A stretch of 64,000 bases of DNA. Origin: Moritella yayanosii. Lineage in GTDB: Bacteria; Pseudomonadota; Gammaproteobacteria; Enterobacterales; Moritellaceae. The translations under genes were made by a program, and so were the position numbers. The notes under the pieces are model-generated. The model worked only from the letters and a program-made list of their open reading frames with translations, did not search any database and was not told the DNA's origin. The stretch covers positions 3,100,001-3,164,000 of the forward strand of contig NZ_LS483250.1 in assembly GCF_900465055.1 (NCBI RefSeq), written 5' to 3'. Of this stretch, positions 1 through 64,000 are shown one piece after another; within the stretch, counting starts at the first letter, position 1, and every line of letters begins with the position of its first letter.

Positions 1-81
1 GAATGGGGTGTACCGATTGTGATGGATGAGAAGGTTAAGCAGCGCGTCGATGATTTATGGGACGAATTAGGGATTTTGTGA
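1..81 (+). CDS. ubiD: UbiD decarboxylase, C-terminal end (partial)
   Basis: An open frame enters from the left edge and ends at a TGA at 79-81. It encodes 26 residues containing the stretch VPIVMDEKVKQRVDDLW, which resembles the extreme C-terminus of 3-octaprenyl-4-hydroxybenzoate decarboxylase (ubiquinone synthesis, prenylated-FMN dependent). The next gene is fre, and ubiD-fre is the E. coli order, which supports the call. No catalytic part is visible, so the name rests on the tail sequence and synteny. Confidence 0.8.
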   Translation, partial: EWGVPIVMDEKVKQRVDDLWDELGIL

Positions 82-142
82 TATAAATGAGCTAGTTCAT
101 GAAAATTCGTGCTTGTCAGAGATTGAGATTGAAAGGGAATGT

Positions 143-832
143 ATGTTAAGAATTAAGTGTGAAGTGACATTATTAGAGTCGTATACAGAGACTGTATTTA
201 ACGTGAAGTTAAAGCCAGAACAAAAAGTTGAGTTCCAGGCTGGACAATATCTAATGGTGGTCATGGCCGAAGACGACAAGCGCCCATTTTCTATTGCGTC
301 AAATCCAAGTAATAATGATATTTTAGAATTGCATATTGGTGCATCAGAACAAAATTCGTATGCAATGCAAGTTGTGGAAAGACTTAAATCAGGTACTATC
401 GAAATTGAACTGCCAGGGGGTAATGCTGGCTTAAGAGAAGAGTCTGAGCGTCCTTTGATATTAATTGCAGGTGGCACTGGTTTTTCTTACACAAAATCTA
501 TTTTAGAACGAGCTGTAGAAGTTAGTTCTCGTCCAATCTCATTATATTGGGGGGCACGTGAAGCATCGCATTTATATGCATTTTCGTTGGCACAAGAATT
601 AGCTGCCGCACACCCTCAGGTGACGTTTATTCCTGTTGTCGAAACAGCGCCAGAACAATGGTCTGGTAAAGTTGGCCAAGTGCATAAAGTGGTGATGGAA
701 GATGTTAAAGATTTAGCTGCGTGTGATATTTATATCGCCGGTCGCTTTGAAATGGTGGGTGCGGCGCGTACTGACTTTGCGCCATTAGGTGTGAAAGAGC
801 ATTTATATGGCGATGCATTTGAATTCATTTAA
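143..832 (+). CDS. fre: NAD(P)H-flavin reductase Fre
   Basis: This is a 229-residue ferredoxin-NADP reductase-type flavin reductase that uses NAD(P)H to reduce free FMN/FAD in the cytoplasm. The FAD-domain motif RPFSIASNP lies near residue 50, and the nucleotide-binding LILIAGGTGFSYTKSI near residue 110. The C-terminus GDAFEFI matches the typical GDAF(A/E)FI ending of Fre. The frame could start upstream at a TTG (113). The ATG at 143 is preferred because it has an AAAGGGA ribosome site and aligns with the E. coli N-terminus. It lies 61 bases after ubiD, probably in the same transcript, and is followed by a strong terminator. Confidence 0.95.
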   Translation: MLRIKCEVTLLESYTETVFNVKLKPEQKVEFQAGQYLMVVMAEDDKRPFSIASNPSNNDILELHIGASEQNSYAMQVVERLKSGTIEIELPGGNAGLREESERPLILIAGGTGFSYTKSILERAVEVSSRPISLYWGAREASHLYAFSLAQELAAAHPQVTFIPVVETAPEQWSGKVGQVHKVVMEDVKDLAACDIYIAGRFEMVGAARTDFAPLGVKEHLYGDAFEFI

Positions 833-852
833 TCGATAGTTAATTTGCTCGT

Positions 853-888
853 ATAAAAAAGCCGTAACAAATGTTACGGCTTTTTTAT
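853..888. terminator. Bidirectional rho-independent terminator between fre and hemY
   Basis: A perfect 8-bp hairpin (GCCGTAAC at 861-868, GTTACGGC at 873-880, AAAT loop) is preceded by A6 and followed by T6. It can therefore terminate the convergent fre and hem operons from both sides. Confidence 0.9.
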
Positions 889-912
889 TATCTTCAATTT
901 AGCAATGGTTAA

Positions 913-2085
913 CTAAATGTGCTGATGATAGTTTAAACTTTGCTTATACGTTGTGTTGGCATCATTAACTAGACCTAATTTCTCGTAGGCGTGAGCGAGC
1001 GCGCAATAAGCAGAGGTAGACGGTGATTGGCTTATGCCTTGGCTTAATTCGTCAACTGCTTCATTCCAGCGACCTTCTTTCACCATTAACTGACCAATAC
1101 ATACTGCTAATAGGCCAGAACCTTCACGTGTTTTTTGTAGGCGCTTAAGGCGTTCGATTAAGGGGTGGTAGTCTGTCAGGTTTAATTTTGGCGTTAAATG
1201 GATCAGCTCTGGGTATAACTCATTACTTAACGCATCCATCATCAGCAGGTAAGCAGATTGGTGATCATTGCGACCCATCAATAGGCTTGCTGTTTCGGCT
1301 AAATAGCGGCCATCATGTTTCAGATTTTTAGGCAACGCGCTCCAAGTATCAAGCAAGCCGGTACTACCTTGCTGTTTGGCTACTTCACCTAAATGTTGGA
1401 AATGACTATGTTTATTTAGCTCATCTGCTTCATTTGAGGTTAATAATTTTTGTTTTTGCAAGGGTGGAATAAGCGCGAGTAATTGGCCCCATTCTTTTCT
1501 TTCAGTACACACGTCTTTGAATAACGCGAGTACCACTTTATGCTTTGGATGTTTGCCATGTAAAGCGGACAGAGATACAAATGCTTGTTCAAATTGTTGC
1601 TGCTGAACTTGCAATTTGGCTTGGGTGAGTTCGACTGCAAGGGTATTTTTATCGGCGTTCTCGAACGCTAATAATAAATACTCATCACGTTTTTTTTCAT
1701 TACCCAATGCTTGTGCTGATTGCGCCGCAGTAAGGTAGTTTAATACCGGTACCCGTGCTTTTTTGGCAGCTTTTAAAGTTAACATTTCGGCTTTTTTAAA
1801 ATCGCCACTGACTAATGCTAAGATGCCTTTTTCTGTTTGTATTTTAGCATGAGCTTGATGATAGCGATTAAACCAACCTAGACTGTGAGTCAATTTATTG
1901 ATTAATGCTTCGATCGCTAATAACGCAAAATAGAAGCCAACGACCATGATCACGGCACTGCTCACCGTTGCATCAATGATATAGTCTCCGGCCGCAATCA
2001 TCACATAACCTTTGTTGCCGATTAAGTAAGGGGCAACTATTGCACCTGCAAGCAGCAGCGCGATTAATACTATAAATCTAACCAT
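913..2085 (-). CDS. hemY: HemY, membrane TPR protein of the haem operon
   Basis: This is a 390-residue inner-membrane protein at the distal end of hemCDXY. It has two N-terminal hydrophobic segments (about residues 3-20 and 40-60), followed by a long cytosolic/periplasmic helical region with TPR-like repeats. These include the final SAYCALAHAYEKLGLVNDANTTYKQSL. This layout is typical of the proteobacterial HemY (not the Bacillus protoporphyrinogen oxidase of the same name). Its role in late haem synthesis is poorly defined. The gene starts 15 bases after hemX. Confidence 0.93.
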   Translation of the reverse strand: MVRFIVLIALLLAGAIVAPYLIGNKGYVMIAAGDYIIDATVSSAVIMVVGFYFALLAIEALINKLTHSLGWFNRYHQAHAKIQTEKGILALVSGDFKKAEMLTLKAAKKARVPVLNYLTAAQSAQALGNEKKRDEYLLLAFENADKNTLAVELTQAKLQVQQQQFEQAFVSLSALHGKHPKHKVVLALFKDVCTERKEWGQLLALIPPLQKQKLLTSNEADELNKHSHFQHLGEVAKQQGSTGLLDTWSALPKNLKHDGRYLAETASLLMGRNDHQSAYLLMMDALSNELYPELIHLTPKLNLTDYHPLIERLKRLQKTREGSGLLAVCIGQLMVKEGRWNEAVDELSQGISQSPSTSAYCALAHAYEKLGLVNDANTTYKQSLNYHQHI

Positions 2086-2100
2086 GTTCTCTGCCTCCGC

Positions 2101-3240
2101 TTATTCTGCGCCAGTGTTATTTGTTAATGCGTTGATTTTACGATCTCTAATTGTCGTTTGAATCAATGCGGCACTGTTTAATTTAGTTGGGTATGTTGTC
2201 GTTATGCTCACATTACTGAGACTATCCAGACTCGCTAACATACTTTTTGTTGCTGGCTGGTTGACGTCGTAATAACGTTCTAGCCACGCTTTGGCTGTTT
2301 TTAGCGCCTGGTTAAATTTAGCTTGGTCTTGACGATGTACGGCTAACTCGGCTTGTAATAATTGGGTTTTTAAATTTTCAGTTAAATACCAAGCTGTTTG
2401 TGGTGATAGTAGCGCATCGACCGAGTTATCTTGACGGCGAATGGTAATAAAATTATCGCTGAACGATTTCCATGATTTAGTTAAGTTGGTTTTCCAGTCC
2501 GCACTATTACTCGACAATTGCGTCTCAGACGCCACGACTTCTGGACGGGTAAATCCGGCTAATGCCAAGTTATCAACTTCTTCTGCTTGGATCGCGAGTT
2601 TTAACGCTAAACCATCATGATCAATGCGGGGTAATTTACTCAGCGTGGTAATGTCTTGCTCAATTACTTTACGCAGCGGTAATAAGCTCGGATCATTTAA
2701 TTGCGTTAGACGACGACTTGCTGATGATAATAATGCGAGGCTGGTATCAATATCTTGCTCTAAGGCTATCTTACGGCCGGCGATACGAATTAAATACTCG
2801 GCTTCTGCGAGCATCCATTCATTAGGATTACGCATTTTCAGGTTGGCTATCGCCAGTTGTACGGTTTCCAATTGGGCAGCTGTTAACTTTTCGCTGCTTT
2901 GGATCTTTGTCAATTGTTGCGTGGTTTTGGTTAATTGGCTAGCAAAGATTTGCTTGTTTTCGCTTAGCTGTAGGCGTAACGATTGCTGGGTATCTTGTTG
3001 ATCTTGTAGCTGGGCTTGTAGTGTTGACAATACTTGCTGTTGTAACTGGTGTTGTTGATGACTATGATAATAAAGACCAGCACCAAGCCCTAGCGTTAAT
3101 AATATCGCGACGGCTCCGGTGATGACACCAGCTTTGCTTGCTGAATTACTTTCCGTTGTAATCGTGTTTGATGTGCCAGTAGTGTCTTTATTTATTGTTT
3201 TAGTATTGGCACTTTGACTGCTATTCTTCTTGTCTGTCAT
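2101..3240 (-). CDS. hemX: HemX, membrane protein of the haem operon
   Basis: This is a 379-residue protein with a polar Ser/Thr/Asn-rich N-terminus and one transmembrane helix at about residues 36-58 (AGVITGAVAILLTLGLGAGL). A long Gln-rich coiled-coil region follows, then the conserved C-terminal part containing NEWMLAEAEYLIRIAGRK. This is the usual HemX/uroporphyrinogen-III C-methyltransferase-annotated architecture, although these proteins lack methyltransferase motifs. It abuts hemD directly (stop and start adjacent), indicating translational coupling. Confidence 0.93.
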   Translation of the reverse strand: MTDKKNSSQSANTKTINKDTTGTSNTITTESNSASKAGVITGAVAILLTLGLGAGLYYHSHQQHQLQQQVLSTLQAQLQDQQDTQQSLRLQLSENKQIFASQLTKTTQQLTKIQSSEKLTAAQLETVQLAIANLKMRNPNEWMLAEAEYLIRIAGRKIALEQDIDTSLALLSSASRRLTQLNDPSLLPLRKVIEQDITTLSKLPRIDHDGLALKLAIQAEEVDNLALAGFTRPEVVASETQLSSNSADWKTNLTKSWKSFSDNFITIRRQDNSVDALLSPQTAWYLTENLKTQLLQAELAVHRQDQAKFNQALKTAKAWLERYYDVNQPATKSMLASLDSLSNVSITTTYPTKLNSAALIQTTIRDRKINALTNNTGAE

Positions 3241-4008
3241 TTAGCTTATTCCTATCTGCATATCCAATTGCTTAATAGCATTAAATAATGAATTATTTGA
3301 TGCACCGGTAGCAATGGTGACGTGTTCTATTCCTAACGTATGAGCAAGTGCTGCTATTCGTTGACTAGGAACAATAAAGTGTAAGTTCAGTATCCAAGGT
3401 AACGCTGTGTAGGGTATCGTTTTTATCAGATTACCTAGAATTTCACCGCTAGTGATAATAACACTATTGATAGCGAATTGTTGCCACTTATTAATCAGCA
3501 TATCTGGATCATAATCTGGAGCAGTTCGTTGATAAACTTCACAATATGTCACGTTTCCGGTGCGTTGGGTAAGATCTTCGGCCAACGTTTCTCGGCCACC
3601 GTTACCGCGTAGAATGACAAATTTTTTGTGTTCTACTGATGCGTCGGCAAGTAGTTTTAGCACCCCTTCGCTATCATGTGTGTCGGGTACTTGGGCGTTG
3701 TTGATACCGTATTTCTGCCAGCTAAGTGCTGTCGTTGGGCCCACGGCAATATAGTTAATTTGCTGTGGCCAAGTTCTATTTGCGTTTATTAGACTGGTGT
3801 TAGCATAATTTACAGCATTATCGCTTATGGCAATAATATAGTCATCGGGCTGTAATTGTGCCAGTAATGAGCTGACTTTAGTAAACTGTTGTCCTGCCGA
3901 AATATCGATAAATGGACAACATAAGGCTGCGCCATTGGCAGCCTCAATTTGGCGAGCAAGTTGTTCGCCTTTAACTCGTGGGCGAGTGATTAATGCCCTG
4001 ATCTTCAT
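3241..4008 (-). CDS. hemD: Uroporphyrinogen-III synthase
   Basis: A 255-residue cytoplasmic enzyme that closes hydroxymethylbilane to uroporphyrinogen III, inverting ring D. The two-domain HemD fold is recognisable from the N-terminal [17 protein letters not shown], the mid-protein [17 protein letters not shown] and the C-terminal [13 protein letters not shown]. HemD sequences diverge widely, so position matters. The gene overlaps the end of hemC by 4 bases (ATGA) and precedes hemX, the standard operon order. Confidence 0.93.
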
Positions 4009-4943
4009 GCGTCAGATGAGTCGTAAACAGCGGCTAAAATTTCTTTAGCACCTTGTGCTAACAGCTTTTCAGCAAGTTCTAAACCCAGCTGACGGGCATT
4101 ATTGCGGTCACCGCGGATTTCTGCGCGAATGACTTCAGTGCCATCTGGCTTGCCAACGAGTCCACGTAACCATAATTCATCACCGTCGATTATCGCGTAA
4201 CTACCGATGGGTACCTGACAACCACCTTCTAGCGCTAAGTTCATCGCCCGTTCAGCCAATACGCGATCACTGGTTAACGCGTGGTTTAATGGTGCAAGTA
4301 GTGCTTTTACACGTTCATCATCAATGCGACATTCAATGCCTACAGCACCTTGGCCAACAGCTGGCAGACTTTGCTCTGGCTCAATATAGCTAGCAATACG
4401 GTATTCCATATCCAGACGTTTTAGACCCGCAGCCGCTAAAATAATGGCATCATAGTCTTTGTTATCAAGTTTGTTCAAACGCGTATTTACGTTACCACGT
4501 AAGTCCATAATTTTTAGATCAGGACGGACTTCGCTTAACTGGCATTGACGGCGTAAGCTACAAGTACCAACGATTGCACCCGGTGGTAGTTCTTCAATCT
4601 GACGGTAGGTATTTGAAACAAATGCATCACGAGGGTCTTCACGTTCACAAATGACTTCTAAGCCTAAACCTTCTGGAAATTCAACTGGCACATCTTTCAT
4701 TGAATGCACGGCGATATCAGCACGGTTTTCAAGTATTGCCACTTCAAGCTCTTTCACAAAAAGACCTTTACCACCCACTTTCGCTAACGGCGTATCTAAA
4801 ATGATGTCACCCTTGGTTACCATTGGAATTAATTCAACGGTAAGATTTTGATGGATCGCTTCTAGACGTGCTTTTACATATTCAGCTTGCCACATTGCAA
4901 GTGGGCTCTTACGGGTTGCAATTCTTAGCGTTTCAGTTGCCAT
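4005..4943 (-). CDS. hemC: Porphobilinogen deaminase (hydroxymethylbilane synthase)
   Basis: A 312-residue enzyme that polymerises four porphobilinogens to hydroxymethylbilane. The N-terminal [18 protein letters not shown] and central [11 protein letters not shown] are family signatures. The dipyrromethane-cofactor cysteine is present in [14 protein letters not shown]. The length matches the family (about 310). It is the first gene of hemCDXY and transcription probably starts in 4944-5050, where a perfect palindrome lies (4976-4998). Confidence 0.97.
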
Positions 4944-4975
4944 GTTATTTCCAAATTTAACTAGATTGGCTAAAT

Positions 4976-4998
4976 ATTAACAGATTTAATCTGTTAAT
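4976..4998. promoter_or_regulatory. Palindrome upstream of hemC
   Basis: ATTAACAGAT and ATCTGTTAAT form 10-bp perfect arms around TTA, 33 bases upstream of the hemC start. The symmetry and position suggest an operator or a leader hairpin. I do not recognise the binding protein. In E. coli cyaA and hemC are divergent neighbours sharing control; here they are 8 kb apart. Confidence 0.35.
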
Positions 4999-5202
4999 GG
5001 TTGATCTAAGATGGGGTTCTTTGTAAAAAACAGCGCTTATTTAACGACTTAATAACATAGGTAATTGGGCCAAAAGTAGTAAATTATTTAGTGGGAACAG
5101 GCGTGATAGATAAATAAGGGCGAGGTTGAGATCATGCTTTATCGCGTGGGTTATTAGGCTGCAGCGCGTTCTGCTGCAGCTTAATAAATTAATGACGATT
5201 AA

Positions 5203-5730
5203 TTAGTCGCAATTAAGGCGGAATGCTTTATGACTTTTCTTGATGTGCTGCTTAATGTTGCCAAGGGTCGTTTTAACTTCACCTTTGGATGTTGCGTCTT
5301 GCAACTGGTTAAAAAGGTGCGTTAATTTTTCCATACCTTGTTGGTAATCCATATGTTGCATATGGGTACTATGATCCATGCCGTCCATATTAGTCATATT
5401 GCTGTGGTCCATGCCTTTCATGTTTTGCATATTCGCCATATTGCTGTGGTCCATGCCTTTCATGGTTGGCATGTCTTGCTGCAATTTTAACGGTACTTCA
5501 TCTTTAGCCTTCGTGCTGTTCGCCAATAATGTTGTCAGCTGAGTTTGCATTGCGGCTTGGTCTCCACGTTTAAATGCACCGACATAGGATTTTAAATCAT
5601 CACTCATCTCTTTCATGATACTGCCGAGTTGGGTATCTTTACAGTGACCGTCACCATCGCTGTGGGCAAATGCCGGTGAGCTGATTGCGGCGCTAAGTGC
5701 GATTGCTATGGTTATCTGTTTAAACATCAT
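5203..5730 (-). CDS. Cytochrome b562-like periplasmic protein with Met-Asp-His-Ser repeats
   Basis: A 175-residue secreted protein with a signal peptide of residues 1-22 (cut after AFA). Residues 38-84 (MKEMSDDLKSYV onward) and 129-171 (MEKLTHLFNQL to SHKAFR) read as the helix pairs of cytochrome b562. By alignment from memory, Met39 and His167 fall at the haem ligands Met7 and His102 of CybC. Between them, residues 86-128 hold copper-type motifs: MDHS four-residue units at 93, 107 and 118 plus extra Met and His. Cys30 and Cys174 could form a disulfide. The start at 5730 was chosen for its AGAAGGAAG ribosome site; upstream codons would overlap cusA. As the last gene of the Cus operon it may be a periplasmic Cu(I) carrier or redox partner. 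Family assignment is good, function is inferred. Confidence 0.7.
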   Translation of the reverse strand: MMFKQITIAIALSAAISSPAFAHSDGDGHCKDTQLGSIMKEMSDDLKSYVGAFKRGDQAAMQTQLTTLLANSTKAKDEVPLKLQQDMPTMKGMDHSNMANMQNMKGMDHSNMTNMDGMDHSTHMQHMDYQQGMEKLTHLFNQLQDATSKGEVKTTLGNIKQHIKKSHKAFRLNCD

Positions 5731-5752
5731 GTTGCTTCCTTCTATATGAATC

Positions 5753-8700
5753 TTATTTATTTGCAGTGACTGCATCGTGATCATCAATCATCTGTGCGCT
5801 TAAGCTGATGCGTTTCCAGAGATAGAAAGATGCTGGTAATACTAATAATGTAAGTATAATTGCTGATACCATGCCACCGATCATAGGTGCGGCAATGCGT
5901 TGCATCACTTGTGAACCGGTACCATCACCATACATAATTGGCACAAGCCCGATGATCACAGTCGCCACAGTCATCATAATTGGACGCACTCGAAGTCCGG
6001 CACCATCCATGATTGCTTGCTTTAATTTAGCTTGGGTAAGTTGACCTGCTGCAAGAACACTATCTAATGATTGGTTTAAGTAAACTAACATAATCACACC
6101 AATCTCGACTGAGACACCAGCTAAAGCGATAAAGCCAACCCCAACGGCAATTGAGAAATTATAGTTGAGTAAATATAATAACCAGATACCGCCAATCATA
6201 GCTAGGGGTAAGGTAGCTAAAATAAGTAAAACTTCGCCAACGCGGCGGAAAGCTAAATACAATAATAATACAATGATCGCTAATGTTGCCGGGATAACTA
6301 CTGTTAAGGTTTCCTTAGCACGTTGCATATATTCGTATTGGCCAGACCAAATTATCGAATAACCTGGCGGTAAGATGAGCTGTTCGGCTACTGCTTTCTG
6401 GGCATCTGCCACATAAGAGCCGAGGTCGCGGCCATCAATATCCACGTAAATCCAACCGTTCGGGCGGGCATTTTCGGTTTTGATCATCGGTGCGCCATCT
6501 TCTACATAGATATTGGCGACATCACCTAAGGCGATCCACGCGCCTTGCGGTGTGACCAACGGTAATAACTTCATCTGTTCGATGCTGTCGCGATAAGCTT
6601 GCGGATAACGGATATTCACTGGGTAACGCTCTAAACCTTCAATTGTCTGTGTCACGTTCATACCACCGACAGCGGTGGAGATCACTGTTTGAATATCGAC
6701 AATGTTAAGGCCGTAACGCGCGGCTTTTTCACGCTGAATATCAACATTGACATAACGGCCGCCTGCAACACGTTCTGCATAAGCAGACAATGTACCGGGG
6801 ACTTCAAGTAAGATTTTTTCTATCTGTTTACCTATTTTTTCAATTTCAATTAATTTTTCTCCAGCAATTTTGATGCCAATCGGGGTTTTAATACCTGTTG
6901 CGAGCATATCGGTACGGGTTTTGATAGGCATCACCCAGGCGTTAGTTACCCCGGGGAATTGCACTAATTTGTCCAGTTCTTTGCGTATACCTTCCGATGT
7001 CATTCCTGCTCGCCACTGCGCTTTAGGTTTTAATGTAATAAAAGTTTCAATCATGGTTAATGGTGCTGCATCGGTGGCGGTGTCGGCACGCCCTGCTTTA
7101 CCCCAAACCCGTTCTACTTCGGGCAAGGTTTTGATTAATTTGTTGGTTTGTTGTAATAATTCTCTGGCTTTACCTATGCTGATACCGGGGTAGGTAGTTG
7201 GCATATACATGAGGTCGCCTTCATCTAATGGCGGAATAAATTCACTGCCAATTTTATTCACAGGGTAAAAGCCGACGACTAATAATCCGGCCACGAGGCA
7301 AAGTAACAATACCGGGGCTTTTAAGCTTAATGCTAGAAGCGGACGGTATATCGCAACTAACCCGCGGTTGATTGGGTTTTTATGCTCAGGTAATATTTTA
7401 CCGCGGATGAAATAACCCATTAACACGGGTACTAAGGTGACTGCCAGTCCCGCTGCTGCGGCCATTGAGTAGGTTTTGGTGAAGGCCAGAGGTGCAAACA
7501 TTTTGCCTTCTTGTCCTTCCAGTACAAACACGGGCACAAAGCTAAAGGTAATGATCAGCAACGAGAAAAACAGTGCCGGACCCACTTCACCCGCAGCTTT
7601 TGCGATTACTTGCCAACGATTGGCATCGGTTAGCGGTGTTTTTTCTATGTGTTTATGGACATTTTCGACCATCACAATTGCGCCATCAACCATGGCGCCA
7701 ATCGCAATCGCAATGCCACCGAGCGACATGATATTGGCATCGATCCCTTGCCATGACATGATGATAAAGGCAACCATAATGCCAATAGGTAAACTCACTA
7801 ACACCACTAATGAACTGCGAATATGGAATAAAAACACTGCACAAACCACAATAACAACAAGAAATTCTTCCAGTAATTTCAGATACAGATTATCAACGGC
7901 ATTGTCGATTAACGTGGAGCGATCATAGGTAGGTACAATCTCAACACCTTCCGGTAGCGATGCTTGTAAGGTTTGCAGTTTGGCTTTTACCGCTGCGATC
8001 ACTGTTCGCGCATTCTCACCGTAGCGCATGACGATAATGCCGCCGACAACTTCACCTTCACCGTTTAGTTCGGAAACGCCACGGCGCATTTGTGGACCAA
8101 GTACAATATCGGCGACATCACCAAGCAGTAATGGCGTACCCGTGCTGCTGAGCTTTAAGGGGATATTTTTTAAGTCATCAATTGAGCTAATGTAGCCATT
8201 GGCACGTACCATGTATTCGGCTTCGCCCATTTCGATGACGCTGGCGCCCGCTTCTTGATTGCCATCTTTAATCGCTTTGGTGATCAATGATAATGGGATC
8301 TGATAACTGCGCAGTTTATTGGGGTCGACAATGACCTGGTATTGCTTAACCATACCACCAACCGTGGCGACTTCAGATACACCAGGCACTGTTTGCAGTT
8401 CATACTTTAAAAACCAATCTTGAATACTGCGCAGTTGGCTTAAATCATGATTGCCACTGGTATCGGTAAGGGCATAAGAATATACCCAACCCACGCCCGT
8501 CGCATCAGGGCCTAACGCAGGTTTGGCCGTGCTGGGTAAATTTGGCGTCACTTGCGATAAGTATTCTAACACCCGTGAACGCGCCCAGTACATGTCGGTG
8601 CCATCTTCAAAGATGACGTAAACATAGGAATCACCGAAGAACGAATAGCCACGTACCGTTTTGGATCCGGGTACCGATAACATCGCCGTTGTTAGCGGGT

Positions 8701-8899
8701 AGGTAACTTGGTCTTCGACTACCTGAGGTGCTTGTCCGGGGTAACTGGTTTTAATAATAACCTGGACATCGGACAGATCGGGGATCGCATCAATCGGAGT
8801 ATTTTTGATCACGTAACTGCCGTAGATCAGCACCACTAAAGTGGCGAGTAACACCATGATGCGATTGTTAATCGACCATTCAATTATTTTCTTGATCAT
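5753..8899 (-). CDS. cusA: Cu(I)/Ag(I) efflux RND pump, CusA-type
   Basis: A 1048-residue heavy-metal RND inner-membrane pump with 12 expected transmembrane helices and two large periplasmic porter loops. It moves monovalent copper or silver out through CusCBA using the proton gradient. The N-terminal IPDLSDVQVIIKTSYPGQAP is the HME-RND signature. The three methionine-bearing contexts of CusA are present: GDLMYMPTTYPG, PLTMIETFITLKP and RTDMLATGIKTPIG. These favour Cu/Ag over the Zn/Co/Ni (Czc) subgroup. The start overlaps the cusB stop by one base (TAATG). The length equals the family norm. Confidence 0.95.
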   Translation of the reverse strand: MIKKIIEWSINNRIMVLLATLVVLIYGSYVIKNTPIDAIPDLSDVQVIIKTSYPGQAPQVVEDQVTYPLTTAMLSVPGSKTVRGYSFFGDSYVYVIFEDGTDMYWARSRVLEYLSQVTPNLPSTAKPALGPDATGVGWVYSYALTDTSGNHDLSQLRSIQDWFLKYELQTVPGVSEVATVGGMVKQYQVIVDPNKLRSYQIPLSLITKAIKDGNQEAGASVIEMGEAEYMVRANGYISSIDDLKNIPLKLSSTGTPLLLGDVADIVLGPQMRRGVSELNGEGEVVGGIIVMRYGENARTVIAAVKAKLQTLQASLPEGVEIVPTYDRSTLIDNAVDNLYLKLLEEFLVVIVVCAVFLFHIRSSLVVLVSLPIGIMVAFIIMSWQGIDANIMSLGGIAIAIGAMVDGAIVMVENVHKHIEKTPLTDANRWQVIAKAAGEVGPALFFSLLIITFSFVPVFVLEGQEGKMFAPLAFTKTYSMAAAAGLAVTLVPVLMGYFIRGKILPEHKNPINRGLVAIYRPLLALSLKAPVLLLCLVAGLLVVGFYPVNKIGSEFIPPLDEGDLMYMPTTYPGISIGKARELLQQTNKLIKTLPEVERVWGKAGRADTATDAAPLTMIETFITLKPKAQWRAGMTSEGIRKELDKLVQFPGVTNAWVMPIKTRTDMLATGIKTPIGIKIAGEKLIEIEKIGKQIEKILLEVPGTLSAYAERVAGGRYVNVDIQREKAARYGLNIVDIQTVISTAVGGMNVTQTIEGLERYPVNIRYPQAYRDSIEQMKLLPLVTPQGAWIALGDVANIYVEDGAPMIKTENARPNGWIYVDIDGRDLGSYVADAQKAVAEQLILPPGYSIIWSGQYEYMQRAKETLTVVIPATLAIIVLLLYLAFRRVGEVLLILATLPLAMIGGIWLLYLLNYNFSIAVGVGFIALAGVSVEIGVIMLVYLNQSLDSVLAAGQLTQAKLKQAIMDGAGLRVRPIMMTVATVIIGLVPIMYGDGTGSQVMQRIAAPMIGGMVSAIILTLLVLPASFYLWKRISLSAQMIDDHDAVTANK

Positions 8900-10236
8900 T
8901 ACAGCGCTCCCTCATCATCAAAGTCTAACCAAGACAGGTCTTCATCTTCAGTAGTGGTCGCGGATTTTTGGCTTTGCTGCATTTGGCTATGGTCCATCGG
9001 TTCAGTCATATCACTGTGGTCCATGCCTTCCATTATCCTATTATCTCTTGCCCCAATACGAGCAAAATCGGCAGTGAGACTCGATTCTGAGTCAATCAAA
9101 AATTGCGCACTGGTGACAACGTTATCGCCAGCGTTTAAACCCGCTAATACTTCCACATAACCTGCGGACTCTCTGCCTAAGGTGATCTTGACTGACTGAT
9201 ATTGGCCATTGCCTTTGGCAAGTACGATACGATCAAAATTACCGGCGCGAATAATCGCTTCACGTGGTACTTGTACTGAATCGGTTTGTATTTGGCTAAT
9301 TAATTTTAATCTCGCGAACATATTCGGTTTTAATTGCTTATCTGTGTTCGCAATTTTCACCCGTACTTTTAAGGTTCGGGTTACCGCATTTAATACCGGA
9401 TAGATATAATCGACTTCACCAAGCCAAGTTTTACCTGGAAAGCTGTCTAATTGCATTTCTGCTTTATCACCCACTTGCACTAATCCGGCCTGTGATTCAA
9501 ATACCTCGGCTTGCAGCCATATTTCGGTTAATTGACCGGCTTCGACGATTTGTGTTGACGGGGAAATATAGGCGCCTTCACGGATGCTTAATTTAGTGAT
9601 GTAACCGGATTCAGGCGCATAGATAGTGATGTTCTGCAGTACTTTTTTATTGCGGTTAACTTGGTTGATTTGGTTTTGGCTGATGCCTAATGCCGATAAT
9701 CGATGTTTGGCTGACGCGATCAGGGTTTTATTGCCGATGCGTAAGGTATTAAGCAGTTCTTCCTGTGCTTTGATGAGCTCGGGTGAATACAGAGAAAGTA
9801 GTTTTTGGCCTTTATTTACATATTCACCTTCGCTATTAATATAAAGTTTATCGACCCAGCCGGATACGCGGCTGTTAATTTGCCACAAGGTATCTTGATT
9901 AAACTCTAACATTCCGACGGTATTGATCTCGGCAATGAAAGGGCGCAATACGGCTGTTTGAGTGCGAACCCCTAAGTTATTTTCTACTCGCGCTGAGATA
10001 GTGACTAAACCGGGATCGTTTGCGGTTGTCGCATCGGCATAAACTGGTATCAAGTCCATACCCATGGGCGATTTACCGGGTTGATCACGACGGTAGTTGG
10101 CATCCATTGGTGCGACCCAATAGAGGATACTTGGTGCGGCGGTAGTGTCGGTATTATTTGTTTGTGGATTGGTAAACCAGGCACCTACTGCAATACCGAG
10201 TGCCAATGTGATTGAACTGGCTAATAATGTTTTCAT
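8899..10236 (-). CDS. cusB: Periplasmic adaptor of the Cus efflux system
   Basis: A 445-residue membrane-fusion protein linking pump and outer-membrane channel. It has an N-terminal membrane anchor/signal (residues 4-21). A short heavy-metal-binding domain follows at about 39-66 (YWVAPMDANYRRDQPGKSPM, then MGMDLIPVY), then barrel-sandwich, hairpin and beta-barrel domains (SGWVDKLYINSEGEYVNKGQ; ITKLSIREGAYISPSTQI). An extra C-terminal tail carries MEGMDHSDM and MDHSQM, the same MDHS motif as in the b562-like protein encoded downstream. An AGAGG ribosome site precedes the ATG. Confidence 0.94.
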   Translation of the reverse strand: MKTLLASSITLALGIAVGAWFTNPQTNNTDTTAAPSILYWVAPMDANYRRDQPGKSPMGMDLIPVYADATTANDPGLVTISARVENNLGVRTQTAVLRPFIAEINTVGMLEFNQDTLWQINSRVSGWVDKLYINSEGEYVNKGQKLLSLYSPELIKAQEELLNTLRIGNKTLIASAKHRLSALGISQNQINQVNRNKKVLQNITIYAPESGYITKLSIREGAYISPSTQIVEAGQLTEIWLQAEVFESQAGLVQVGDKAEMQLDSFPGKTWLGEVDYIYPVLNAVTRTLKVRVKIANTDKQLKPNMFARLKLISQIQTDSVQVPREAIIRAGNFDRIVLAKGNGQYQSVKITLGRESAGYVEVLAGLNAGDNVVTSAQFLIDSESSLTADFARIGARDNRIMEGMDHSDMTEPMDHSQMQQSQKSATTTEDEDLSWLDFDDEGAL

Positions 10237-10244
10237 GTCGACCT

Positions 10245-11501
10245 CTATAATGCTTGAAAGTAGCGAATGCGGGCTAAAGTTTTTAAACTTTGGAAATGCA
10301 ATTGATGGTATTCGAGCTCGAAAGCCTGTTCATCCATTAATGCTTTGATAACTTGTTCAAAATCATTGGTATTAACTTGGTAGCCTTGCATTACTGCCGC
10401 ACTATTTAATTTTGCTTGTACCAGTAACGTGTCTTGATAACGTTGCATCCGGGCTTCGGTATTATTGAAGTTAGCGATAGCACCATTTAATATGCCATTG
10501 AATTTTATTAGTAATAGGTCTTTTTCAGCTTGCTTCATGCCTTTACCTTGGGTGGCTGCGATCACCACTTGATCCTGTCGGTTACTGGTAAAAAGCGGAA
10601 CGTTCATCGTGACAAAACCACTGATTAAATCACTGCGACTAGAGCCAGTATTCATGTCCATGGATTCGCGGTGACCATATCCAATATCTACTTTGAATGC
10701 TGGTTTATACGATTGATTGGCGGTGGCAATGGTATTTTCAGCGACATCAATGGCTTGTTGCGCGGCTAATACTTGTGGGTGACTGGCGAGTAATGCGTAA
10801 TGTTGCACCTGTGCTATCTGCGCATACTCACGACTTTGTGACCATTGTGGTAATTGCGGATCTAACTCGGTAAACGCTTGCGGGCCAACCCAAGATACCA
10901 GTTGTCCGCGTAAGGCTTGCTCTTGCTGGGCAAAGGCGGAAATTTTGTCATCAAATTTCGCTAGTTCAAGTTCTGCCTTTATAAGATCTTGATTTTGTTT
11001 GTAACCAAGTTCGAATTGGCGATAGAGATTAGTGACGTTCTGACGGAACAGATCCTGATTTTTAACCAGTATCTGTTGTGCCATACGGGAAAAACGAATA
11101 TCGAACCAAAGTTCTCTGATCTGCAGTTTTAATTCCAATTGACGGTTTTCTGCTAAATGCATACTTTGTTGCGTTTGTAGGGTAAATCCTTTGGCATTGA
11201 GCTCGAGCGTATCACCCCGTGCAAACTGTTGTGATAGGCTAAGACTAAATTGGGTCATGGGATCGTCTGACACCGAAAAACTGTCGATTGGTACATTCGC
11301 TAAACCGAGTTTTATCATGGGATCGGCAAGTTGCGATTGGCTGATGGCTTGTGCTCTAAAGCTCGCTTGTTGAGCACGGTATAAGGTTGCGGAAGGATCG
11401 CGTTGTAGCGCAATATCTTCTGCAACAGATAGCGTTAATTGTTGGGCATTAACATTTAATGTCAGTAATGCTAATAACCCCAAATAAAATTTGGATGGCA
11501 T
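10245..11501 (-). CDS. cusC: TolC-family outer-membrane channel of the Cus system
   Basis: A 418-residue outer-membrane efflux protein with a signal peptide (about 1-19, ending in NAQ) and two helical repeats typical of the OEP/TolC family. The first starts LTLSVAEDIALQRDPSATLY and the second ASHPQVLAAQQAIDVAENTI. It lies 8 bases before cusB and has an AAGGGAA ribosome site. It should form the duct of the tripartite pump. The symbol is by role; many marine relatives carry it only as TolC family. Confidence 0.88.
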   Translation of the reverse strand: MPSKFYLGLLALLTLNVNAQQLTLSVAEDIALQRDPSATLYRAQQASFRAQAISQSQLADPMIKLGLANVPIDSFSVSDDPMTQFSLSLSQQFARGDTLELNAKGFTLQTQQSMHLAENRQLELKLQIRELWFDIRFSRMAQQILVKNQDLFRQNVTNLYRQFELGYKQNQDLIKAELELAKFDDKISAFAQQEQALRGQLVSWVGPQAFTELDPQLPQWSQSREYAQIAQVQHYALLASHPQVLAAQQAIDVAENTIATANQSYKPAFKVDIGYGHRESMDMNTGSSRSDLISGFVTMNVPLFTSNRQDQVVIAATQGKGMKQAEKDLLLIKFNGILNGAIANFNNTEARMQRYQDTLLVQAKLNSAAVMQGYQVNTNDFEQVIKALMDEQAFELEYHQLHFQSLKTLARIRYFQAL

Positions 11502-11542
11502 GGTATTCCCTTAATTAATTGGTGTTTTAAAACGATTAAAAA

Positions 11543-11920
11543 TCAATTAATGAGAGGAGGTCGATAGAGGCTATCTTGGTGTTGTTTTAGAGGCGGGGTT
11601 AATTCGTAACGTAACGAGTTACTTTGTTTATAGCTGTTTAAGAGCAACTTATTATTGTAATTAATAAATGATGATACGCAGGTGGTATTACAGTCATTAC
11701 AATTATCCATATTGCTGCAATCATTGTTATCATATTGGTTTGTTGGATGTTGCACTTGCGGATTATCATGCTGCATTTTACTCATACTATCTTCAGCGTG
11801 GCACGGCATGGCTTGCATATCACAAGAAATAGTAGTGGACATAGTTCGCATGCTCATTGCCTGAAGCGGTAATGAGAATGTGTTTATTAATACTAATAAA
11901 ATTAATAGCACTATGCGCAT
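11543..11920 (-). CDS. Small secreted Cys/Met/His-rich protein heading the Cus operon
   Basis: A 125-residue protein with a signal peptide (residues 1-21, ending LQA). The mature part is rich in metal ligands: MSMRTM, CDMQAMPCHAED, MSKMQHD, then DCSNMDNCNDCNTTC. It ends in LYRPPLIN, a tail I associate with small proteins encoded at the head of copper-efflux operons (CopL/DUF2946-like), but I cannot confirm a family. It is the first gene after the MerR-type promoter, with a weak ribosome site. A periplasmic copper-binding role is inferred from composition and context. Confidence 0.6.
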   Translation of the reverse strand: MRIVLLILLVLINTFSLPLQAMSMRTMSTTISCDMQAMPCHAEDSMSKMQHDNPQVQHPTNQYDNNDCSNMDNCNDCNTTCVSSFINYNNKLLLNSYKQSNSLRYELTPPLKQHQDSLYRPPLIN

Positions 11921-11960
11921 AAAGAAAAATACATTAAAAGTGAATTATGAAGATAACGGA

Positions 11961-11991
11961 ATGATAATCTTTACCTTAAGGGGAAGGTCAA
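11961..11991 (-). promoter_or_regulatory. MerR/CueR-type promoter of the Cus operon
   Basis: On the minus strand, TTGACC (11991-11986) and TATCAT (11966-11961) are separated by 19 bp. This overlong spacer is the hallmark of promoters activated by MerR-family metal sensors. The spacer starts with ACCTTCCCC and contains AAGGT, giving the dyad ACCTT-N6-AAGGT and resembling the CueR operator ACCTTCC...GGAAGGT. No cueR gene is in the window, so the regulator must act in trans. Confidence 0.6.
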
Positions 11992-12030
11992 GTGTTGAGA
12001 TGGGGATATTACGCGGTAAATTTTAGGTAT

Positions 12031-12055
12031 AAAAAAACCTCGATAAACGAGGTTT
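12031..12055 (-). terminator. Terminator of the tRNA operon
   Basis: On the minus strand AAACCTCG, a five-base loop, then CGAGGTTT followed by a T-run (A7 on the plus strand at 12031-12037). It lies 24 bases beyond the last tRNA. Confidence 0.85.
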
Positions 12056-12078
12056 CTTTATTTATTCAGGTAAGAAAG

Positions 12079-12154
12079 TGGTGGGCTGTGAAGGATTTGA
12101 ACCTTCGACCAATTGATTAAAAGTCAACTGCTCTACCAACTGAGCTAACAGCCC
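12079..12154 (-). tRNA. tRNA-Lys (TTT), copy 1
   Basis: A complete 76-nt cloverleaf including encoded CCA. The acceptor is GGGCTGT/ACAGCCC, the anticodon loop is CTTTTAA (anticodon TTT) and the T loop is TTCAAAT. It is the operon-distal copy of the duplicated unit. Confidence 0.96.
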
Positions 12155-12210
12155 CCGTATTCTTTCTTTTTATAGCTTCATGCCTTATGACATAAACACC
12201 ACAATTTAAG

Positions 12211-12286
12211 TGGTGGGTCCTACTGGGCTTGAACCAGTGACCCTCGCCTTGTAAGGGCGATGCTCTCCCAACTGAGCTAAGGACCC
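12211..12286 (-). tRNA. tRNA-Val (TAC), copy 1
   Basis: A 76-nt cloverleaf with encoded CCA, acceptor GGGTCCT/AGGACCC and anticodon loop CTTACAA (TAC). Confidence 0.96.
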
Positions 12287-12324
12287 ACATTATTTTTAGC
12301 GATAGTTGTGGCTATCGTTTAAAC

Positions 12325-12401
<77 letters not shown>

Positions 12402-12441
12402 ACAATGCTGAGTTTACTTTAAAAGTAAATAATAAAGAAAG

Positions 12442-12517
12442 TGGTGGGCTGTGAAGGATTTGAACCTTCGACCAATTGATTAAAAGTCAACTGCTCTACC
12501 AACTGAGCTAACAGCCC
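12442..12517 (-). tRNA. tRNA-Lys (TTT), copy 2
   Basis: Identical to the copy at 12079-12154, offset by exactly 363 bp. Confidence 0.96.
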
Positions 12518-12573
12518 CCGTATTCTTTCTTTTTATAGCTTCATGCCTTATGACATAAACACCACAATTTAAG

Positions 12574-12649
12574 TGGTGGGTCCTACTGGGCTTGAACCAG
12601 TGACCCTCGCCTTGTAAGGGCGATGCTCTCCCAACTGAGCTAAGGACCC
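12574..12649 (-). tRNA. tRNA-Val (TAC), copy 2
   Basis: Identical to the copy at 12211-12286, offset by 363 bp. Confidence 0.96.
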
Positions 12650-12687
12650 ACATTATTTTTAGCGATAGTTGTGGCTATCGTTTAAAC

Positions 12688-12764
<77 letters not shown>

Positions 12765-12804
12765 ACAATGCTGAGTTTACTTTAAAAGTAAATAATAAAG
12801 AAAG

Positions 12805-12880
12805 TGGTGGGCTGTGAAGGATTTGAACCTTCGACCAATTGATTAAAAGTCAACTGCTCTACCAACTGAGCTAACAGCCC
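12805..12880 (-). tRNA. tRNA-Lys (TTT), copy 3
   Basis: Same sequence as the other two tRNA-Lys copies. The spacer between it and the next tRNA-Val differs from the repeat unit, so the duplication boundary lies about here. Confidence 0.96.
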
Positions 12881-12946
12881 CCGAATTCTTTCTTCATCGT
12901 AAATCCCGTTACTTATCTTATAAAAGATATAACCAGACTTAATATA

Positions 12947-13022
12947 TGGTGGGTCCTACTGGGCTTGAACCAGTGACCCTCGCCTTGTAAGGGCGATGCT
13001 CTCCCAACTGAGCTAAGGACCC
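12947..13022 (-). tRNA. tRNA-Val (TAC), copy 3 (promoter-proximal)
   Basis: A 76-nt cloverleaf with anticodon TAC, the first gene of the operon. The flanking DNA is unlike the repeat unit, suggesting that this is the ancestral first gene. Confidence 0.95.
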
Positions 13023-13083
13023 CATACTTTCGATTAATGTTGGAAACGTTGTTTTTAAGCAACGCCCCTAATCAAGGTGGCAG

Positions 13084-13112
13084 ATATTATCCAGATCCAA
13101 ATGTTTATGCAA
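13084..13112 (-). promoter_or_regulatory. Sigma-70 promoter of the tRNA operon
   Basis: On the minus strand, TTGCAT (13112-13107), a 17-bp spacer, then TAATAT (13089-13084). It lies 62 bp upstream of the first tRNA and faces away from cyaA. Transcription should start near 13077. Confidence 0.75.
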
Positions 13113-13325
13113 CCCCTAAATCAATTATTTTATTTAAATTGGTTGCTTGCGATCTTTTTTACTGCTCTTTGTTTACAAAGTGCGCGTAATTGCTTTGTTT
13201 ACAACAGCCTTTCTAATAGTAGGAAAAAAATTAACGAACGGCACAATAATATGAATACCAAGTTACCCTAATCCTACATTAATAATGTGACTATTTCGGC
13301 GCTAATAAGTTTACCCTTATCTATA

Positions 13326-13349
13326 AAACTGTTAGCATCATCACACTTC
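13326..13349 (+). promoter_or_regulatory. Possible CRP site in the cyaA promoter region
   Basis: TGTTA (13330-13334), six bases, TCACA (13341-13345) matches TGTGA-N6-TCACA with one mismatch, 85 bp before the cyaA start. Feedback repression of cyaA by CRP-cAMP is known in E. coli; here it is inferred from the match. Confidence 0.45.
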
Positions 13350-13429
13350 TATGCCTGCCTTTATAGGCTAAATTTTATTGTAAAAAACAACAGAATTTAA
13401 GCATAGTTTCTCTCATTGAAGGTTTTATT

Positions 13430-15916
13430 TTGCAGAATAAAATTGCTGAACTGAAACATAAAGCTGAGTTGTTCAATCAACTTAGACTTGATCGCGCCTT
13501 ATCCTTAATGGATGATAACGGGCGTAAAGTGACAGCTATTTTACCGCTTTTACTGCATTGTAATCACCCTAACCTACCTGTCTATCTTGATGGTGCAGTA
13601 CCCACCGGCATCTGCTTATTTACCCCAGATGAACAACAACAAGATTATTTAACCTCATTAAATGTAGCACTAGATGATGACAAATGTGTCACGTGTTCAC
13701 CAATATATAGCTTATATGCGATGGGGAGTACCGGTTCCATTGGTCAAAATTGGCGTAGTGATTTAGATATTTGGGTATGTCATGATCCGGTCATGAGTGA
13801 TGAGGATGCGCAGTTATTAGAGCAAAAATGCACACTGATAACCGCGTGGGCTGAGACCTTTAATGTGGAAGTTAACTTTTTCTTGATTGCTGAAGATAAA
13901 TTTAGAAAAGTGAATAATGCAGTGATGACGAAGGAAAGTTGTGGCAGTGCTCAGCATTTCTTATTACTCGACGAGTTTTATCGTAGTGCACTGCGGATCG
14001 CAGGTAAACCAAGCCTTTGGCATATTTTACCGGTTGAATTTGATAATAATTATGATGGTTATGTGGATGAATTGGTTGCTGCTGGTGTCATTGATCGCGA
14101 AGACTGGGTCGATTTAGGTGGTTTCCCGTGTATCCCCGCTGAAGAATATTTTGGTTCAGCGTTGTGGCAGCTCTATAAAGGCATTGATTCTCCTTATAAG
14201 GCGGTATTGAAAACCTTATTAATGGAAGCTTACTCGGCGGAATACCCAAATAACCGTTTGTTATCGCAAATAATGAAAGAAAATTTTCAATTGGCGTCTT
14301 CACAACAATTGGATCTGTCGCACGACACTTATTACCAAATCTTAATCAAAGTAACGGCTTATCTAGAAAAAATCGGTGATCATGCTCGCGTTGATTTATT
14401 ACGTCGCTGTTTTTACTTGAAAATGTTCAGTGGTAATTGCGCGGCAGAAAAACTAGCGCGCCCAGAATGGCATCGCACCTCTGTTGCTGAAGTCATTAGT
14501 GAATGGAATTGGCACCCTGATCGTATTGCCCATCTGGATAATCGTGATAATTGGAAGATCGAACAAGTACAAGAAGCACATCCCGAATTACTTGATGCCA
14601 TGATGAAGGGTTATCGTAATCTGATTGGTTTTGCCCGTCGTAATAATATTAGTGAATCGATTAATCCAGCAGATATCGGTATCTTATCGCGTAAGTTATA
14701 CGCTGCGTTTGAGTCTCTGCCGGGCAAAGTGACGTACATTAACCCCCAGATCTCACCAGACTTATCCGAACCACAACTCAGTTTTGTGCAAGTACCCAAT
14801 GGCCGCTTTAATAATGCTGGTTGGTATTTATATAACTCATCGTTAGATCCAATGCAGATTGTGGGTCGTAAACCTTTAGAGCATAACGGTTATCTGAGTA
14901 AGTTGGTGGCATGGAGTTACTTCAATGGCTTGATGGTGGATAACACTCAAGTTGATATTTTTAATCAAGATTCAGATATGAATAGCGATGTATTGAATTC
15001 ATTCTGCAAAGATCTTAAAAATAAATTTCCTATTCGAGCAACACTAGCATCGAATCAAGCATTAAGCCGCCCTTGTGAAATCCGCGACTTATCCATATTT
15101 TTGAATTTAGAATATGACCCGACTAACCATTGGGGTGGCCGTATTATTGAATTTGATACCAATACCAGTGATGTATTCTCATTTGGTGATTGTAAAGCTT
15201 GCCTAGTCGGTAGTATCGATCTGATTTATCGTAATTCTTGGAATGAAGTACGCACGCTGCATTTTTCTGGTGAAGAACGTATTGTTGATGCATTAACCAC
15301 GATCATGGGCAAGATGCATCAAGATGCGACTGAACCCGATTCCATTAAAGTATTTTGCTACAGTTTACATTTTCGTGGTCTGATCCGGCATAGTTTCGAA
15401 CGCTTGGTGCGAGATTGTATTAGTACCCGCTTACAACGTGATAAAGATCAGATCGTCAAAATTATCACCATTAGTGATGACCGTTTTGGCATTTATTTTG
15501 AGCGCCGTGGTGTGTCTATTCGTAAACTTGAAAACTCTTTGGATCTGTATAACCATATTTCAGAGCGTAAGTTACAGAAAATGCCGCTACGCATTGATAA
15601 AACCACCACGGCAGCAGGCACGCCATTAGCGGTGGAGTCACATTCATCAGAAGGGTTAGTGCAGTTCTTTTTCGAGAATTATAAAAATGGCTTTAACGTT
15701 TATATTGTTGATGAAGCAAATCGCGTAGAAACTTACCAGCATTTAAGTGGCAATAAAGATGAGCTGATCAAAGGTGTACACCGTTTTTATACCAACTCTC
15801 AGGAAGAATCTCGTAACGAAGGCGCCTTTGCTAATTTCAACTTACCGCAATTTTACGATATCGTTTATTCCGAAAATAAAGAATTAAAAGTCATTCCTTA
15901 CGTATCTACTAAATAA
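13430..15916 (+). CDS. cyaA: Adenylate cyclase, class I
   Basis: An 828-residue enterobacterial-type (class I) adenylate cyclase making cAMP from ATP for CRP. The N-terminal catalytic half carries YAMGSTGSIGQNWRSDLDIW, in which the GS...DLD motif is the nucleotidyltransferase metal site. The C-terminal half (for example LPGKVTYINPQISPDLSEP and the ending NLPQFYDIV) is the regulatory domain. The tail after this point is shorter than in E. coli. The start is a TTG with a GAAGG ribosome site nine bases upstream. A UUG start is also used by E. coli cyaA and limits expression there. The gene is monocistronic. Confidence 0.96.
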   Translation: MQNKIAELKHKAELFNQLRLDRALSLMDDNGRKVTAILPLLLHCNHPNLPVYLDGAVPTGICLFTPDEQQQDYLTSLNVALDDDKCVTCSPIYSLYAMGSTGSIGQNWRSDLDIWVCHDPVMSDEDAQLLEQKCTLITAWAETFNVEVNFFLIAEDKFRKVNNAVMTKESCGSAQHFLLLDEFYRSALRIAGKPSLWHILPVEFDNNYDGYVDELVAAGVIDREDWVDLGGFPCIPAEEYFGSALWQLYKGIDSPYKAVLKTLLMEAYSAEYPNNRLLSQIMKENFQLASSQQLDLSHDTYYQILIKVTAYLEKIGDHARVDLLRRCFYLKMFSGNCAAEKLARPEWHRTSVAEVISEWNWHPDRIAHLDNRDNWKIEQVQEAHPELLDAMMKGYRNLIGFARRNNISESINPADIGILSRKLYAAFESLPGKVTYINPQISPDLSEPQLSFVQVPNGRFNNAGWYLYNSSLDPMQIVGRKPLEHNGYLSKLVAWSYFNGLMVDNTQVDIFNQDSDMNSDVLNSFCKDLKNKFPIRATLASNQALSRPCEIRDLSIFLNLEYDPTNHWGGRIIEFDTNTSDVFSFGDCKACLVGSIDLIYRNSWNEVRTLHFSGEERIVDALTTIMGKMHQDATEPDSIKVFCYSLHFRGLIRHSFERLVRDCISTRLQRDKDQIVKIITISDDRFGIYFERRGVSIRKLENSLDLYNHISERKLQKMPLRIDKTTTAAGTPLAVESHSSEGLVQFFFENYKNGFNVYIVDEANRVETYQHLSGNKDELIKGVHRFYTNSQEESRNEGAFANFNLPQFYDIVYSENKELKVIPYVSTK

Positions 15917-15999
15917 CCCCCATTTTATATAAATAATCTTCACTACTTAGTTGGTTTTATTGAAAACGGCTAACGTTATTTTTTAGTTTATTTACGTAC

Positions 16000-16011
16000 T
16001 GTAAGACATCG
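16000..16011 (+). promoter_or_regulatory. Putative UvrY/GacA/VarA box upstream of the first Csr RNA
   Basis: TGTAAGACATCG lies 181 bp before the -10 element. TGTAAG is the conserved half of the GacA-family box (TGTAAG-N6-CTTACA). The same string with one change (TGTAAGAGATCG) is found at 17596 before the second Csr RNA. The second half-site is poor. Confidence 0.5.
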
Positions 16012-16192
16012 CCCATTTATAGTATGTGAATATGACGTTTATCTATTATAGTCATATTCGTTTTCACTCATGAGATACACCCTTACTTTAATTATAAAGC
16101 ATTGATATTAAATGTCTTGTTTATTTTAGTGAGCTAGATCTTGTATTTATTTTGAAAATAATGTAATTGCCGTGTTGCGGTAATATTGGATT

Positions 16193-16538
16193 TCTCTATA
16201 GTAGGTATCCGTAAGGACGCATAATATAGTTGGTAAGGATTACTGACTAGATATGGATTATCGAATAGGATTTACCACAGGATGTGGTTGCAAGGAAAAG
16301 TCTTCAGGATGAAGATGCGATGGACACTCAACGGATATGAGTATAAAGGACACCTCTAGGATGGAGAGGAAATAAATCGGCATGATTTATTGTACCAGGA
16401 TGGTAATAATAAAAACCCGATGGATTGGGAGTTAAACCTAAAGGAAATTAGGTAAGTCAATTTGCAGGGAGCAACATAAGTTCAAGGATTGGGCTACATG
16501 ACTACTTAAGGACGGCATTTATGCCGTCCTTTTCTTTT
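16193..16538 (+). ncRNA. csrB: CsrB/CsrC-type CsrA-sequestering sRNA, copy 1
   Basis: About 345 nt of non-coding DNA with roughly 20 GGA motifs, many exposed in small hairpin loops: CCACAGGATGTGG, CTTCAGGATGAAG, CCTCTAGGATGGAGAGG, TACCAGGATGGTA. Others are in AAGGA linkers, and the end is a strong terminator. This is the architecture of CsrB/CsrC RNAs, which bind many CsrA dimers and relieve CsrA control of carbon metabolism, motility and biofilm genes. TAATAT at 16181-16186 is a likely -10; the 5' end is estimated. It shares blocks with the RNA at 17806 (AAAGGACACCTC; GCAGGGAGCA; AGTTCAAGGAT). The name csrB is by type, not by orthology. Confidence 0.9.
16508..16538 (+). terminator. Terminator of Csr sRNA copy 1
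   Basis: An 11-bp perfect stem (AAGGACGGCAT / ATGCCGTCCTT) is followed by TTCTTTT. The last GGA motif lies inside the stem. Confidence 0.92.
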
Positions 16539-16856
16539 ATCTGCGGTTTTATTTCTGCTTTTATTTCAATGATAACCAGGCGTGTACCTTGCTGGTTTAT
16601 CGTACGATCTCTTGCCGTTATCGCTCATTTATTACCATGCACTGTGATAGTGCTTAACAACGCTTACATGAACAGTTGTTGAACATTCGATTGCCATCCA
16701 GTTATATTCATTTTATCTTCTCTACAGCGTAGTTACCCCACTCAAAATGGCAGTTTTATTAACCTGTATTTATTTAAAGTAACGCATATAATAGTGCTAG
16801 GTCAGATGCCTGTATTGATAGTAATCTGATGCTAATTCGAGCAAGAGAACGAGATG

Positions 16857-17513
16857 ATGAAGACGACCGATAATACCTTTATTGAAGCAGATTTTACAGA
16901 TCAAGATTTAGAATCGATGATCTTTACTCGCTGTGCATTTTACCGTTGTAATTTTAATCATGCGCAGCTCAGTGATGCACAGTTTATTGATTGCCAATTT
17001 TTTGAATCTGGTAACATCTCAGGCTGCCGATTCGATTATGCCGATTTAAAAGGCGCGAGTTTTAAGAACTGCGATTTAAATATGAGTCAGTTTGTTGGGG
17101 CTGAGTGTTTTGGCATTGAATTTCGTGGCTGTAATTTGAAAGGCGTAGACTTTAATCGCGCTAGTTTTGCTAATTACATTACTCAAAAGTCCTTCTTTTG
17201 TTCTGCGTACATTACTCAGTGTAATTTGAGTTATGCCAATTTGGCTGATCAGCTGCTCGAAAAATGTGAATTATATGAAAATCGTTGGACGGGCTGTAAT
17301 TTAGTGGGGGCCTCATTACAGGGATCGGATCTGAGCCGTGGTGAATTTTCGCAAGAGAGTTGGCTGCAGTTTAATCTTCAACATTGTAATTTAAGTCACG
17401 TGGATCTCACCGGTCTCGACCCAAGACGGGTTAATTTACACGGTGTGACCATTTGCAGTTGGCAGCAGGAACAACTGTTAGCCCCGTTGGGATTAATTAT
17501 TCATGGTGATTAA
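16857..17513 (+). CDS. qnr: Qnr-type pentapeptide repeat protein
   Basis: A 218-residue right-handed beta-helix protein of A(D/N)LXX repeats. It aligns along its whole length, as I remember it, with QnrA and QnrS: shared strings include GCNLKGVDF-like GADF repeats, FFCSAYI, CNLSYANL, LEKCEL, GSDLSRG, LDPRRVNL and WQQEQLL. Qnr proteins mimic DNA and protect gyrase and topoisomerase IV from quinolones. Such chromosomal genes in marine bacteria are regarded as the source of plasmid qnr. The second of two adjacent ATGs (16854, 16857) gives exactly 218 residues and aligns with the QnrA start. No mobile element or LexA box was seen nearby. It stands alone between two Csr RNAs. Confidence 0.9.
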   Translation: MKTTDNTFIEADFTDQDLESMIFTRCAFYRCNFNHAQLSDAQFIDCQFFESGNISGCRFDYADLKGASFKNCDLNMSQFVGAECFGIEFRGCNLKGVDFNRASFANYITQKSFFCSAYITQCNLSYANLADQLLEKCELYENRWTGCNLVGASLQGSDLSRGEFSQESWLQFNLQHCNLSHVDLTGLDPRRVNLHGVTICSWQQEQLLAPLGLIIHGD

Positions 17514-17533
17514 TAAGATCGAGTGATCACGAT

Positions 17534-17556
17534 CACAGATTAACTGTGGTTTCTTT
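17534..17556 (+). terminator. Weak terminator after qnr
   Basis: A short CACAG-ATTAA-CTGTG hairpin is followed by GTTTCTTT. The stem is only five pairs. Confidence 0.4.
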
Positions 17557-17595
17557 ATACGATACCGGTGTTGAGATTATTGGTTGTTATTGACG

Positions 17596-17607
17596 TGTAA
17601 GAGATCG
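17596..17607 (+). promoter_or_regulatory. Putative UvrY/GacA/VarA box upstream of the second Csr RNA
   Basis: TGTAAGAGATCG lies 198 bp before the -10 TATATT (17794-17799, extended by TGC). Sequence and distance match the box at 16000, consistent with the long-range UvrY activation known for csrB genes. Confidence 0.5.
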
Positions 17608-17805
17608 ACTATTTATGTTGGTAGACAACGTCGCTATATTCAGGTGTGATCCGAGGGTGTGAATAGATTTTTTGCTATTACTGTCATGCTTAAAGCCTAT
17701 TCTCGCGGTATTTGTCGCGATTCGCACTGAATAATTAGTGTTCATGCACTAATTTAATTTGTTTTTATCGCTATTTATTGTTTTTAGGTTTGCTATATTT
17801 GTTTT

Positions 17806-18118
17806 CAGAGACGCAGGAAGCTCATCAGGATGATGACTTAGCACTCTACATGAAACCGCAAGGATGTGGTGGATTACAAGGATAGCACTCACGGATTTAG
17901 AGTGAATAAAGGACACCTCCAGGACGGAGATGAGAAGCAGGTTAGGATGACTTGTTAGGCTAGGATTGCCAAAGGAACAACTCAAAGGATTGGGGAAAAG
18001 TAAATCAGCTAATGGATTAGGTAAATGTCTAAGTGCAGGGAGCACAATCAGTTCAAGGATATGAGCTATTACGACAACGGAAAAGGGCTGCACTAGTTAC
18101 TAGTGCAGCCCTTTTCTT
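17806..18118 (+). ncRNA. csrC: CsrB/CsrC-type CsrA-sequestering sRNA, copy 2
   Basis: About 310 nt with 18 or so GGA motifs (GCAGGAAG, CAAGGATGTGG, CTCCAGGACGGAGA, GCTAGGATTGCC, CTAATGGATTAGG and others), mostly in loops of short hairpins, ending in a long terminator stem. It shares ordered blocks with the RNA at 16193 but is clearly diverged, so the pair is an old duplication. The promoter is an extended -10 TGCTATATT at 17792-17800 with no obvious -35, as expected for an activator-dependent promoter. An open frame on the other strand (17749-18093) is an artefact of this RNA. The symbol is by type only. Confidence 0.9.
18081..18118 (+). terminator. Terminator of Csr sRNA copy 2
   Basis: The stem GGGCTGCACTAG / CTAGTGCAGCCC with a TTA loop is extended by AAAA/TTTT and followed by TTTTCTTTT. 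Confidence 0.94.
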
Positions 18119-18216
18119 TTGCCTAAAATTTACTTTCACACAAACAAGACCTATCACATAAACGCTACCAGTCACGTAAATCCGGTATTATTTAAGTCAT
18201 AGGTATTCACTTCATA

Positions 18217-18528
18217 TTAGAAACTAACGTTTTCACCGCCTTGATTTTTAACTGCATCGGTTAATACTGCTGACAATACTTGTTGAGTGCGGTTATCAAC
18301 CCATACATCATGGATTAATTCGAAATGGTGGCCATTGGTTTTTGTTGCTACCCATATCTGGTGTAATGGTGTTTGTTTGTTTAAGATAATTTGCGAACCA
18401 TCACGACAGTATAAAGTCAAAATACTGTTGCTGTTTTCATAATCGAGTTCAACATCACTGTCATCAATGATCTCTTCAAAGCTTATTAATAGTTCGTCAA
18501 CCTGTTGGTGGAATTCTGAATCAGTCAT
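18217..18528 (-). CDS. cyaY: Frataxin homologue CyaY
   Basis: A 103-residue iron-binding frataxin that modulates Fe-S cluster assembly on IscS/IscU. An acidic first helix (EEIIDDSDVELDYEN) and the sheet strands ending in QIWVATKTNGHHFEL match CyaY, and the length is normal (about 105). It is divergent from lptM with 76 bases between starts, the same neighbour order as in E. coli. Confidence 0.95.
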   Translation of the reverse strand: MTDSEFHQQVDELLISFEEIIDDSDVELDYENSNSILTLYCRDGSQIILNKQTPLHQIWVATKTNGHHFELIHDVWVDNRTQQVLSAVLTDAVKNQGGENVSF

Positions 18529-18604
18529 TTTTTATTAATCCTATTGCTTTTAATTTTGTCAGTGCGATTATAAGGGATAGAATTAATTTATCATTGAGTA
18601 GGTT

Positions 18605-18817
18605 ATGAGCCAAGCAAGAAAAACAATATTTATTACATTAGCCTTTATGTTTAGCGCTGGTTTACTCAGTGGTTGTGGTATTTCAGGTCCTTTATATGCA
18701 CCTGGCACGGGACCCGATGCCAAAAAAACCAAACAAATCCAGGTAGCAACACCGGCTACCGAAAGTGTAGAGCGTAATGACGCAGCTGGTAAGACGCTAA
18801 GTAGCGACGCAGAATAA
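18605..18817 (+). CDS. lptM: LPS-assembly lipoprotein LptM (YifL)
   Basis: A 70-residue lipoprotein. The signal segment ends in the lipobox LLSGC, so Cys24 would be lipidated. The following GISGPLYAPG resembles the short conserved LptM segment that supports LptD maturation. Its position directly before lysA-dapF matches E. coli yifL. The rest is polar and disordered. Confidence 0.88.
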   Translation: MSQARKTIFITLAFMFSAGLLSGCGISGPLYAPGTGPDAKKTKQIQVATPATESVERNDAAGKTLSSDAE

Positions 18818-18889
18818 ACATAACATTGGCACATGATGTGCAGTGAATGAGTTAGTTAGTTTACGAATTAAAAGACAAGGAATAGAGCA

Positions 18890-20146
18890 TTGGATTACTT
18901 TAATTATCAGGATGATGGCCGGTTATTTGCGGAACAATGTGCAGTTGCAGACGTAGCAGACAAATTTGGTACGCCAACGTATGTATACAGCAGAGCGACG
19001 ATTGAACGTCATTGGCATGCATTTAATGATGCTGCTGGTTCGCATCCGCATTTGGTTTGTTATGCCGTAAAAGCTAATTCAAATATTGCCGTGTTAAATG
19101 TGCTGGCACGTTTGGGCTCGGGTTTTGATATTGTCTCTGGTGGTGAGCTATTACGCGTGATAGCAGCCGGTGGTGATCCAAGTAAAATTGTATTTTCTGG
19201 TGTCGGTAAAACCGTCGCCGAAATTAATTTAGCACTCGATCATAATATTCATTGTTTTAATGTCGAATCGACGCCAGAACTGGAACGTATTAATGACCTT
19301 GCACTGAGTCGCGGTGTGCAGGCGCCGATATCGATTCGCGTCAATCCTAATATTGATGCGGGTACCCATCCTTATATTTCGACTGGTCTGAAAGAAAATA
19401 AATTTGGTATCGATATTGATTTGGCGGAAGGCGTGTATCAAGTGGCAAGTAAAATGCCGGGGATTAAATTAATAGGCGTTGATTGCCATATTGGCTCACA
19501 ATTAACCGAGTTATCACCCTTCTTAGACGCGGTAGATAAGCTTTTGCTATTAATTGATAAATTATCAGCGCAAGGTATTGTACTTGAACATCTCGATGTT
19601 GGTGGTGGCTTGGGCGTACCTTATAATGGTGAAACACCCCCACAACCGGCTGAATATGTGCAGGCATTAAAAGCTAAATTAGCGGGACGTAAACTGGCGC
19701 TTATTTTTGAACCGGGTCGGGCGATCATGGCCAATGCTGGTATTTTGGTCAGTAAAGTTGAGTATATTAAACTTACGGAACATAAAAACTTTGCTATCGT
19801 TGATGCGGCCATGAACGATCTTATTCGTCCTGCGTTATATAGTGCGTGGCAAGCGATTGCACCAGTGAACAAATCATTAGAGCGTGAGTGTTTAAACTAT
19901 GATGTGGTTGGTCCTATTTGTGAGACTGGCGATTTCTTAGGTAAGAACCGTGATTTAACGATCGCGATGGATGATTATATTGTCGTCCGTTCTGCCGGTG
20001 CTTATGGTTCGACCATGAGTTCAAATTATAATACTCGTAGTCGCCCTGCCGAAGTGATGGTGGATGGTGATGTGGCACATTTGGTCCGTCGTCGAGAAGG
20101 ACTGGAAGAGATCTGGAAAGACGAAGCGATTTTACCTGCGGAATAA
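18890..20146 (+). CDS. lysA: Diaminopimelate decarboxylase
   Basis: A 418-residue PLP enzyme making L-lysine from meso-diaminopimelate. The PLP lysine is in CYAVKANSN. HIGSQLTELSPF, GGGLGVPY and the catalytic CETGDFLG are present. The start is a TTG with AAGGA eight to nine bases upstream; no in-frame ATG fits the conserved MDYFNYQD N-terminus. The gene is followed by dapF, the preceding enzyme of the pathway. Confidence 0.96.
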   Translation: MDYFNYQDDGRLFAEQCAVADVADKFGTPTYVYSRATIERHWHAFNDAAGSHPHLVCYAVKANSNIAVLNVLARLGSGFDIVSGGELLRVIAAGGDPSKIVFSGVGKTVAEINLALDHNIHCFNVESTPELERINDLALSRGVQAPISIRVNPNIDAGTHPYISTGLKENKFGIDIDLAEGVYQVASKMPGIKLIGVDCHIGSQLTELSPFLDAVDKLLLLIDKLSAQGIVLEHLDVGGGLGVPYNGETPPQPAEYVQALKAKLAGRKLALIFEPGRAIMANAGILVSKVEYIKLTEHKNFAIVDAAMNDLIRPALYSAWQAIAPVNKSLERECLNYDVVGPICETGDFLGKNRDLTIAMDDYIVVRSAGAYGSTMSSNYNTRSRPAEVMVDGDVAHLVRRREGLEEIWKDEAILPAE

Positions 20147-20184
20147 ATTTTACCTACTGAATGAAATAAGGGTTACAGGTTCAT

Positions 20185-21015
20185 ATGTTTATACAGTTTT
20201 CAAAGATGCACGGTCTGGGTAATGATTTTATGGTCGTAGACTGCGTTACTCAAAATGTATTTTTTAATAATGATAATATCCGACGTTTGGCAGATCGAAA
20301 TACCGGTATTGGCTTTGATCAACTGTTAGTGGTTGAAGCGCCTTATGATCCTGATCTTGATTTTCATTATCGTATCTATAATGCTGACGGTAGCGAAGTC
20401 GAGCAGTGTGGTAATGGTGCACGCTGTTTCGCTAGTTTTGTTCGCCATAAAGGCTTAACCAATAAGACCAAGATTGCGGTAAGTACCAGTGGCGGTAAGA
20501 TCTCCTTGCAGGTTGAATACGATGGTCAGGTTACGGTGAACATGGGGGTGCCAGAATTAGCCCCGGATAAAATTCCGTTCCGTGCCACCAAGCAGGAAAA
20601 AACCTATATTTTACGTGCGTTAGACAGCACGGTATTTTGTGGTGCCGTGTCGATAGGTAATCCGCATTGTGTGACCATCGTCGATGACATTGAAACTGCA
20701 CCATTGGCCGATCTTGGTCATGCGATCGCCCATCATGAGCGTTTTCCTAACCGTGTTAATGCTGGCTTCATGCAAATATTGTCGCCGGACCATGCCAAAT
20801 TACGGGTATATGAACGTGGCGTTGGTGAAACCCAAGCTTGTGGCACTGGCGCATGTGCCGCGGTGGTTGTGGGTCAATTACAAGGGAAGCTCGGCCAAGA
20901 TGTGTGTATTGAGCTGCCTGGTGGTAAATTGCAAATTTCATGGCGAGGTCCAGGTACACCGGTATTTATGACCGGTCCGGCAACACATGTATACGATGGA
21001 CAAATTAATATATGA
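20185..21015 (+). CDS. dapF: Diaminopimelate epimerase
   Basis: A 276-residue PLP-independent epimerase converting LL- to meso-diaminopimelate for lysine and peptidoglycan. The two catalytic cysteines are in [10 protein letters not shown] and [12 protein letters not shown]. It begins with the typical [11 protein letters not shown]. The stop overlaps the next start (ATGA). Confidence 0.97.
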
Positions 21016-21737
21016 GCGACGCTGAAGCTGCGATGTTAATCGCGGCAAACCCTGCTATTTCAGAGCAAAATGTGATTGCTTTTTTGCAGGCTGATCCTGA
21101 TTTTTTTGTGCGTAATAATGACTTAGTCGATACGCTAGCGATATCGCATGGTGCGCAAGGCTGTGTATCGTTAGTGACATTGCGGTTAGAAAGACAACGC
21201 CAACGCATTGCCGATTTAGAGCTGCAGTTACAGCAGTTAGTCGCTATTGCTGCAGACAATGATAAATTATTCCGTATCTATGCCGATATTTATACGGCGC
21301 TATTTAATTGCACGTCGGTGATGCAAATGCAGCGTATTCTGGTGACGCAGATCCAATCTCAATTGCCGTTAGCGGCCGTCAATTTGCATCTGAATGAAGC
21401 TTGTTTTCACCTTAAATCGCAATATCTGCCGCTCGCTATTTCAGCAGGACAGTTAGTGCGTATTCGTCAAAAACAGTTTGCAGGGGGTGATCATTATTTT
21501 GGTCCTGTTACAGGCGCCGATAAAGCATTACTGTTTGGTCAAGATGCCTTAGTTAACTCGATGGCATTGATGGCATTGGGCGAGCGTGGGGAGTATGGTT
21601 TACTCGCTATCGGTAGTGCTAACGCCGATCATTATCAAGTGGGCATGGATAACTTGCTGTTAGGTCAGCTTTGCCGCATTATCTCTACCCTGTTACCGCA
21701 ACTGATGCCTTCACGTGACAACGCCATTAAAAAATAA
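21012..21737 (+). CDS. DUF484 family protein
   Basis: A 241-residue soluble GAF-like protein (E. coli YigA family). The conserved N-terminal [17 protein letters not shown] is followed by a helix ([20 protein letters not shown]) and a GAF-type domain. It sits between dapF and xerC with 4- and 23-base overlaps, the invariant place of this family. The biochemical role is unknown; coupling to XerC is suggested only by the operon. Confidence 0.92.
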
Positions 21738-22680
21738 GACCACTGCAGGTAGTGAACTGCCTGCACAACTCCTTAAACCGATAGAACGGTTTTTACGTTA
21801 TATCACCAGTGAACGACAACTGAGTCTACATACTTCCCGTAATTATCGCCGCCACCTGATCTTATTCGCCGAGCAAATGCTGACGTTACCGATCACGGAA
21901 TGGCGTGCGCTTAATGCCTCTCAGGTACGCAAGTTAGCGGCCTTAAATCATAAACTGGGTTTATCACCTCGCAGTCTAGCAACCAAATTATCAGCCCTGC
22001 GCAGTTTTTGTGATTACTTGGTATTACAAGGTGATCTCACCGCCAACCCTGCGAAAGGGGTATCGGCTCCCCGCCAACATAAACCGTTACCGAAGAACCT
22101 CGATGTTGATGAAATTAATCAATTATTATCCGTCTCTAATGCGGTAGAGTCTGACGACCCGTTTTTAGTGTTACGTGATAAAGCCATGATGGAGTTAATG
22201 TACTCGGCGGGTTTGCGGTTAGATGAACTGGTCAATTTGGATGTAACCGACGTTAAGTTGCGTGAAAAAACCATGCGGGTGATTGGTAAAGGTAATAAAC
22301 AGCGCCAGTTACCGGTTGGTAGTATCGCGATCACGGCATTACAAGCCTGGTTAGCAGTACGTGGTGAATATGCTGACAACGCGCAACCGGCATTATTTGT
22401 TAGTCAGCTTCGGCGTCGAATATCGCACCGTAGTGTACAAAGCCGGATGGCAAAGTGGGGCCAACAACAAACGCTGACTAGCCATGTTAATCCCCATAAG
22501 TTACGTCATTCATTTGCGACTCACATGCTCGAGTCGAGTGGTGATTTACGTGCGGTACAGGAATTATTAGGGCATGCCAATATCAGCACCACCCAGATCT
22601 ACACCAGTTTGGATTTTCAACATCTAGCTAAAGTGTATGATGCCGCTCATCCTCGTGCGAAAAAGAAAAGAGAAGACTGA
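21715..22680 (+). CDS. xerC: Tyrosine recombinase XerC
   Basis: A 321-residue site-specific recombinase that with XerD resolves chromosome dimers at dif. Catalytic residues are visible: Arg in [13 protein letters not shown], Lys in [11 protein letters not shown], His-x-x-Arg in [12 protein letters not shown], His in [12 protein letters not shown] and the nucleophile Tyr in that string. A GTG start at 21715 lies inside the end of the DUF484 gene. It is coupled to yigB by a one-base overlap. Confidence 0.96.
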
Positions 22681-23396
22681 TGAAATTCTATCGACGATTA
22701 CACCAGATCAAAGCCATGAGCTTCGATCTTGACGATACCTTATATGATAACTATCCGATAGTGCGCCGTGCCGAGGCTTGGATGCACATGCATTTACGCA
22801 GTCAATATCCGCACATTACCCATTTAGATAATAATGCTTGGTTACAATTAAAGCGCCATGTGCTGCATCAACAATCGCACTTGATACATGATGTCAGTGG
22901 CATCCGTATTGCTTGTTTAACCGCGTTATTTTTACGTCACGGTTATAGCGAACAAGATGCTGAGTCTGTCGCTAATACTATTTCCACCCAAGTGCGGGCC
23001 GTGCGCAGTGACTTTGTCGTGCCGGAAAATACCTTGGCTGTATTAGCTGAATTAGCGAGTAAGATCCCGTTAATTGCGGTGACCAATGGTAATGTCGATA
23101 CGGATAAAATTGGTTTAACGCCATTTTTTACCGCAGTGATAAAACCCGGTAATGGCTTGAGAATGAAACCGTACCCTGATTTATTTTCATTAGCAGCAGA
23201 AACATTAGCGTTACCGCCACAACATATCTTACATGTCGGCGATGATCTTAACTCCGATGTGGCTGGAGCAGTCAGCAATGGTTTTATGTCAGCGTGGTTT
23301 AATGACCAACAACAATCGCTAATGACGAGTAACAAGGCCAGTCATTTACCGGATATTGAAATAACCCACTTGGATGAATTAACAAGCCTGTTATAA
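22680..23396 (+). CDS. yigB: HAD phosphatase YigB
   Basis: A 238-residue haloacid dehalogenase-type phosphatase. In E. coli YigB dephosphorylates the flavin precursor ARPP (and FMN in vitro). Motif I FDLDDTLYDN, motif II VTNGN, and motifs III/IV KPYPDLF and HVGDDLNSDV are intact. The ATG overlaps the xerC stop by one base. Confidence 0.92.
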   Translation: MKFYRRLHQIKAMSFDLDDTLYDNYPIVRRAEAWMHMHLRSQYPHITHLDNNAWLQLKRHVLHQQSHLIHDVSGIRIACLTALFLRHGYSEQDAESVANTISTQVRAVRSDFVVPENTLAVLAELASKIPLIAVTNGNVDTDKIGLTPFFTAVIKPGNGLRMKPYPDLFSLAAETLALPPQHILHVGDDLNSDVAGAVSNGFMSAWFNDQQQSLMTSNKASHLPDIEITHLDELTSLL

Positions 23397-23443
23397 TCCC
23401 CCCCATTCTACTGATTAAATATACAGTCTAAGGTGACTAAATT

Positions 23444-25612
23444 ATGGATGTATCTCTCTTACTGGACGGCCTCAACGACAAACAGCGTGATGCTGTTGCG
23501 GCACCACAATCGAGTATGCTGATTTTAGCGGGTGCTGGTAGTGGTAAAACCAGAGTATTGGTACATCGCTTAGCTTGGTTAATGCAGGTGGAGCAGTGCT
23601 CACCTTATTCTTTATTAGCGGTGACCTTTACTAATAAAGCTGCCGCAGAAATGCGTGGCCGTGTTGATAAGTTATTAGAAGGCCGTCAGCAAGGTATGTG
23701 GATTGGCACTTTCCATGGTATCGCCCATCGCCTATTACGCGCGCACCATTTAGATGCGGGCTTACCGGCTGAATTCCAGATCATTGACAGTGATGATCAA
23801 TTGCGATTATTAAAACGTTTGATCAAAGCCATGAACCTTGATGAGAAGCAGTGGCCGGCTAAACAAGCGATGTGGTATATCGGCGGTAAAAAAGATGAAG
23901 GTCTGCGCCCAGAGCATTTACAAGCCTATGATCCGATTGAACGTAACTGGATCAAGATTTATCAAGCCTATCAAGAATCTTGTGATCGTGCCGGGTTAGT
24001 CGATTTCGGTGAGTTGTTATTACGATCGCACGAACTTTGGTTGCACAAACCACACATTTTAGCCCATTATCAAGATCGTTTTTCTAACATTTTAGTGGAC
24101 GAATTCCAAGATACCAATAACATTCAATATGCATGGTTACGTATGTTGACTGGTGATCGCGGTAACTTAATGATCGTAGGTGATGATGATCAGTCTATTT
24201 ACGGCTGGCGTGGCGCGCAAGTGGCTAATATCCAACGCTTCTTAACCGACTACAAAGGTTCAAAAACCATTAAGCTGGAACAGAATTACCGTTCGAGCAG
24301 TAATATTCTCAATGCCGCCAATGCACTTATTGCTAATAACAGTGAGCGTATGGGCAAAGAATTATGGACAGAAGATAAAGAAGGTGAACCGATCTCCTTG
24401 TATGCGGCATTTAATGAAGTTGATGAAGCGCGTTTTGTGGTCAGCCGAATTAAAGAGTGGCAAGATCAAGGTGGGACACTCAGTGACTGTGCGATCTTAT
24501 ACCGCAGTAATGCGCAGTCTCGAGTGCTCGAGGATGCGTTATTGCAGGAGCGATTAGCTTACCGTATTTATGGTGGATTACGTTTCTTTGATCGCCTTGA
24601 AGTTAAAGATGCGATGGCGTATATGCGCCTGAAGAATAACCGTAATGATGATGCGGCATTTGAGCGTATCATTAACAAACCAACCCGTGGTATTGGGGAT
24701 CGGGCCTTGTCATTATTACGTGATGCGAGCCGTGAACAAGGTTCAACCTTGTGGCAAGCGGCGATCTATCTACTCGATAACAATTTGATCGCTGGCCGGG
24801 CGGCGAGTTCGATCCGTAAGTTTGTCGAACTGATCACCGAGCTGGATAACGATGTTGCTGACTTAGCTTTGCATGAACAAATCGATCATGTGGTTTTATA
24901 CTCAGGTCTGAAATCTATGTATCAATTGGAGAAAGGCGAGAAAGCCCAATCACGTATCGAAAACTTAGAGGAACTGGTGTCTGCTGCCCGCAGTTTTCAG
25001 ATCCCCGATGACAGTGAAGAAATGTCCGAGTTATCGGCCTTTTTAGCTTTTGCGGTATTAGAGTCTGCAGAAGGCCAAGCCGATGAGTTTGAAGATGCAG
25101 TGCAATTGATGACATTACACTCGGCAAAAGGCTTAGAATTCCCGGTGGTATTCATGGTCGGTGTCGAAGAAGGCATGTTCCCCAGTCAGCAATCGACGGA
25201 AGAAGCGGGACGTATGGAAGAAGAGCGCCGTCTTTGTTATGTGGGTATTACCCGTGCCATGAAGAAACTGTATATCAGTTATGCAGAGTCGCGTCGTTTA
25301 TACGGTAAAGAGATGAATCATCGACCATCACGCTTTATTCGTGAAATACCCGAACAGTACATTGAAGAGATCCGGTTAAAAACTCAAATTCGCCAGCCTA
25401 CCCAGTTTGGGCGCTTTAGTGCGGGAGCTGAAAAAATGTCATTTGAGTCGACTGGTTATCAATTAGGTCAGCGTGTGCTGCATGCTAAGTTTGGTGAAGG
25501 TATTGTGATGAATTATGAAGGTAGTGGTCCGCAATGTCGTATTCAAATTGAGTTTGATCAACTGGGCAGCAAATGGTTGGTAGTATCTTACGCTAGATTG
25601 CAGGCGCTATAG
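23444..25612 (+). CDS. uvrD: DNA helicase II UvrD
   Basis: A 722-residue SF1A 3'-5' helicase for nucleotide excision and mismatch repair. Motif I is AGAGSGKTR (about 29-37), motif II VDEFQDTNNIQY, motif III DDDQSIYGWRGA and motif VI VGITRAMKKLYI. The C-terminal tudor-like segment (GQRVLHAKFGEGIV) is complete. It follows yigB by 47 bases. Confidence 0.97.
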   Translation: MDVSLLLDGLNDKQRDAVAAPQSSMLILAGAGSGKTRVLVHRLAWLMQVEQCSPYSLLAVTFTNKAAAEMRGRVDKLLEGRQQGMWIGTFHGIAHRLLRAHHLDAGLPAEFQIIDSDDQLRLLKRLIKAMNLDEKQWPAKQAMWYIGGKKDEGLRPEHLQAYDPIERNWIKIYQAYQESCDRAGLVDFGELLLRSHELWLHKPHILAHYQDRFSNILVDEFQDTNNIQYAWLRMLTGDRGNLMIVGDDDQSIYGWRGAQVANIQRFLTDYKGSKTIKLEQNYRSSSNILNAANALIANNSERMGKELWTEDKEGEPISLYAAFNEVDEARFVVSRIKEWQDQGGTLSDCAILYRSNAQSRVLEDALLQERLAYRIYGGLRFFDRLEVKDAMAYMRLKNNRNDDAAFERIINKPTRGIGDRALSLLRDASREQGSTLWQAAIYLLDNNLIAGRAASSIRKFVELITELDNDVADLALHEQIDHVVLYSGLKSMYQLEKGEKAQSRIENLEELVSAARSFQIPDDSEEMSELSAFLAFAVLESAEGQADEFEDAVQLMTLHSAKGLEFPVVFMVGVEEGMFPSQQSTEEAGRMEEERRLCYVGITRAMKKLYISYAESRRLYGKEMNHRPSRFIREIPEQYIEEIRLKTQIRQPTQFGRFSAGAEKMSFESTGYQLGQRVLHAKFGEGIVMNYEGSGPQCRIQIEFDQLGSKWLVVSYARLQAL

Positions 25613-25728
25613 TCAGCTTCAACTTTTTATAGTATAGTTGCGCGATTTTTTAGGATAGTATCATCGCATATTGAACGCTAACTTGGATGTTAGCGGTACG
25701 CATGCGGCTATAGCTACAGGGAGTTATT

Positions 25729-26373
25729 TTGATATCACGATGTATCATCGCGCTAATGTGCTTATTCAGTTCATTTGCTTATACTGCAGTATTTAAATCA
25801 GAAAATACCGCGTTATTAAAGCAATGGTTAGTTGGCGTCCATATATCGACTAACGATGTTATTCAAGGACGCAAAGTTAACATTGGCCTCCAAGTGCTGC
25901 CTATTTGGCAAGACCGTATTGATGGTGAATGGTTATATGCCGAAGGCCGTATTATAGGCTCACCAAGAAAACCATTTCGTCAGCGTATTTTACAATTAGT
26001 CGCCACGCCGACGGGTTTAATTCGTTTATACAGTTATTCTATTCCGCGCGCATCTGATTTTGCGGGTGCTTATTATGCTCCGCACGTATTGGCGAGTTTA
26101 ACTCAATCTCAGTTAAGTATTAGTAATAACTGTGAATTACTCATTGAGCTAAAAGTGACGAATACATTTATAGGTGAAACCGATACTGATTCTTGTATGA
26201 TGAAGACTGGCATCCCATTTATGACGAGATTTTTTTCGGTATCGGCAGTGAATATTTCATTCTTAGATGGTGGTGGTTATAATAAGTTTGGTCAATTAGT
26301 ATCGGGTCAATTTGATGTTCCCGTTACTTTTTTGAAAATTGAAAATTATGATTTGTATGCGGATAGCGAATAA
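25729..26373 (+). CDS. Secreted CpcT/CpeT-like protein
   Basis: A 214-residue protein with a signal peptide (about 1-19). The body resembles the CpcT/CpeT (DUF1001) family: LLKQWLVGVHIST, PFRQRILQL, DFAGAYYAPHVLASLT, NTFIGETDTDSC and FLDGGGYNKFGQ fall in the order of CpcT motifs. In cyanobacteria these are phycobilin lyases; in proteobacteria without phycobilisomes their role is unknown. The start is a TTG with an AGGGAG ribosome site. It is alone and convergent with rarD. I am fairly sure of the family and unsure of any ligand. Confidence 0.65.
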   Translation: MISRCIIALMCLFSSFAYTAVFKSENTALLKQWLVGVHISTNDVIQGRKVNIGLQVLPIWQDRIDGEWLYAEGRIIGSPRKPFRQRILQLVATPTGLIRLYSYSIPRASDFAGAYYAPHVLASLTQSQLSISNNCELLIELKVTNTFIGETDTDSCMMKTGIPFMTRFFSVSAVNISFLDGGGYNKFGQLVSGQFDVPVTFLKIENYDLYADSE

Positions 26374-26377
26374 AATA

Positions 26378-26407
26378 AGCACCCGGTTGTAATTGACCTC
26401 GGGTGCT
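26378..26407. terminator. Stem-loop between CpcT-like gene and rarD
   Basis: AGCACCCG and CGGGTGCT pair around a 14-base loop between the two convergent genes. Neither side has a T-run, so termination would be weak. Confidence 0.4.
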
Positions 26408-26442
26408 ATGATAAATATCTACTTGTCTACTGACGCGAGTCG

Positions 26443-27354
26443 TCACGATGAAGATTTTAATTTTGCTCGTTGGTGACGGTTGTTTTTAAAAGCATCGATG
26501 CTAAACACCACTAATCCAGCCCAAATAAACCCAAACGTCAGCAGTGTTTCGGTATTGACGACTTCATCATAAAGCGTCACACCAAGAATAAAGATCAGTG
26601 TCGGACCTATGTATTGGAAGAAACCTAACGTGGATAAAGGTAAGCGTATAGCAGCATGATTAAAGCATAATAGCGGTATGGTCGTGACAAAGGCGGCACT
26701 GAGTAACAGTAAATTAAGGTGCATACTGTTGGCACTCAGATCGGATGTTGCAGAGTCCGCGAAGATAAATAAATACGTCGCGGCCACGGGCAACATGATA
26801 ATCGTTTCAATCAAGAGGCCAACCAGTGCATTAAGATGTAACTTCTTGCGTAATAATCCGTAGAAGCCGAAACTACAACTTAATACCAAGGCTACCCAAG
26901 GCAGATATCCTAAGGTAATGACTTGAATTAAGATCCCGATCACCGCAAGTAAAATAGCGGCCCACTGTAACTTACGCAGCCGTTCAGATAAAAACACCAT
27001 GCCAAGCAACACGTTAATAATCGGGTTAATAAAATAACCTAAGCTAGCATCGAGTAAATGATCGTTATTTACCGCCCAAATGTAGGTTAACCAGTTAACA
27101 CTGATTAGTAAGGATGTGCAGATCAGCAAGAACACATTCTTCGGCACGGATAATACCGACTTGACCATCGGCCATAATCTAAATAGGCTCAGCAATACCG
27201 CAATTAAGATGCAAGACCAGAGCGCGCGGTGGGCTAAGATTTCATAAGCTGGTACTTGGTGTAATTGTTTAAAGTAGATAGGAGCCATGCCCCACATTAC
27301 ATAAGCAAGGATGGCGAATATCACCCCTTGCTTGGTATCATTGTTGGTTGTCAT
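26443..27354 (-). CDS. rarD: RarD, EamA/DMT-family permease
   Basis: A 303-residue inner-membrane protein with ten predicted helices. It begins KQGVIFAILAYVMWGMAPIYFKQL, a typical RarD start, and includes HRALWSCILI and GYFINPIINVLLG. RarD belongs to the drug/metabolite transporter superfamily; the substrate is not established. It is followed on the same strand (downstream direction) by a convergent gene. Confidence 0.92.
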   Translation of the reverse strand: MTTNNDTKQGVIFAILAYVMWGMAPIYFKQLHQVPAYEILAHRALWSCILIAVLLSLFRLWPMVKSVLSVPKNVFLLICTSLLISVNWLTYIWAVNNDHLLDASLGYFINPIINVLLGMVFLSERLRKLQWAAILLAVIGILIQVITLGYLPWVALVLSCSFGFYGLLRKKLHLNALVGLLIETIIMLPVAATYLFIFADSATSDLSANSMHLNLLLLSAAFVTTIPLLCFNHAAIRLPLSTLGFFQYIGPTLIFILGVTLYDEVVNTETLLTFGFIWAGLVVFSIDAFKNNRHQRAKLKSSS

Positions 27355-27450
27355 TGGTTATACCAGCGGCTTTTGTAGGAATAAATAGGTCGGTTAGCAT
27401 AACAATGATGGATAATCAGCGATAGTGCTATTAATAATCTTTAGTATTAC

Positions 27451-27907
27451 TTAACTGACTAAGTAAGTGCCGGTACCAAAAGCAATATGAACCCCCTTCT
27501 TGATTGTGCAGTTCCATACGTGTTACCGCTACTTTATTACCGGAACGAATAATCTGTGCGGTGGCGGTAAATTCATCGCCCCAACCTGGGCGTAAATAAT
27601 CGACCCGTAAGTCTATCGTACCCAGAGATCTTAGGTTTTTATGGAAGTTAGCAGCACTTTTTATTGTCATTTGTGGGATGGCAGCTGCGGCGACTAACAT
27701 GCCTCCGACCACATCAAGCGGCTTGTAGTCACGTCATCGTGCAGTATTTTTCGGATTGGATTACCAATCAACTGATCATCCATGTTGATACGTAATTCGC
27801 ATGCCGAGCAGATCGTTAAATGGCATTTGGTTTATAAACATATCACTGATGAAATCTAACATTTGCTGTTCAGTGAGTTCTTGGTCAATTACATCTTGCT
27901 CGGTCAT
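27451..27907 (-). pseudogene. yigI: Frameshifted YigI-type hotdog thioesterase
   Basis: Read on the minus strand, the start (MTEQDVIDQELTEQ then MFINQMPFNDLLGM) resembles YigI, then the frame breaks at about 27788. A second frame gives NPIRKILHDDVTT, a third (from about 27712) gives LDVVGGMLVAAAAIP and GTIDLRVDYLRPG. A fourth shift in a G5 run near 27493 restores HIAFGTGTYLVS before TAA. At least three indels make an inactive gene. The usual HGG active-site motif reads HDD, consistent with decay rather than sequencing error. Only an internal open frame (27431-27712) looks gene-like. The surrounding genes are intact. Confidence 0.8.
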
Positions 27908-27940
27908 TGTTGGCATGCGTCCTGCCTAGGCTTCGTTGTT

Positions 27941-27986
27941 GTTCATAAACACTGAGTTACGTTAAGGTGTCTCAGTGTTTATGAAC
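27941..27986. repeat. Long perfect inverted repeat
   Basis: GTTCATAAACACTGAG (27941-27956) and its exact complement (27971-27986) flank a 14-base loop, between the 3' end of the 726-residue protein gene and the yigI remnant. There is no T-run. It could be a strong RNA hairpin or the remnant of a small mobile element. Confidence 0.6.
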
Positions 27987-28015
27987 CTGAAATCGTGTTT
28001 TAGGCTGATTTTATT

Positions 28016-30196
28016 TTATGTTGATGGGTTTTCTGGGATCAAAATGACACCTTGATAACCGGTTAAGGTGATTTTATCGATAACCTTACCAAGGCTGCCG
28101 TCCGCATTAAGCGTTCGGTATTGGCCCGGTAAATCAACGGTCGTTGTTGCTTGTTCACTGAATATTTTATTTTTACCCTGACGATCGGTGTAGTAGAGGA
28201 TTAACCCTTGTTGATAGCGCCGTGCGATCACGGCAGTCTTGGGTGGTTTGTCTTTTTGCCAAGGGAATGTGCTAGCCGTTGGATGGTGCAGGTAAAACCA
28301 ATGGCTCGGCGTAATCGGTAACAGCTGGTTATTCACGCTGAGTTGGCTATCATTACTGGTGGCGATAATATTATTATCCGTATCGATATAATTGACAGCG
28401 GGATAATTAGCTGGTGCTGCAATAGGTTTGCCAATGTCATGGCGTAACATGCTAGTTGGTTGGTAAGCTATATTTTTAGGGATACCTGCTTGATAGAAAT
28501 TATCCGTCTCGGTATTGGCACTAGAATAGTAAAAGCTATTATTCCATTGCTGGTAAAAATCGAGAGTTGGATTATTAAATAAATAAAATATCGCTAGGTT
28601 GGTACTTTTATCATGATCCCAATTGGCCGCCGTATGACCTTGCCAGTTAACTTTCCCCCCTTTTCGGATATTTGCCATCAGTATGCTGCGTTTCCCTTGT
28701 GCAGCCAGAACAAAATGTTCCCAGTGTTGGAGTAGTCCATCCCGGTGCATTAATCCCATGCTCGGGTGAATATAATCTTCACGCACAAAGAAATTAAACC
28801 CGTTATTTACCGGTTGCAAATCGGGTTCGGTAAATAAGTTCAAATTTGAAATATTAGCGCCTATCCAACGTTCAGTTCCTGCTTGTTGTAATTGTAGGGT
28901 AAATGCGCTGAGTTGTTGCCAATAGTATGGACTTACCTGTTTGATAGGCAGTTGTAGTTCCAATACCGTGCCTTCATTTATGCTCGGGAATTGCACTTTT
29001 CCTGGGATCCGATATAAATCATCATTATAGGCACCGACAAAGCCCTGTGCTTGCCAATGCTGTGTGAGATATTGAGCAAATAATTTACGGTTGCTGACAG
29101 TGAACAAATTGGTATAGCAAAATGAAGATTGTGGGCTCCACATACGTCCTAGCGGGACGAGACGTGCTTGATAAGGGAAGCGTGCACTGGCTTGTCTATT
29201 CTTACGCTTCGCGTATTCTCGATCATCAATATAACTATCTTTATTGATATCATTAATGGGATCCCATCCTGAAATGGTGACATGCTGCTTTTCCCCATGT
29301 AGGCGGATTTTATACCAAGATGGTAAATTTATGGCTGTAAGTTGCAGCCCTGCTGATGGTGTATTGATGGTTATTTTGATTACAAAAAAACGTGCGTGAG
29401 CGACTGACATTTGTGGGTTTAATACCGGGGTAAATGCAACTCTTGGCCAAGTTTGGGGTGGTCGCCAGTGTATTTTGGTGGTATTACTCAGTGTATTTTT
29501 AGTTAACGGCTGCCAATTTTGGTATTCATTCGTAGGATTAGATACAGAACTGTCTATGGCACTGGTCGCGTAGGCGATATTAACGCTGGAAGAGGAAAGC
29601 TGCTCGTTCTCGTCTTGAATATTAAATTGCAGGGTTAAGCCATCGAGCTTTTCTGACGAAAGCAGGTACAGGGTTTGTTGGTGGACTAATGTTACCGGTT
29701 TTGTCAGTGGCATAACCAGTAATTGAATTGGAGTGGCTTGTGGGTCGGTGTTGTTAATTGCGACCACTTCTGGTACACCATAAAGGGGCGTTAGATGACC
29801 ATTGGTGTTTTTCGGTAGTTCAAGCTCAGTATCATTTTGGAAGTGTAAAAACAGTGATTCGTAGTCTTGTTGGGTTCGGTCTAATTGATGGCGTAGATAT
29901 TGTTCTTTGACCCCCATTTTCCATTCTAACTTTTGGTTATACATATAGTCGATTCTACCGATCTGTTTTGTTAGATGTAGGTAGTGGCCGCCAATACTAA
30001 TATCAGCGTGGGTTTCTTCCCAGCGAGATACGGTTTCAGGTGTACTAAATTGTTGTTGCCAATCTGGTGCGGTGGCACTTTGGTGTTGGCCAGTTAATAC
30101 CCAAGCAGTACCAGCCGATGGAAATACTTGGCTGTTAGTCGTCGGTGCGACAGTAGTAAAACAAATAATTAAAATAACCTGTTTTAATATATTCAA
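28016..30196 (-). CDS. Secreted protein of unknown function, 726 residues
   Basis: I do not recognise this protein. It has a signal peptide (about 1-23, ending NSQ) and no other clear membrane segment. Residues 316-327 (DINKDSYIDDRE) fit an EF-hand/dockerin-type calcium loop with ligands at positions 1, 3, 5, 7, 9 and 12. It is rich in Trp, Tyr and Asn. The last 70 residues (ARRYQQGLILYYTDRQ and LPGQYRTLNADGSLG) are reminiscent of the small beta domain closing some glycoside hydrolases, in which a polysaccharide enzyme would make sense, but this is only a resemblance. It is monocistronic, divergent from recQ. Confidence 0.75.
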   Translation of the reverse strand: MNILKQVILIICFTTVAPTTNSQVFPSAGTAWVLTGQHQSATAPDWQQQFSTPETVSRWEETHADISIGGHYLHLTKQIGRIDYMYNQKLEWKMGVKEQYLRHQLDRTQQDYESLFLHFQNDTELELPKNTNGHLTPLYGVPEVVAINNTDPQATPIQLLVMPLTKPVTLVHQQTLYLLSSEKLDGLTLQFNIQDENEQLSSSSVNIAYATSAIDSSVSNPTNEYQNWQPLTKNTLSNTTKIHWRPPQTWPRVAFTPVLNPQMSVAHARFFVIKITINTPSAGLQLTAINLPSWYKIRLHGEKQHVTISGWDPINDINKDSYIDDREYAKRKNRQASARFPYQARLVPLGRMWSPQSSFCYTNLFTVSNRKLFAQYLTQHWQAQGFVGAYNDDLYRIPGKVQFPSINEGTVLELQLPIKQVSPYYWQQLSAFTLQLQQAGTERWIGANISNLNLFTEPDLQPVNNGFNFFVREDYIHPSMGLMHRDGLLQHWEHFVLAAQGKRSILMANIRKGGKVNWQGHTAANWDHDKSTNLAIFYLFNNPTLDFYQQWNNSFYYSSANTETDNFYQAGIPKNIAYQPTSMLRHDIGKPIAAPANYPAVNYIDTDNNIIATSNDSQLSVNNQLLPITPSHWFYLHHPTASTFPWQKDKPPKTAVIARRYQQGLILYYTDRQGKNKIFSEQATTTVDLPGQYRTLNADGSLGKVIDKITLTGYQGVILIPENPST

Positions 30197-30404
30197 GTTG
30201 AATGTCCTTTTCGATTAGTGAGTTACTATCTATTAACTACTTAGCTTAGGCTAATTTTCTGGACTGGATTATGTTGTTAATGCCCATATGCTTATTTTGT
30301 TTTTACTAGTGTTTGTTTACAGCATGTATATACTGCTAAAATCGTGGATTCGCAGATTCGATGAACTGCGTACACCCAATTATTTATATTGAGATCGAAC
30401 CGCC

Positions 30405-32225
30405 ATGACTGCATCCGTTTCTACCCTACCATCAGCGCAAGAAGTGCTTGAGCGTGTCTTTGGTTATCAACAATTTCGTATGGGTCAGGAAGAGGTGATC
30501 GCGCATGCAGTTGCTGGTCTCGATAGTCTCGTTATCATGCCTACGGGTGGCGGTAAATCACTATGTTATCAAGTACCAGCCTTGGTACTCGGTGGTTTAA
30601 CGATAGTGCTAAGCCCGTTGATTTCGTTAATGAAAGATCAGGTTGATGCCTTACGTGCGAATGGGGTTTCCGCCGCGTATATGAATTCTACGTTGGCAAG
30701 ACAAGAGTCTGCGCAAATTTTTAATGATTTACAGAATAACCGCTTACAAGTTTTATATTTATCACCCGAGCGTTTGATGGTGGGTGATTTTTTACAATAC
30801 TTGCAGCAGTTACCGATCAGTTTATTTGCCATTGATGAAGCCCATTGTATTTCGTCTTGGGGGCATGATTTCAGGCCCGAGTACAATGAATTAGGTAAAT
30901 TAAAGCAGTTATTCCCGAACGTACCCTTGATGGCATTAACAGCGACGGCAGACGATGCCACCCGCTTAGATATTCTCAATCAATTGAAAATGCATGATCC
31001 GAAAGTGAGCATGTCGAGTTTCGATAGACCTAATATTCGTTACTCGCTGGTAGAGAAATTTAAAGCGTTAGATCAGTTGAAACGTTATGTAAAACAACAA
31101 GATGGTGTCAGTGGCATTGTCTATTGCACCAGTCGTAAACGCGTCGATGAAGTGGCAGAAGGATTAAGTCGAGCAGGGTTTGATGCCAAACCTTACCATG
31201 CTGGGTTGTCGCAACAAGAGCGTCAAGATACCCAAGAAACCTTTATTCGTGATGAACTTGATATCGTGGTGGCCACGGTAGCCTTTGGTATGGGCATTAA
31301 TAAACCCAATGTGCGTTTTGTGGTGCACTATGATCTGCCGAAAAATATTGAATCCTACTATCAAGAAACCGGCCGAGCTGGGCGTGATGGTTTGCCTGCG
31401 GAAGCGTTATTGATGTTTGATCCGGCCGATATTATGCGCGTGCGTTATATGGTCGAGCAAACTGAAAACGAACAGCAGCAACGTGTGGAAATGCATAAGC
31501 TCAATACCATGGTGGCATTTGCTGAAGCACAAACGTGTCGCCGTCAGGTATTACTCAACTATTTCGGTGAGTTTAATGATCGGTCTTGTGGTAACTGCGA
31601 TATTTGTTTGGATCCGCCGAAGCGTTATGACGGTGCGAAAGATGCACAAATGGCATTATCGTGCGTTTATCGTGTTGGCCAAGCATTTGGTATGGCGTAT
31701 GTCGTTGATGTTCTGAGAGGTTCTAAAAACCAACGAGTGAAAGAACGGGGTCACGACAAGTTATCGACGTTTGGTATTGGTAAGCATAAATCGCAAGAGC
31801 ATTGGCTAAGTGTGTTACGTCAACTAGTGCATAGCGGGTTATTATTACAAAATATTACCCGTAGTTCGGTATTGCAATTAACAGAAGCTGCCCGCCCGGT
31901 ATTACGTGGTGAGCAAGAATTGGAATTAGCTGAACCACGATTACAGCCGATCACCAATGTCGATAAAGCGCCAAAACGCAGTAGTCGAATTGCTAACTTT
32001 AATTATGATCGCAAACTTTTTGCTGCGCTGCGTAAGTTACGTAAAGACATTGCTGACAGCGAAAACATTCCGCCGTATGTGGTGTTTAATGACGCGTCAT
32101 TAGCGGAAATGGCGGAGATAAAACCGCAAAATGATGCGGAAATGTTGGATATAAACGGTGTCGGTCATGTGAAGTTAGAACGCTTCGGTCGTCAATTTCT
32201 GACTAAAATAGCCGCTTACGATTAA
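30405..32225 (+). CDS. recQ: ATP-dependent DNA helicase RecQ
   Basis: A 606-residue 3'-5' SF2 helicase of the RecF pathway. Walker A is [10 protein letters not shown], motif [21 protein letters not shown] and motif [12 protein letters not shown]. The RQC zinc site is [12 protein letters not shown] followed by CGNCDIC, and a C-terminal HRDC domain ends at residue 606. The length matches E. coli RecQ (609). Confidence 0.97.
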
Positions 32226-32258
32226 TAGCATAGAACAATAATAGCGAAGGATAACAAC

Positions 32259-32552
32259 ATGAACTGGACATTGGCAACGCAGCAAGCGACGGATAATATT
32301 TTGATGTTAGAACATGAGGCATTGAATTTTGAGAATTTTACCACGCTGGCACCGACATTAGTGGCCCTATTAGCAGCGCGTGTGTGTGAAAAAAATTGGG
32401 GTGCAGACCGTCACGCCTGGGTATTAGAATACCAAGGTATTAATTTATTATTTGAATTTGAAGACTACACCTGCAGTGCATGGTTGGCGGTTGCCCGTGA
32501 AGAAGATCAGGGTATTCTCGTTGAAATAGCAGCAAAACTGGTACGCAGTTAG
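32259..32552 (+). CDS. Small DUF3630-like protein
   Basis: A 97-residue acidic cytosolic protein (NWGADRHAWVLEYQGINLLF, EDYTCSAWLAV). It is encoded 33 bases after recQ with an AAGGA ribosome site. I believe it belongs to DUF3630, a family of about 100 residues in marine gammaproteobacteria, but that is from memory. Function is unknown; co-transcription with recQ is likely. Confidence 0.65.
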   Translation: MNWTLATQQATDNILMLEHEALNFENFTTLAPTLVALLAARVCEKNWGADRHAWVLEYQGINLLFEFEDYTCSAWLAVAREEDQGILVEIAAKLVRS

Positions 32553-32565
32553 TTTTCCTCGGCCA

Positions 32566-32931
32566 TTAAAAATATTCTTCTTCGTTAAACCATAATTCCG
32601 CTTTTAACATTGTCGAGAAACTCTCGATGGTGATCGGGTTGATTGCGGCAATGCCCGCCGTAATGGCATGTAACCATTTAGGTTCTGAAATTAACGCTAT
32701 TTTATGCCAGTATTGCCAATACTTTATCCCTATCATCGCATCATCGACCAAGGCATGTAGTTCGAACCCAGCAAAGTCATCGGCGAATATCACGCAAACA
32801 TTCACTTGAGGGTGCTGTTTCCGTATATCGCTAAGTACGGGTTCTAATACAGTTTCATAATCACTGTGGGTAATGGTCTGTGATAGGTTAATAAACAGGT
32901 TGGCTGCAGATAGATTGATAATAGTGATCAT
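32566..32931 (-). CDS. SpoIIAA-like (STAS-type) protein
   Basis: A 121-residue protein resembling the SpoIIAA-like family. ITHSDYETVLEPVLSDI is followed by a strand, FADDFAGFELHALVDD, GIKYWQYWHKIALISEPKW and a final ESFSTMLKAELWF. These proteins have a STAS/CRAL-TRIO-like fold and may bind lipids or partners; none is defined. The ATG at 32931 is chosen because a GGAG lies six bases upstream; the longer frame (to 32970) has no such site. It is convergent with the DUF3630-like gene, 13 bases apart. Confidence 0.7.
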   Translation of the reverse strand: MITIINLSAANLFINLSQTITHSDYETVLEPVLSDIRKQHPQVNVCVIFADDFAGFELHALVDDAMIGIKYWQYWHKIALISEPKWLHAITAGIAAINPITIESFSTMLKAELWFNEEEYF

Positions 32932-33086
32932 GGACATCTCCGGGTGGTTGAATGTCCTTAATTTTTGCACTCATATTACATTAAGGCATTAATTAGGGGG
33001 TGCAAGTGGCTAACATTCATGACTATGCACTAATTATAGTCGCTTTTGCTGATAATTATTAATGTGTAGCTATTCGCCCAAGGTCG

Positions 33087-33218
33087 TTATCGGCTTTTCA
33101 CAATAAACATTCTGATGATCACAGTGGCAACAACACAGGTGAGGGCAATGGTACTGATTGAGGCAATGCCGACAGTATCAGAAAAAAGATCGCTTAAAAG
33201 TTTAGTCCAAATTTCCAT
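33087..33218 (-). CDS. 43-residue single-pass membrane protein (DUF3149-like)
   Basis: A short frame MEIWTKLLSDLFSDTVGIA, then a hydrophobic helix (about 18-40), ending in Lys-Ser-Arg. An AGAGGA ribosome site lies eight bases upstream of the ATG. The pattern of a Trp-containing amphipathic start, SD-x-VG, one helix and a short basic tail resembles DUF3149. Function is unknown. Confidence 0.65.
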   Translation of the reverse strand: MEIWTKLLSDLFSDTVGIASISTIALTCVVATVIIRMFIVKSR

Positions 33219-33314
33219 CGTGTTAATCCTCTGTCAGTCATTAAACCGTATTATGTGAGTAAGTATATTAGTTACTTATTTATGGGTAATGATAGCAAGT
33301 TAAACAACCAACAA

Positions 33315-33330
33315 ACTGATCCAGATCAGT
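33315..33330. promoter_or_regulatory. FNR-like dyad
   Basis: ACTGAT-CCAG-ATCAGT is a perfect dyad, matching the FNR box TTGAT-N4-ATCAA with one change per half. It lies between the divergent DUF3149-like gene and yhhQ, 75 bp before the yhhQ -10. The regulator is uncertain. Confidence 0.3.
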
Positions 33331-33381
33331 GAATGGTTTGTTACGGTTATGTTATTTTCAAACTGTGATAGCGATGAGTTT

Positions 33382-33409
33382 TTGCATTCTTATCTGGCTT
33401 GGGTATAAT
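33382..33409 (+). promoter_or_regulatory. Sigma-70 promoter of yhhQ
   Basis: TTGCAT (33382-33387), 16-bp spacer, TATAAT (33404-33409). The transcript would start near 33416 and carry an 80-nt leader with the preQ1 motif. Confidence 0.75.
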
Positions 33410-33452
33410 GCCCGTCCGCCTCCTTTCACTTGAAAACGGCGGCTACAATTTA

Positions 33453-33489
33453 CATGGGTTCCCTTACCCCATGAATTTAACTAAAAAGG
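33453..33489 (+). promoter_or_regulatory. preQ1-I riboswitch (translational)
   Basis: CATGGG pairs with CCCATG (33453-33458 with 33468-33473). The loop is TTCCCTTA, one extra C (33467) precedes the 3' strand, and an A-rich tail AACTAAAAAGG ends in the ribosome site. This matches the compact preQ1 class I aptamer (as in the Thermoanaerobacter type). There the extra C pairs with preQ1 and the tail GG joins the loop C residues in a pseudoknot. Ligand binding would hide the AAAGG just before the yhhQ ATG, lowering import when the precursor is plentiful. Confidence 0.8.
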
Positions 33490-33495
33490 TTTATT

Positions 33496-34167
33496 ATGCG
33501 TGAATTAACTGCAATGCAGACGCGTCAAGCGTTGATCTGTCTCTCTTGTTTTCATATTTTAGTGATCTCAGCGAGCAACTATCTAGTCCAACTGCCAATT
33601 AATATATTTGGTTTCCACACCACGTGGGGAGCATTTACTTTTCCGTTTATCTTTTTAGCGACCGATCTGACTATTCGAGTATTTGGTGCTGGTATGGCGA
33701 AACGCATTATTGCGCAAGTTATGCTACCGGCATTGTTGGTCTCGTATGCGTTATCTGTGGTGTTCTTTGAAGGTAGTTATCAGGGATTTGCCGGTTTAAG
33801 CGAGTTTAATCGTTTTGTTGGCCGTATTGCGCTGGCAAGCTTTTTGGCTTATTTATTCGGACAGGCACTTGATATTGTTGTTTTTAATCGTTTAAGACAA
33901 TTAAAAAAATGGTGGGTTGCACCGGTATTATCAACAGTATTTGGTAATCTCATTGATACTATCATTTTCTTCACCGTGGCATTTTATCAAAGTACCGATC
34001 CGTTTATGGCGGCTAACTGGGTTGAAATTGCGACGGTTGATTATGGATTTAAACTGCTGATTAGTTTGATAATATTCTTACCACTTTATGGTGTGTTATT
34101 AACCAAACTGGCAGGTGTTATTACATTCCAAGCGAATATAACTGCAAATACTCAGCTGCAAAATTGA
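33496..34167 (+). CDS. yhhQ: Queuosine-precursor transporter YhhQ
   Basis: A 223-residue inner-membrane protein with about six helices, of the YhhQ/COG1738 family that imports preQ0/preQ1 for queuosine tRNA modification. It shows the family pattern INIFGFHTTWGAFTFPFIFL ATDLTIRVFG and GNLIDTIIFF. The preQ1-I-type leader immediately upstream supports the substrate independently of the protein. The ATG follows AAAAAGG by six bases. Confidence 0.92.
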   Translation: MRELTAMQTRQALICLSCFHILVISASNYLVQLPINIFGFHTTWGAFTFPFIFLATDLTIRVFGAGMAKRIIAQVMLPALLVSYALSVVFFEGSYQGFAGLSEFNRFVGRIALASFLAYLFGQALDIVVFNRLRQLKKWWVAPVLSTVFGNLIDTIIFFTVAFYQSTDPFMAANWVEIATVDYGFKLLISLIIFLPLYGVLLTKLAGVITFQANITANTQLQN

Positions 34168-34197
34168 GTTAATACAACTTAGTTTTGCTCGAGGGCG

Positions 34198-34250
34198 AAA
34201 GGCGCTAAACTAATTCACCGATAAGTGAAAAGTTTAGCGCCTTTTTGTTT
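34198..34250 (+). terminator. Terminator after yhhQ
   Basis: GGCGCTAAACT / AGTTTAGCGCC, with an inner TTCAC/GTGAA extension, is followed by TTTTTGTTTT. Confidence 0.93.
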
Positions 34251-34336
34251 TAGTACAGTATTGTATTCGTAGTTTAAGGTATAATCGCGAGGTTTGAGAT
34301 TTTACGCTTTTAATTTACACGCAATTGAGGTGCCGA

Positions 34337-35479
34337 ATGGCAATAGCCGTGGGTTTATATGATGATATTCGTCCTTTTAATGATGACGAAATAGCAAGTG
34401 TTGTAGAACGCTTAGTTAACGATAACGAATTTATTACTGCGATCGCGCATTTTCAGTTTCCGCGCTTGATCAAGCATTTTAGCTGGGTGATATTCCCAAT
34501 GATCCGCATGGCTCTGCGCCGTAAATGTCGCCACATCACCAGTGTGAGTGACATTCAGCACGAAGTGATCGCTTATATGAAAAAAATGATTGCGAACACC
34601 ACCACTCAGGTTACCTTTAACGGGACTGAGAAGTTGGACCAAGATAAAAACTACTTATTTATTTCTAATCACCGTGATATTGCCATGGATCCGGCATTTT
34701 TAAACTGGGCCTTACATCACAATGGTTTTGATACTGTGCGTATTGCGATTGGTGATAATTTATTGAAAAAGCCATTTGTATCAGACTTGATGCGTTTAAA
34801 TAAAAGTTTCATCGTCAAACGTTCAGTCAAGGGTGTACGTGAAATGATGACCGCATTTAAGTCATTATCGGGTTATATTGCGCATTCAATACAAACGGAG
34901 CAACAGTCGATTTGGATTGCCCAAAAAGAAGGTCGTGCTAAAGATGGCAATGACCAAACTGACCCTGCGATTTTAAAAATGATGTATATGCATGGTAAGG
35001 GCCAAAAAATTAGCTTTCCAGAATACATGAAATCATTAAACATTGTGCCAGTGACTATCTCTTATGAATACGATCCAAACGATGCGGCGAAAGCCAATGA
35101 GCTTTGTCAATTAGCAACAACTGGTGAGTATAATAAAGCTGAATTTGAAGACATCGACAGTATCGTGAAAGGCATTAACGGTTTTAAAGGTCACGTTAAT
35201 ATTACTTTTGGTGACGTCATTGTCGATGATATTGCTGATGCGAATGAATTGGCTGAGCGTATCGATCAAACGATAGATAAGAATTATTACCTGCATGCGA
35301 CTAATTTATTAGCCGCCGAGCAATTACATGCAACTGCGGCCTATATACAAGCGGCAAGTCGCGTGTCTGCAGAGCAGCGGGCTAAATTTGCTGCACACTT
35401 ACAAGCAATACCGGCTGCGTTACATGCCACAGTGCTTGCTGCTTATGCTAAGTCAGTCGAAAAACAGTTAGGAAAATAA
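34337..35479 (+). CDS. PlsC-like glycerolipid acyltransferase
   Basis: A 380-residue protein with an acyltransferase domain at about residues 90-300. The motif SNHRDIAMDPAFLN carries the catalytic His and Asp of the glycerol-phosphate acyltransferase superfamily (here of the NHRDI type). IVKRSVKGVRE and IAQKEGRAKDG match blocks II and III. The C-terminal third is helical and Ala-rich. It probably acylates a lysophospholipid at the inner membrane. The start at 34337 has TTGAGG upstream; the frame could begin 12 bases earlier. It follows the yhhQ terminator and appears monocistronic. Confidence 0.8.
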   Translation: MAIAVGLYDDIRPFNDDEIASVVERLVNDNEFITAIAHFQFPRLIKHFSWVIFPMIRMALRRKCRHITSVSDIQHEVIAYMKKMIANTTTQVTFNGTEKLDQDKNYLFISNHRDIAMDPAFLNWALHHNGFDTVRIAIGDNLLKKPFVSDLMRLNKSFIVKRSVKGVREMMTAFKSLSGYIAHSIQTEQQSIWIAQKEGRAKDGNDQTDPAILKMMYMHGKGQKISFPEYMKSLNIVPVTISYEYDPNDAAKANELCQLATTGEYNKAEFEDIDSIVKGINGFKGHVNITFGDVIVDDIADANELAERIDQTIDKNYYLHATNLLAAEQLHATAAYIQAASRVSAEQRAKFAAHLQAIPAALHATVLAAYAKSVEKQLGK

Positions 35480-35483
35480 TCAT

Positions 35484-35525
35484 AATCAGAGATAGCCTCA
35501 GGTTATCTCTGATTAAAATATTTTT
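35484..35525 (+). terminator. Terminator after the acyltransferase gene
   Basis: AATCAGAGATA / TATCTCTGATT with an inner GCC/GGT is followed by AAAATATTTTT. The stem is long and the T-tract imperfect. Confidence 0.65.
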
Positions 35526-35675
35526 CGTAGTCCTAAATTAAATCCCAATGCATTAACCTCAGTGGTGATAGCAATATCGGTAAATTGATAGTCTAAGCGA
35601 AATGGTCAATACCTGACGTTGTAGATACAGAGAAGGTACCGTTACAGGCAATATTGTTATTATCCGCAAAAATTT
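35513..35675 (-). pseudogene. Remnant of an outer-membrane beta-barrel gene
   Basis: On the minus strand one frame reads ADNNNIACNGTFSVSTTSGI and, after a shift near 35595, another reads DYQFTDIAITTEVNALGFNL then GLRKIF and stop. Alternating residues and a terminal Phe are typical of the last strands of a barrel. No upstream part survives, since ryhB genes follow. Confidence 0.35.
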
Positions 35676-35707
35676 ACCTATAAAAACAATTATTTTGTTA
35701 ATAACAC

Positions 35708-35736
35708 TTGCAAACGGTAATGAGAATGATTAGTAT
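35708..35736 (+). promoter_or_regulatory. Promoter and Fur box of ryhB copy 1
   Basis: TTGCAA, 17 bp, TAGTAT. A Fur box overlaps the spacer and -10 (35716-35734), matching 14 of 19 consensus positions. Fur-iron would block transcription in iron-replete cells. Confidence 0.8.
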
Positions 35737-35742
35737 TAACTT

Positions 35743-35915
35743 GTTCTTCAGGAAGTTAGTATTTATTTCGGTAGGACAAGACATTGCTCACATTGCTTCC
35801 GGGTTAATTTTAATCCATTACTCCTTGCAGGGTAAACCGAATTTTTTCGGGCCGGTAGATCAAACTTCTTATCCCTCGATAATAGAGAAGTTTGATTGAT
35901 ACCGGCTTTTTATTT
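35743..35915 (+). ncRNA. ryhB: RyhB iron-responsive sRNA, copy 1
   Basis: About 173 nt. The core GACATTGCTCACATTGCTTCC (35778 region) equals the deeply conserved seed of E. coli RyhB, which pairs with mRNAs of iron-using proteins with Hfq. The terminator is a long stem (GCCGGTA plus ATCAAACTTCT and complements) followed by TTTTTATTTT. It is longer than the 90-nt E. coli RNA and nearer the size of the Vibrio form. The 63-residue open frame over it is not a gene. Confidence 0.93.
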
Positions 35916-36086
35916 TCTGCAGCTTTATAATTTCAACTCTTCTGTATTAACGCGCTATTCTCGATTATCCGCATCGCTTTACGCCGTCAGGTATTCTGTG
36001 TTTCAGTCTTTGAACATGATACTTATATGAGGCTTTTTAATTTTTGTGATGAATTTCAATTATTTTGGTGTTATATAAATAAACAC

Positions 36087-36115
36087 TTGCCAACGCAAAT
36101 GAGAATCGTTATTAT
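36087..36115 (+). promoter_or_regulatory. Promoter and Fur box of ryhB copy 2
   Basis: TTGCCA, 17 bp, TATTAT, with a Fur box at 36095-36113 that also matches 14 of 19 positions. The differences from copy 1 lie mostly within the spacer and -10 region. Confidence 0.8.
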
Positions 36116-36121
36116 TAACTT

Positions 36122-36294
36122 GTTCTTCAGGAAGTTAGTATTTATTTCGGTAGGACAAGACATTGCTCACATTGCTTCCGGGTTAATTTTAATCCATTAC
36201 TCCTTGCAGGGTAAACCGAATTTTTTCGGGCCGGTAGATCAAACTTCTTATCCCTCGATAACAGAGAAGTTTGATTGATACCGGCTTTTTATTT
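36122..36294 (+). ncRNA. ryhB: RyhB iron-responsive sRNA, copy 2
   Basis: By eye the transcribed region differs from copy 1 at one base (C for T in the terminator loop, near 36262). It has the same seed, hairpin and T-tract, offset by 379 bp. Sequence similarity stops abruptly within 15 bases after the terminator. Two genes may raise dosage or respond to Fur at different iron levels. Confidence 0.93.
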
Positions 36295-36377
36295 TCTGCA
36301 ATAAATCATTCTTTATTAACATAAATCAAACATTCCAATACTTATCTAGTGTATTATTTTTAATCAGCATGACTTCT

Positions 36378-36603
36378 TTTTACACATAAATACCGTGGTG
36401 TAAGATTCTTTTCCACATATTCTAAAATCGTGAAATAACTTTTGATCTTACGCGTTATTTGTGTAAGTGGTTGTTATTAAATGATTTTTAGTTGTAGACA
36501 TTAAGATCTTTACAGATTTTCTATTTTTTTGATCGTCATTGTTAACAGAGTTATCCACAGTTAGATCAAGATCTATGATCGAGTGGTTAAGATCTGATCG
36601 CGA
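36378..36603. promoter_or_regulatory. DnaA boxes and GATC cluster upstream of polA
   Basis: Three matches to TTWTNCACA lie on the plus strand (TTTTACACA 36378, TTTTCCACA 36409, TTATCCACA 36551), with one near-match on the minus strand (36460-36468). Eight GATC sites fall between 36444 and 36602, five within 40 bp at the end. The stretch is AT-rich. DnaA control of polA has been described in E. coli, the simplest reading; it also resembles a small origin-like region. The rest of 36295-36691 shows nothing else. Confidence 0.55.
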
Positions 36604-36691
36604 GATATATTTTAATCATCAACATAGCGTGAATTAGCGGCTTGTGGCATGCTTAGTCTATCCATCATTTAATTCATTGAGTTTAATTTTT

Positions 36692-39487
36692 ATGTCTACG
36701 ATCCCTAACAATCCCCTTGTGCTTGTCGATGGCTCTTCGTATCTGTTTCGTGCTTTCTATTCGCCTCCGCATTTAACCAATGCTGAAGGTATGGCAACGG
36801 GCGCTGTGTATGGTGTCGTTAACATGTTAAAGAGTTTATTAACCCAGTTTGACCCTAGCCATATCGCGGTGATCTTCGATGCCAAAGGTCCGACCTTCCG
36901 TAATGAAATGTACCCAGAATATAAAGCTAATCGTCCACCGATGCCGGATGATCTCCGTTGTCAGATCGAGCCTGTGCATAACGCTGTTAAAGCACTGGGT
37001 TTACCGCTGATCTGTATTTCGGGTGTGGAAGCCGATGATGTGATCGGTACGATCGCTAAACAAGCCAGTGCCGCAGGTCGGGCTGTATTGATCAGTACCG
37101 GCGATAAAGATATGGCGCAGTTGGTTGATGAGAATGTCACGTTGATCAACACCATGACGGATACGGTGTTAGATCCACAAGGCGTTGAAGAAAAATTTGG
37201 TGTGCCGCCAGAGTTGATCATTGATCTGTTAGCACTCATGGGGGATACGGCCGATAATATACCGGGTGTACCGGGTGTCGGCGAAAAAACCGCATTAGGT
37301 CTATTGCAGGGATTGGGTAGTATTAAGGATATCTACAAAAACTTAGAGGGTATTGCCCCTTTAGGTTTCCGTGGTTCGAAAACGCTGGCTAAAAAGATGA
37401 TCGAACATCAAGACAGTGCTGAAATGTCTTATGCATTAGCCACGATCAAACTCGATGTTGAAACTGGTGTAACCCTTGATGATCTGGCGATCGCAGAAAC
37501 AGATACCGATGCATTGGCTGAGTTATACCAGCAGATGGGCTTTAAACGTTGGTTAGCGGCGTTATTAGATGGTGCTGATGCAACTAAACATGTGTATGCG
37601 GGTAAAGCAGCAAAAGCGAGTTCAGCGGCAAGTGAGTCTGGCCGTGATGACGTTGTTGCGCCTTGCACAATCGATCGCAGCAACTACGAAACTATTTTAA
37701 CCCAAGCAGATTTTGATCGTTGGTTAGAGAAGTTACAAAAAGCCGATCTGTTTGCACTGGATATTGAAACCACCAGTCTTAATTATATACAAGCTGAGTT
37801 AGTGGGTCTGTCATTTGCCGTTGCAGAAGGCGAAGCCGCTTATTTACCGGTTGCCCATGATTATTTAGATGCACCAGAGCAATTAGATCGTGACCATGTA
37901 TTAGCGTCATTAAAAACATTGCTTGAAGACAGTAATGCCAAAAAAGTTGGTCAAAATTTAAAATACGACAAATCAGTGTTAGCAAACTACGGCATTAACT
38001 TAGCGGGTATTGCGTATGACACCATGATTGAATCGTACGTTTATAACAGTATCGCCACGCGTCATGATATGGACAGTTTAGCGGATAAATACTTAGGTCA
38101 TAAAACCATTAGCTTTGAAGATATCGCCGGTAAAGGTAAAAAACAATTAACCTTTAACCAGATTGAATTAGAGCAAGCTGCACCGTATGCAGCAGAAAAT
38201 GCCGATGTGACGTTACGTTTACACCATGTATTGTGGAAGAAAATTGAAGCAGAGCCAACATTAGTGGCGTTGTTTAACGAGGTTGAATTACCACTAGTAA
38301 GTATTTTATCAACTGTTGAACGCCAAGGTGTATTGATTGATAAATCAAAACTCGATGCGCAAAGTGTTGAACTAGGTTCTCGCATGCTAGAGCTGGAAGC
38401 GCAAGCCCACGAAATTGCCGAGCAACCATTTAACCTGAGTTCGCCAAAACAACTGCAAGAAATTCTGTTTGTGAAAATGGAATTGCCAGTGATCAAGAAA
38501 ACGCCAAAAGGTGCCGCGTCGACAGCCGAAGACGTGTTACAAGAACTGGCACTAAATTATCCATTACCAAAAATCATCTTAGAATACCGCAGTTTAAGTA
38601 AACTAAAATCAACCTATACCGACAAACTACCCACCTTGATTGAAGAAAAAACCGGTCGGGTGCATACCTCTTATCACCAAGCGGTTACTGCGACAGGGCG
38701 TTTATCATCAAGCGATCCAAATCTACAGAACATTCCTGTGCGTGCGGGGGAAGGTCGACGTATCCGTCAGGCATTTATTCCAGAAGCGGGTTATAAATAT
38801 GTGGCAGTGGATTACAGCCAAATTGAATTACGTATTATGGCACATTTATCCCAAGATAAAGGGCTGCTAACGGCGTTCTCGGAAGGTAAAGATATTCACC
38901 GCGCAACAGCAGCGGAAGTATTCTCTGTTGAGCTTGATGCAGTCACCAGTGATCAACGTCGTAGTGCCAAAGCGATTAACTTCGGGCTTATTTATGGCAT
39001 GAGTGCATTCGGCTTAGGTCGTCAGTTAAACATCCCTCAAAAAGAAGCCAAGCAATATATGATGCGCTATTTCGAGCGTTACCCAGGTGTATTAACCTAC
39101 ATGGACGAAACGCGTAAAGTGGCTAAAGATAAGGGTTACGTTGAAACGTTATTAGGCCGACGTTTATATCTACCAGAAATTAACGCGCGTAATAAAATGC
39201 GCCAAATGGCGGCTGAACGTGCGGCGATCAACGCACCAATGCAAGGTACCGCCTCTGACATTATCAAAAAAGCGATGATTAATGTTGCCGGTTGGATGGA
39301 GACTGTAGAAACAGATTCTATTCGTATGCTTATGCAGGTGCACGATGAATTAGTCTTCGAAATTAAAGAAGAACATGTTGAAGCTTATGTTGTGAAGATT
39401 AAAGAACTGATGGCGGCGGCAATGTCGTTAGATGTACCACTGCTTGCTGAAGCGGGCGTGGGTAATAACTGGGATGAAGCGCATTAA
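36692..39487 (+). CDS. polA: DNA polymerase I
   Basis: A 931-residue enzyme with all three activities. The 5'-3' exonuclease is residues 1-300 ([22 protein letters not shown]). The proofreading domain has its metal ligands ([29 protein letters not shown]). The polymerase domain has [12 protein letters not shown] and QVHDELVFE. The length fits the family (928 in E. coli). The start at 36692 matches the conserved N-terminus; an upstream in-frame start adds 16 unrelated residues. No strong ribosome site is visible. Confidence 0.97.
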
Positions 39488-39548
39488 TGTCTAATGCAGC
39501 GCTGATTAAACGCTAATCGACTCCAATTATTAAATTAAGCAGGAAATT

Positions 39549-39580
39549 AAAACCAGTCTTAGGGCTGGTTTTGTTGTTTT
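39549..39580 (+). terminator. Terminator of polA
   Basis: AAAACCAG / CTGGTTTT around an 8-base loop is followed by GTTGTTTTT. Confidence 0.8.
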
Positions 39581-39680
39581 TATACATAAAACAACGCTCC
39601 AGGTGCGCTCTGTCACAAAAAATGTAACTAAATAACGTATTTTACTTTCGGTGGAAATAAGTTTGCCGTATATTAGTGGG

Positions 39681-39777
39681 GTAGGGTATAGAGGTTCGAA
39701 ATTATATTTCAAATCTTTTGTTTCAAATTGAATTTATTATTCATCGCCACGTCACGTTTTGACGAGGCGTTTTTTTT
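39681..39777 (+). ncRNA. spf: Spot 42 sRNA
   Basis: The 5' end GTAGGGTATAGAGG is nearly the E. coli Spot 42 start (GTAGGGTACAGAGG). After an AT-rich middle it ends in CGCC-A-CGTCA / TGACG-A-GGCG followed by T8. TATATT at 39669-39674 is the -10. It lies between polA and engB, exactly as in E. coli. Spot 42 is an Hfq sRNA repressing secondary-carbon genes and is itself repressed by CRP-cAMP; I did not find a convincing CRP site here. Confidence 0.9.
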
Positions 39778-39798
39778 GCCTAAAATTCAGAGTTCGAA

Positions 39799-40461
39799 CT
39801 AGTCTTCGTTATCGTCGTCACTGGTAATGCCTGTTGCTGGTTCTAAAGCATACCATTCGCATAGTTTGTTTTTCAGTACATCGATGCCGGTATGTTTCAA
39901 TGATGAGAAGGGTGCTACTGTGACGTCACCACCAAATTCTTTTACGGCTTCTTTTACTTCTTTAACGGTTTTACTGCGCACGCCTTGTTTTAACTTATCT
40001 GCTTTGGTTAATAGCGCCATCACCGGGATATCAGAGTCGATTGCCCACAGAATTAATTGTTTATCCAGATCTTTTAATGGGTGACGAATATCCATTAATA
40101 CCACGATGCCTTTTAATGACTGGCGTTTTTGTAGGTACTCACCTAAGGCTTTCTGCCATTTTTTCTTTACTTCAAAAGGTACTTTAGCAAAACCGTAACC
40201 GGGTAAATCGATGAGGCGTTTGCCTTCTTCGATTTCAAAGACATTGATAAGTTGTGTACGGCCAGGGGTTTTACTGGTTCTCGCTAAGCTTTTTTGGCGT
40301 GTTAGCGTGTTCAATGCACTTGATTTTCCTGCATTAGATCGCCCAGCGAAAGCAATTTCAATGCCCGAATCATCTGTTAGGTGACTAATGTCTGGCGCAC
40401 TAATCCTAAATGCAGCGTTTTCGAAGTGTATCTTTTTGTTATTCAATCTAATATCTCTCAT
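39799..40461 (-). CDS. engB: Ribosome-biogenesis GTPase EngB (YihA/YsxC)
   Basis: A 220-residue essential GTPase for 50S assembly. G1 is [13 protein letters not shown]3 DLPGYGFA, G4 TKADK. The N-terminal segment and acidic C-terminal tail (SDDDNED) are normal. It is divergent from the cytochrome c4 gene, as in many gammaproteobacteria. Confidence 0.96.
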
Positions 40462-40585
40462 TGAAATTGTGTTAAATGATTACTTTTTTTTGAAAATGTG
40501 TAAAATAGTCAAATAGAATAATAATAAGTGTAACATGTCACGCCGTGACATGGGATCGGAAGCTGAAAATAACAAGTGGAATGCT

Positions 40586-41209
40586 ATGAAAAGTCTTGTC
40601 TTATCTTTTGCAATGTTAATCGGATTAATGGGTACCGCTCAAGCTGCAGGGGATGCAGCTGCGGGTGAAGCTATTTCCGCTACATGTGCTGCGTGTCATG
40701 GTGCTGATGGTAATAGTCCAGCCAGTATCTATCCTAAATTAGCGGGGCAAAATGCGTCGTACATTGTTAAGCAGTTGAAAGATTTTCAACTGGCGATGCA
40801 AACCGGTGGAGAACAGGGTCGTAATGATCCAACCATGATGGGTATGTCGGCAATGTTAACTGAACAAAACATCCAGGATCTGGCGGCGTTTTACGCGTCG
40901 AAAACCATGAAACCTGAAGAAACACCTGAAGACGTGGTTGCTGCTGGTGAATTATTGTACCGTGGTGGCGATATCGAACGTGGCATTACGGCTTGTGCCG
41001 CATGTCATGGCCCTCGTGGTAATGGCAGTGAAACGGCTAAGTTCCCGAAAATATCTAGCCAACATGCCGATTATATTAAAGCGCAACTAGAGAAATTTAG
41101 TAGCCAAGAACGTGCAAATGACCTAAACGGCATGATGCATGATATCGCATATAAAATGAAACCAGCAGATATGGAAATGATTTCTAAATATCTAGGTGGT
41201 CTTCACTAA
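40586..41209 (+). CDS. Cytochrome c4, dihaem
   Basis: A 207-residue periplasmic electron carrier with signal peptide (about 1-20, ending AQA) and two cytochrome c domains. Each has CAACHG (residues about 36 and 131) and a Met-bearing segment as sixth ligand (TMMGMSA; NGMMHDI). It likely feeds terminal oxidases or denitrification enzymes. The ATG at 40586 begins the signal peptide; the longer frame from 40535 starts with a polar, unlikely leader. It needs the Ccm haem lyase, not in this window. Confidence 0.93.
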   Translation: MKSLVLSFAMLIGLMGTAQAAGDAAAGEAISATCAACHGADGNSPASIYPKLAGQNASYIVKQLKDFQLAMQTGGEQGRNDPTMMGMSAMLTEQNIQDLAAFYASKTMKPEETPEDVVAAGELLYRGGDIERGITACAACHGPRGNGSETAKFPKISSQHADYIKAQLEKFSSQERANDLNGMMHDIAYKMKPADMEMISKYLGGLH

Positions 41210-41244
41210 TCATGTTTGTTTAGTGAATTCATTTTAATATCGTC

Positions 41245-41275
41245 AAAAACTCAGCTTCGGCTGAGTTTTTTATTT
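41245..41275 (+). terminator. Terminator of cytochrome c4 gene
   Basis: ACTCAGC-TTCG-GCTGAGT, with a stable C(UUCG)G tetraloop, is preceded by A-run and followed by T6ATTTTT. Confidence 0.93.
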
Positions 41276-41479
41276 TTATCTTATCTAAATTATCTTTTTT
41301 CTTCCTTGCTTTTTTGGTAGTCTGCGCTCACTTAAAGAATTGCCTACTTATGTCCTTAATAAAGATCGGTAAATTGACTATCTTTAAATAAGGCGAAATA
41401 CGATACCCGCTAATTAGCAATGTTGTAAACAAGCTTATTGTGCACCTTGTTATTAGACAGATTTAAAACAGAGAAAACT

Positions 41480-42136
41480 ATGACTCGTAAAAGAAAAGAA
41501 CGTTCAGGCGGCCCGTTGGCTATTGCTAAATCAGATCGTAAAAAACGTGAAACCAATACCCAAGCGGTAGAAGCACGCAAGCACAAACGTTTAAAAAAGC
41601 GTAAAGGTTTAGTATCAGGTAATAAAACCACTGAAGCTGTAAAAGGCAAAAAAGGCACGGGTGGTTCACGTAAGTCTGGCGATCCAAGAGTGGGCAGTAA
41701 AGCACCGATTCAATTGCTAACGACACCGACACCAGTTGCACAACCTGCGATTATTAAAGTGAAACAACCTAAAGCTGAAGTTAAGCCTGTGGCACCAGTA
41801 TTAACGTTTGAGCAAGAGCTTGATAAGTTAGAAAATGATGCACGCTTAAGTGGTCTATTGCTCCGTTTAGATAACAATGAAGTGTTAAATAGTGATGATC
41901 AAGATTATGTCGATCAAGGTGTGGAACGTCATCAATTCTTACTTGAAGAACTTGGTTATGCTGATGATGAAGAGTTTGAAGAAGATTACGACGAAGATGA
42001 GTGGGATGAAGAGATGATGGCAGAACTTGATGCTAAAGCACTGCACACTAATCATGAAAAATTATCGGAAGATGAGTTATATGAACGCTTCTTAGCAACA
42101 GAGAAGATGTTAAAGAATAACGACGCTGAGGGCTAA
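41480..42136 (+). CDS. yihI: Der GTPase-activating protein YihI
   Basis: A 218-residue cytoplasmic protein. Its basic, disordered N-terminal half (MTRKRKERSGGPLA; RKHKRLKKRKGLVSG) and acidic helical C-terminal half (FEQELDKLENDARLSGLL; EEDYDEDEWDEE) are typical of YihI. In E. coli it stimulates the GTPase Der to tune ribosome assembly. The start at 41480 matches the conserved MTRKRK. It is followed 2 bases later by the DUF2489 gene, so they are coupled. Confidence 0.92.
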   Translation: MTRKRKERSGGPLAIAKSDRKKRETNTQAVEARKHKRLKKRKGLVSGNKTTEAVKGKKGTGGSRKSGDPRVGSKAPIQLLTTPTPVAQPAIIKVKQPKAEVKPVAPVLTFEQELDKLENDARLSGLLLRLDNNEVLNSDDQDYVDQGVERHQFLLEELGYADDEEFEEDYDEDEWDEEMMAELDAKALHTNHEKLSEDELYERFLATEKMLKNNDAEG

Positions 42137-42138
42137 TA

Positions 42139-42603
42139 ATGCAAGCGAGTTGGATGATATTAATCGGCATAGGATGCCTGATCATTCTGGCATTAGCAGT
42201 GTATGCAGGACGTTTACTGTATCGTGTGAAAGCACAACAAGTGCAGCAGCTTAAGCAACAAAACGAAGCCATTGCTGCCCGTAAAGTCCGTATCACTGAA
42301 AGTGTACAGATCATTGCCAAAGCAATGGGACGTGAAGAATGTGATCTGTCAGAAGGCGCGATTCGTATTAGTAAGTTACTGGCGGCTATTCCAGCTGCTA
42401 AACCTGTGGATCTGACGCAGCAATATCCTGATTTACATGCATTTTATGACAAAATAAAACATATGCCGATCATGGATGCTCGCAGTGAATTATCAAAAAA
42501 AGCCCGTATGCAATTCGACTTAGATCGTTTTCGTTTTGAAGGCGAATATGCAGAACGTGTGCAACAAGACGTAGCACGTTTAACGACGTTTGAATGTAAA
42601 TGA
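42139..42603 (+). CDS. DUF2489 membrane protein
   Basis: A 154-residue protein with one N-terminal transmembrane helix (about 5-27) then a cytoplasmic helical domain (AARKVRITESVQIIAKAMG, CDLSEGAIRISKLL). This matches DUF2489, consistently found between yihI and hemN. No function is known. Confidence 0.88.
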   Translation: MQASWMILIGIGCLIILALAVYAGRLLYRVKAQQVQQLKQQNEAIAARKVRITESVQIIAKAMGREECDLSEGAIRISKLLAAIPAAKPVDLTQQYPDLHAFYDKIKHMPIMDARSELSKKARMQFDLDRFRFEGEYAERVQQDVARLTTFECK

Positions 42604-42695
42604 ATAACGGTGTTAATCGTTAATATTATGATGTAAGACAAACAGCATGATGTTTATTTTCGGCATACTGCCGTAAGTTGTCTTAGGGGTTGAAT

Positions 42696-44069
42696 ATGCT
42701 AAATCAAAAATTAGTCTGGGATCAGGCTATGATCGAAAAATATAATTACAGTGGTCCAAGATATACATCTTATCCAACTGCGTTGGAATTTGATGAGTCT
42801 TTTGGTTATCAAGACTTTCGCTTTGCTTGTGATGAGTCGCCCGATAAGCCGTTGTCATTATACGTGCATATTCCTTTCTGCCATAAGCTTTGTTATTACT
42901 GTGGTTGTAACAAGGTTATTACTCGCCATCAGCATAAAGCCGATCAGTACCTTGATGTACTCGAGGCCGAGATCAAACAACAAGCACCGTTTTTCAAAAA
43001 TCGTAATGTATCGCAATTACATTGGGGTGGTGGTACGCCAACATTTTTAACGCAGCCACAAATTCAGCGTTTGATTGATGTGTTACGTGACAGTTTTAAT
43101 TTTGATGATGATGCTGAAATTTCGATTGAAGTTGATCCGCGTGAAATTGAACTGAGTACTATCGATTTATTAGCGGAAGTTGGCTTTAATCGTTTAAGTT
43201 TGGGTGTGCAAGATTTTGATAAAAAAGTGCAAGTCGCAGTAAACCGTGAGCAGGATGAAGAATTGATTTTCGCGATCATCAAACGGGCACATGAACTCGG
43301 CTTTAAATCGACCAATATTGATTTAATATATGGCTTGCCACATCAAACCAAAGCCACCTTTCATAAAACCTTAGAGCGTGTACTGGATTTAGATCCAGCC
43401 CGGTTAACTGTGTTTAATTATGCGCATTTACCAAGCTTGTTTGCTGGTCAGCGTAAAATGAAAGAAGAAGATATGCCATCACCGACAGAGCGTTTAGCGA
43501 TCTTAGAAGATTCAATAGCATTTTTAACTGACAACGGTTATCAATTTATCGGTATGGATCATTTTGCAAAACCGGATGATGAGCTAGCGGTTGCCCAGCG
43601 TAAAGGTATATTACACCGTAACTTCCAAGGTTATACGACGCAAGGTGAAAGTGACTTATTGGGTTTAGGTGTATCATCAATTAGCCAAATTGGTAATGCC
43701 TATTCGCAAAACCAAAAAGAGCTGAAAAAATATTATAAGCAAGTGGACGAACTTGGTCATGCGCAATGGCGTGGCGTTGGTTTGAATGAAGATGACTCTA
43801 TACGTCGTGCTGTGATCAAGCAATTGATGTGTAATTTTGAGCTGGATATGGACAAGATTGCAGAGACATTCAACCTTAATTTTGCCACTTACTTTGCTGA
43901 AGACATGAAGTTATTACAAACTTTCATTAACGATGAACTGGTTATTATTGAAGGTAATATGCTACAAGTAGCACCGAAAGGTAAACTATTGATCCGAAAT
44001 ATTTGTATGTGTTTCGATGTGTACTTACGTCAACGTGCACGTCAGCAACAGTTTTCTCGTGTGATCTAA
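42696..44069 (+). CDS. hemN: Oxygen-independent coproporphyrinogen-III oxidase
   Basis: A 457-residue radical-SAM enzyme that decarboxylates two propionates of coproporphyrinogen III without oxygen. The iron-sulfur motif is CHKLCYYCGC near residue 62. The N-terminal YNYSGPRYTSYPTALEF and HWGGGTPTFL are characteristic of true HemN. The C-terminal HemN domain is complete. ATG at 42696 with AGGGG upstream is preferred over an upstream TTG. It complements the early haem genes hemCD in this window and allows haem synthesis under anoxia. Confidence 0.96.
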   Translation: MLNQKLVWDQAMIEKYNYSGPRYTSYPTALEFDESFGYQDFRFACDESPDKPLSLYVHIPFCHKLCYYCGCNKVITRHQHKADQYLDVLEAEIKQQAPFFKNRNVSQLHWGGGTPTFLTQPQIQRLIDVLRDSFNFDDDAEISIEVDPREIELSTIDLLAEVGFNRLSLGVQDFDKKVQVAVNREQDEELIFAIIKRAHELGFKSTNIDLIYGLPHQTKATFHKTLERVLDLDPARLTVFNYAHLPSLFAGQRKMKEEDMPSPTERLAILEDSIAFLTDNGYQFIGMDHFAKPDDELAVAQRKGILHRNFQGYTTQGESDLLGLGVSSISQIGNAYSQNQKELKKYYKQVDELGHAQWRGVGLNEDDSIRRAVIKQLMCNFELDMDKIAETFNLNFATYFAEDMKLLQTFINDELVIIEGNMLQVAPKGKLLIRNICMCFDVYLRQRARQQQFSRVI

Positions 44070-44096
44070 TGTTGTCGAAAGATATGCGTTAATATG

Positions 44097-44120
44097 AAGG
44101 TACCTGAGGGTGCCTTTTTT
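44097..44120 (+). terminator. Terminator of hemN
   Basis: AAGGTACC-TGAG-GGTGCCTT (one G-T pair) is followed by TTTT. Confidence 0.8.
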
Positions 44121-44285
44121 AATGGTGCTTACTGTAAATTAGTATGCCAGATTTTCTGACTATAAAGTTAGTATTCATCAATTGATTTAATAGAAGATTA
44201 ATATACATAACTTGGTATGTATGTAATATTGCTCTTCAGTTATGTCATTTTATATTACTTATCAGAATATAAAAGATCACAAAAT

Positions 44286-44906
44286 ATGGAAAACGTGCCT
44301 ATGAAAGCGATAGTCGTTGATATTGACGATACGGTGTTAGACTTTGGTTCTCGGTTACGTGAGTTTGTTAATCATCAATATGATAAGCAAGTGACAGGCA
44401 AGCCATTAGCATGGGACCTATGCGAATGGTTGGGTATTAAAGAAGGCCAGGATGTTACAATATTAAAAGAGTTTGCATCTAGCTGGCAATTTGGTGCATT
44501 GGACGCATTGCCTGGCGCATCTCGGATCTTGACTAAGTTAATACAAGAAGGTTATGACATTTTCTGTATTACCGCGTGTAGTCGTGATCCCCAAGTCGAA
44601 GCGCTGCGTCGTGCAAACATGTACCATTGCTTTGGTAATATTTTTCAAGACATTTTCTTTGTTGAATTTGGTGAGTCAAAAGCCACTTACTTAAATAAAA
44701 TTAAAGAAACACACGAGATCCATGCTTTTGTTGATGATAAATATGCCAATCTAGTGGATGCGAAAAATGCCGGTGTTGAACACTGCATTATGATTAAACA
44801 ACCGCATAACAAAGTGTTTAGAGATAAAATCACTTGTGCGCACGATTGGTATGAGATTTCTTATATCATTCAAACATGGCATGATAAAACATGGTCGGTG
44901 CAGTAA
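44286..44906 (+). CDS. HAD-superfamily phosphatase/nucleotidase-like
   Basis: A 206-residue soluble protein with HAD motif I VVDIDDTVLDFG, motif II CITACSRD and a final acidic motif HAFVDDKYANLVDAK. The cap insertion is small and the layout is nearest the 5'-deoxyribonucleotidase (NT5C-like) group. The substrate is unknown. Starts at 44286 and 44301 (MKAIV) are both possible; the frame upstream to 44217 adds a hydrophobic stretch with no ribosome site and is unlikely. It stands alone. Confidence 0.75.
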   Translation: MENVPMKAIVVDIDDTVLDFGSRLREFVNHQYDKQVTGKPLAWDLCEWLGIKEGQDVTILKEFASSWQFGALDALPGASRILTKLIQEGYDIFCITACSRDPQVEALRRANMYHCFGNIFQDIFFVEFGESKATYLNKIKETHEIHAFVDDKYANLVDAKNAGVEHCIMIKQPHNKVFRDKITCAHDWYEISYIIQTWHDKTWSVQ

Positions 44907-45056
44907 GCTAAACTTGTTATTAGTGATGAAGCTCTCGGATATGCTATGTATTTGAGTTTTTCGATTTGTAGTTTTAATTAGTACTTATGACTTTCAGGTG
45001 AAAGTGGTACTATCTGTTTAATTAGGTAACTTAAATTGTGTGGGATATGAGCAATC

Positions 45057-45794
45057 ATGCAGCAACGACATACTGATATTATTAATCTTGTAAATGAAAA
45101 GGGACGTGCATCTGTTGGCGAAATGTCGAATAAGTTGGGTGTTTCAGAGGTTACGATCCGTCATGATCTGAACAAGTTAGAAAAAGAAGGTTTCATCCGT
45201 CGTGTTCATGGCGGTGCTACACCACATAATACCGATAACGTGTCTCATCGTATTACGGTCAATTATGAGCACAAGCGTAAAATGGCGATTTGTGCAGCAA
45301 GCCTTGTTGAACATGGTGAAACAGTGATGATCGAAGGCGGTAGTGCGAACGCATTATTGGCCAAAGAATTAGGTAAACGTAGTGACGTTACTATTATTAC
45401 ACCAAGTAGTTACATTGCGCATTTAATGAAAGAAACCGATGTTAAGATCATCGTGTTAGGTGGTCTTTACCAACATGAAAGTGAAAGCATGGTGGGCACC
45501 TTGACGCGCCTTTGTATTAAGCATACTCACTTCACCAAAGCTTTCTTAGGCATCGATGGTCTGCATCCAAATACTGGCTTTACCAGTCGTAATATGATGC
45601 GTGCTGATGTCGGTGTGGCTATCTTAGAGAAAGGTGCACAAAATATTGTGATCACGGACTCTTCTAAATTTGGTCAAGTTCACAATACGCCATTATATCA
45701 ATTCGATCAGGTTGATATGGTCATTACTGATGAAGATGCGTCGTTAGAATATGTAAATCTATTAGAAAAACATAACATTAAAGTCGTAAAATAA
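45057..45794 (+). CDS. DeoR/GlpR-family transcriptional regulator
   Basis: A 245-residue repressor type. The N-terminal winged helix-turn-helix RASVGEMSNKLGVSEVTIRHDLNKLEKEGFIRRVHGGA is DeoR-like (here split for reading: ASVGEMSNKLGVSEVTIRHD then LNKLEKEGFIRRVHGG). The C-terminal sugar-phosphate isomerase-like sensor has EGGSANALLAKEL, FLGIDGLHPNTGFTSRN and ITDSSKFGQV. The ligand should be a phosphosugar. No obvious target sugar genes adjoin it, so the regulon is unknown. Confidence 0.88.
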   Translation: MQQRHTDIINLVNEKGRASVGEMSNKLGVSEVTIRHDLNKLEKEGFIRRVHGGATPHNTDNVSHRITVNYEHKRKMAICAASLVEHGETVMIEGGSANALLAKELGKRSDVTIITPSSYIAHLMKETDVKIIVLGGLYQHESESMVGTLTRLCIKHTHFTKAFLGIDGLHPNTGFTSRNMMRADVGVAILEKGAQNIVITDSSKFGQVHNTPLYQFDQVDMVITDEDASLEYVNLLEKHNIKVVK

Positions 45795-45869
45795 TGCTCA
45801 TCTACGGCTGATTAAAGCTATGTGTTATGTTATATTATAACACCTGTTTACTGACCTCGTGTTGATATC

Positions 45870-47729
45870 ATGTCTGTACTTTTATTTCTGAGCATTGCGA
45901 CGCTTTTCCTTGGCCCTTATTTATGTAAATTTGTCGGCTCTAAATCTGATCGCTTTGCTTTCTTTGATAGTTTTATCTTCGTTTCCATTGGCGGTTTGGT
46001 GTTATTCCATATCTTGCCGGAATTATTGGAAACTGGGGGTATTGCCGTTCTTGGACTCATGCTAGTTGGCTTATTTGGCCCTGGTATGGTGGAAAAAGTA
46101 TTTCATAAAGTCGCCAAACAAACCCATTCGATTACCTTGATATTAGGCGTATTCGGTCTCGTCTTACACGCGCTCACCGATGGTGGTGCGCTGGCTATTG
46201 AAGAGGATCAAACGGCTTATTTATTAGCAATCGGTGTGGTACTGCATCGCTTTCCCGTTGGCCTTACCGTATGGTGGCTGTTACGTCCGCATTATGGCAG
46301 AGCGTTACCGCTAGCGGTATTAACGGCGATGTCAGTGGCAACGGTTGCTGGTACTTGGCTAGGTGGAGAACTGATTGCACATGATAGTGGTAACTGGTTG
46401 ATCTGGTTCCAAGCGTTAGTGATGGGCTCTATTTTACATGTGGTATTTCACCAGCCGTATAAACAGGAATACGGTAAAGAAACTCAACGCGACAAATTTG
46501 CCGCTGGTACCGGGAGTTTAATTGGCGCTGCTTGTTTGTTGGCTGTGTTACTGCCACATTGGCTAGGTTATGCGCCACATGATCACGATTCGGAAGACGT
46601 GGCCATATCACAAACGACCATATCACAAATAACGGTTTCATCTGAATTACACGCTGATGACCTTGCGGGACAAGCACACGGTAGTGAAACGGCAGAGACC
46701 TTACTCCGCTTTGTGAGTTTGTCGTTACATGCTGCACCGGCATTATTAGTCGCTTACCTCCTGACGTGGCTGATTAACTTTGTGAAACCAGCGTTCAACA
46801 TGGTGGGTCAATTACGCAGTACAAGTTCAGTGGTTGGGGCATTAAAAGGCACCTTAATCGGGTTACCCCTGCCGATTTGTATTCCGGATGCCTCGGGTAT
46901 GTATAAACAATTGATTAAAGCGGGTTGTGGTTCTGCATTAGCCGTTTCGTTCTTGGTGGCATCACCTGTGCTTGGGTTTGATGCATTACTTATTTCACTG
47001 CCGTTATTAGGCGTTGAATGGGTTGGTATTCGTTTAGTGATGGCGATTATTTTAGCTGTGACGCTGGGATTATTGATTGGGTTATTGTTTAAAAAACATG
47101 ATCTAAACACCGACACGAGTGCCACACCAGAACAGTTAAAACAATCAACATCGCGCTTGAAGCATGCCTTTGAACACGGTTTCACCCATTTAATTGATCA
47201 CACCGCGCCTTGGGTGTTGTTTGGATTAATTGCCGCGGCCACATTTACCCCGACAATTGGTTGGCAATTCTTACAGCAAGCACCTTGGTTGCAAGTGGTG
47301 CTCGCCATTATGATTGCATTACCCTTCCATTTCTGTGCCACGGGTATTACCCCGGTATTAGCGATTATGCTCATTGCCGGCGTATCACCTGGTGCAGTTG
47401 TGGCCTTCAGTCTCGTTGGACCGACACTTAACCTCGATTTGTATCGCTTTATTAAAGATAATCAAGGTAAGCACATCGCAGTCGCAGTGGTGATGGCTAT
47501 TGTTACTGTCGCCTTGTTATTGGGTCTGGGTATTATGTATTGGGTACCTGAATTACCTAAACCTTGGTTAACGCTAGCACCGCATTGGCAAGATGATTGG
47601 TGGCGCTATGTCAGTTTAGTGATTGTCACCGTGTTATTCGCGATTAGTCTTTTACGTCGAGGTGCGCGTAGCTTTATGCTGGAGTTAGTACCGCATAGTT
47701 TTAGACGTGCCAAACCACATCACCATTAG
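45870..47729 (+). CDS. Fusion of ZIP-like and DUF318/SO_0444-type permease domains
   Basis: A 619-residue membrane protein. Residues 1-195 have six or more helices with ZIP-like motifs: HILPELLE (47-54), HALTDGG (100-106, the place of HNFPEG) and HRFPVG (126-131, the place of HEIPEG). A His/Asp-rich loop (about 235-275) follows. Residues 285-605 resemble the ArsP/DUF318 permease family: GLPLPICIPDAS at 331 aligns with the usual GxPLPLCSCG, and FHFCATGITP (487-496) with the second CxxGxTP motif. The first motif has lost its second Cys (CIPD for CSCG). The protein ends in HHH. Metal or metalloid transport is likely; direction and ion are unknown. It is alone, 75 bases after the DeoR-type gene. 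Confidence 0.75.
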   Translation: MSVLLFLSIATLFLGPYLCKFVGSKSDRFAFFDSFIFVSIGGLVLFHILPELLETGGIAVLGLMLVGLFGPGMVEKVFHKVAKQTHSITLILGVFGLVLHALTDGGALAIEEDQTAYLLAIGVVLHRFPVGLTVWWLLRPHYGRALPLAVLTAMSVATVAGTWLGGELIAHDSGNWLIWFQALVMGSILHVVFHQPYKQEYGKETQRDKFAAGTGSLIGAACLLAVLLPHWLGYAPHDHDSEDVAISQTTISQITVSSELHADDLAGQAHGSETAETLLRFVSLSLHAAPALLVAYLLTWLINFVKPAFNMVGQLRSTSSVVGALKGTLIGLPLPICIPDASGMYKQLIKAGCGSALAVSFLVASPVLGFDALLISLPLLGVEWVGIRLVMAIILAVTLGLLIGLLFKKHDLNTDTSATPEQLKQSTSRLKHAFEHGFTHLIDHTAPWVLFGLIAAATFTPTIGWQFLQQAPWLQVVLAIMIALPFHFCATGITPVLAIMLIAGVSPGAVVAFSLVGPTLNLDLYRFIKDNQGKHIAVAVVMAIVTVALLLGLGIMYWVPELPKPWLTLAPHWQDDWWRYVSLVIVTVLFAISLLRRGARSFMLELVPHSFRRAKPHHH

Positions 47730-47920
47730 ATTATAATATCAATCGTATTACTACGGGCGTTACGTCGACAGCTGATCCGACGCTCGTAACGGGAGCAATA
47801 ATTTAATTTACGTTGCCGTCGCTCACAGCCGTGACGTTGCTCCATGATGAACTCACCTGCTATTTCTATCGTGTCGATGGTATTGATTTCTTTATTTACA
47901 GCGTCTTGCTTTACGTCCAT
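47726..47920 (-). CDS. Uncertain 64-residue Cys/Arg-rich protein
   Basis: The frame starts at an ATG at 47920 with a weak AGTAGG upstream and ends inside the 3' end of the permease gene. It reads MDVKQDAVNKEINTIDTI and later RHGCERRQRKLNYCSRY with CRRN. The basic, Cys-containing second half could bind nucleic acid or metal, but no family is recognised and it may be chance. Nothing else is seen in 47921-48086 apart from the presumed promoter of the next gene. Confidence 0.3.
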   Translation of the reverse strand: MDVKQDAVNKEINTIDTIEIAGEFIMEQRHGCERRQRKLNYCSRYERRISCRRNARSNTIDIII

Positions 47921-48086
47921 GCTTGGCCTACTTGTTATGCTATAGAAATAGCGCTTTGTTAACGCTTTATTTTATGTATTAACTTCAAGCTTTCTGATTT
48001 TATATTTGCAAGATTAAATCAGTTCTGGTTTACTAAGATTAGTATAATTAAGTGTAAATTTAGTACCAATTATGGGTGAGTTTTGT

Positions 48087-48758
48087 ATGACGGATAAGGA
48101 TATTTGTATGCAAAAGCATAAAAGGTTATGTAATGCCAAAAAAGTGAGTGCTGTATTAACCCAAGATGAACTCAATTTATTACAGGAAGTGATTGATAGT
48201 CAGGATAATGATGAGCATCACGATGTTTTTATATCGCATATATCTAAACAGATGCTGAGCCGATTGACTGACTCTGACGATATTGCACTGGTGACATCGA
48301 ATCACCAGGAAGAGTTTCGTTTTCCCTTATATCTGGTGAGTGATGGTTTTCATGGTGAGCTAAAAGAGTTAGGACCACCGGATATTATTGATCATAACGG
48401 TAGTGAAGGACGTTACTGGCGGTTAGCCGATCCGCGAGGGGTAAAAATATTTGACCCACAAGGTGAAACATTACTTGGCGCGGTGATGAATATCTCAACG
48501 TCGGGTTTGTTTGTGTTGTGCAGTGCGCAACAATTTTCGTCGTTCGACTTTAATTTAAAGGATGGCGATAACCTGCGCTTTTATTTAAAGATCCCACAGC
48601 GTGGTTTTCATTTTGTTGAAGCCAGAGTCGTGCGGATTGAAAATGAACATAATAATGGTAAAGGGCTGGCGCTAAAATTTGATATCAACAATGAACTGGA
48701 GTTGATATTGCATGATTATATTATTGAACGCCATGATTCATCGAATGAATCAGACTAG
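48087..48758 (+). CDS. PilZ-domain protein
   Basis: A 223-residue cytoplasmic protein. The N-terminal 90 residues are helical (LTQDELNLLQEVIDSQ). The C-terminal half is a PilZ barrel with NISTSGLFVLC (the D/NxSxxG motif) and FVEARVVRIENEHNNGKGLALKF. The upstream arginine motif reads YWRLADPRG, so the two Arg are four residues apart rather than the usual three (RxxxR). Cyclic-di-GMP binding is therefore uncertain. The start at 48087 has GGTGAG six bases upstream; an in-frame ATG at 48072 is less likely. Confidence 0.75.
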   Translation: MTDKDICMQKHKRLCNAKKVSAVLTQDELNLLQEVIDSQDNDEHHDVFISHISKQMLSRLTDSDDIALVTSNHQEEFRFPLYLVSDGFHGELKELGPPDIIDHNGSEGRYWRLADPRGVKIFDPQGETLLGAVMNISTSGLFVLCSAQQFSSFDFNLKDGDNLRFYLKIPQRGFHFVEARVVRIENEHNNGKGLALKFDINNELELILHDYIIERHDSSNESD

Positions 48759-48871
48759 CTGTTAATTGCCGTCAATTAACAGCTATTAGAAGGATTATAG
48801 CCCTATCTCATCTGCACATGCTTTTGCTGATGATGACGGGGCTCATTAACGTTATCTATTCAGTATATAAA

Positions 48872-50290
48872 TTAATTGATATCGAGTTCTTTTAGCTTAC
48901 GGGTGAGGGTATTGCGTCCCCATCCCAGTAATTTTGCGGCATCTTGTTTATGACCCTGGGTATACTCCAATGCCGTCTGTAACATGATACGCTCAAAATC
49001 GGGCATTGCCTCTGCAAGAATGTCGCGGTGCCCTGAAGCGAATTGTTGTGCTGTCCAGGTTTTTAATTGACTACGCCAATCGCCTTGTTGAGCCCCGCCA
49101 AGATTGTTGAGTTTAGTCGGTTGTTCATTGGTGATCTCCGGCGGTAAGTCAGCAATGAATATTTCTTGGCCGCTGGCCATCACGGTTAGCCAACGGCAAA
49201 TATTTTCGAGTTGGCGGACGTTACCGGACCAATGGTGATTGGTTAAGTAAGTTTCTGCTTCTTTACTGAGTATTTTAGTTTCGACACCGAGTTCTTTACC
49301 TGCACTGATCAAAAAATGATTGGCCAATTTAGGTATATCTTCACGACGTTCATTGAGTGACGGAATATGGATACGAATGACATTTAAACGATGAAATAAA
49401 TCTTCACGAAAACTACCATCAGCCACTTTCTGTTCTAAATTTTGGTGCGTGGCGGCAATGATTCGCACATCGACACTCACTGGCGAATGACCACCGACAC
49501 GGTAAAATTGACCATCCGACAATACCCGCAGCAGCCGAGTTTGAATATCAATCGGCATATCACCGATCTCATCTAAAAATAGTGTGCCACCATTGGCTTG
49601 CTCAAAACGGCCATTACGCACACCCGTGGCACCGGTAAATGCGCCTTTTTCATGGCCAAAGAGTTCTGATTCAATTAAATCTTTGGGGATAGCCGCCATG
49701 TTTAAAGCAATGAATTCGTTGTTTACGCGTGGGCTGTGTTTGTGTAACGCTTGTGCGACAAGCTCTTTACCCGTGCCAGATTCACCATTAATTAACACAC
49801 TGATGGATGAACGCGATAACCGACCAATAGCCCGGAATACTTCCTGCATGGCTGGTGCTTCACCTATGATTTCAGGCACGGGTTCCACTTTATTATTTTT
49901 TCGGCGATTTTTGCTTTGTTCTCTGGCGTGAGTCACGGCGCGGGTGGCTAAGGAAACTGCTTCATCAATATCAAATGGTTTTGGCAGGTATTCAAATGCA
50001 CCGGCCTTGTAAGCGCTCACGGCACTGTCGAGATCGGAGTGCGCAGTCATAATGATAATCGGCAGATCCGGATGAGTAGCGTGCACTTTAGCCATTAACT
50101 CTAGTCCGCTCATTTTGGGCATGCGGATATCAGAAATAATAATATCTGGTTGTTCGAATTCGAGTTTGTTTAATAAGGCATGTGCATCACTGAACACAGA
50201 GGTTTCAAACTGTTGTGACTTTAATGCTTTATCGAGAACCCAGCGGATTGAACTATCGTCGTCGACAATCCAAATTGTAGATGTTGTCAT
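48872..50290 (-). CDS. glnG: Nitrogen regulator NtrC (GlnG)
   Basis: A 472-residue sigma-54 activator. The receiver domain has the phospho-acceptor Asp in IIISDIRMPKMSG. The AAA+ domain has GESGTGKE and the sigma-54 contact GAFTGA (in GHEKGAFTGATG). The C-terminal Fis-type helix-turn-helix is AAKLLGWGRNTLTRKLKEL. It is phosphorylated by NtrB under nitrogen limitation. It lies 11 bases after ntrB. Confidence 0.97.
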   Translation of the reverse strand: MTTSTIWIVDDDSSIRWVLDKALKSQQFETSVFSDAHALLNKLEFEQPDIIISDIRMPKMSGLELMAKVHATHPDLPIIIMTAHSDLDSAVSAYKAGAFEYLPKPFDIDEAVSLATRAVTHAREQSKNRRKNNKVEPVPEIIGEAPAMQEVFRAIGRLSRSSISVLINGESGTGKELVAQALHKHSPRVNNEFIALNMAAIPKDLIESELFGHEKGAFTGATGVRNGRFEQANGGTLFLDEIGDMPIDIQTRLLRVLSDGQFYRVGGHSPVSVDVRIIAATHQNLEQKVADGSFREDLFHRLNVIRIHIPSLNERREDIPKLANHFLISAGKELGVETKILSKEAETYLTNHHWSGNVRQLENICRWLTVMASGQEIFIADLPPEITNEQPTKLNNLGGAQQGDWRSQLKTWTAQQFASGHRDILAEAMPDFERIMLQTALEYTQGHKQDAAKLLGWGRNTLTRKLKELDIN

Positions 50291-50301
50291 AGTCTAATCC
50301 T

Positions 50302-51354
50302 TTATTTTCTTAGTGGCAGATAAATGGAAAATTCGGTATGACCAGGCCAGCTATGGCACTCAATTTTACCTTTGTGTTGTTTAATCAAGTTTTGAGCGAT
50401 AGAAAGACCAAGTCCGGTGCCACCTTCACGTGCAGTGACCATCGGGTAGAACAGGGTATCTTTAATGTGTTCAGGAATACCAGGCCCGTCATCGATGATT
50501 TTTATTTCGGCACATAAGCGATATTTCTGGCCTTGAATATTCACTTGATGCGCTGTTCGAGTAATAATTTTGATGGTGCCATGCTCTTTCAGTATTTGAA
50601 TGGCATTGCTAATGATATTCAGTAGTGCTTGCTGTAATAAGTCTGGTTCCATCTCAAAATCAGGGATGGATGGATCGTAATCGCGTTCGATAATAATGCC
50701 AGGTGGTAAATCAAATTCGACTAATTGTTTTACTTTTTCAATCACGGAGTGAATATTTAAAATAGTTTGTTTACCGGGTTTTTGTGGTCCTAATAAACGG
50801 TCAACAAGGCTCCGTAATCGGTCGGCTTGCTCGATGATAATACTGGTATATTCTTTTAATTCAGCGGTGGGTAATTCTTTTTCTAATAATTGCGCCGCAC
50901 CACGTAATCCCCCTAATGGATTTTTAATTTCATGGGCGAGACCACGAACTAGCTCTTGCGCTGCTTGTTGTTGTACATGTTGATAAAGCTCCTGGCTGAT
51001 TTTCTTTTGTAAGTCGATTTGTCTGGCTTCAATTAAAATACAGGTTTCTGGACCAAAGTTAGTCAAGGTTGCTGATATTTCAACTAATAGCTGACGATCG
51101 TCAATCACTAGTGATACTTCGTTGTCTGTAAAGCCTTGCCCGGTTTTTATCATGCTTGCCAGTAACGAAGGGTCTAAGCTTGTGTGTTTAATAATGTCGG
51201 TTATCTTAACATCCAATATTCGACTAGCACTGGAGCCTAACAGTTGTTCACCTGCAGGATTAATATATTTAATATGCAGTTTATGATCGAGTACAAACAC
51301 CGAAGAGACGAGGTTATTCAGTAATGATTGTTGGGGTTCAGGGATCATTATCAT
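50302..51354 (-). CDS. glnL: Nitrogen sensor kinase NtrB (GlnL)
   Basis: A 350-residue soluble histidine kinase/phosphatase controlled by PII. An N-terminal PAS domain (residues 5-110) precedes the H-box GLAHEIKNPLGGLRGAAQL. The ATPase shows NIISNAIQ, IIDDGPGIP and GTGLGLSIAQNLI. It has its own likely promoter with an NtrC site (51393-51407). Confidence 0.96.
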   Translation of the reverse strand: MIMIPEPQQSLLNNLVSSVFVLDHKLHIKYINPAGEQLLGSSASRILDVKITDIIKHTSLDPSLLASMIKTGQGFTDNEVSLVIDDRQLLVEISATLTNFGPETCILIEARQIDLQKKISQELYQHVQQQAAQELVRGLAHEIKNPLGGLRGAAQLLEKELPTAELKEYTSIIIEQADRLRSLVDRLLGPQKPGKQTILNIHSVIEKVKQLVEFDLPPGIIIERDYDPSIPDFEMEPDLLQQALLNIISNAIQILKEHGTIKIITRTAHQVNIQGQKYRLCAEIKIIDDGPGIPEHIKDTLFYPMVTAREGGTGLGLSIAQNLIKQHKGKIECHSWPGHTEFSIYLPLRK

Positions 51355-51392
51355 GGTACTTCCTTATTAGGATCAATATCCCATAACCGAAC

Positions 51393-51407
51393 GCACCGAT
51401 TTGGTGC
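51393..51407. promoter_or_regulatory. NtrC operator upstream of ntrB
   Basis: GCACC-GATTT-GGTGC, a perfect NtrC half-site pair, lies 39 bp before the ntrB ATG and 11 bp downstream of a candidate -10 (TAATAT on the minus strand, 51423-51418). In this place NtrC would repress the ntrBC promoter, as known for E. coli glnLp. Confidence 0.75.
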
Positions 51408-51457
51408 TAACTCTAAAATATTACTGTACAGCGTGATAAAATTAAAGCAATAATGAG

Positions 51458-51979
51458 TTAGTTGGCCTTAAAACGATGCAAATAAACAGTAATTAACTCT
51501 GATGATGCAATTACCTTGCCTAAATTGTTAATTATTTGTAGCTGTAATGTATGTGTACCTACGGGTATATGACGGACCTTAAATTGGTTGTCTATTTGTT
51601 CGCTATGGATCACGCCATCAATTAATAAGCGAATATTTAAACCGTAGGTTAGCGTGGCACTGAGTGTTGCAGATACGGTTATCTCACCGCTATTGCTGCG
51701 TAAGGTTTGTTGATCGATAGGGCTGTTAATACTAACGCCAATCGGTATTAAAAGCATGTCAGTATTACTTGTATTTGCAGCACTTGCTGCTGGTGTTCTT
51801 GATTGAATCAGTGATGCTATAGACGGCGGTGTGAGTTTCACATCAATTTCTGTGGCAGATTCAGGTTTACTTTCGTTATCAGAAAAATGGGTGATACCTT
51901 GTTCATCAGTCCATTGATAAATAGCGGCGACACTGGCATGGCTTGTGAGTATTAATATTAATAACATAACGTGTTGCAT
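51458..51979 (-). CDS. DUF4124-domain secreted protein
   Basis: A 173-residue protein with a signal peptide (about 1-18). It is followed by IYQWTDEQGITHFSDNES, the DUF4124 signature. The C-terminal part (GLNIRLLIDGVIHSEQ; IPVGTHTLQLQIINNLGKV) reads as an immunoglobulin-like beta domain. It is periplasmic or cell-surface. Such genes often sit between glnA and ntrB in this group, with no known role. Confidence 0.85.
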   Translation of the reverse strand: MQHVMLLILILTSHASVAAIYQWTDEQGITHFSDNESKPESATEIDVKLTPPSIASLIQSRTPAASAANTSNTDMLLIPIGVSINSPIDQQTLRSNSGEITVSATLSATLTYGLNIRLLIDGVIHSEQIDNQFKVRHIPVGTHTLQLQIINNLGKVIASSELITVYLHRFKAN

Positions 51980-52048
51980 AGCGACATCCTGTCTGTTTTT
52001 ATTGATTTATATGGTTATTCTCACCTAGTTACATGAAATTAACAAATA

Positions 52049-52077
52049 AAAAACCCGCTAAATAGCGGGTTTTTTTA
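52049..52077. terminator. Terminator of glnA (bidirectional)
   Basis: ACCCGCTA / TAGCGGGT with an AA loop is flanked by A-run and T7, functional on both strands. Confidence 0.93.
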
Positions 52078-52100
52078 GATTAATTTGTATGAATAACAAA

Positions 52101-53510
52101 TTATACGCTGTAGTACATTTCAAACTCAATTGGGTGAGTTGTCATGTTCAGTCTTTCAACTTCTTGTGCTTTTATTGCAATGTAAGCATCGATAGTATCG
52201 TCAGCCATTACATCACCAGCCGTTAAGAAATCACGGTCAGTATCGAGTGCGGATAGTGCTTCTTGTAGTGAAGAGGCAACTTGTGGAATTTCAGCTGCTT
52301 CTTCTGCTGGCAGGTCGTATAAATCTTTATCCATGGCATCACCAGGGTGAATGCGGTTTTTAATACCGTCAATACCCGCCATTAACATTGCAGAGAATGC
52401 TAAATATGGATTTGCTGCTGGATCTGGGAAACGTACTTCAATACGGGTCGCTTTCGGTGATGGTACGATTGGGATACGGATTGATGCAGAACGGTTTCGC
52501 GCTGAATAAGCTAGCATTACGGGTGCTTCAAAACCAGGAACTAAACGTTTGTACGAGTTAGTTGTTGGGTTAGCAAATGCGTTAATTGCTTTTGCGTGTT
52601 TGATGATACCACCAATGTAATAAAGTGCAATTTCAGATAGGCCGCCATACAGATCACCAGCAAAAATATTTTCGCCATTTTTCTGTAGTGATTGGTGACA
52701 ATGCATACCTGAACCGTTATCGCCTACCAGTGGCTTAGGCATAAATGTTGCTGTTTTGCCGTAAGCGTGAGCCACATTATGGATAACATATTTGGTAATT
52801 TGAACTTCGTCCGCTTTTTCAACGATTGAGTTGTATAGTGCTGCGATCTCGTTTTGACCTGCAGTTGCAACTTCATGGTGATGAGCTTCAATTGTTAAGC
52901 CCATTTCTTCCATTATTAGGCACATTGCGCTACGGATGTCTTGTGCAGAGTCAACCGGTGATACAGGGAAGTAACCACCTTTAACGCTTGGACGGTGACC
53001 CATGTTGCCGCCTTCGTACTCTTTATCAGAGTTCCAGCTTGCTTCTTCAGCGTCAATTTTGTACATGCTACCGGACATGTCAGTTTTGTATTTAACATCA
53101 TCAAATAGGAAAAACTCTGGTTCCGGACCGAAGAATACATCATCAGCGATACCGGTTGAGCGTAAATATGCAAGTGCTCGTTTTGCTACTGAACGAGGGT
53201 CACGGCTATAACCTTGCATTGTTGCAGGCTCTAGTACGTCACAACGTATGTTCAGAGTGGTTACTTCTGTGAATGGGTCAAGTACGGCTGTTGCTGGATC
53301 GGGCATTAAAATCATGTCTGATTCGTCGATGCTTTTCCAACCTTCAATTGATGAACCATCAAACATTTTGCCATCTTCAAAGAAGCCGGCATTAATCTGA
53401 TGATGTGGTAGAGAAACGTGCTGCTCTTTACCTTTCGTATCTGTAAAACGTAAATCTACAAATTTAACGTCTTGTTCTTTAATTAGAGCTAATACGCTTT
53501 CTGCTGACAT
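52101..53510 (-). CDS. glnA: Glutamine synthetase, type I
   Basis: A 469-residue dodecameric enzyme making glutamine from glutamate and ammonia. It has [10 protein letters not shown], the ATP loop [17 protein letters not shown] and [16 protein letters not shown]. The adenylylation tyrosine lies in [12 protein letters not shown], so GlnE control is expected. A GGAGG ribosome site lies eight bases before the ATG. Transcription comes from a sigma-54 promoter with two NtrC sites. Confidence 0.98.
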
Positions 53511-53587
53511 AATAAATAACCTCCGGTGTCATCAATATGATGGCTTCATTTAAAGTGGTTGACTGTAAACAATCATGATCTAAATAA

Positions 53588-53604
53588 TGCCATATACGTG
53601 CCAA
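53588..53604 (-). promoter_or_regulatory. Sigma-54 promoter of glnA
   Basis: On the minus strand TTGGCACG-TATA-TGGCA matches the sigma-54 consensus TTGGCACG-N4-TTGCW except one base. The -24 GG and -12 GC are at the right distance. The RNA would start near 53577, 67 bases before the glnA ATG. Confidence 0.88.
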
Positions 53605-53667
53605 CTATTTAAGTTGTTGATTTAAAAGTTTTAATGTACATGTTGTTGGTTGGTGTAGTCCGCCGCT

Positions 53668-53704
53668 GCACGAATGCTGTGCGTTTACCGCACCTTTTTG
53701 GTGC
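53668..53704. promoter_or_regulatory. Two NtrC sites of the glnA enhancer
   Basis: GCACC-TTTTT-GGTGC (53690-53704) is a perfect site, and GCAC-N7-GTGC (53668-53682) is a weaker one with the same geometry. Their centres are 22 bp apart, about -98 and -120 from the expected start, suited to NtrC oligomer formation and looping to the sigma-54 promoter. Confidence 0.82.
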
Positions 53705-53974
53705 AATGGTAATTACCGCCATTAAACTCATACATTCGGTATTACTGATATCGATATTATGGTTTATTTTCAGTGATTACCAGTAAAATCGTCTTCAAAT
53801 GCTATTGATAAAATACCGGCGATATTAAGCCTCATCAATGACCACCTGAATAAAGTCTAAATTCATTTTGTCTGTGTACAATGAACTAATTTTTTGCTTA
53901 TCGTACGATTTTTCAATAAAATAAATTGCAATCATTTTACTCTGAGCCAAAATTTTGCTAGGTAGATCACAGCG

Positions 53975-54001
53975 AGGCGGTTACAATACCGCCTAATTTT
54001 T
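53975..54001 (+). terminator. Terminator-like hairpin in the typA leader region
   Basis: AGGCGGT-TACAAT-ACCGCCT is followed by AATTTTT, 30 bases before the typA start. It may be an attenuator in the leader, or a terminator of upstream reading; the loop itself could serve as a -10. Otherwise 53705-53974 shows no gene that I can support. Confidence 0.45.
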
Positions 54002-54030
54002 ACCCATATAAAATATACAGAGGCATCACA

Positions 54031-55848
54031 GTGCTAGATAAACTACGCAACATTGCGATTATCGCTCACGTTGACCATGGTAAAACCACTTTAGTTGACA
54101 AGTTATTAGAACAATCAGGTACTTTAAAAACACGTGGTGGTAATGTAGAACGTGTAATGGATTCTAACGATCTTGAGAAAGAACGTGGTATTACAATTCT
54201 TGCTAAAAATACAGCAATTCAGTGGAATGAGTACCGCATCAACATCGTAGATACTCCAGGGCATGCCGACTTCGGTGGTGAAGTTGAGCGTATCATGTCT
54301 ATGGTAGACAGTGTATGTTTGATCGTTGACGCAGTTGATGGCCCTATGCCACAAACACGTTTCGTAACACAAAAAGCATTTGCACACGGTCTTAAGCCAA
54401 TTGTTGTTATTAACAAAATGGATAAGCCTGGTGCTCGCCCTGATTGGGTTATGGATCAAATCTTTGATTTATTCGACAACTTAGGCGCAACTGATGAACA
54501 GTTAGACTTTAAAGTTGTTTACGCTTCTGCACTAAATGGCTGGGCTAATTCTGAGTCAGGAGAACCAACTGAAAACATGGAACCTTTGTTCCAAGCTATT
54601 GTTGACCATGTTGCTCCACCTGAAGGCGATCGTGACGGTGATTTCCAAATGCAAATCTCGCAACTTGATCACAACGCATATGTTGGTGTGATCGGTGTTG
54701 GCCGTATAACGCGTGGTACTGTTAAAGTAAATCAACAAGTTACTGTTGTTGGTTCTGACGGTAAACAGCGTAAAGGTAAAGTTGGCCAAGTATTAGGTTA
54801 CTTAGGTCTTGAACGTCATGATGTTGAACTCGCAGAAGCGGGCGATATCATTGCAATAACTGGCTTAGGCGATCTTAAAATTTCTGACACTATCTGTGCA
54901 CAGAACAATGTTGACGCGCTACCACCATTATCAGTTGATGAACCAACTGTAACAATGACGTTCCAAGTAAACAACTCACCATTCTGTGGTAGAGAAGGTA
55001 AATTTGTTACATCACGTAACATTCTTGACCGTTTGAATAAAGAGTTAGTACACAACGTTGCACTTAAAGTAGAAGAAACTGCTGATCCAGATAAATTCAA
55101 AGTATCTGGTCGTGGTGAACTTCACCTAGGTATCTTAATTGAAACTATGCGTCGTGAAGGTTTCGAGCTAGCAGTATCTCGTCCTGAAGTTATCGAACGT
55201 ATGATTGACGGTAAGCTACATGAGCCAATGGAAACATTGACTATTGATTGTGAAGAGCAACATCAAGGTTCTGTAATGGAACAGTTAGGTATCCGTAAAG
55301 CGGAACTAACTAACATGATTCCAGATGGTAAAGGTCGTATTCGTTTAGACTTCATGATCCCAAGCCGTGGTTTAATCGGTTTCCAAACTGAATTCCTAAC
55401 AATGACATCTGGTTCTGGTCTTCTATACCATAGCTTCGATCACTACGGTCCACATAAAGGCGGTACAATTGGTCAACGTCAGAATGGTGTATTAGTTTGT
55501 AACCAAACTGGTAAAGCCGTTACTTACTCTCTATTCTTCTTACAAGATCGTGGTCGTCTGTTCTTAGGTCACGCAACAGAAGTATACGAAGGTCAAATTG
55601 TTGGTATTCATAACCGTTCTAACGATTTAACTGTTAACTGTATTCGTGGTAAACAACTTACTAACGTACGTTCTTCTGGTACTGATGAAGCACAAACGCT
55701 TTCACCAGCAATCGTCTTTACTCTTGAGCAAGCGCTTGAATTTATCGATATTGATGAGTTAGTAGAAGTAACACCAAAAAGCATTCGTATCCGTAAGAAA
55801 CTTCTTACAGAAAACGAACGTAAACGTGCTAGCCGTCCAGCTAAATAA
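54031..55848 (+). CDS. typA: Translational GTPase TypA/BipA
   Basis: A 605-residue ribosome-associated GTPase needed for 50S maturation and growth in the cold or under stress. G1 is [13 protein letters not shown]3 [13 protein letters not shown]4 [12 protein letters not shown]. The EF-G-like domains and the C-terminal TypA-specific domain are complete. The start is GTG with AGAGG upstream. Codon use is strongly biased towards that of highly expressed genes compared with the neighbours. Confidence 0.97.
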
Positions 55849-55892
55849 TAATAGTTAACCAGATTATGAATTAATAATCTTGGCGCTATTTC

Positions 55893-55927
55893 AAAAAAAG
55901 GTGATACTTAGGTATCACCTTTTTTTA
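55893..55927 (+). terminator. Terminator of typA
   Basis: AGGTGATAC-TTAG-GTATCACCT with A7 before and T7 after. Confidence 0.95.
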
Positions 55928-55945
55928 TACCCAAGGAGGGAACCT

Positions 55946-56848
55946 GTGGTTAAATTTCCAAATCAACAAGCCTTGCTATTACTCGCCAAAACAAAAATCA
56001 ATATGTGGTCGTTCCTACTCACTTGCTTTGCCTTTCTGCGCTATCTTGGTCACCGCATCAGTGATGATCGACTCACGGTTAATGCCAGCTCTTTGGCCTA
56101 TACAACACTGCTTTCTCTGGTGCCTTTAATTACGGTGTTGTTTTCTGTTATGTCTGCGTTTCCTATTTTTGAAACTTGGCAACAGAGCGTTGAATCGTTT
56201 TTGTATGCCAATCTTGTACCGCATGCGACAGGTACTATTCAAAAGTACTTACATGATTTTGTCGCCAATACCGGCAAGATGACCTCAATCGGTTCGGGGG
56301 CATTATTCATCGTGGCCTTGTTACTGATTAACACCATAGATAAACACATTAATCATATTTGGCGTTGTAAAATAGAACGTAGTTTCTTTTTATCTTTCGC
56401 CGTATATTGGCTAATTTTAACCTTTGGCCCACTGTTTATTGCCATTAGTTTAGGTGTTTCTTCTTATTTATTATCACTGTCATTTGTCACTGATATGACC
56501 GAAGTGACGGGCACGGTGAGCTTCTTAAAACTGGTGCCAGCCTTGTTAGGTACACTGGGTTTGTTTGTTATGTATGTGGTGATCCCACATCGCCGAGTAC
56601 CGCTGCGTTATGCATTTATAGGCGCGTGCTTTAGTGCCTTTTTGTTTGAAAGTATTAAACGTGCCTTTACTTGGTATTTAGTACAATTTCCGTCTTATGA
56701 AGTGATTTATGGTGCATTAGCAACTATACCTATCTTATTGGTTTGGATTTATCTGTGCTGGTTAATTGTGTTGTTAGGGGCTGAAGTCACGGCATCATTA
56801 ACAGAGTTTAATGACCAGTTAAAACATAAAAAAGCACAGTTGGAATGA
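55946..56848 (+). CDS. yihY: YihY/BrkB-family inner-membrane protein
   Basis: A 300-residue protein with about six helices, of the YihY (UPF0761) family once wrongly called RNase BN. It has SSLAYTTLLSLVPLITVLFS, GSGALFIVALLLINTID and WIYLCWLIVLLGAEVTASL. The function is unknown. GTG at 55946 is preferred because an AAGGAGGG lies just upstream; the frame extends into the typA terminator, which cannot be coding. Confidence 0.9.
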   Translation: MVKFPNQQALLLLAKTKINMWSFLLTCFAFLRYLGHRISDDRLTVNASSLAYTTLLSLVPLITVLFSVMSAFPIFETWQQSVESFLYANLVPHATGTIQKYLHDFVANTGKMTSIGSGALFIVALLLINTIDKHINHIWRCKIERSFFLSFAVYWLILTFGPLFIAISLGVSSYLLSLSFVTDMTEVTGTVSFLKLVPALLGTLGLFVMYVVIPHRRVPLRYAFIGACFSAFLFESIKRAFTWYLVQFPSYEVIYGALATIPILLVWIYLCWLIVLLGAEVTASLTEFNDQLKHKKAQLE

Positions 56849-57015
56849 CAAAAACAGTCACAAGATCAGCAACGAGTACACTTATCTATGGATGACAGTT
56901 CTGACTAAGCAAGGTAATTTAAGTCGCCAACTGGCTAATAATTACATTGAATTCACGTTAGGTTCAACTATCAATTTTTGGTGTACTTGCTGTGAGAAAG
57001 GAGGTTGATATTGCT

Positions 57016-57990
57016 ATGATTGGACTGTACCCCGCCATTCAGCATTATGCTGAACATTACTTACCTGTAGCTAATCGTCATTGTCTTTATATTGAAGAAG
57101 TCGGTAACCCAGACGGTATACCGTTATTATTCCTGCATGATGGTCCCGGTAAAGGGATTATGGCCGATGATAGGCGCTTATTCGACCCAGAGCTATATCG
57201 TATAATTTTGTTCGACCAGCGTGGTTGTGGGCGCTCAAAACCGTATGCGTGTATTAAAGATAATACCACCCAACATTTATTGCAGGATATTAGCGCTATC
57301 TTAAGGTTGCTCGATATTCAGCGCTGTGTTTTGTTTGGAGAAGGTTGGGGGGCGACGTTAGCGTTACTGTATAATTTGCTCCATTGCGATAAGGTTAAGG
57401 GGTTAATATTACACAGTTTATTTTTGGCGCGTAATCAGGACCTCACCTGGCAATTCTCAGCATCCGGTGGTGCAGCGCAGTTATTCCCCGATCATTTTGA
57501 TCATTTTATTCGACGTGCGAATGGCAATGATTATGCTGCACTACTATCCTCTTATAGTCAGTTATTGGTCAGTGATAATGATATTGAAAAAATGACAGCG
57601 GCAAAGGCTTGGGTGGAATGGCAGGCGCAAATTGGTAATCCGCATCCAGAGTTTCGCAGCAAGGTCGACTTGATTGATGCCAATGTGGCCTTAAGCATGT
57701 CGACATTACAATGCCATTATTTTTCTCAGAACTGTTTTATTGCTGATAACTATATTTTTAAGTGCTTAGATTCATTAGCGCAAGTGCCGATGATTATGGT
57801 GCACGGTCGTTTTGATATCTCGAATCCACTCGGGCCAGCTTATGAATTATGTCAGCGTTTGCCGTTAGCTCAGCTGTTTATCGTGCCTTATGCGGGGCAC
57901 TTTGACTGTGAGCCTAGAATGATTGATGCGTTACGCAAAGCGACAAAACTCATGGCTGAGATTATCGACTTTGAGTTTGTCAGTGATTAA
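57016..57990 (+). CDS. Prolyl iminopeptidase-like alpha/beta hydrolase lacking the nucleophile
   Basis: A 324-residue alpha/beta-hydrolase of the S33 prolyl iminopeptidase type (LFLHDGPGKG for HGGPG; FDQRGCGRSKP). The nucleophile elbow, GGSWGSTLAL in active enzymes, reads GEGWGATLAL here, so the catalytic Ser is Gly110. The acid (HGRFD) and the base (AGHFD) remain. It is thus probably an inactive or repurposed homologue. AAAGGAGG lies upstream of the ATG at 57016. It precedes dtd with 61 bases between. An alternative GTG at 56992 would overlap the ribosome site. Confidence 0.8.
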   Translation: MIGLYPAIQHYAEHYLPVANRHCLYIEEVGNPDGIPLLFLHDGPGKGIMADDRRLFDPELYRIILFDQRGCGRSKPYACIKDNTTQHLLQDISAILRLLDIQRCVLFGEGWGATLALLYNLLHCDKVKGLILHSLFLARNQDLTWQFSASGGAAQLFPDHFDHFIRRANGNDYAALLSSYSQLLVSDNDIEKMTAAKAWVEWQAQIGNPHPEFRSKVDLIDANVALSMSTLQCHYFSQNCFIADNYIFKCLDSLAQVPMIMVHGRFDISNPLGPAYELCQRLPLAQLFIVPYAGHFDCEPRMIDALRKATKLMAEIIDFEFVSD

Positions 57991-58051
57991 TTTAAGCCGT
58001 TTCGGTATTATCAATAACATTAAAATTTCAACATGATTATTGAGGCAAGGC

Positions 58052-58489
58052 ATGATCGCATTGATCCAGCGTGTGCGCACAGCAGATGTAAGCGTTGAAG
58101 ATGAAGTTATCGGTAACATAGGCCAAGGTTTATTGGTGTTATTAGGCGTTGAAAAAGGCGATACCGAAGCGAAAGCAAAACGTTTGAGTGAGAAGTTATT
58201 AGCCTATCGGGTGTTTAGTGATAGCGATGATAAAATGAATTTAAATGTGCAGCAAGTTAACGGTGAGTTGTTGGTAGTTTCGCAATTTACCCTCGCAGCG
58301 GATACCAACTCAGGTACCCGTCCGAGCTTTTCAACGGCTGCCGCGCCTGCGGATGCCAACCATTTATATGAATATTTTGTTGGTCAATGTCGGCAGAAAC
58401 AAATAACGACAGAAACTGGACGCTTTGCTGCAGATATGCAAGTGTCGTTAGTCAATGATGGTCCAGTTACTTTTTGGCTGCAAGTGTAG
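58052..58489 (+). CDS. dtd: D-aminoacyl-tRNA deacylase
   Basis: A 145-residue homodimeric enzyme that removes D-amino acids (and Gly from tRNA-Ala) from tRNA. The [16 protein letters not shown] and cis-GP motif NDGPVTFW are all present. ATG at 58052 is chosen over an upstream TTG because it matches the family start MIALIQRV. Confidence 0.97.
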
Positions 58490-58527
58490 ATCGCAGATCA
58501 TGAGTGATAAATAGACAAGGAGAGACT

Positions 58528-59427
58528 ATGTTTCACGTGCATGTACCTGAAACGGAACAAGAGTTAGAAGATTATTATCATTTACGCTGGTCGTTGTTAA
58601 GAGCGCCACTACAGCGTCCGCGTGGCACCGAGAAAGACATTTATGATGAACACAGTGAACATCGTATGATCTTGGATAATAGCGGCAGGCCAATCGCGTG
58701 TGGCCGGATCTATACCGCTGGTGCGGATGAATCACAAATTCACTATATGGCCGTTGATCCCAAACATCGTAAGCAAGGTTTAGGTAGTTTGCTAATCTCG
58801 GCATTGGAAGATGAAGCGTATAAAGCGGGTAGCGAACGAATTGTCATGAATGCGCGTGTTGAATCGGTACCGTTTTATGAAAAATGTGGCTTTTCTTTGG
58901 TTGGTAGTGGCCAAATCAGTGAGGGTGTTCGTCATCGGCAGATGATTAAAGAAGTGAACGCCATGGATAAGATCTTACGCCATCCAGAATGGTGTGCTGA
59001 GCTGCAACAAGAGTGGGCAACTAAGATCCCGATTAGCCAGCACATGGGCATTAATATTCGTCAATATAGCGGCTGGCGATTTGAAACTGCAGCGCCATTA
59101 AATGCCAATGTGAACGTCCACGATACCATGTTTGCAGGCAGTATTTATAGTCAGGCGACGCTAACTGGCTGGGGATTAGTCTGGTTAATGTTAAAAGAGC
59201 AGGGGTTACTGGGAAATATCGTGTTGTCGAAAGGCAATATTCATTATAAACGACCCGTTAATCAGGCGCCCTTTGCAGTTGCACATAAATACCGAATGAA
59301 GGGCAGTTTGCTGGAATTATTCGAGGGACGTAACGCTAAACTTGAAGTTGAAGTTGACGTTTATAGTGGTCCGAAATTGGCCGCTATTTTTAGTGCGACT
59401 TTTGTGGTTATGCCGGTAGATGCATAA
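58528..59427 (+). CDS. yiiD: YiiD: GNAT acetyltransferase and hotdog thioesterase-like fusion
   Basis: A 299-residue two-domain protein. Residues 1-150 are a GNAT fold (MAVDPKHRKQGLGSLLISALE, the acetyl-CoA loop). Residues 160-299 are a YiiD C-terminal hotdog domain (VHDTMFAGSIYSQATLTGWG). E. coli YiiD has been linked to fatty-acid initiation, which I recall only loosely. AAGGAGAG lies five bases before the ATG at 58528. It is probably co-transcribed with dtd. Confidence 0.9.
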   Translation: MFHVHVPETEQELEDYYHLRWSLLRAPLQRPRGTEKDIYDEHSEHRMILDNSGRPIACGRIYTAGADESQIHYMAVDPKHRKQGLGSLLISALEDEAYKAGSERIVMNARVESVPFYEKCGFSLVGSGQISEGVRHRQMIKEVNAMDKILRHPEWCAELQQEWATKIPISQHMGINIRQYSGWRFETAAPLNANVNVHDTMFAGSIYSQATLTGWGLVWLMLKEQGLLGNIVLSKGNIHYKRPVNQAPFAVAHKYRMKGSLLELFEGRNAKLEVEVDVYSGPKLAAIFSATFVVMPVDA

Positions 59428-59469
59428 CTCAAGGCTGACATATCCGCGCAGTTGCGCACATAGCCGTGG

Positions 59470-61542
59470 TTATGCATTGGAATAAATGTCTTTGTCTGCC
59501 ATCCAACGTTGGGCAATCGCATTGGCATTATCAGGGTGGTGCTGCAGCAAGTGGCGAGCAATATTTTGTACCAATGGGATCAAGTGTTGGTCACGGACTA
59601 AGTCCGCCACTTTTAGATCAGCAATCCCGGTTTGCTTACTCCCGAGCATTTCGCCAGGACCACGGATCTCGAGGTCTCGTTGTGCAATTTTGAATCCGTC
59701 GGTGGTTTCCCGTAATACCGATAAACGCTTACTGCTGGTATCGGACAGCGGTGCGTGATAAAGCAATACACAGTGACTGGCGACTTTACCACGGCCCACA
59801 CGACCGCGCAGTTGATGTAACTGTGCCAAACCTAAACGTTCTGGATTTTCGATGATCATCAAACTGGCATTCGGTACATCCACCCCGACTTCAATCACGG
59901 TGGTGGCGACCAGTAAATCTAATTTTTTGGTTTTAAACGCGTCCATGACGTATTGTTTTTCAATGGATTTCATGCGGCCGTGCACTAAGCCAATCCGTAA
60001 ATCGGGTAACTGTTTTTGTAAATCATTGGCAGTATCTTCAGCCGCTTGCGCTTCTAATACGTCCGACTCTTCAATTAGGGTACAGACCCAATAGACTTGA
60101 CGACCTTCATTTTTAACCGCTAATTCGACGCGTTCAATGATTTTACTGCGTTTGGTATCGGGCATAACGACTGTGGTGATTGGCGTTCGCCCCGGTGGTA
60201 GTTCATCAATAACCGAGGTATTTAAGTCCGCATAAGCGGTCATGGCTAAAGTGCGCGGGATCGGAGTCGCGGTCATAAACAACTGGTGCGGGTATAAACC
60301 ATTGACTGCTCCCTTTTCACGTAGGGCCAGACGTTGCTCTACACCAAAGCGATGTTGCTCATCAATAATCACTAAGGTTAAATTGAAGAATTTCACCGCC
60401 GCTTGGAAAATGGCATGGGTACCAACAATCATCTGCGTTTCGCCACTGGCAATCGATGCGAGCTCTGCTTCTCGGGCTTTGCCTTTTTGTTTACCAGATA
60501 ACCAACCGACTTTGATGCCCAGTTGATTGAACCAGCCTTTGAAATTAAGCGCATGTTGCTCGGCTAATATTTCAGTGGGTGCCATCAATGCCACTTGATA
60601 GCCATTACCGATAGCCTGTAGTGCCGCTAGCGCTGCGACAAGGGTTTTTCCTGACCCTACATCACCTTGGATTAATCGCATCATAGGATAGTTTTTCTGG
60701 AGGTCCTGCTGGATCTCACCGACCACACGTTGTTGCGCATTGGTTGGCGTAAAAGGCAATTGCGCTAAAAATTTATCGGTAATGGTGTTGCTCGCTGGCA
60801 ATTTGATGGCCGGATGCTGCTGCATTTTCTTGCGCAATTGCAGCATACTGATATTTTGCGCCAGCAGTTCTTCGATAATCAGGCGTTGTTGCGCTGGGTG
60901 CTTACCTTGCTCTAACAGCTCAAGCGATACATCGGGTGTTGGTCGGTGCAATAATTGGATGGCATGATTTAACTCGATTTGCCCAGTATACAGTCCTTTC
61001 GGTAGTAATTCTTGTAATGTGGTTTGGCTGAGGTGCTGTAGTGCTTGGTCGGTCAGATTACGCAACGTTAATTGCTTTAAGCCTTCTGTGGAAGGATATA
61101 TTGGTGTCAGCGTTTCTGCACTCATCGCTGAGCTAGTTGCATGCGCGAGTTTATATTCAGGATGGACAATTTCATAACCAAAGCGACCACGGCGGAATTC
61201 GCCAAATGCGGTAATGGTTTTACCGACACTGAAACTGTTTTTTTGTCCGGCATTAAAATGGAAAAATAATAACGTGATGATACCGGTGCCGTCGTTGACT
61301 TTACAAGACATGATCTTGCGTTTACCAAAGGTGACATCGCAGCTGACGATCTCGCCTTCGATAGTGCCATGCAGACCGGGTAATAGGTCTTGGATAGGAT
61401 AGATGGTCGTGCGATCCTGATAGCGACTTGGCAGGTGAAAAAGCAGATCCTGAACCGTCTTTAGGTTCAGCTTCGCTAACTTGTCGGCCATTTTGGCGCC
61501 AACACCTTTTAATTCGATAACCGGGATCTTATCTAATCGCAT
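59470..61542 (-). CDS. recG: ATP-dependent DNA helicase RecG
   Basis: A 690-residue branch-migration helicase. It has an N-terminal wedge/OB domain (LKGVGAKMADKLAKLNLKTV; HLPSRYQDRT), Walker A GDVGSGKT, motif II IDEQHRFGVEQR, motif III MTATPIPRT and motif VI QLRGRVGRG. The length is normal (693 in E. coli). It lies after trmH, in the spoT-trmH-recG order. Confidence 0.97.
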   Translation of the reverse strand: MRLDKIPVIELKGVGAKMADKLAKLNLKTVQDLLFHLPSRYQDRTTIYPIQDLLPGLHGTIEGEIVSCDVTFGKRKIMSCKVNDGTGIITLLFFHFNAGQKNSFSVGKTITAFGEFRRGRFGYEIVHPEYKLAHATSSAMSAETLTPIYPSTEGLKQLTLRNLTDQALQHLSQTTLQELLPKGLYTGQIELNHAIQLLHRPTPDVSLELLEQGKHPAQQRLIIEELLAQNISMLQLRKKMQQHPAIKLPASNTITDKFLAQLPFTPTNAQQRVVGEIQQDLQKNYPMMRLIQGDVGSGKTLVAALAALQAIGNGYQVALMAPTEILAEQHALNFKGWFNQLGIKVGWLSGKQKGKAREAELASIASGETQMIVGTHAIFQAAVKFFNLTLVIIDEQHRFGVEQRLALREKGAVNGLYPHQLFMTATPIPRTLAMTAYADLNTSVIDELPPGRTPITTVVMPDTKRSKIIERVELAVKNEGRQVYWVCTLIEESDVLEAQAAEDTANDLQKQLPDLRIGLVHGRMKSIEKQYVMDAFKTKKLDLLVATTVIEVGVDVPNASLMIIENPERLGLAQLHQLRGRVGRGKVASHCVLLYHAPLSDTSSKRLSVLRETTDGFKIAQRDLEIRGPGEMLGSKQTGIADLKVADLVRDQHLIPLVQNIARHLLQHHPDNANAIAQRWMADKDIYSNA

Positions 61543-61605
61543 AATTACTCACGAATCTACTGTATATATAAACATATATTATCAGAAGATTCGGATTATA
61601 CTAGC

Positions 61606-62292
61606 CTAGTTTGAACTACGTAGTGCATCCCACCACGATTCGTCAGCAACAATTTGGCCTTCTGCATCTAACTCAGGGTAAGCTAAACCTTTACGCTTGC
61701 ATGCTTTCGCATAGACAGGGTGGCCGCCTTCAAAGTAAATTTTGTGCTGCTCTTCAGCGGATAGTTTGCTTTCGCCTTGGTACATGCCGGCATTGTCACG
61801 TTGACGCTGTGCTTCATACAAGATAGTCGCCGTCGCGACTGATACGTTTAACGATTGCACCATGCCAACCATCGGGATGATGATATGTTGATCGGCAAGT
61901 GCCAATGCTTCGGCACTGATACCGGTCTTTTCTTGACCCATTAAGATCGCCGTTGGTTTGGTATAGTCAATGTCACGGAAATCTACGGCTGTGTCAGACA
62001 GGTTAGTTGCAAGTACTTGCATGCCTTGGGCTTTTAATTCTTTGATTGCTGCAGCAATGTTATCGTGAGAGTGTACTTTCACCCAGTTTTGGCTGCCTGT
62101 TGCAGTGCCACCAGATACCTTTGTTGGACGTACCGACCATACCGCGTGAACATTGTTGACACCCACTGCATCACAAGTTCTGACTACGGCGGCAAGGTTA
62201 TGTGGTTTATGCACAGATTCCATACACACAGTCAGGTCTGGTTGGCGGCGTTGGAGCATTTTAGTAATGCGTTCGAGACGTTCTGGGGTCAT
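61606..62292 (-). CDS. trmH: tRNA (Gm18) 2'-O-methyltransferase TrmH
   Basis: A 228-residue SPOUT methyltransferase for G18 of tRNA D loops. The knot motifs NLAAVVRTCDAVGV, AILMGQEKTGIS and IPMVGMVQSLNVSVATATIL are intact. The C-terminal segment after residue 170 is typical of gammaproteobacterial TrmH. Confidence 0.96.
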   Translation of the reverse strand: MTPERLERITKMLQRRQPDLTVCMESVHKPHNLAAVVRTCDAVGVNNVHAVWSVRPTKVSGGTATGSQNWVKVHSHDNIAAAIKELKAQGMQVLATNLSDTAVDFRDIDYTKPTAILMGQEKTGISAEALALADQHIIIPMVGMVQSLNVSVATATILYEAQRQRDNAGMYQGESKLSAEEQHKIYFEGGHPVYAKACKRKGLAYPELDAEGQIVADESWWDALRSSN

Positions 62293-62401
62293 GGTCTTAC
62301 TCTATCAGATTTAATTGGCGAGGTATTATACCCAAATCACGGGCTAATGCGAGTATCAGAATTTAGCTTAGGCGGGTTTGGGACGGTTGAATGAGGCTTG
62401 C

Positions 62402-62435
62402 ATAGCGAAGCAGTCTTTCACAACGGCTTCGCTAT
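62402..62435. repeat. Inverted repeat between spoT and trmH
   Basis: ATAGCGAAGC and GCTTCGCTAT (10-bp arms, 14-base loop) form a hairpin in the intergenic RNA. No T-run follows on either strand, so it may be a processing or regulatory stem. Confidence 0.45.
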
Positions 62436-62484
62436 CATTGAACGAACACTTTGTTATACACGCATTACATTGGCCGTTGCAGGC

Positions 62485-64000
62485 TTAGTTGTAACTGCGT
62501 GATATTTTTAGTACGTCTTGTAATTTACGGATTTTTTTCATCACATCGGCCACATGTTTGCGGTTTTTCGCGGTAATAAGAATATCGACGTTATACACAC
62601 GGGCATCTTTTTCGTCGGTAACAATGTTATGAATATTGGCGCCAGTCGAGGCTACGGTATTAGTCAGTTTTGCTAATACACCTTGGTGATTAACCACTTG
62701 AATACGGATCTCGGTTTTAAACTCTTGACTCGGGTCGATATTTTCATCCCATTCAACAGGGATATAACGATCCGGTTCATTTTGATAACCGTGAATATTA
62801 CGACAGGTTTCAATATGTATCACCAGACCTTTACCTGGGCTTAAATGGGCAACAATGGCATCACCTGGAATGGGGTGACAGCAATTAGCAAAACTAACCA
62901 GCATGCCTTCTGCACCCTTAATCGGCATTTTGCCTTGTTCTTCCGAGCGCGGTGTCAGGTCGGTAAGTTCATCTACTCGGCCTTGTAAACGACGGGCAAT
63001 GACAATGCTCATCATGTTACCTAAACCGATCTCGATAAGCAGGGCATCTAAGTTTTCGCACTTCGTATCGGCCAGTACTTGGGTTAAATTGTCTGCGGCA
63101 ATATCATCAATTTTAACCCCGTTGAGGGCATGATTTAAGAGACGGCGACCAAGGATAATCGCATCTTCGGTGCGCATGTTTTTTAATTGTTGACGGACAC
63201 TAACACGCGCTCTACCGGTGACAATAAAGTTTAACCATGCTGCATTTGGACGCGCACCTGGTGCGGTAATAATTTCGACTGTTTGACCATTTTTCAACGG
63301 TTGACTAAGTGCGTGTGGTTGACGGTTTACACGCGCACCTACACAAGTATGACCGACATCGGTATGGATTGAATAAGCCACGTCTACTGGAGTGGCACCG
63401 CGTGGTAATTCGATGATTTTACCTTTCGGGGTGAACACATAAATTTCATCGGGGAACAGATCGGTTTTCACACTTTCGATAAATTCAAACGATGAACCAG
63501 CGCTTTGCTGTAATTCGAGTAAGCTTTGCATCCACTTCTGTGCACGTAATTGTGCGGTGGTATTAATTTTGTCTGCACCTTGTTTATATGACCAATGGGC
63601 AGCAATACCACGGTCAGCCATTAGATCCATATCTTTGGTTCGGATTTGAATTTCCAGCGGTACGCCGTGTGGGCCAACCAAGGAAGTATGCAGAGATTGA
63701 TAACCATTGGTTTTTGGAATGGCAATATAATCTTTAAAGCGGGTTATTTTTGGCTTGTACAAACTGTGCATTTGGCCAAGCACACGATAACAAGTATCAA
63801 GGTCTTCAACGATGATCCTAAACGCATAAATATCGACAACTTCGTGGAACTGAACGCGTTTCTTTTTCATCTTATTGTAGATACTAAAGATCAGCTTTTC
63901 GCGGCCATAAGTTGTCGCTGGTACACCGGCTTCGGCTAAACGGCCTTCAATTTCTTGGCGGATGTTAGACATGACTTCTTTACGATTACCACGCGCTGAT
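62485..64000 (-). CDS. spoT: Bifunctional (p)ppGpp synthase/hydrolase SpoT (3' part)
   Basis: The frame runs off the right edge; about 505 C-terminal residues are present. The synthetase region (RFKDYIAIPKTNGYQSLHTS; EIQIRTKDMDLMADRGIAAH) is followed by a TGS domain (EIYVFTPKGKIIELPRGATP), a helical/zinc-finger region and a C-terminal ACT domain. The hydrolase HD domain would lie beyond the window. A Met at 63972 is internal, since coding (SARGNRKEV) continues to the edge. It heads the spoT-trmH-recG block. Confidence 0.95.
   Translation of the reverse strand, partial: SARGNRKEVMSNIRQEIEGRLAEAGVPATTYGREKLIFSIYNKMKKKRVQFHEVVDIYAFRIIVEDLDTCYRVLGQMHSLYKPKITRFKDYIAIPKTNGYQSLHTSLVGPHGVPLEIQIRTKDMDLMADRGIAAHWSYKQGADKINTTAQLRAQKWMQSLLELQQSAGSSFEFIESVKTDLFPDEIYVFTPKGKIIELPRGATPVDVAYSIHTDVGHTCVGARVNRQPHALSQPLKNGQTVEIITAPGARPNAAWLNFIVTGRARVSVRQQLKNMRTEDAIILGRRLLNHALNGVKIDDIAADNLTQVLADTKCENLDALLIEIGLGNMMSIVIARRLQGRVDELTDLTPRSEEQGKMPIKGAEGMLVSFANCCHPIPGDAIVAHLSPGKGLVIHIETCRNIHGYQNEPDRYIPVEWDENIDPSQEFKTEIRIQVVNHQGVLAKLTNTVASTGANIHNIVTDEKDARVYNVDILITAKNRKHVADVMKKIRKLQDVLKISRSYN

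Follow-up and report, generated by a model that had tools for sequence, protein, structure and literature searches.

CsrB-type RNAs of Moritella: a pair flanking a chromosomal qnr gene and a third paralogue built as a repeat array

The window analysed here, i.e. the whole 64-kb stretch C1:3100001-3164000 of a 4.43-Mb single-contig Moritella genome, contains two CsrB-type RNAs, csrB1 and csrB2, with a chromosomal qnr gene between them. Both belong to the "sponge" RNAs, a class that titrates the metabolic regulator CsrA. A third csr RNA, csrB3, is encoded elsewhere in the same genome as an array of tandem units. This array is more surprising and more important than the pair itself. It is highly probable that csrB1 and csrB2 are separate, UvrY-activated RNAs that would titrate CsrA, with csrB3 as a third ancient paralogue and qnr as a bystander. 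The sequences show that both RNAs fit the covariance model of the family, that they are conserved and have boxes upstream as well as terminators, that csrA and uvrY are present, and that the paralogy is ancient; activation by UvrY, binding of CsrA, and the independence of qnr are inferred.

The following features were located in the window (RNA bounds were set by promoter and conservation):
16000..16017, +, UvrY/GacA-type box (TGTAAGACATCGCCCATT), 207 nt ahead of the csrB1 start
16197..16202, +, putative csrB1 promoter -10 element TATAGT, proposed from conservation
16207..16541, +, csrB1, CsrB-type RNA, ~335 nt, 20 GGA
16508..16541, +, csrB1 intrinsic terminator, AAGGACGGCA-TTTA-TGCCGTCCTT, then T-rich
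16790..16853, +, conserved segment ahead of qnr (TATAATAGTGCTAGG...GAGCAAGAG), promoter/leader-like, 75–88% identity
16857..17513, +, chromosomal qnr, pentapeptide-repeat protein of 218 aa
17522..17537, +, weak CRP-like palindrome (AGTGATCACGATCACA) in the qnr-csrB2 spacer, immediately downstream of the qnr stop codon
17596..17613, +, UvrY/GacA-type box (TGTAAGAGATCGACTATT), 207 nt ahead of the csrB2 start
17794..17799, +, putative csrB2 promoter -10 element TATATT, proposed from conservation
17803..18120, +, csrB2, CsrB-type RNA, ~318 nt, 18 GGA
18085..18120, +, csrB2 intrinsic terminator, GGGCTGCACTAG...CTAGTGCAGCCC TTTTC

Identity and conservation of csrB1 and csrB2

Both RNAs were recognized as CsrB (RF00018) over the full model length by Rfam cmscan, with 90.3 bits for csrB1 (16230-16541, +) and 92.4 bits for csrB2 (17803-18120, +) against a gathering score of 71. 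The original prediction had named them CsrB/CsrC-type and suggested this very check, which bears the assignment out. It had also described two GGA-rich, terminator-ended loci of 345 and 310 nt on one strand at a spacing of 1.6 kb; the GGA counts, the intrinsic terminators, and the (+) strand agree with that description, as do the lengths of 335 and 318 nt and the distance of 1.6 kb between the starts obtained here.

The numbers of GGA motifs in csrB1 and csrB2 are far above the respective shuffle means of 7.1 and 7.7, and the maximum reached in 2000 mononucleotide shuffles was 15. Among all 320-nt plus-strand segments of the 64 kb, the two RNAs rank first and second for GGA, the next best segment having 8. 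Folding predicts that 15 of 20 motifs in csrB1 and 15 of 18 in csrB2 are unpaired. The terminator of csrB1 comprises 10 pairs and is invariant, with a predicted energy of -16.6 kcal/mol in all 11 Moritella species. The values predicted for the csrB2 terminator range over the species from -24 to -29 kcal/mol, and its alignment displays compensating changes. Single-base indels between species occur inside both RNAs despite 95–96% identity, which supports the earlier view of these loci as non-coding. A coding reading, the antisense ORF at 17749-18093, was ruled out by single-base indels between species within ~96% identical sequence.

The original prediction had proposed a comparison of the locus across related genomes. 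This comparison revealed the order cyaA-csrB1-qnr-csrB2-cyaY in all 11 Moritella genomes searched. The pair is preceded by cyaA and followed by cyaY, a small lipoprotein gene (lptM-like), lysA, dapF, and xerC; the names lptM, lysA, dapF, and xerC are presumed from the sequences. Mean pairwise identities among the 11 Moritella were 95.4% (csrB1), 96.2% (csrB2), 83% (qnr), and 64–70% (most spacers). Neither cyaA/cyaY nor srmB/gspB neighbours were present at any of the non-Moritella csrB loci examined, save for a 22% helicase match in one of them (L081). Elsewhere in the window, at 12079-13022, there is a run of eight tRNA genes in which the order Lys-Val-Met recurs, for the most part every 363 nt.

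Promoters, upstream boxes, and Csr regulators

The box TGTAAGA-N-ATCG-N-C-N-ATT precedes both csrB1 and csrB2 by 207 nt and csrB3 by 211 nt. The pattern occurs twice in the window and three times in the 4.43-Mb genome, each time ahead of a csr gene; since it was derived from those same three sites, it is this exclusivity, not the matches themselves, that is informative. A looser version of the pattern gave 36 matches in 10 other Moritella, all 36 ahead of csr genes. Of the palindrome TGTAAG-N6-CTTACA published for UvrY/GacA, the boxes match the left half-site alone. Across 11 species, identity is 89% around the csrB1 -10 element (16190-16209), compared to 53–79% just upstream, and 93% around that of csrB2 (17756-17801).

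The genome encodes a single copy of csrA and a UvrY homologue (72% identity to the E. coli sequence) that is followed by uvrC. The match between the RNAs and this set, a single csrA plus a uvrY-uvrC locus, supports their assignment to the Csr system. Phosphorylated UvrY would activate csrB1 and csrB2, each via its own box ~207 nt upstream, and each RNA would be transcribed separately. With 18–20 GGA sites apiece, most of them predicted to be unpaired, the two RNAs would bind the single CsrA and titrate it off its mRNAs.

An additional link to cAMP-CRP, by which the cAMP made by the product of the neighbouring cyaA would tune csrB2 (or qnr) through a CRP site in the spacer behind qnr, is improbable. 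The right half of the only CRP-like palindrome in the window is conserved in most species, but the palindrome has three mismatches to TGTGATCTAGATCACA, a match also obtained in 17 of 100 shuffled windows, and its location ~270 nt from the csrB2 start is unusual. Likewise, csrB1 lies directly behind cyaA, yet cyaA is an ordinary conserved neighbour. In Salmonella, csrC is reportedly inhibited by CRP-cAMP (cited in PMC11882849).

The qnr gene and its relation to the Csr circuit

As originally predicted, the gene between the two RNAs is a chromosomal qnr. Its product matches the NCBIfam equivalog NF033086 (Qnr) with 327.6 bits at a cut-off of 240, stays below the cut-off of every named mobile Qnr family, and has Qnr 3pss and QnrB1 2xtw as the nearest solved structures. 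The start at 16857 is conserved in 11 of 11 species, with ATG at 16854 as an alternative. The dN/dS values of 0.03–0.08 between the window's copy and the other Moritella copies point to purifying selection on an old resident of this locus. A second, more distant qnr-like gene was found in the same genome (C1:4354755-4358094) in fragments, with stop codons and a split of ~2.5 kb; an uninterrupted 60% homologue is present in another genome (G006).

The csrB pair probably works independently of qnr; as far as the Csr circuit is concerned, the gene is most likely a bystander. We base this on the unconserved spacer, the gene's own upstream segment, the invariant csrB1 terminator, and the lack of conserved GGA in the qnr leader, as well as on foreign qnr loci and a precedent in Shewanella oneidensis. 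Among the 11 species, the ~250 nt behind the csrB1 terminator are poorly conserved (38–76% identity at 16550-16789), whereas the final 60 nt ahead of qnr are conserved and include a TATAAT-like element. This conservation suggests that qnr has a promoter-like segment of its own. No CsrB was detected within the fetched flanks, some of them short, at 16 loci of qnr relatives in other genera.

The original prediction had raised the idea that transcription reads through the csrB1 terminator into qnr, so that activation by UvrY would raise Qnr too. This is very unlikely and does not fit the strong, invariant terminator, the unconserved sequence behind it, or the conserved segment right before qnr. 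Where a common csrB1-qnr transcription unit would have a weak or absent terminator, one of 10 invariant pairs was found. In Shewanella, RT-PCR revealed no csrB2 transcription from the intervening gene, and transcript sizes exclude a joint transcript (PMC3171408). The arrangement compatible with read-through, i.e. csrB1 and qnr on the same strand with 313 nt from the csrB1 end to the qnr start, is indeed retained in 11 of 11 species, and position could therefore matter for qnr. The cyaA-to-dapF neighbourhood is equally conserved, however, and since the order of cyaA, lysA, and dapF is the same in all Moritella examined, synteny alone is no evidence of a functional link. Post-transcriptional coupling, i.e. 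binding of CsrA to qnr mRNA that the two flanking RNAs would relieve, would accord with the many mRNAs under CsrA control (PMC7652899) but is hardly credible for a leader that has no GGA in 8 of 11 species, including the window's, and only unconserved GGA in the rest. Adjacency to qnr is no evidence of a tie to quinolone protection.

Origin of the pair

In a tree of 49 csr RNAs, csrB1, csrB2, and csrB3 each formed one clade with support of 100/99 or better. The csrB1 and csrB3 clades were sisters (95/86), and csrB2 grouped, more weakly (91/74), with csrB of other families; the deeper branching order is uncertain owing to some long outgroup branches. This topology indicates that csrB1, csrB2, and csrB3 are three ancient csr RNA paralogues of Moritella. 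Both a recent csrB duplication and gene conversion between csrB1 and csrB2 are rejected on the basis of the tree. That a single csrB was recently duplicated in tandem around a mobile qnr cassette, a scenario brought to mind by the common strand and equal box spacing of csrB1 and csrB2 and by the putative recombinase reported near a Moritella qnr in 2008 (PMC2556341), is very unlikely given the separate clades on long stems, their different sister groups, and a qnr under purifying selection that is in place in all 11 species.

The repeat-array RNA csrB3

A third copy of the upstream box in the genome led to the discovery of csrB3:
C1:2474793-2475428 (locus L054), -, csrB3, third csr RNA, flanked by a gspB-like and an srmB-like (helicase) gene

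The names of these two neighbours are presumptive. The locus is 20 kb from csrA. In the window's genome, csrB3 is 636 nt long and contains 46 GGA and 9.2 copies of a 50-nt unit. Each unit comprises the hairpin CTTC-AGGAA-GAAG followed by GTTGC-AGGAT-GCGAC or GTTAC-AGGAT-GTAAC, i.e. two GGA loops. There are 17 distinct units. In 98 second hairpins, one base pair was G-C (82), A-T (13), or G-T (3) and was never broken; as units multiply by copying, this covariation may reflect few events. The whole-RNA minimum-energy fold contains the second hairpin in every unit but the first not in all of them; the two-hairpin unit is based on unit alignment and resemblance to CsrA sites.

Relatives of csrB3 were examined at loci L065-L072, L089, and L119-L121. 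Complete csrB3 genes across Moritella consist of 3–13 tandem units of ~50 nt and are 339–853 nt long, with 22–62 GGA. Both unit number and gene number differ between species. Several Moritella genomes possess two or more csrB3, one draft assembly having as many as five csrB3 boxes, and the counts in drafts are minima because contigs often break within the array. Our literature search, which covers few subscription journals, found no report of internal expansion in a CsrB-type RNA.

A covariance model of the csrB3 unit matched 11 of 11 Moritella. Elsewhere it mostly hit single or isolated units within ordinary CsrB RNAs, with three overlapping matches in G088 alone, and among 369 genomes sampled across the class it matched the own genome only. 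Two other cases of internal repeats were found; the check for such repeats covered 38 non-Moritella CsrB stretches, so that further internal expansions may exist. One is the CsrB-type RNA of G088 (L114, 1-1401), in which another unit, of 26 nt, occurs ~6 times; the other is a CsrB of nearly 700 nt in G201 (L118, 1-1001), in which a longer repeated module was recognized by eye. None of the other internal expansions found is as regular as the Moritella array. The repeats in G088 and G201 are unrelated to the Moritella unit, and internal expansion, therefore, seems to have more than one origin.

Comparison with known Csr systems

The Moritella RNAs share with E. coli CsrB/CsrC (RF00018) the covariance-model match, GGA-loop hairpins, an intrinsic terminator, a far-upstream box, a single CsrA, and the presence of UvrY. 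Unlike E. coli, Moritella has three paralogues, one of them a repeat array, and GGA numbers of 20 (csrB1), 18 (csrB2), and 46 (csrB3) compare with 22 in E. coli CsrB.

The original prediction overstated the case in regarding a close pair around a gene as unusual. In S. oneidensis, the single gene SO_1616 is enclosed by csrB1 and csrB2, which have a UvrY box each and are transcribed separately (PMC3171408). The enclosed gene there is a transposase, not qnr, and the RNAs are ~420 nt long (PMC3171408). Close csrB pairs were also found in several other genera. One genome (G018) carries five consecutive csrB genes, spaced ~700 nt apart (L073, C1:4533806-4536939).

Multiple csrB out-paralogues with VarA boxes are also known as csrB1-4 of Vibrio tasmaniensis; these have a more complete box palindrome, and no internal array is noted in the accessible part of the source (PMC6262261). 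Pseudoalteromonas fuliginea, a cold marine bacterium, likewise has three Csr RNAs, Pf1-Pf3, with 25, 21, and 9 GGA (PMC11882849), whereas csrB3 of Moritella has as many as 62. The chromosomal Qnr of marine Gammaproteobacteria are of the same protein family as the window's qnr product and include MsQnr from the same genus (PMC2556341); in contrast to Moritella, the qnr loci examined in other genera are without adjacent csrB. Literature searches found no csrB link for MsQnr, no paper pairing Moritella with CsrB, and, at the level of titles and abstracts, none on both qnr and csrB about such a locus. The pair shows the wiring of the Csr circuit in a deep-sea and cold-water genus for which the literature searched contained no Csr RNA paper.

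The unrelated repeats in G088 and G201 suggest that internal expansion of CsrB RNAs may be a recurrent route. About as likely as not, Moritella may set its CsrA-titrating capacity by the number of tandem csrB3 units, i.e. by a modular sponge that expands and contracts, in addition to duplication of the whole gene. If so, sponge strength would evolve fast without promoter change. The gain or loss of whole protein-binding modules in csrB3 would make copy-number tuning of sponge capacity directly testable.
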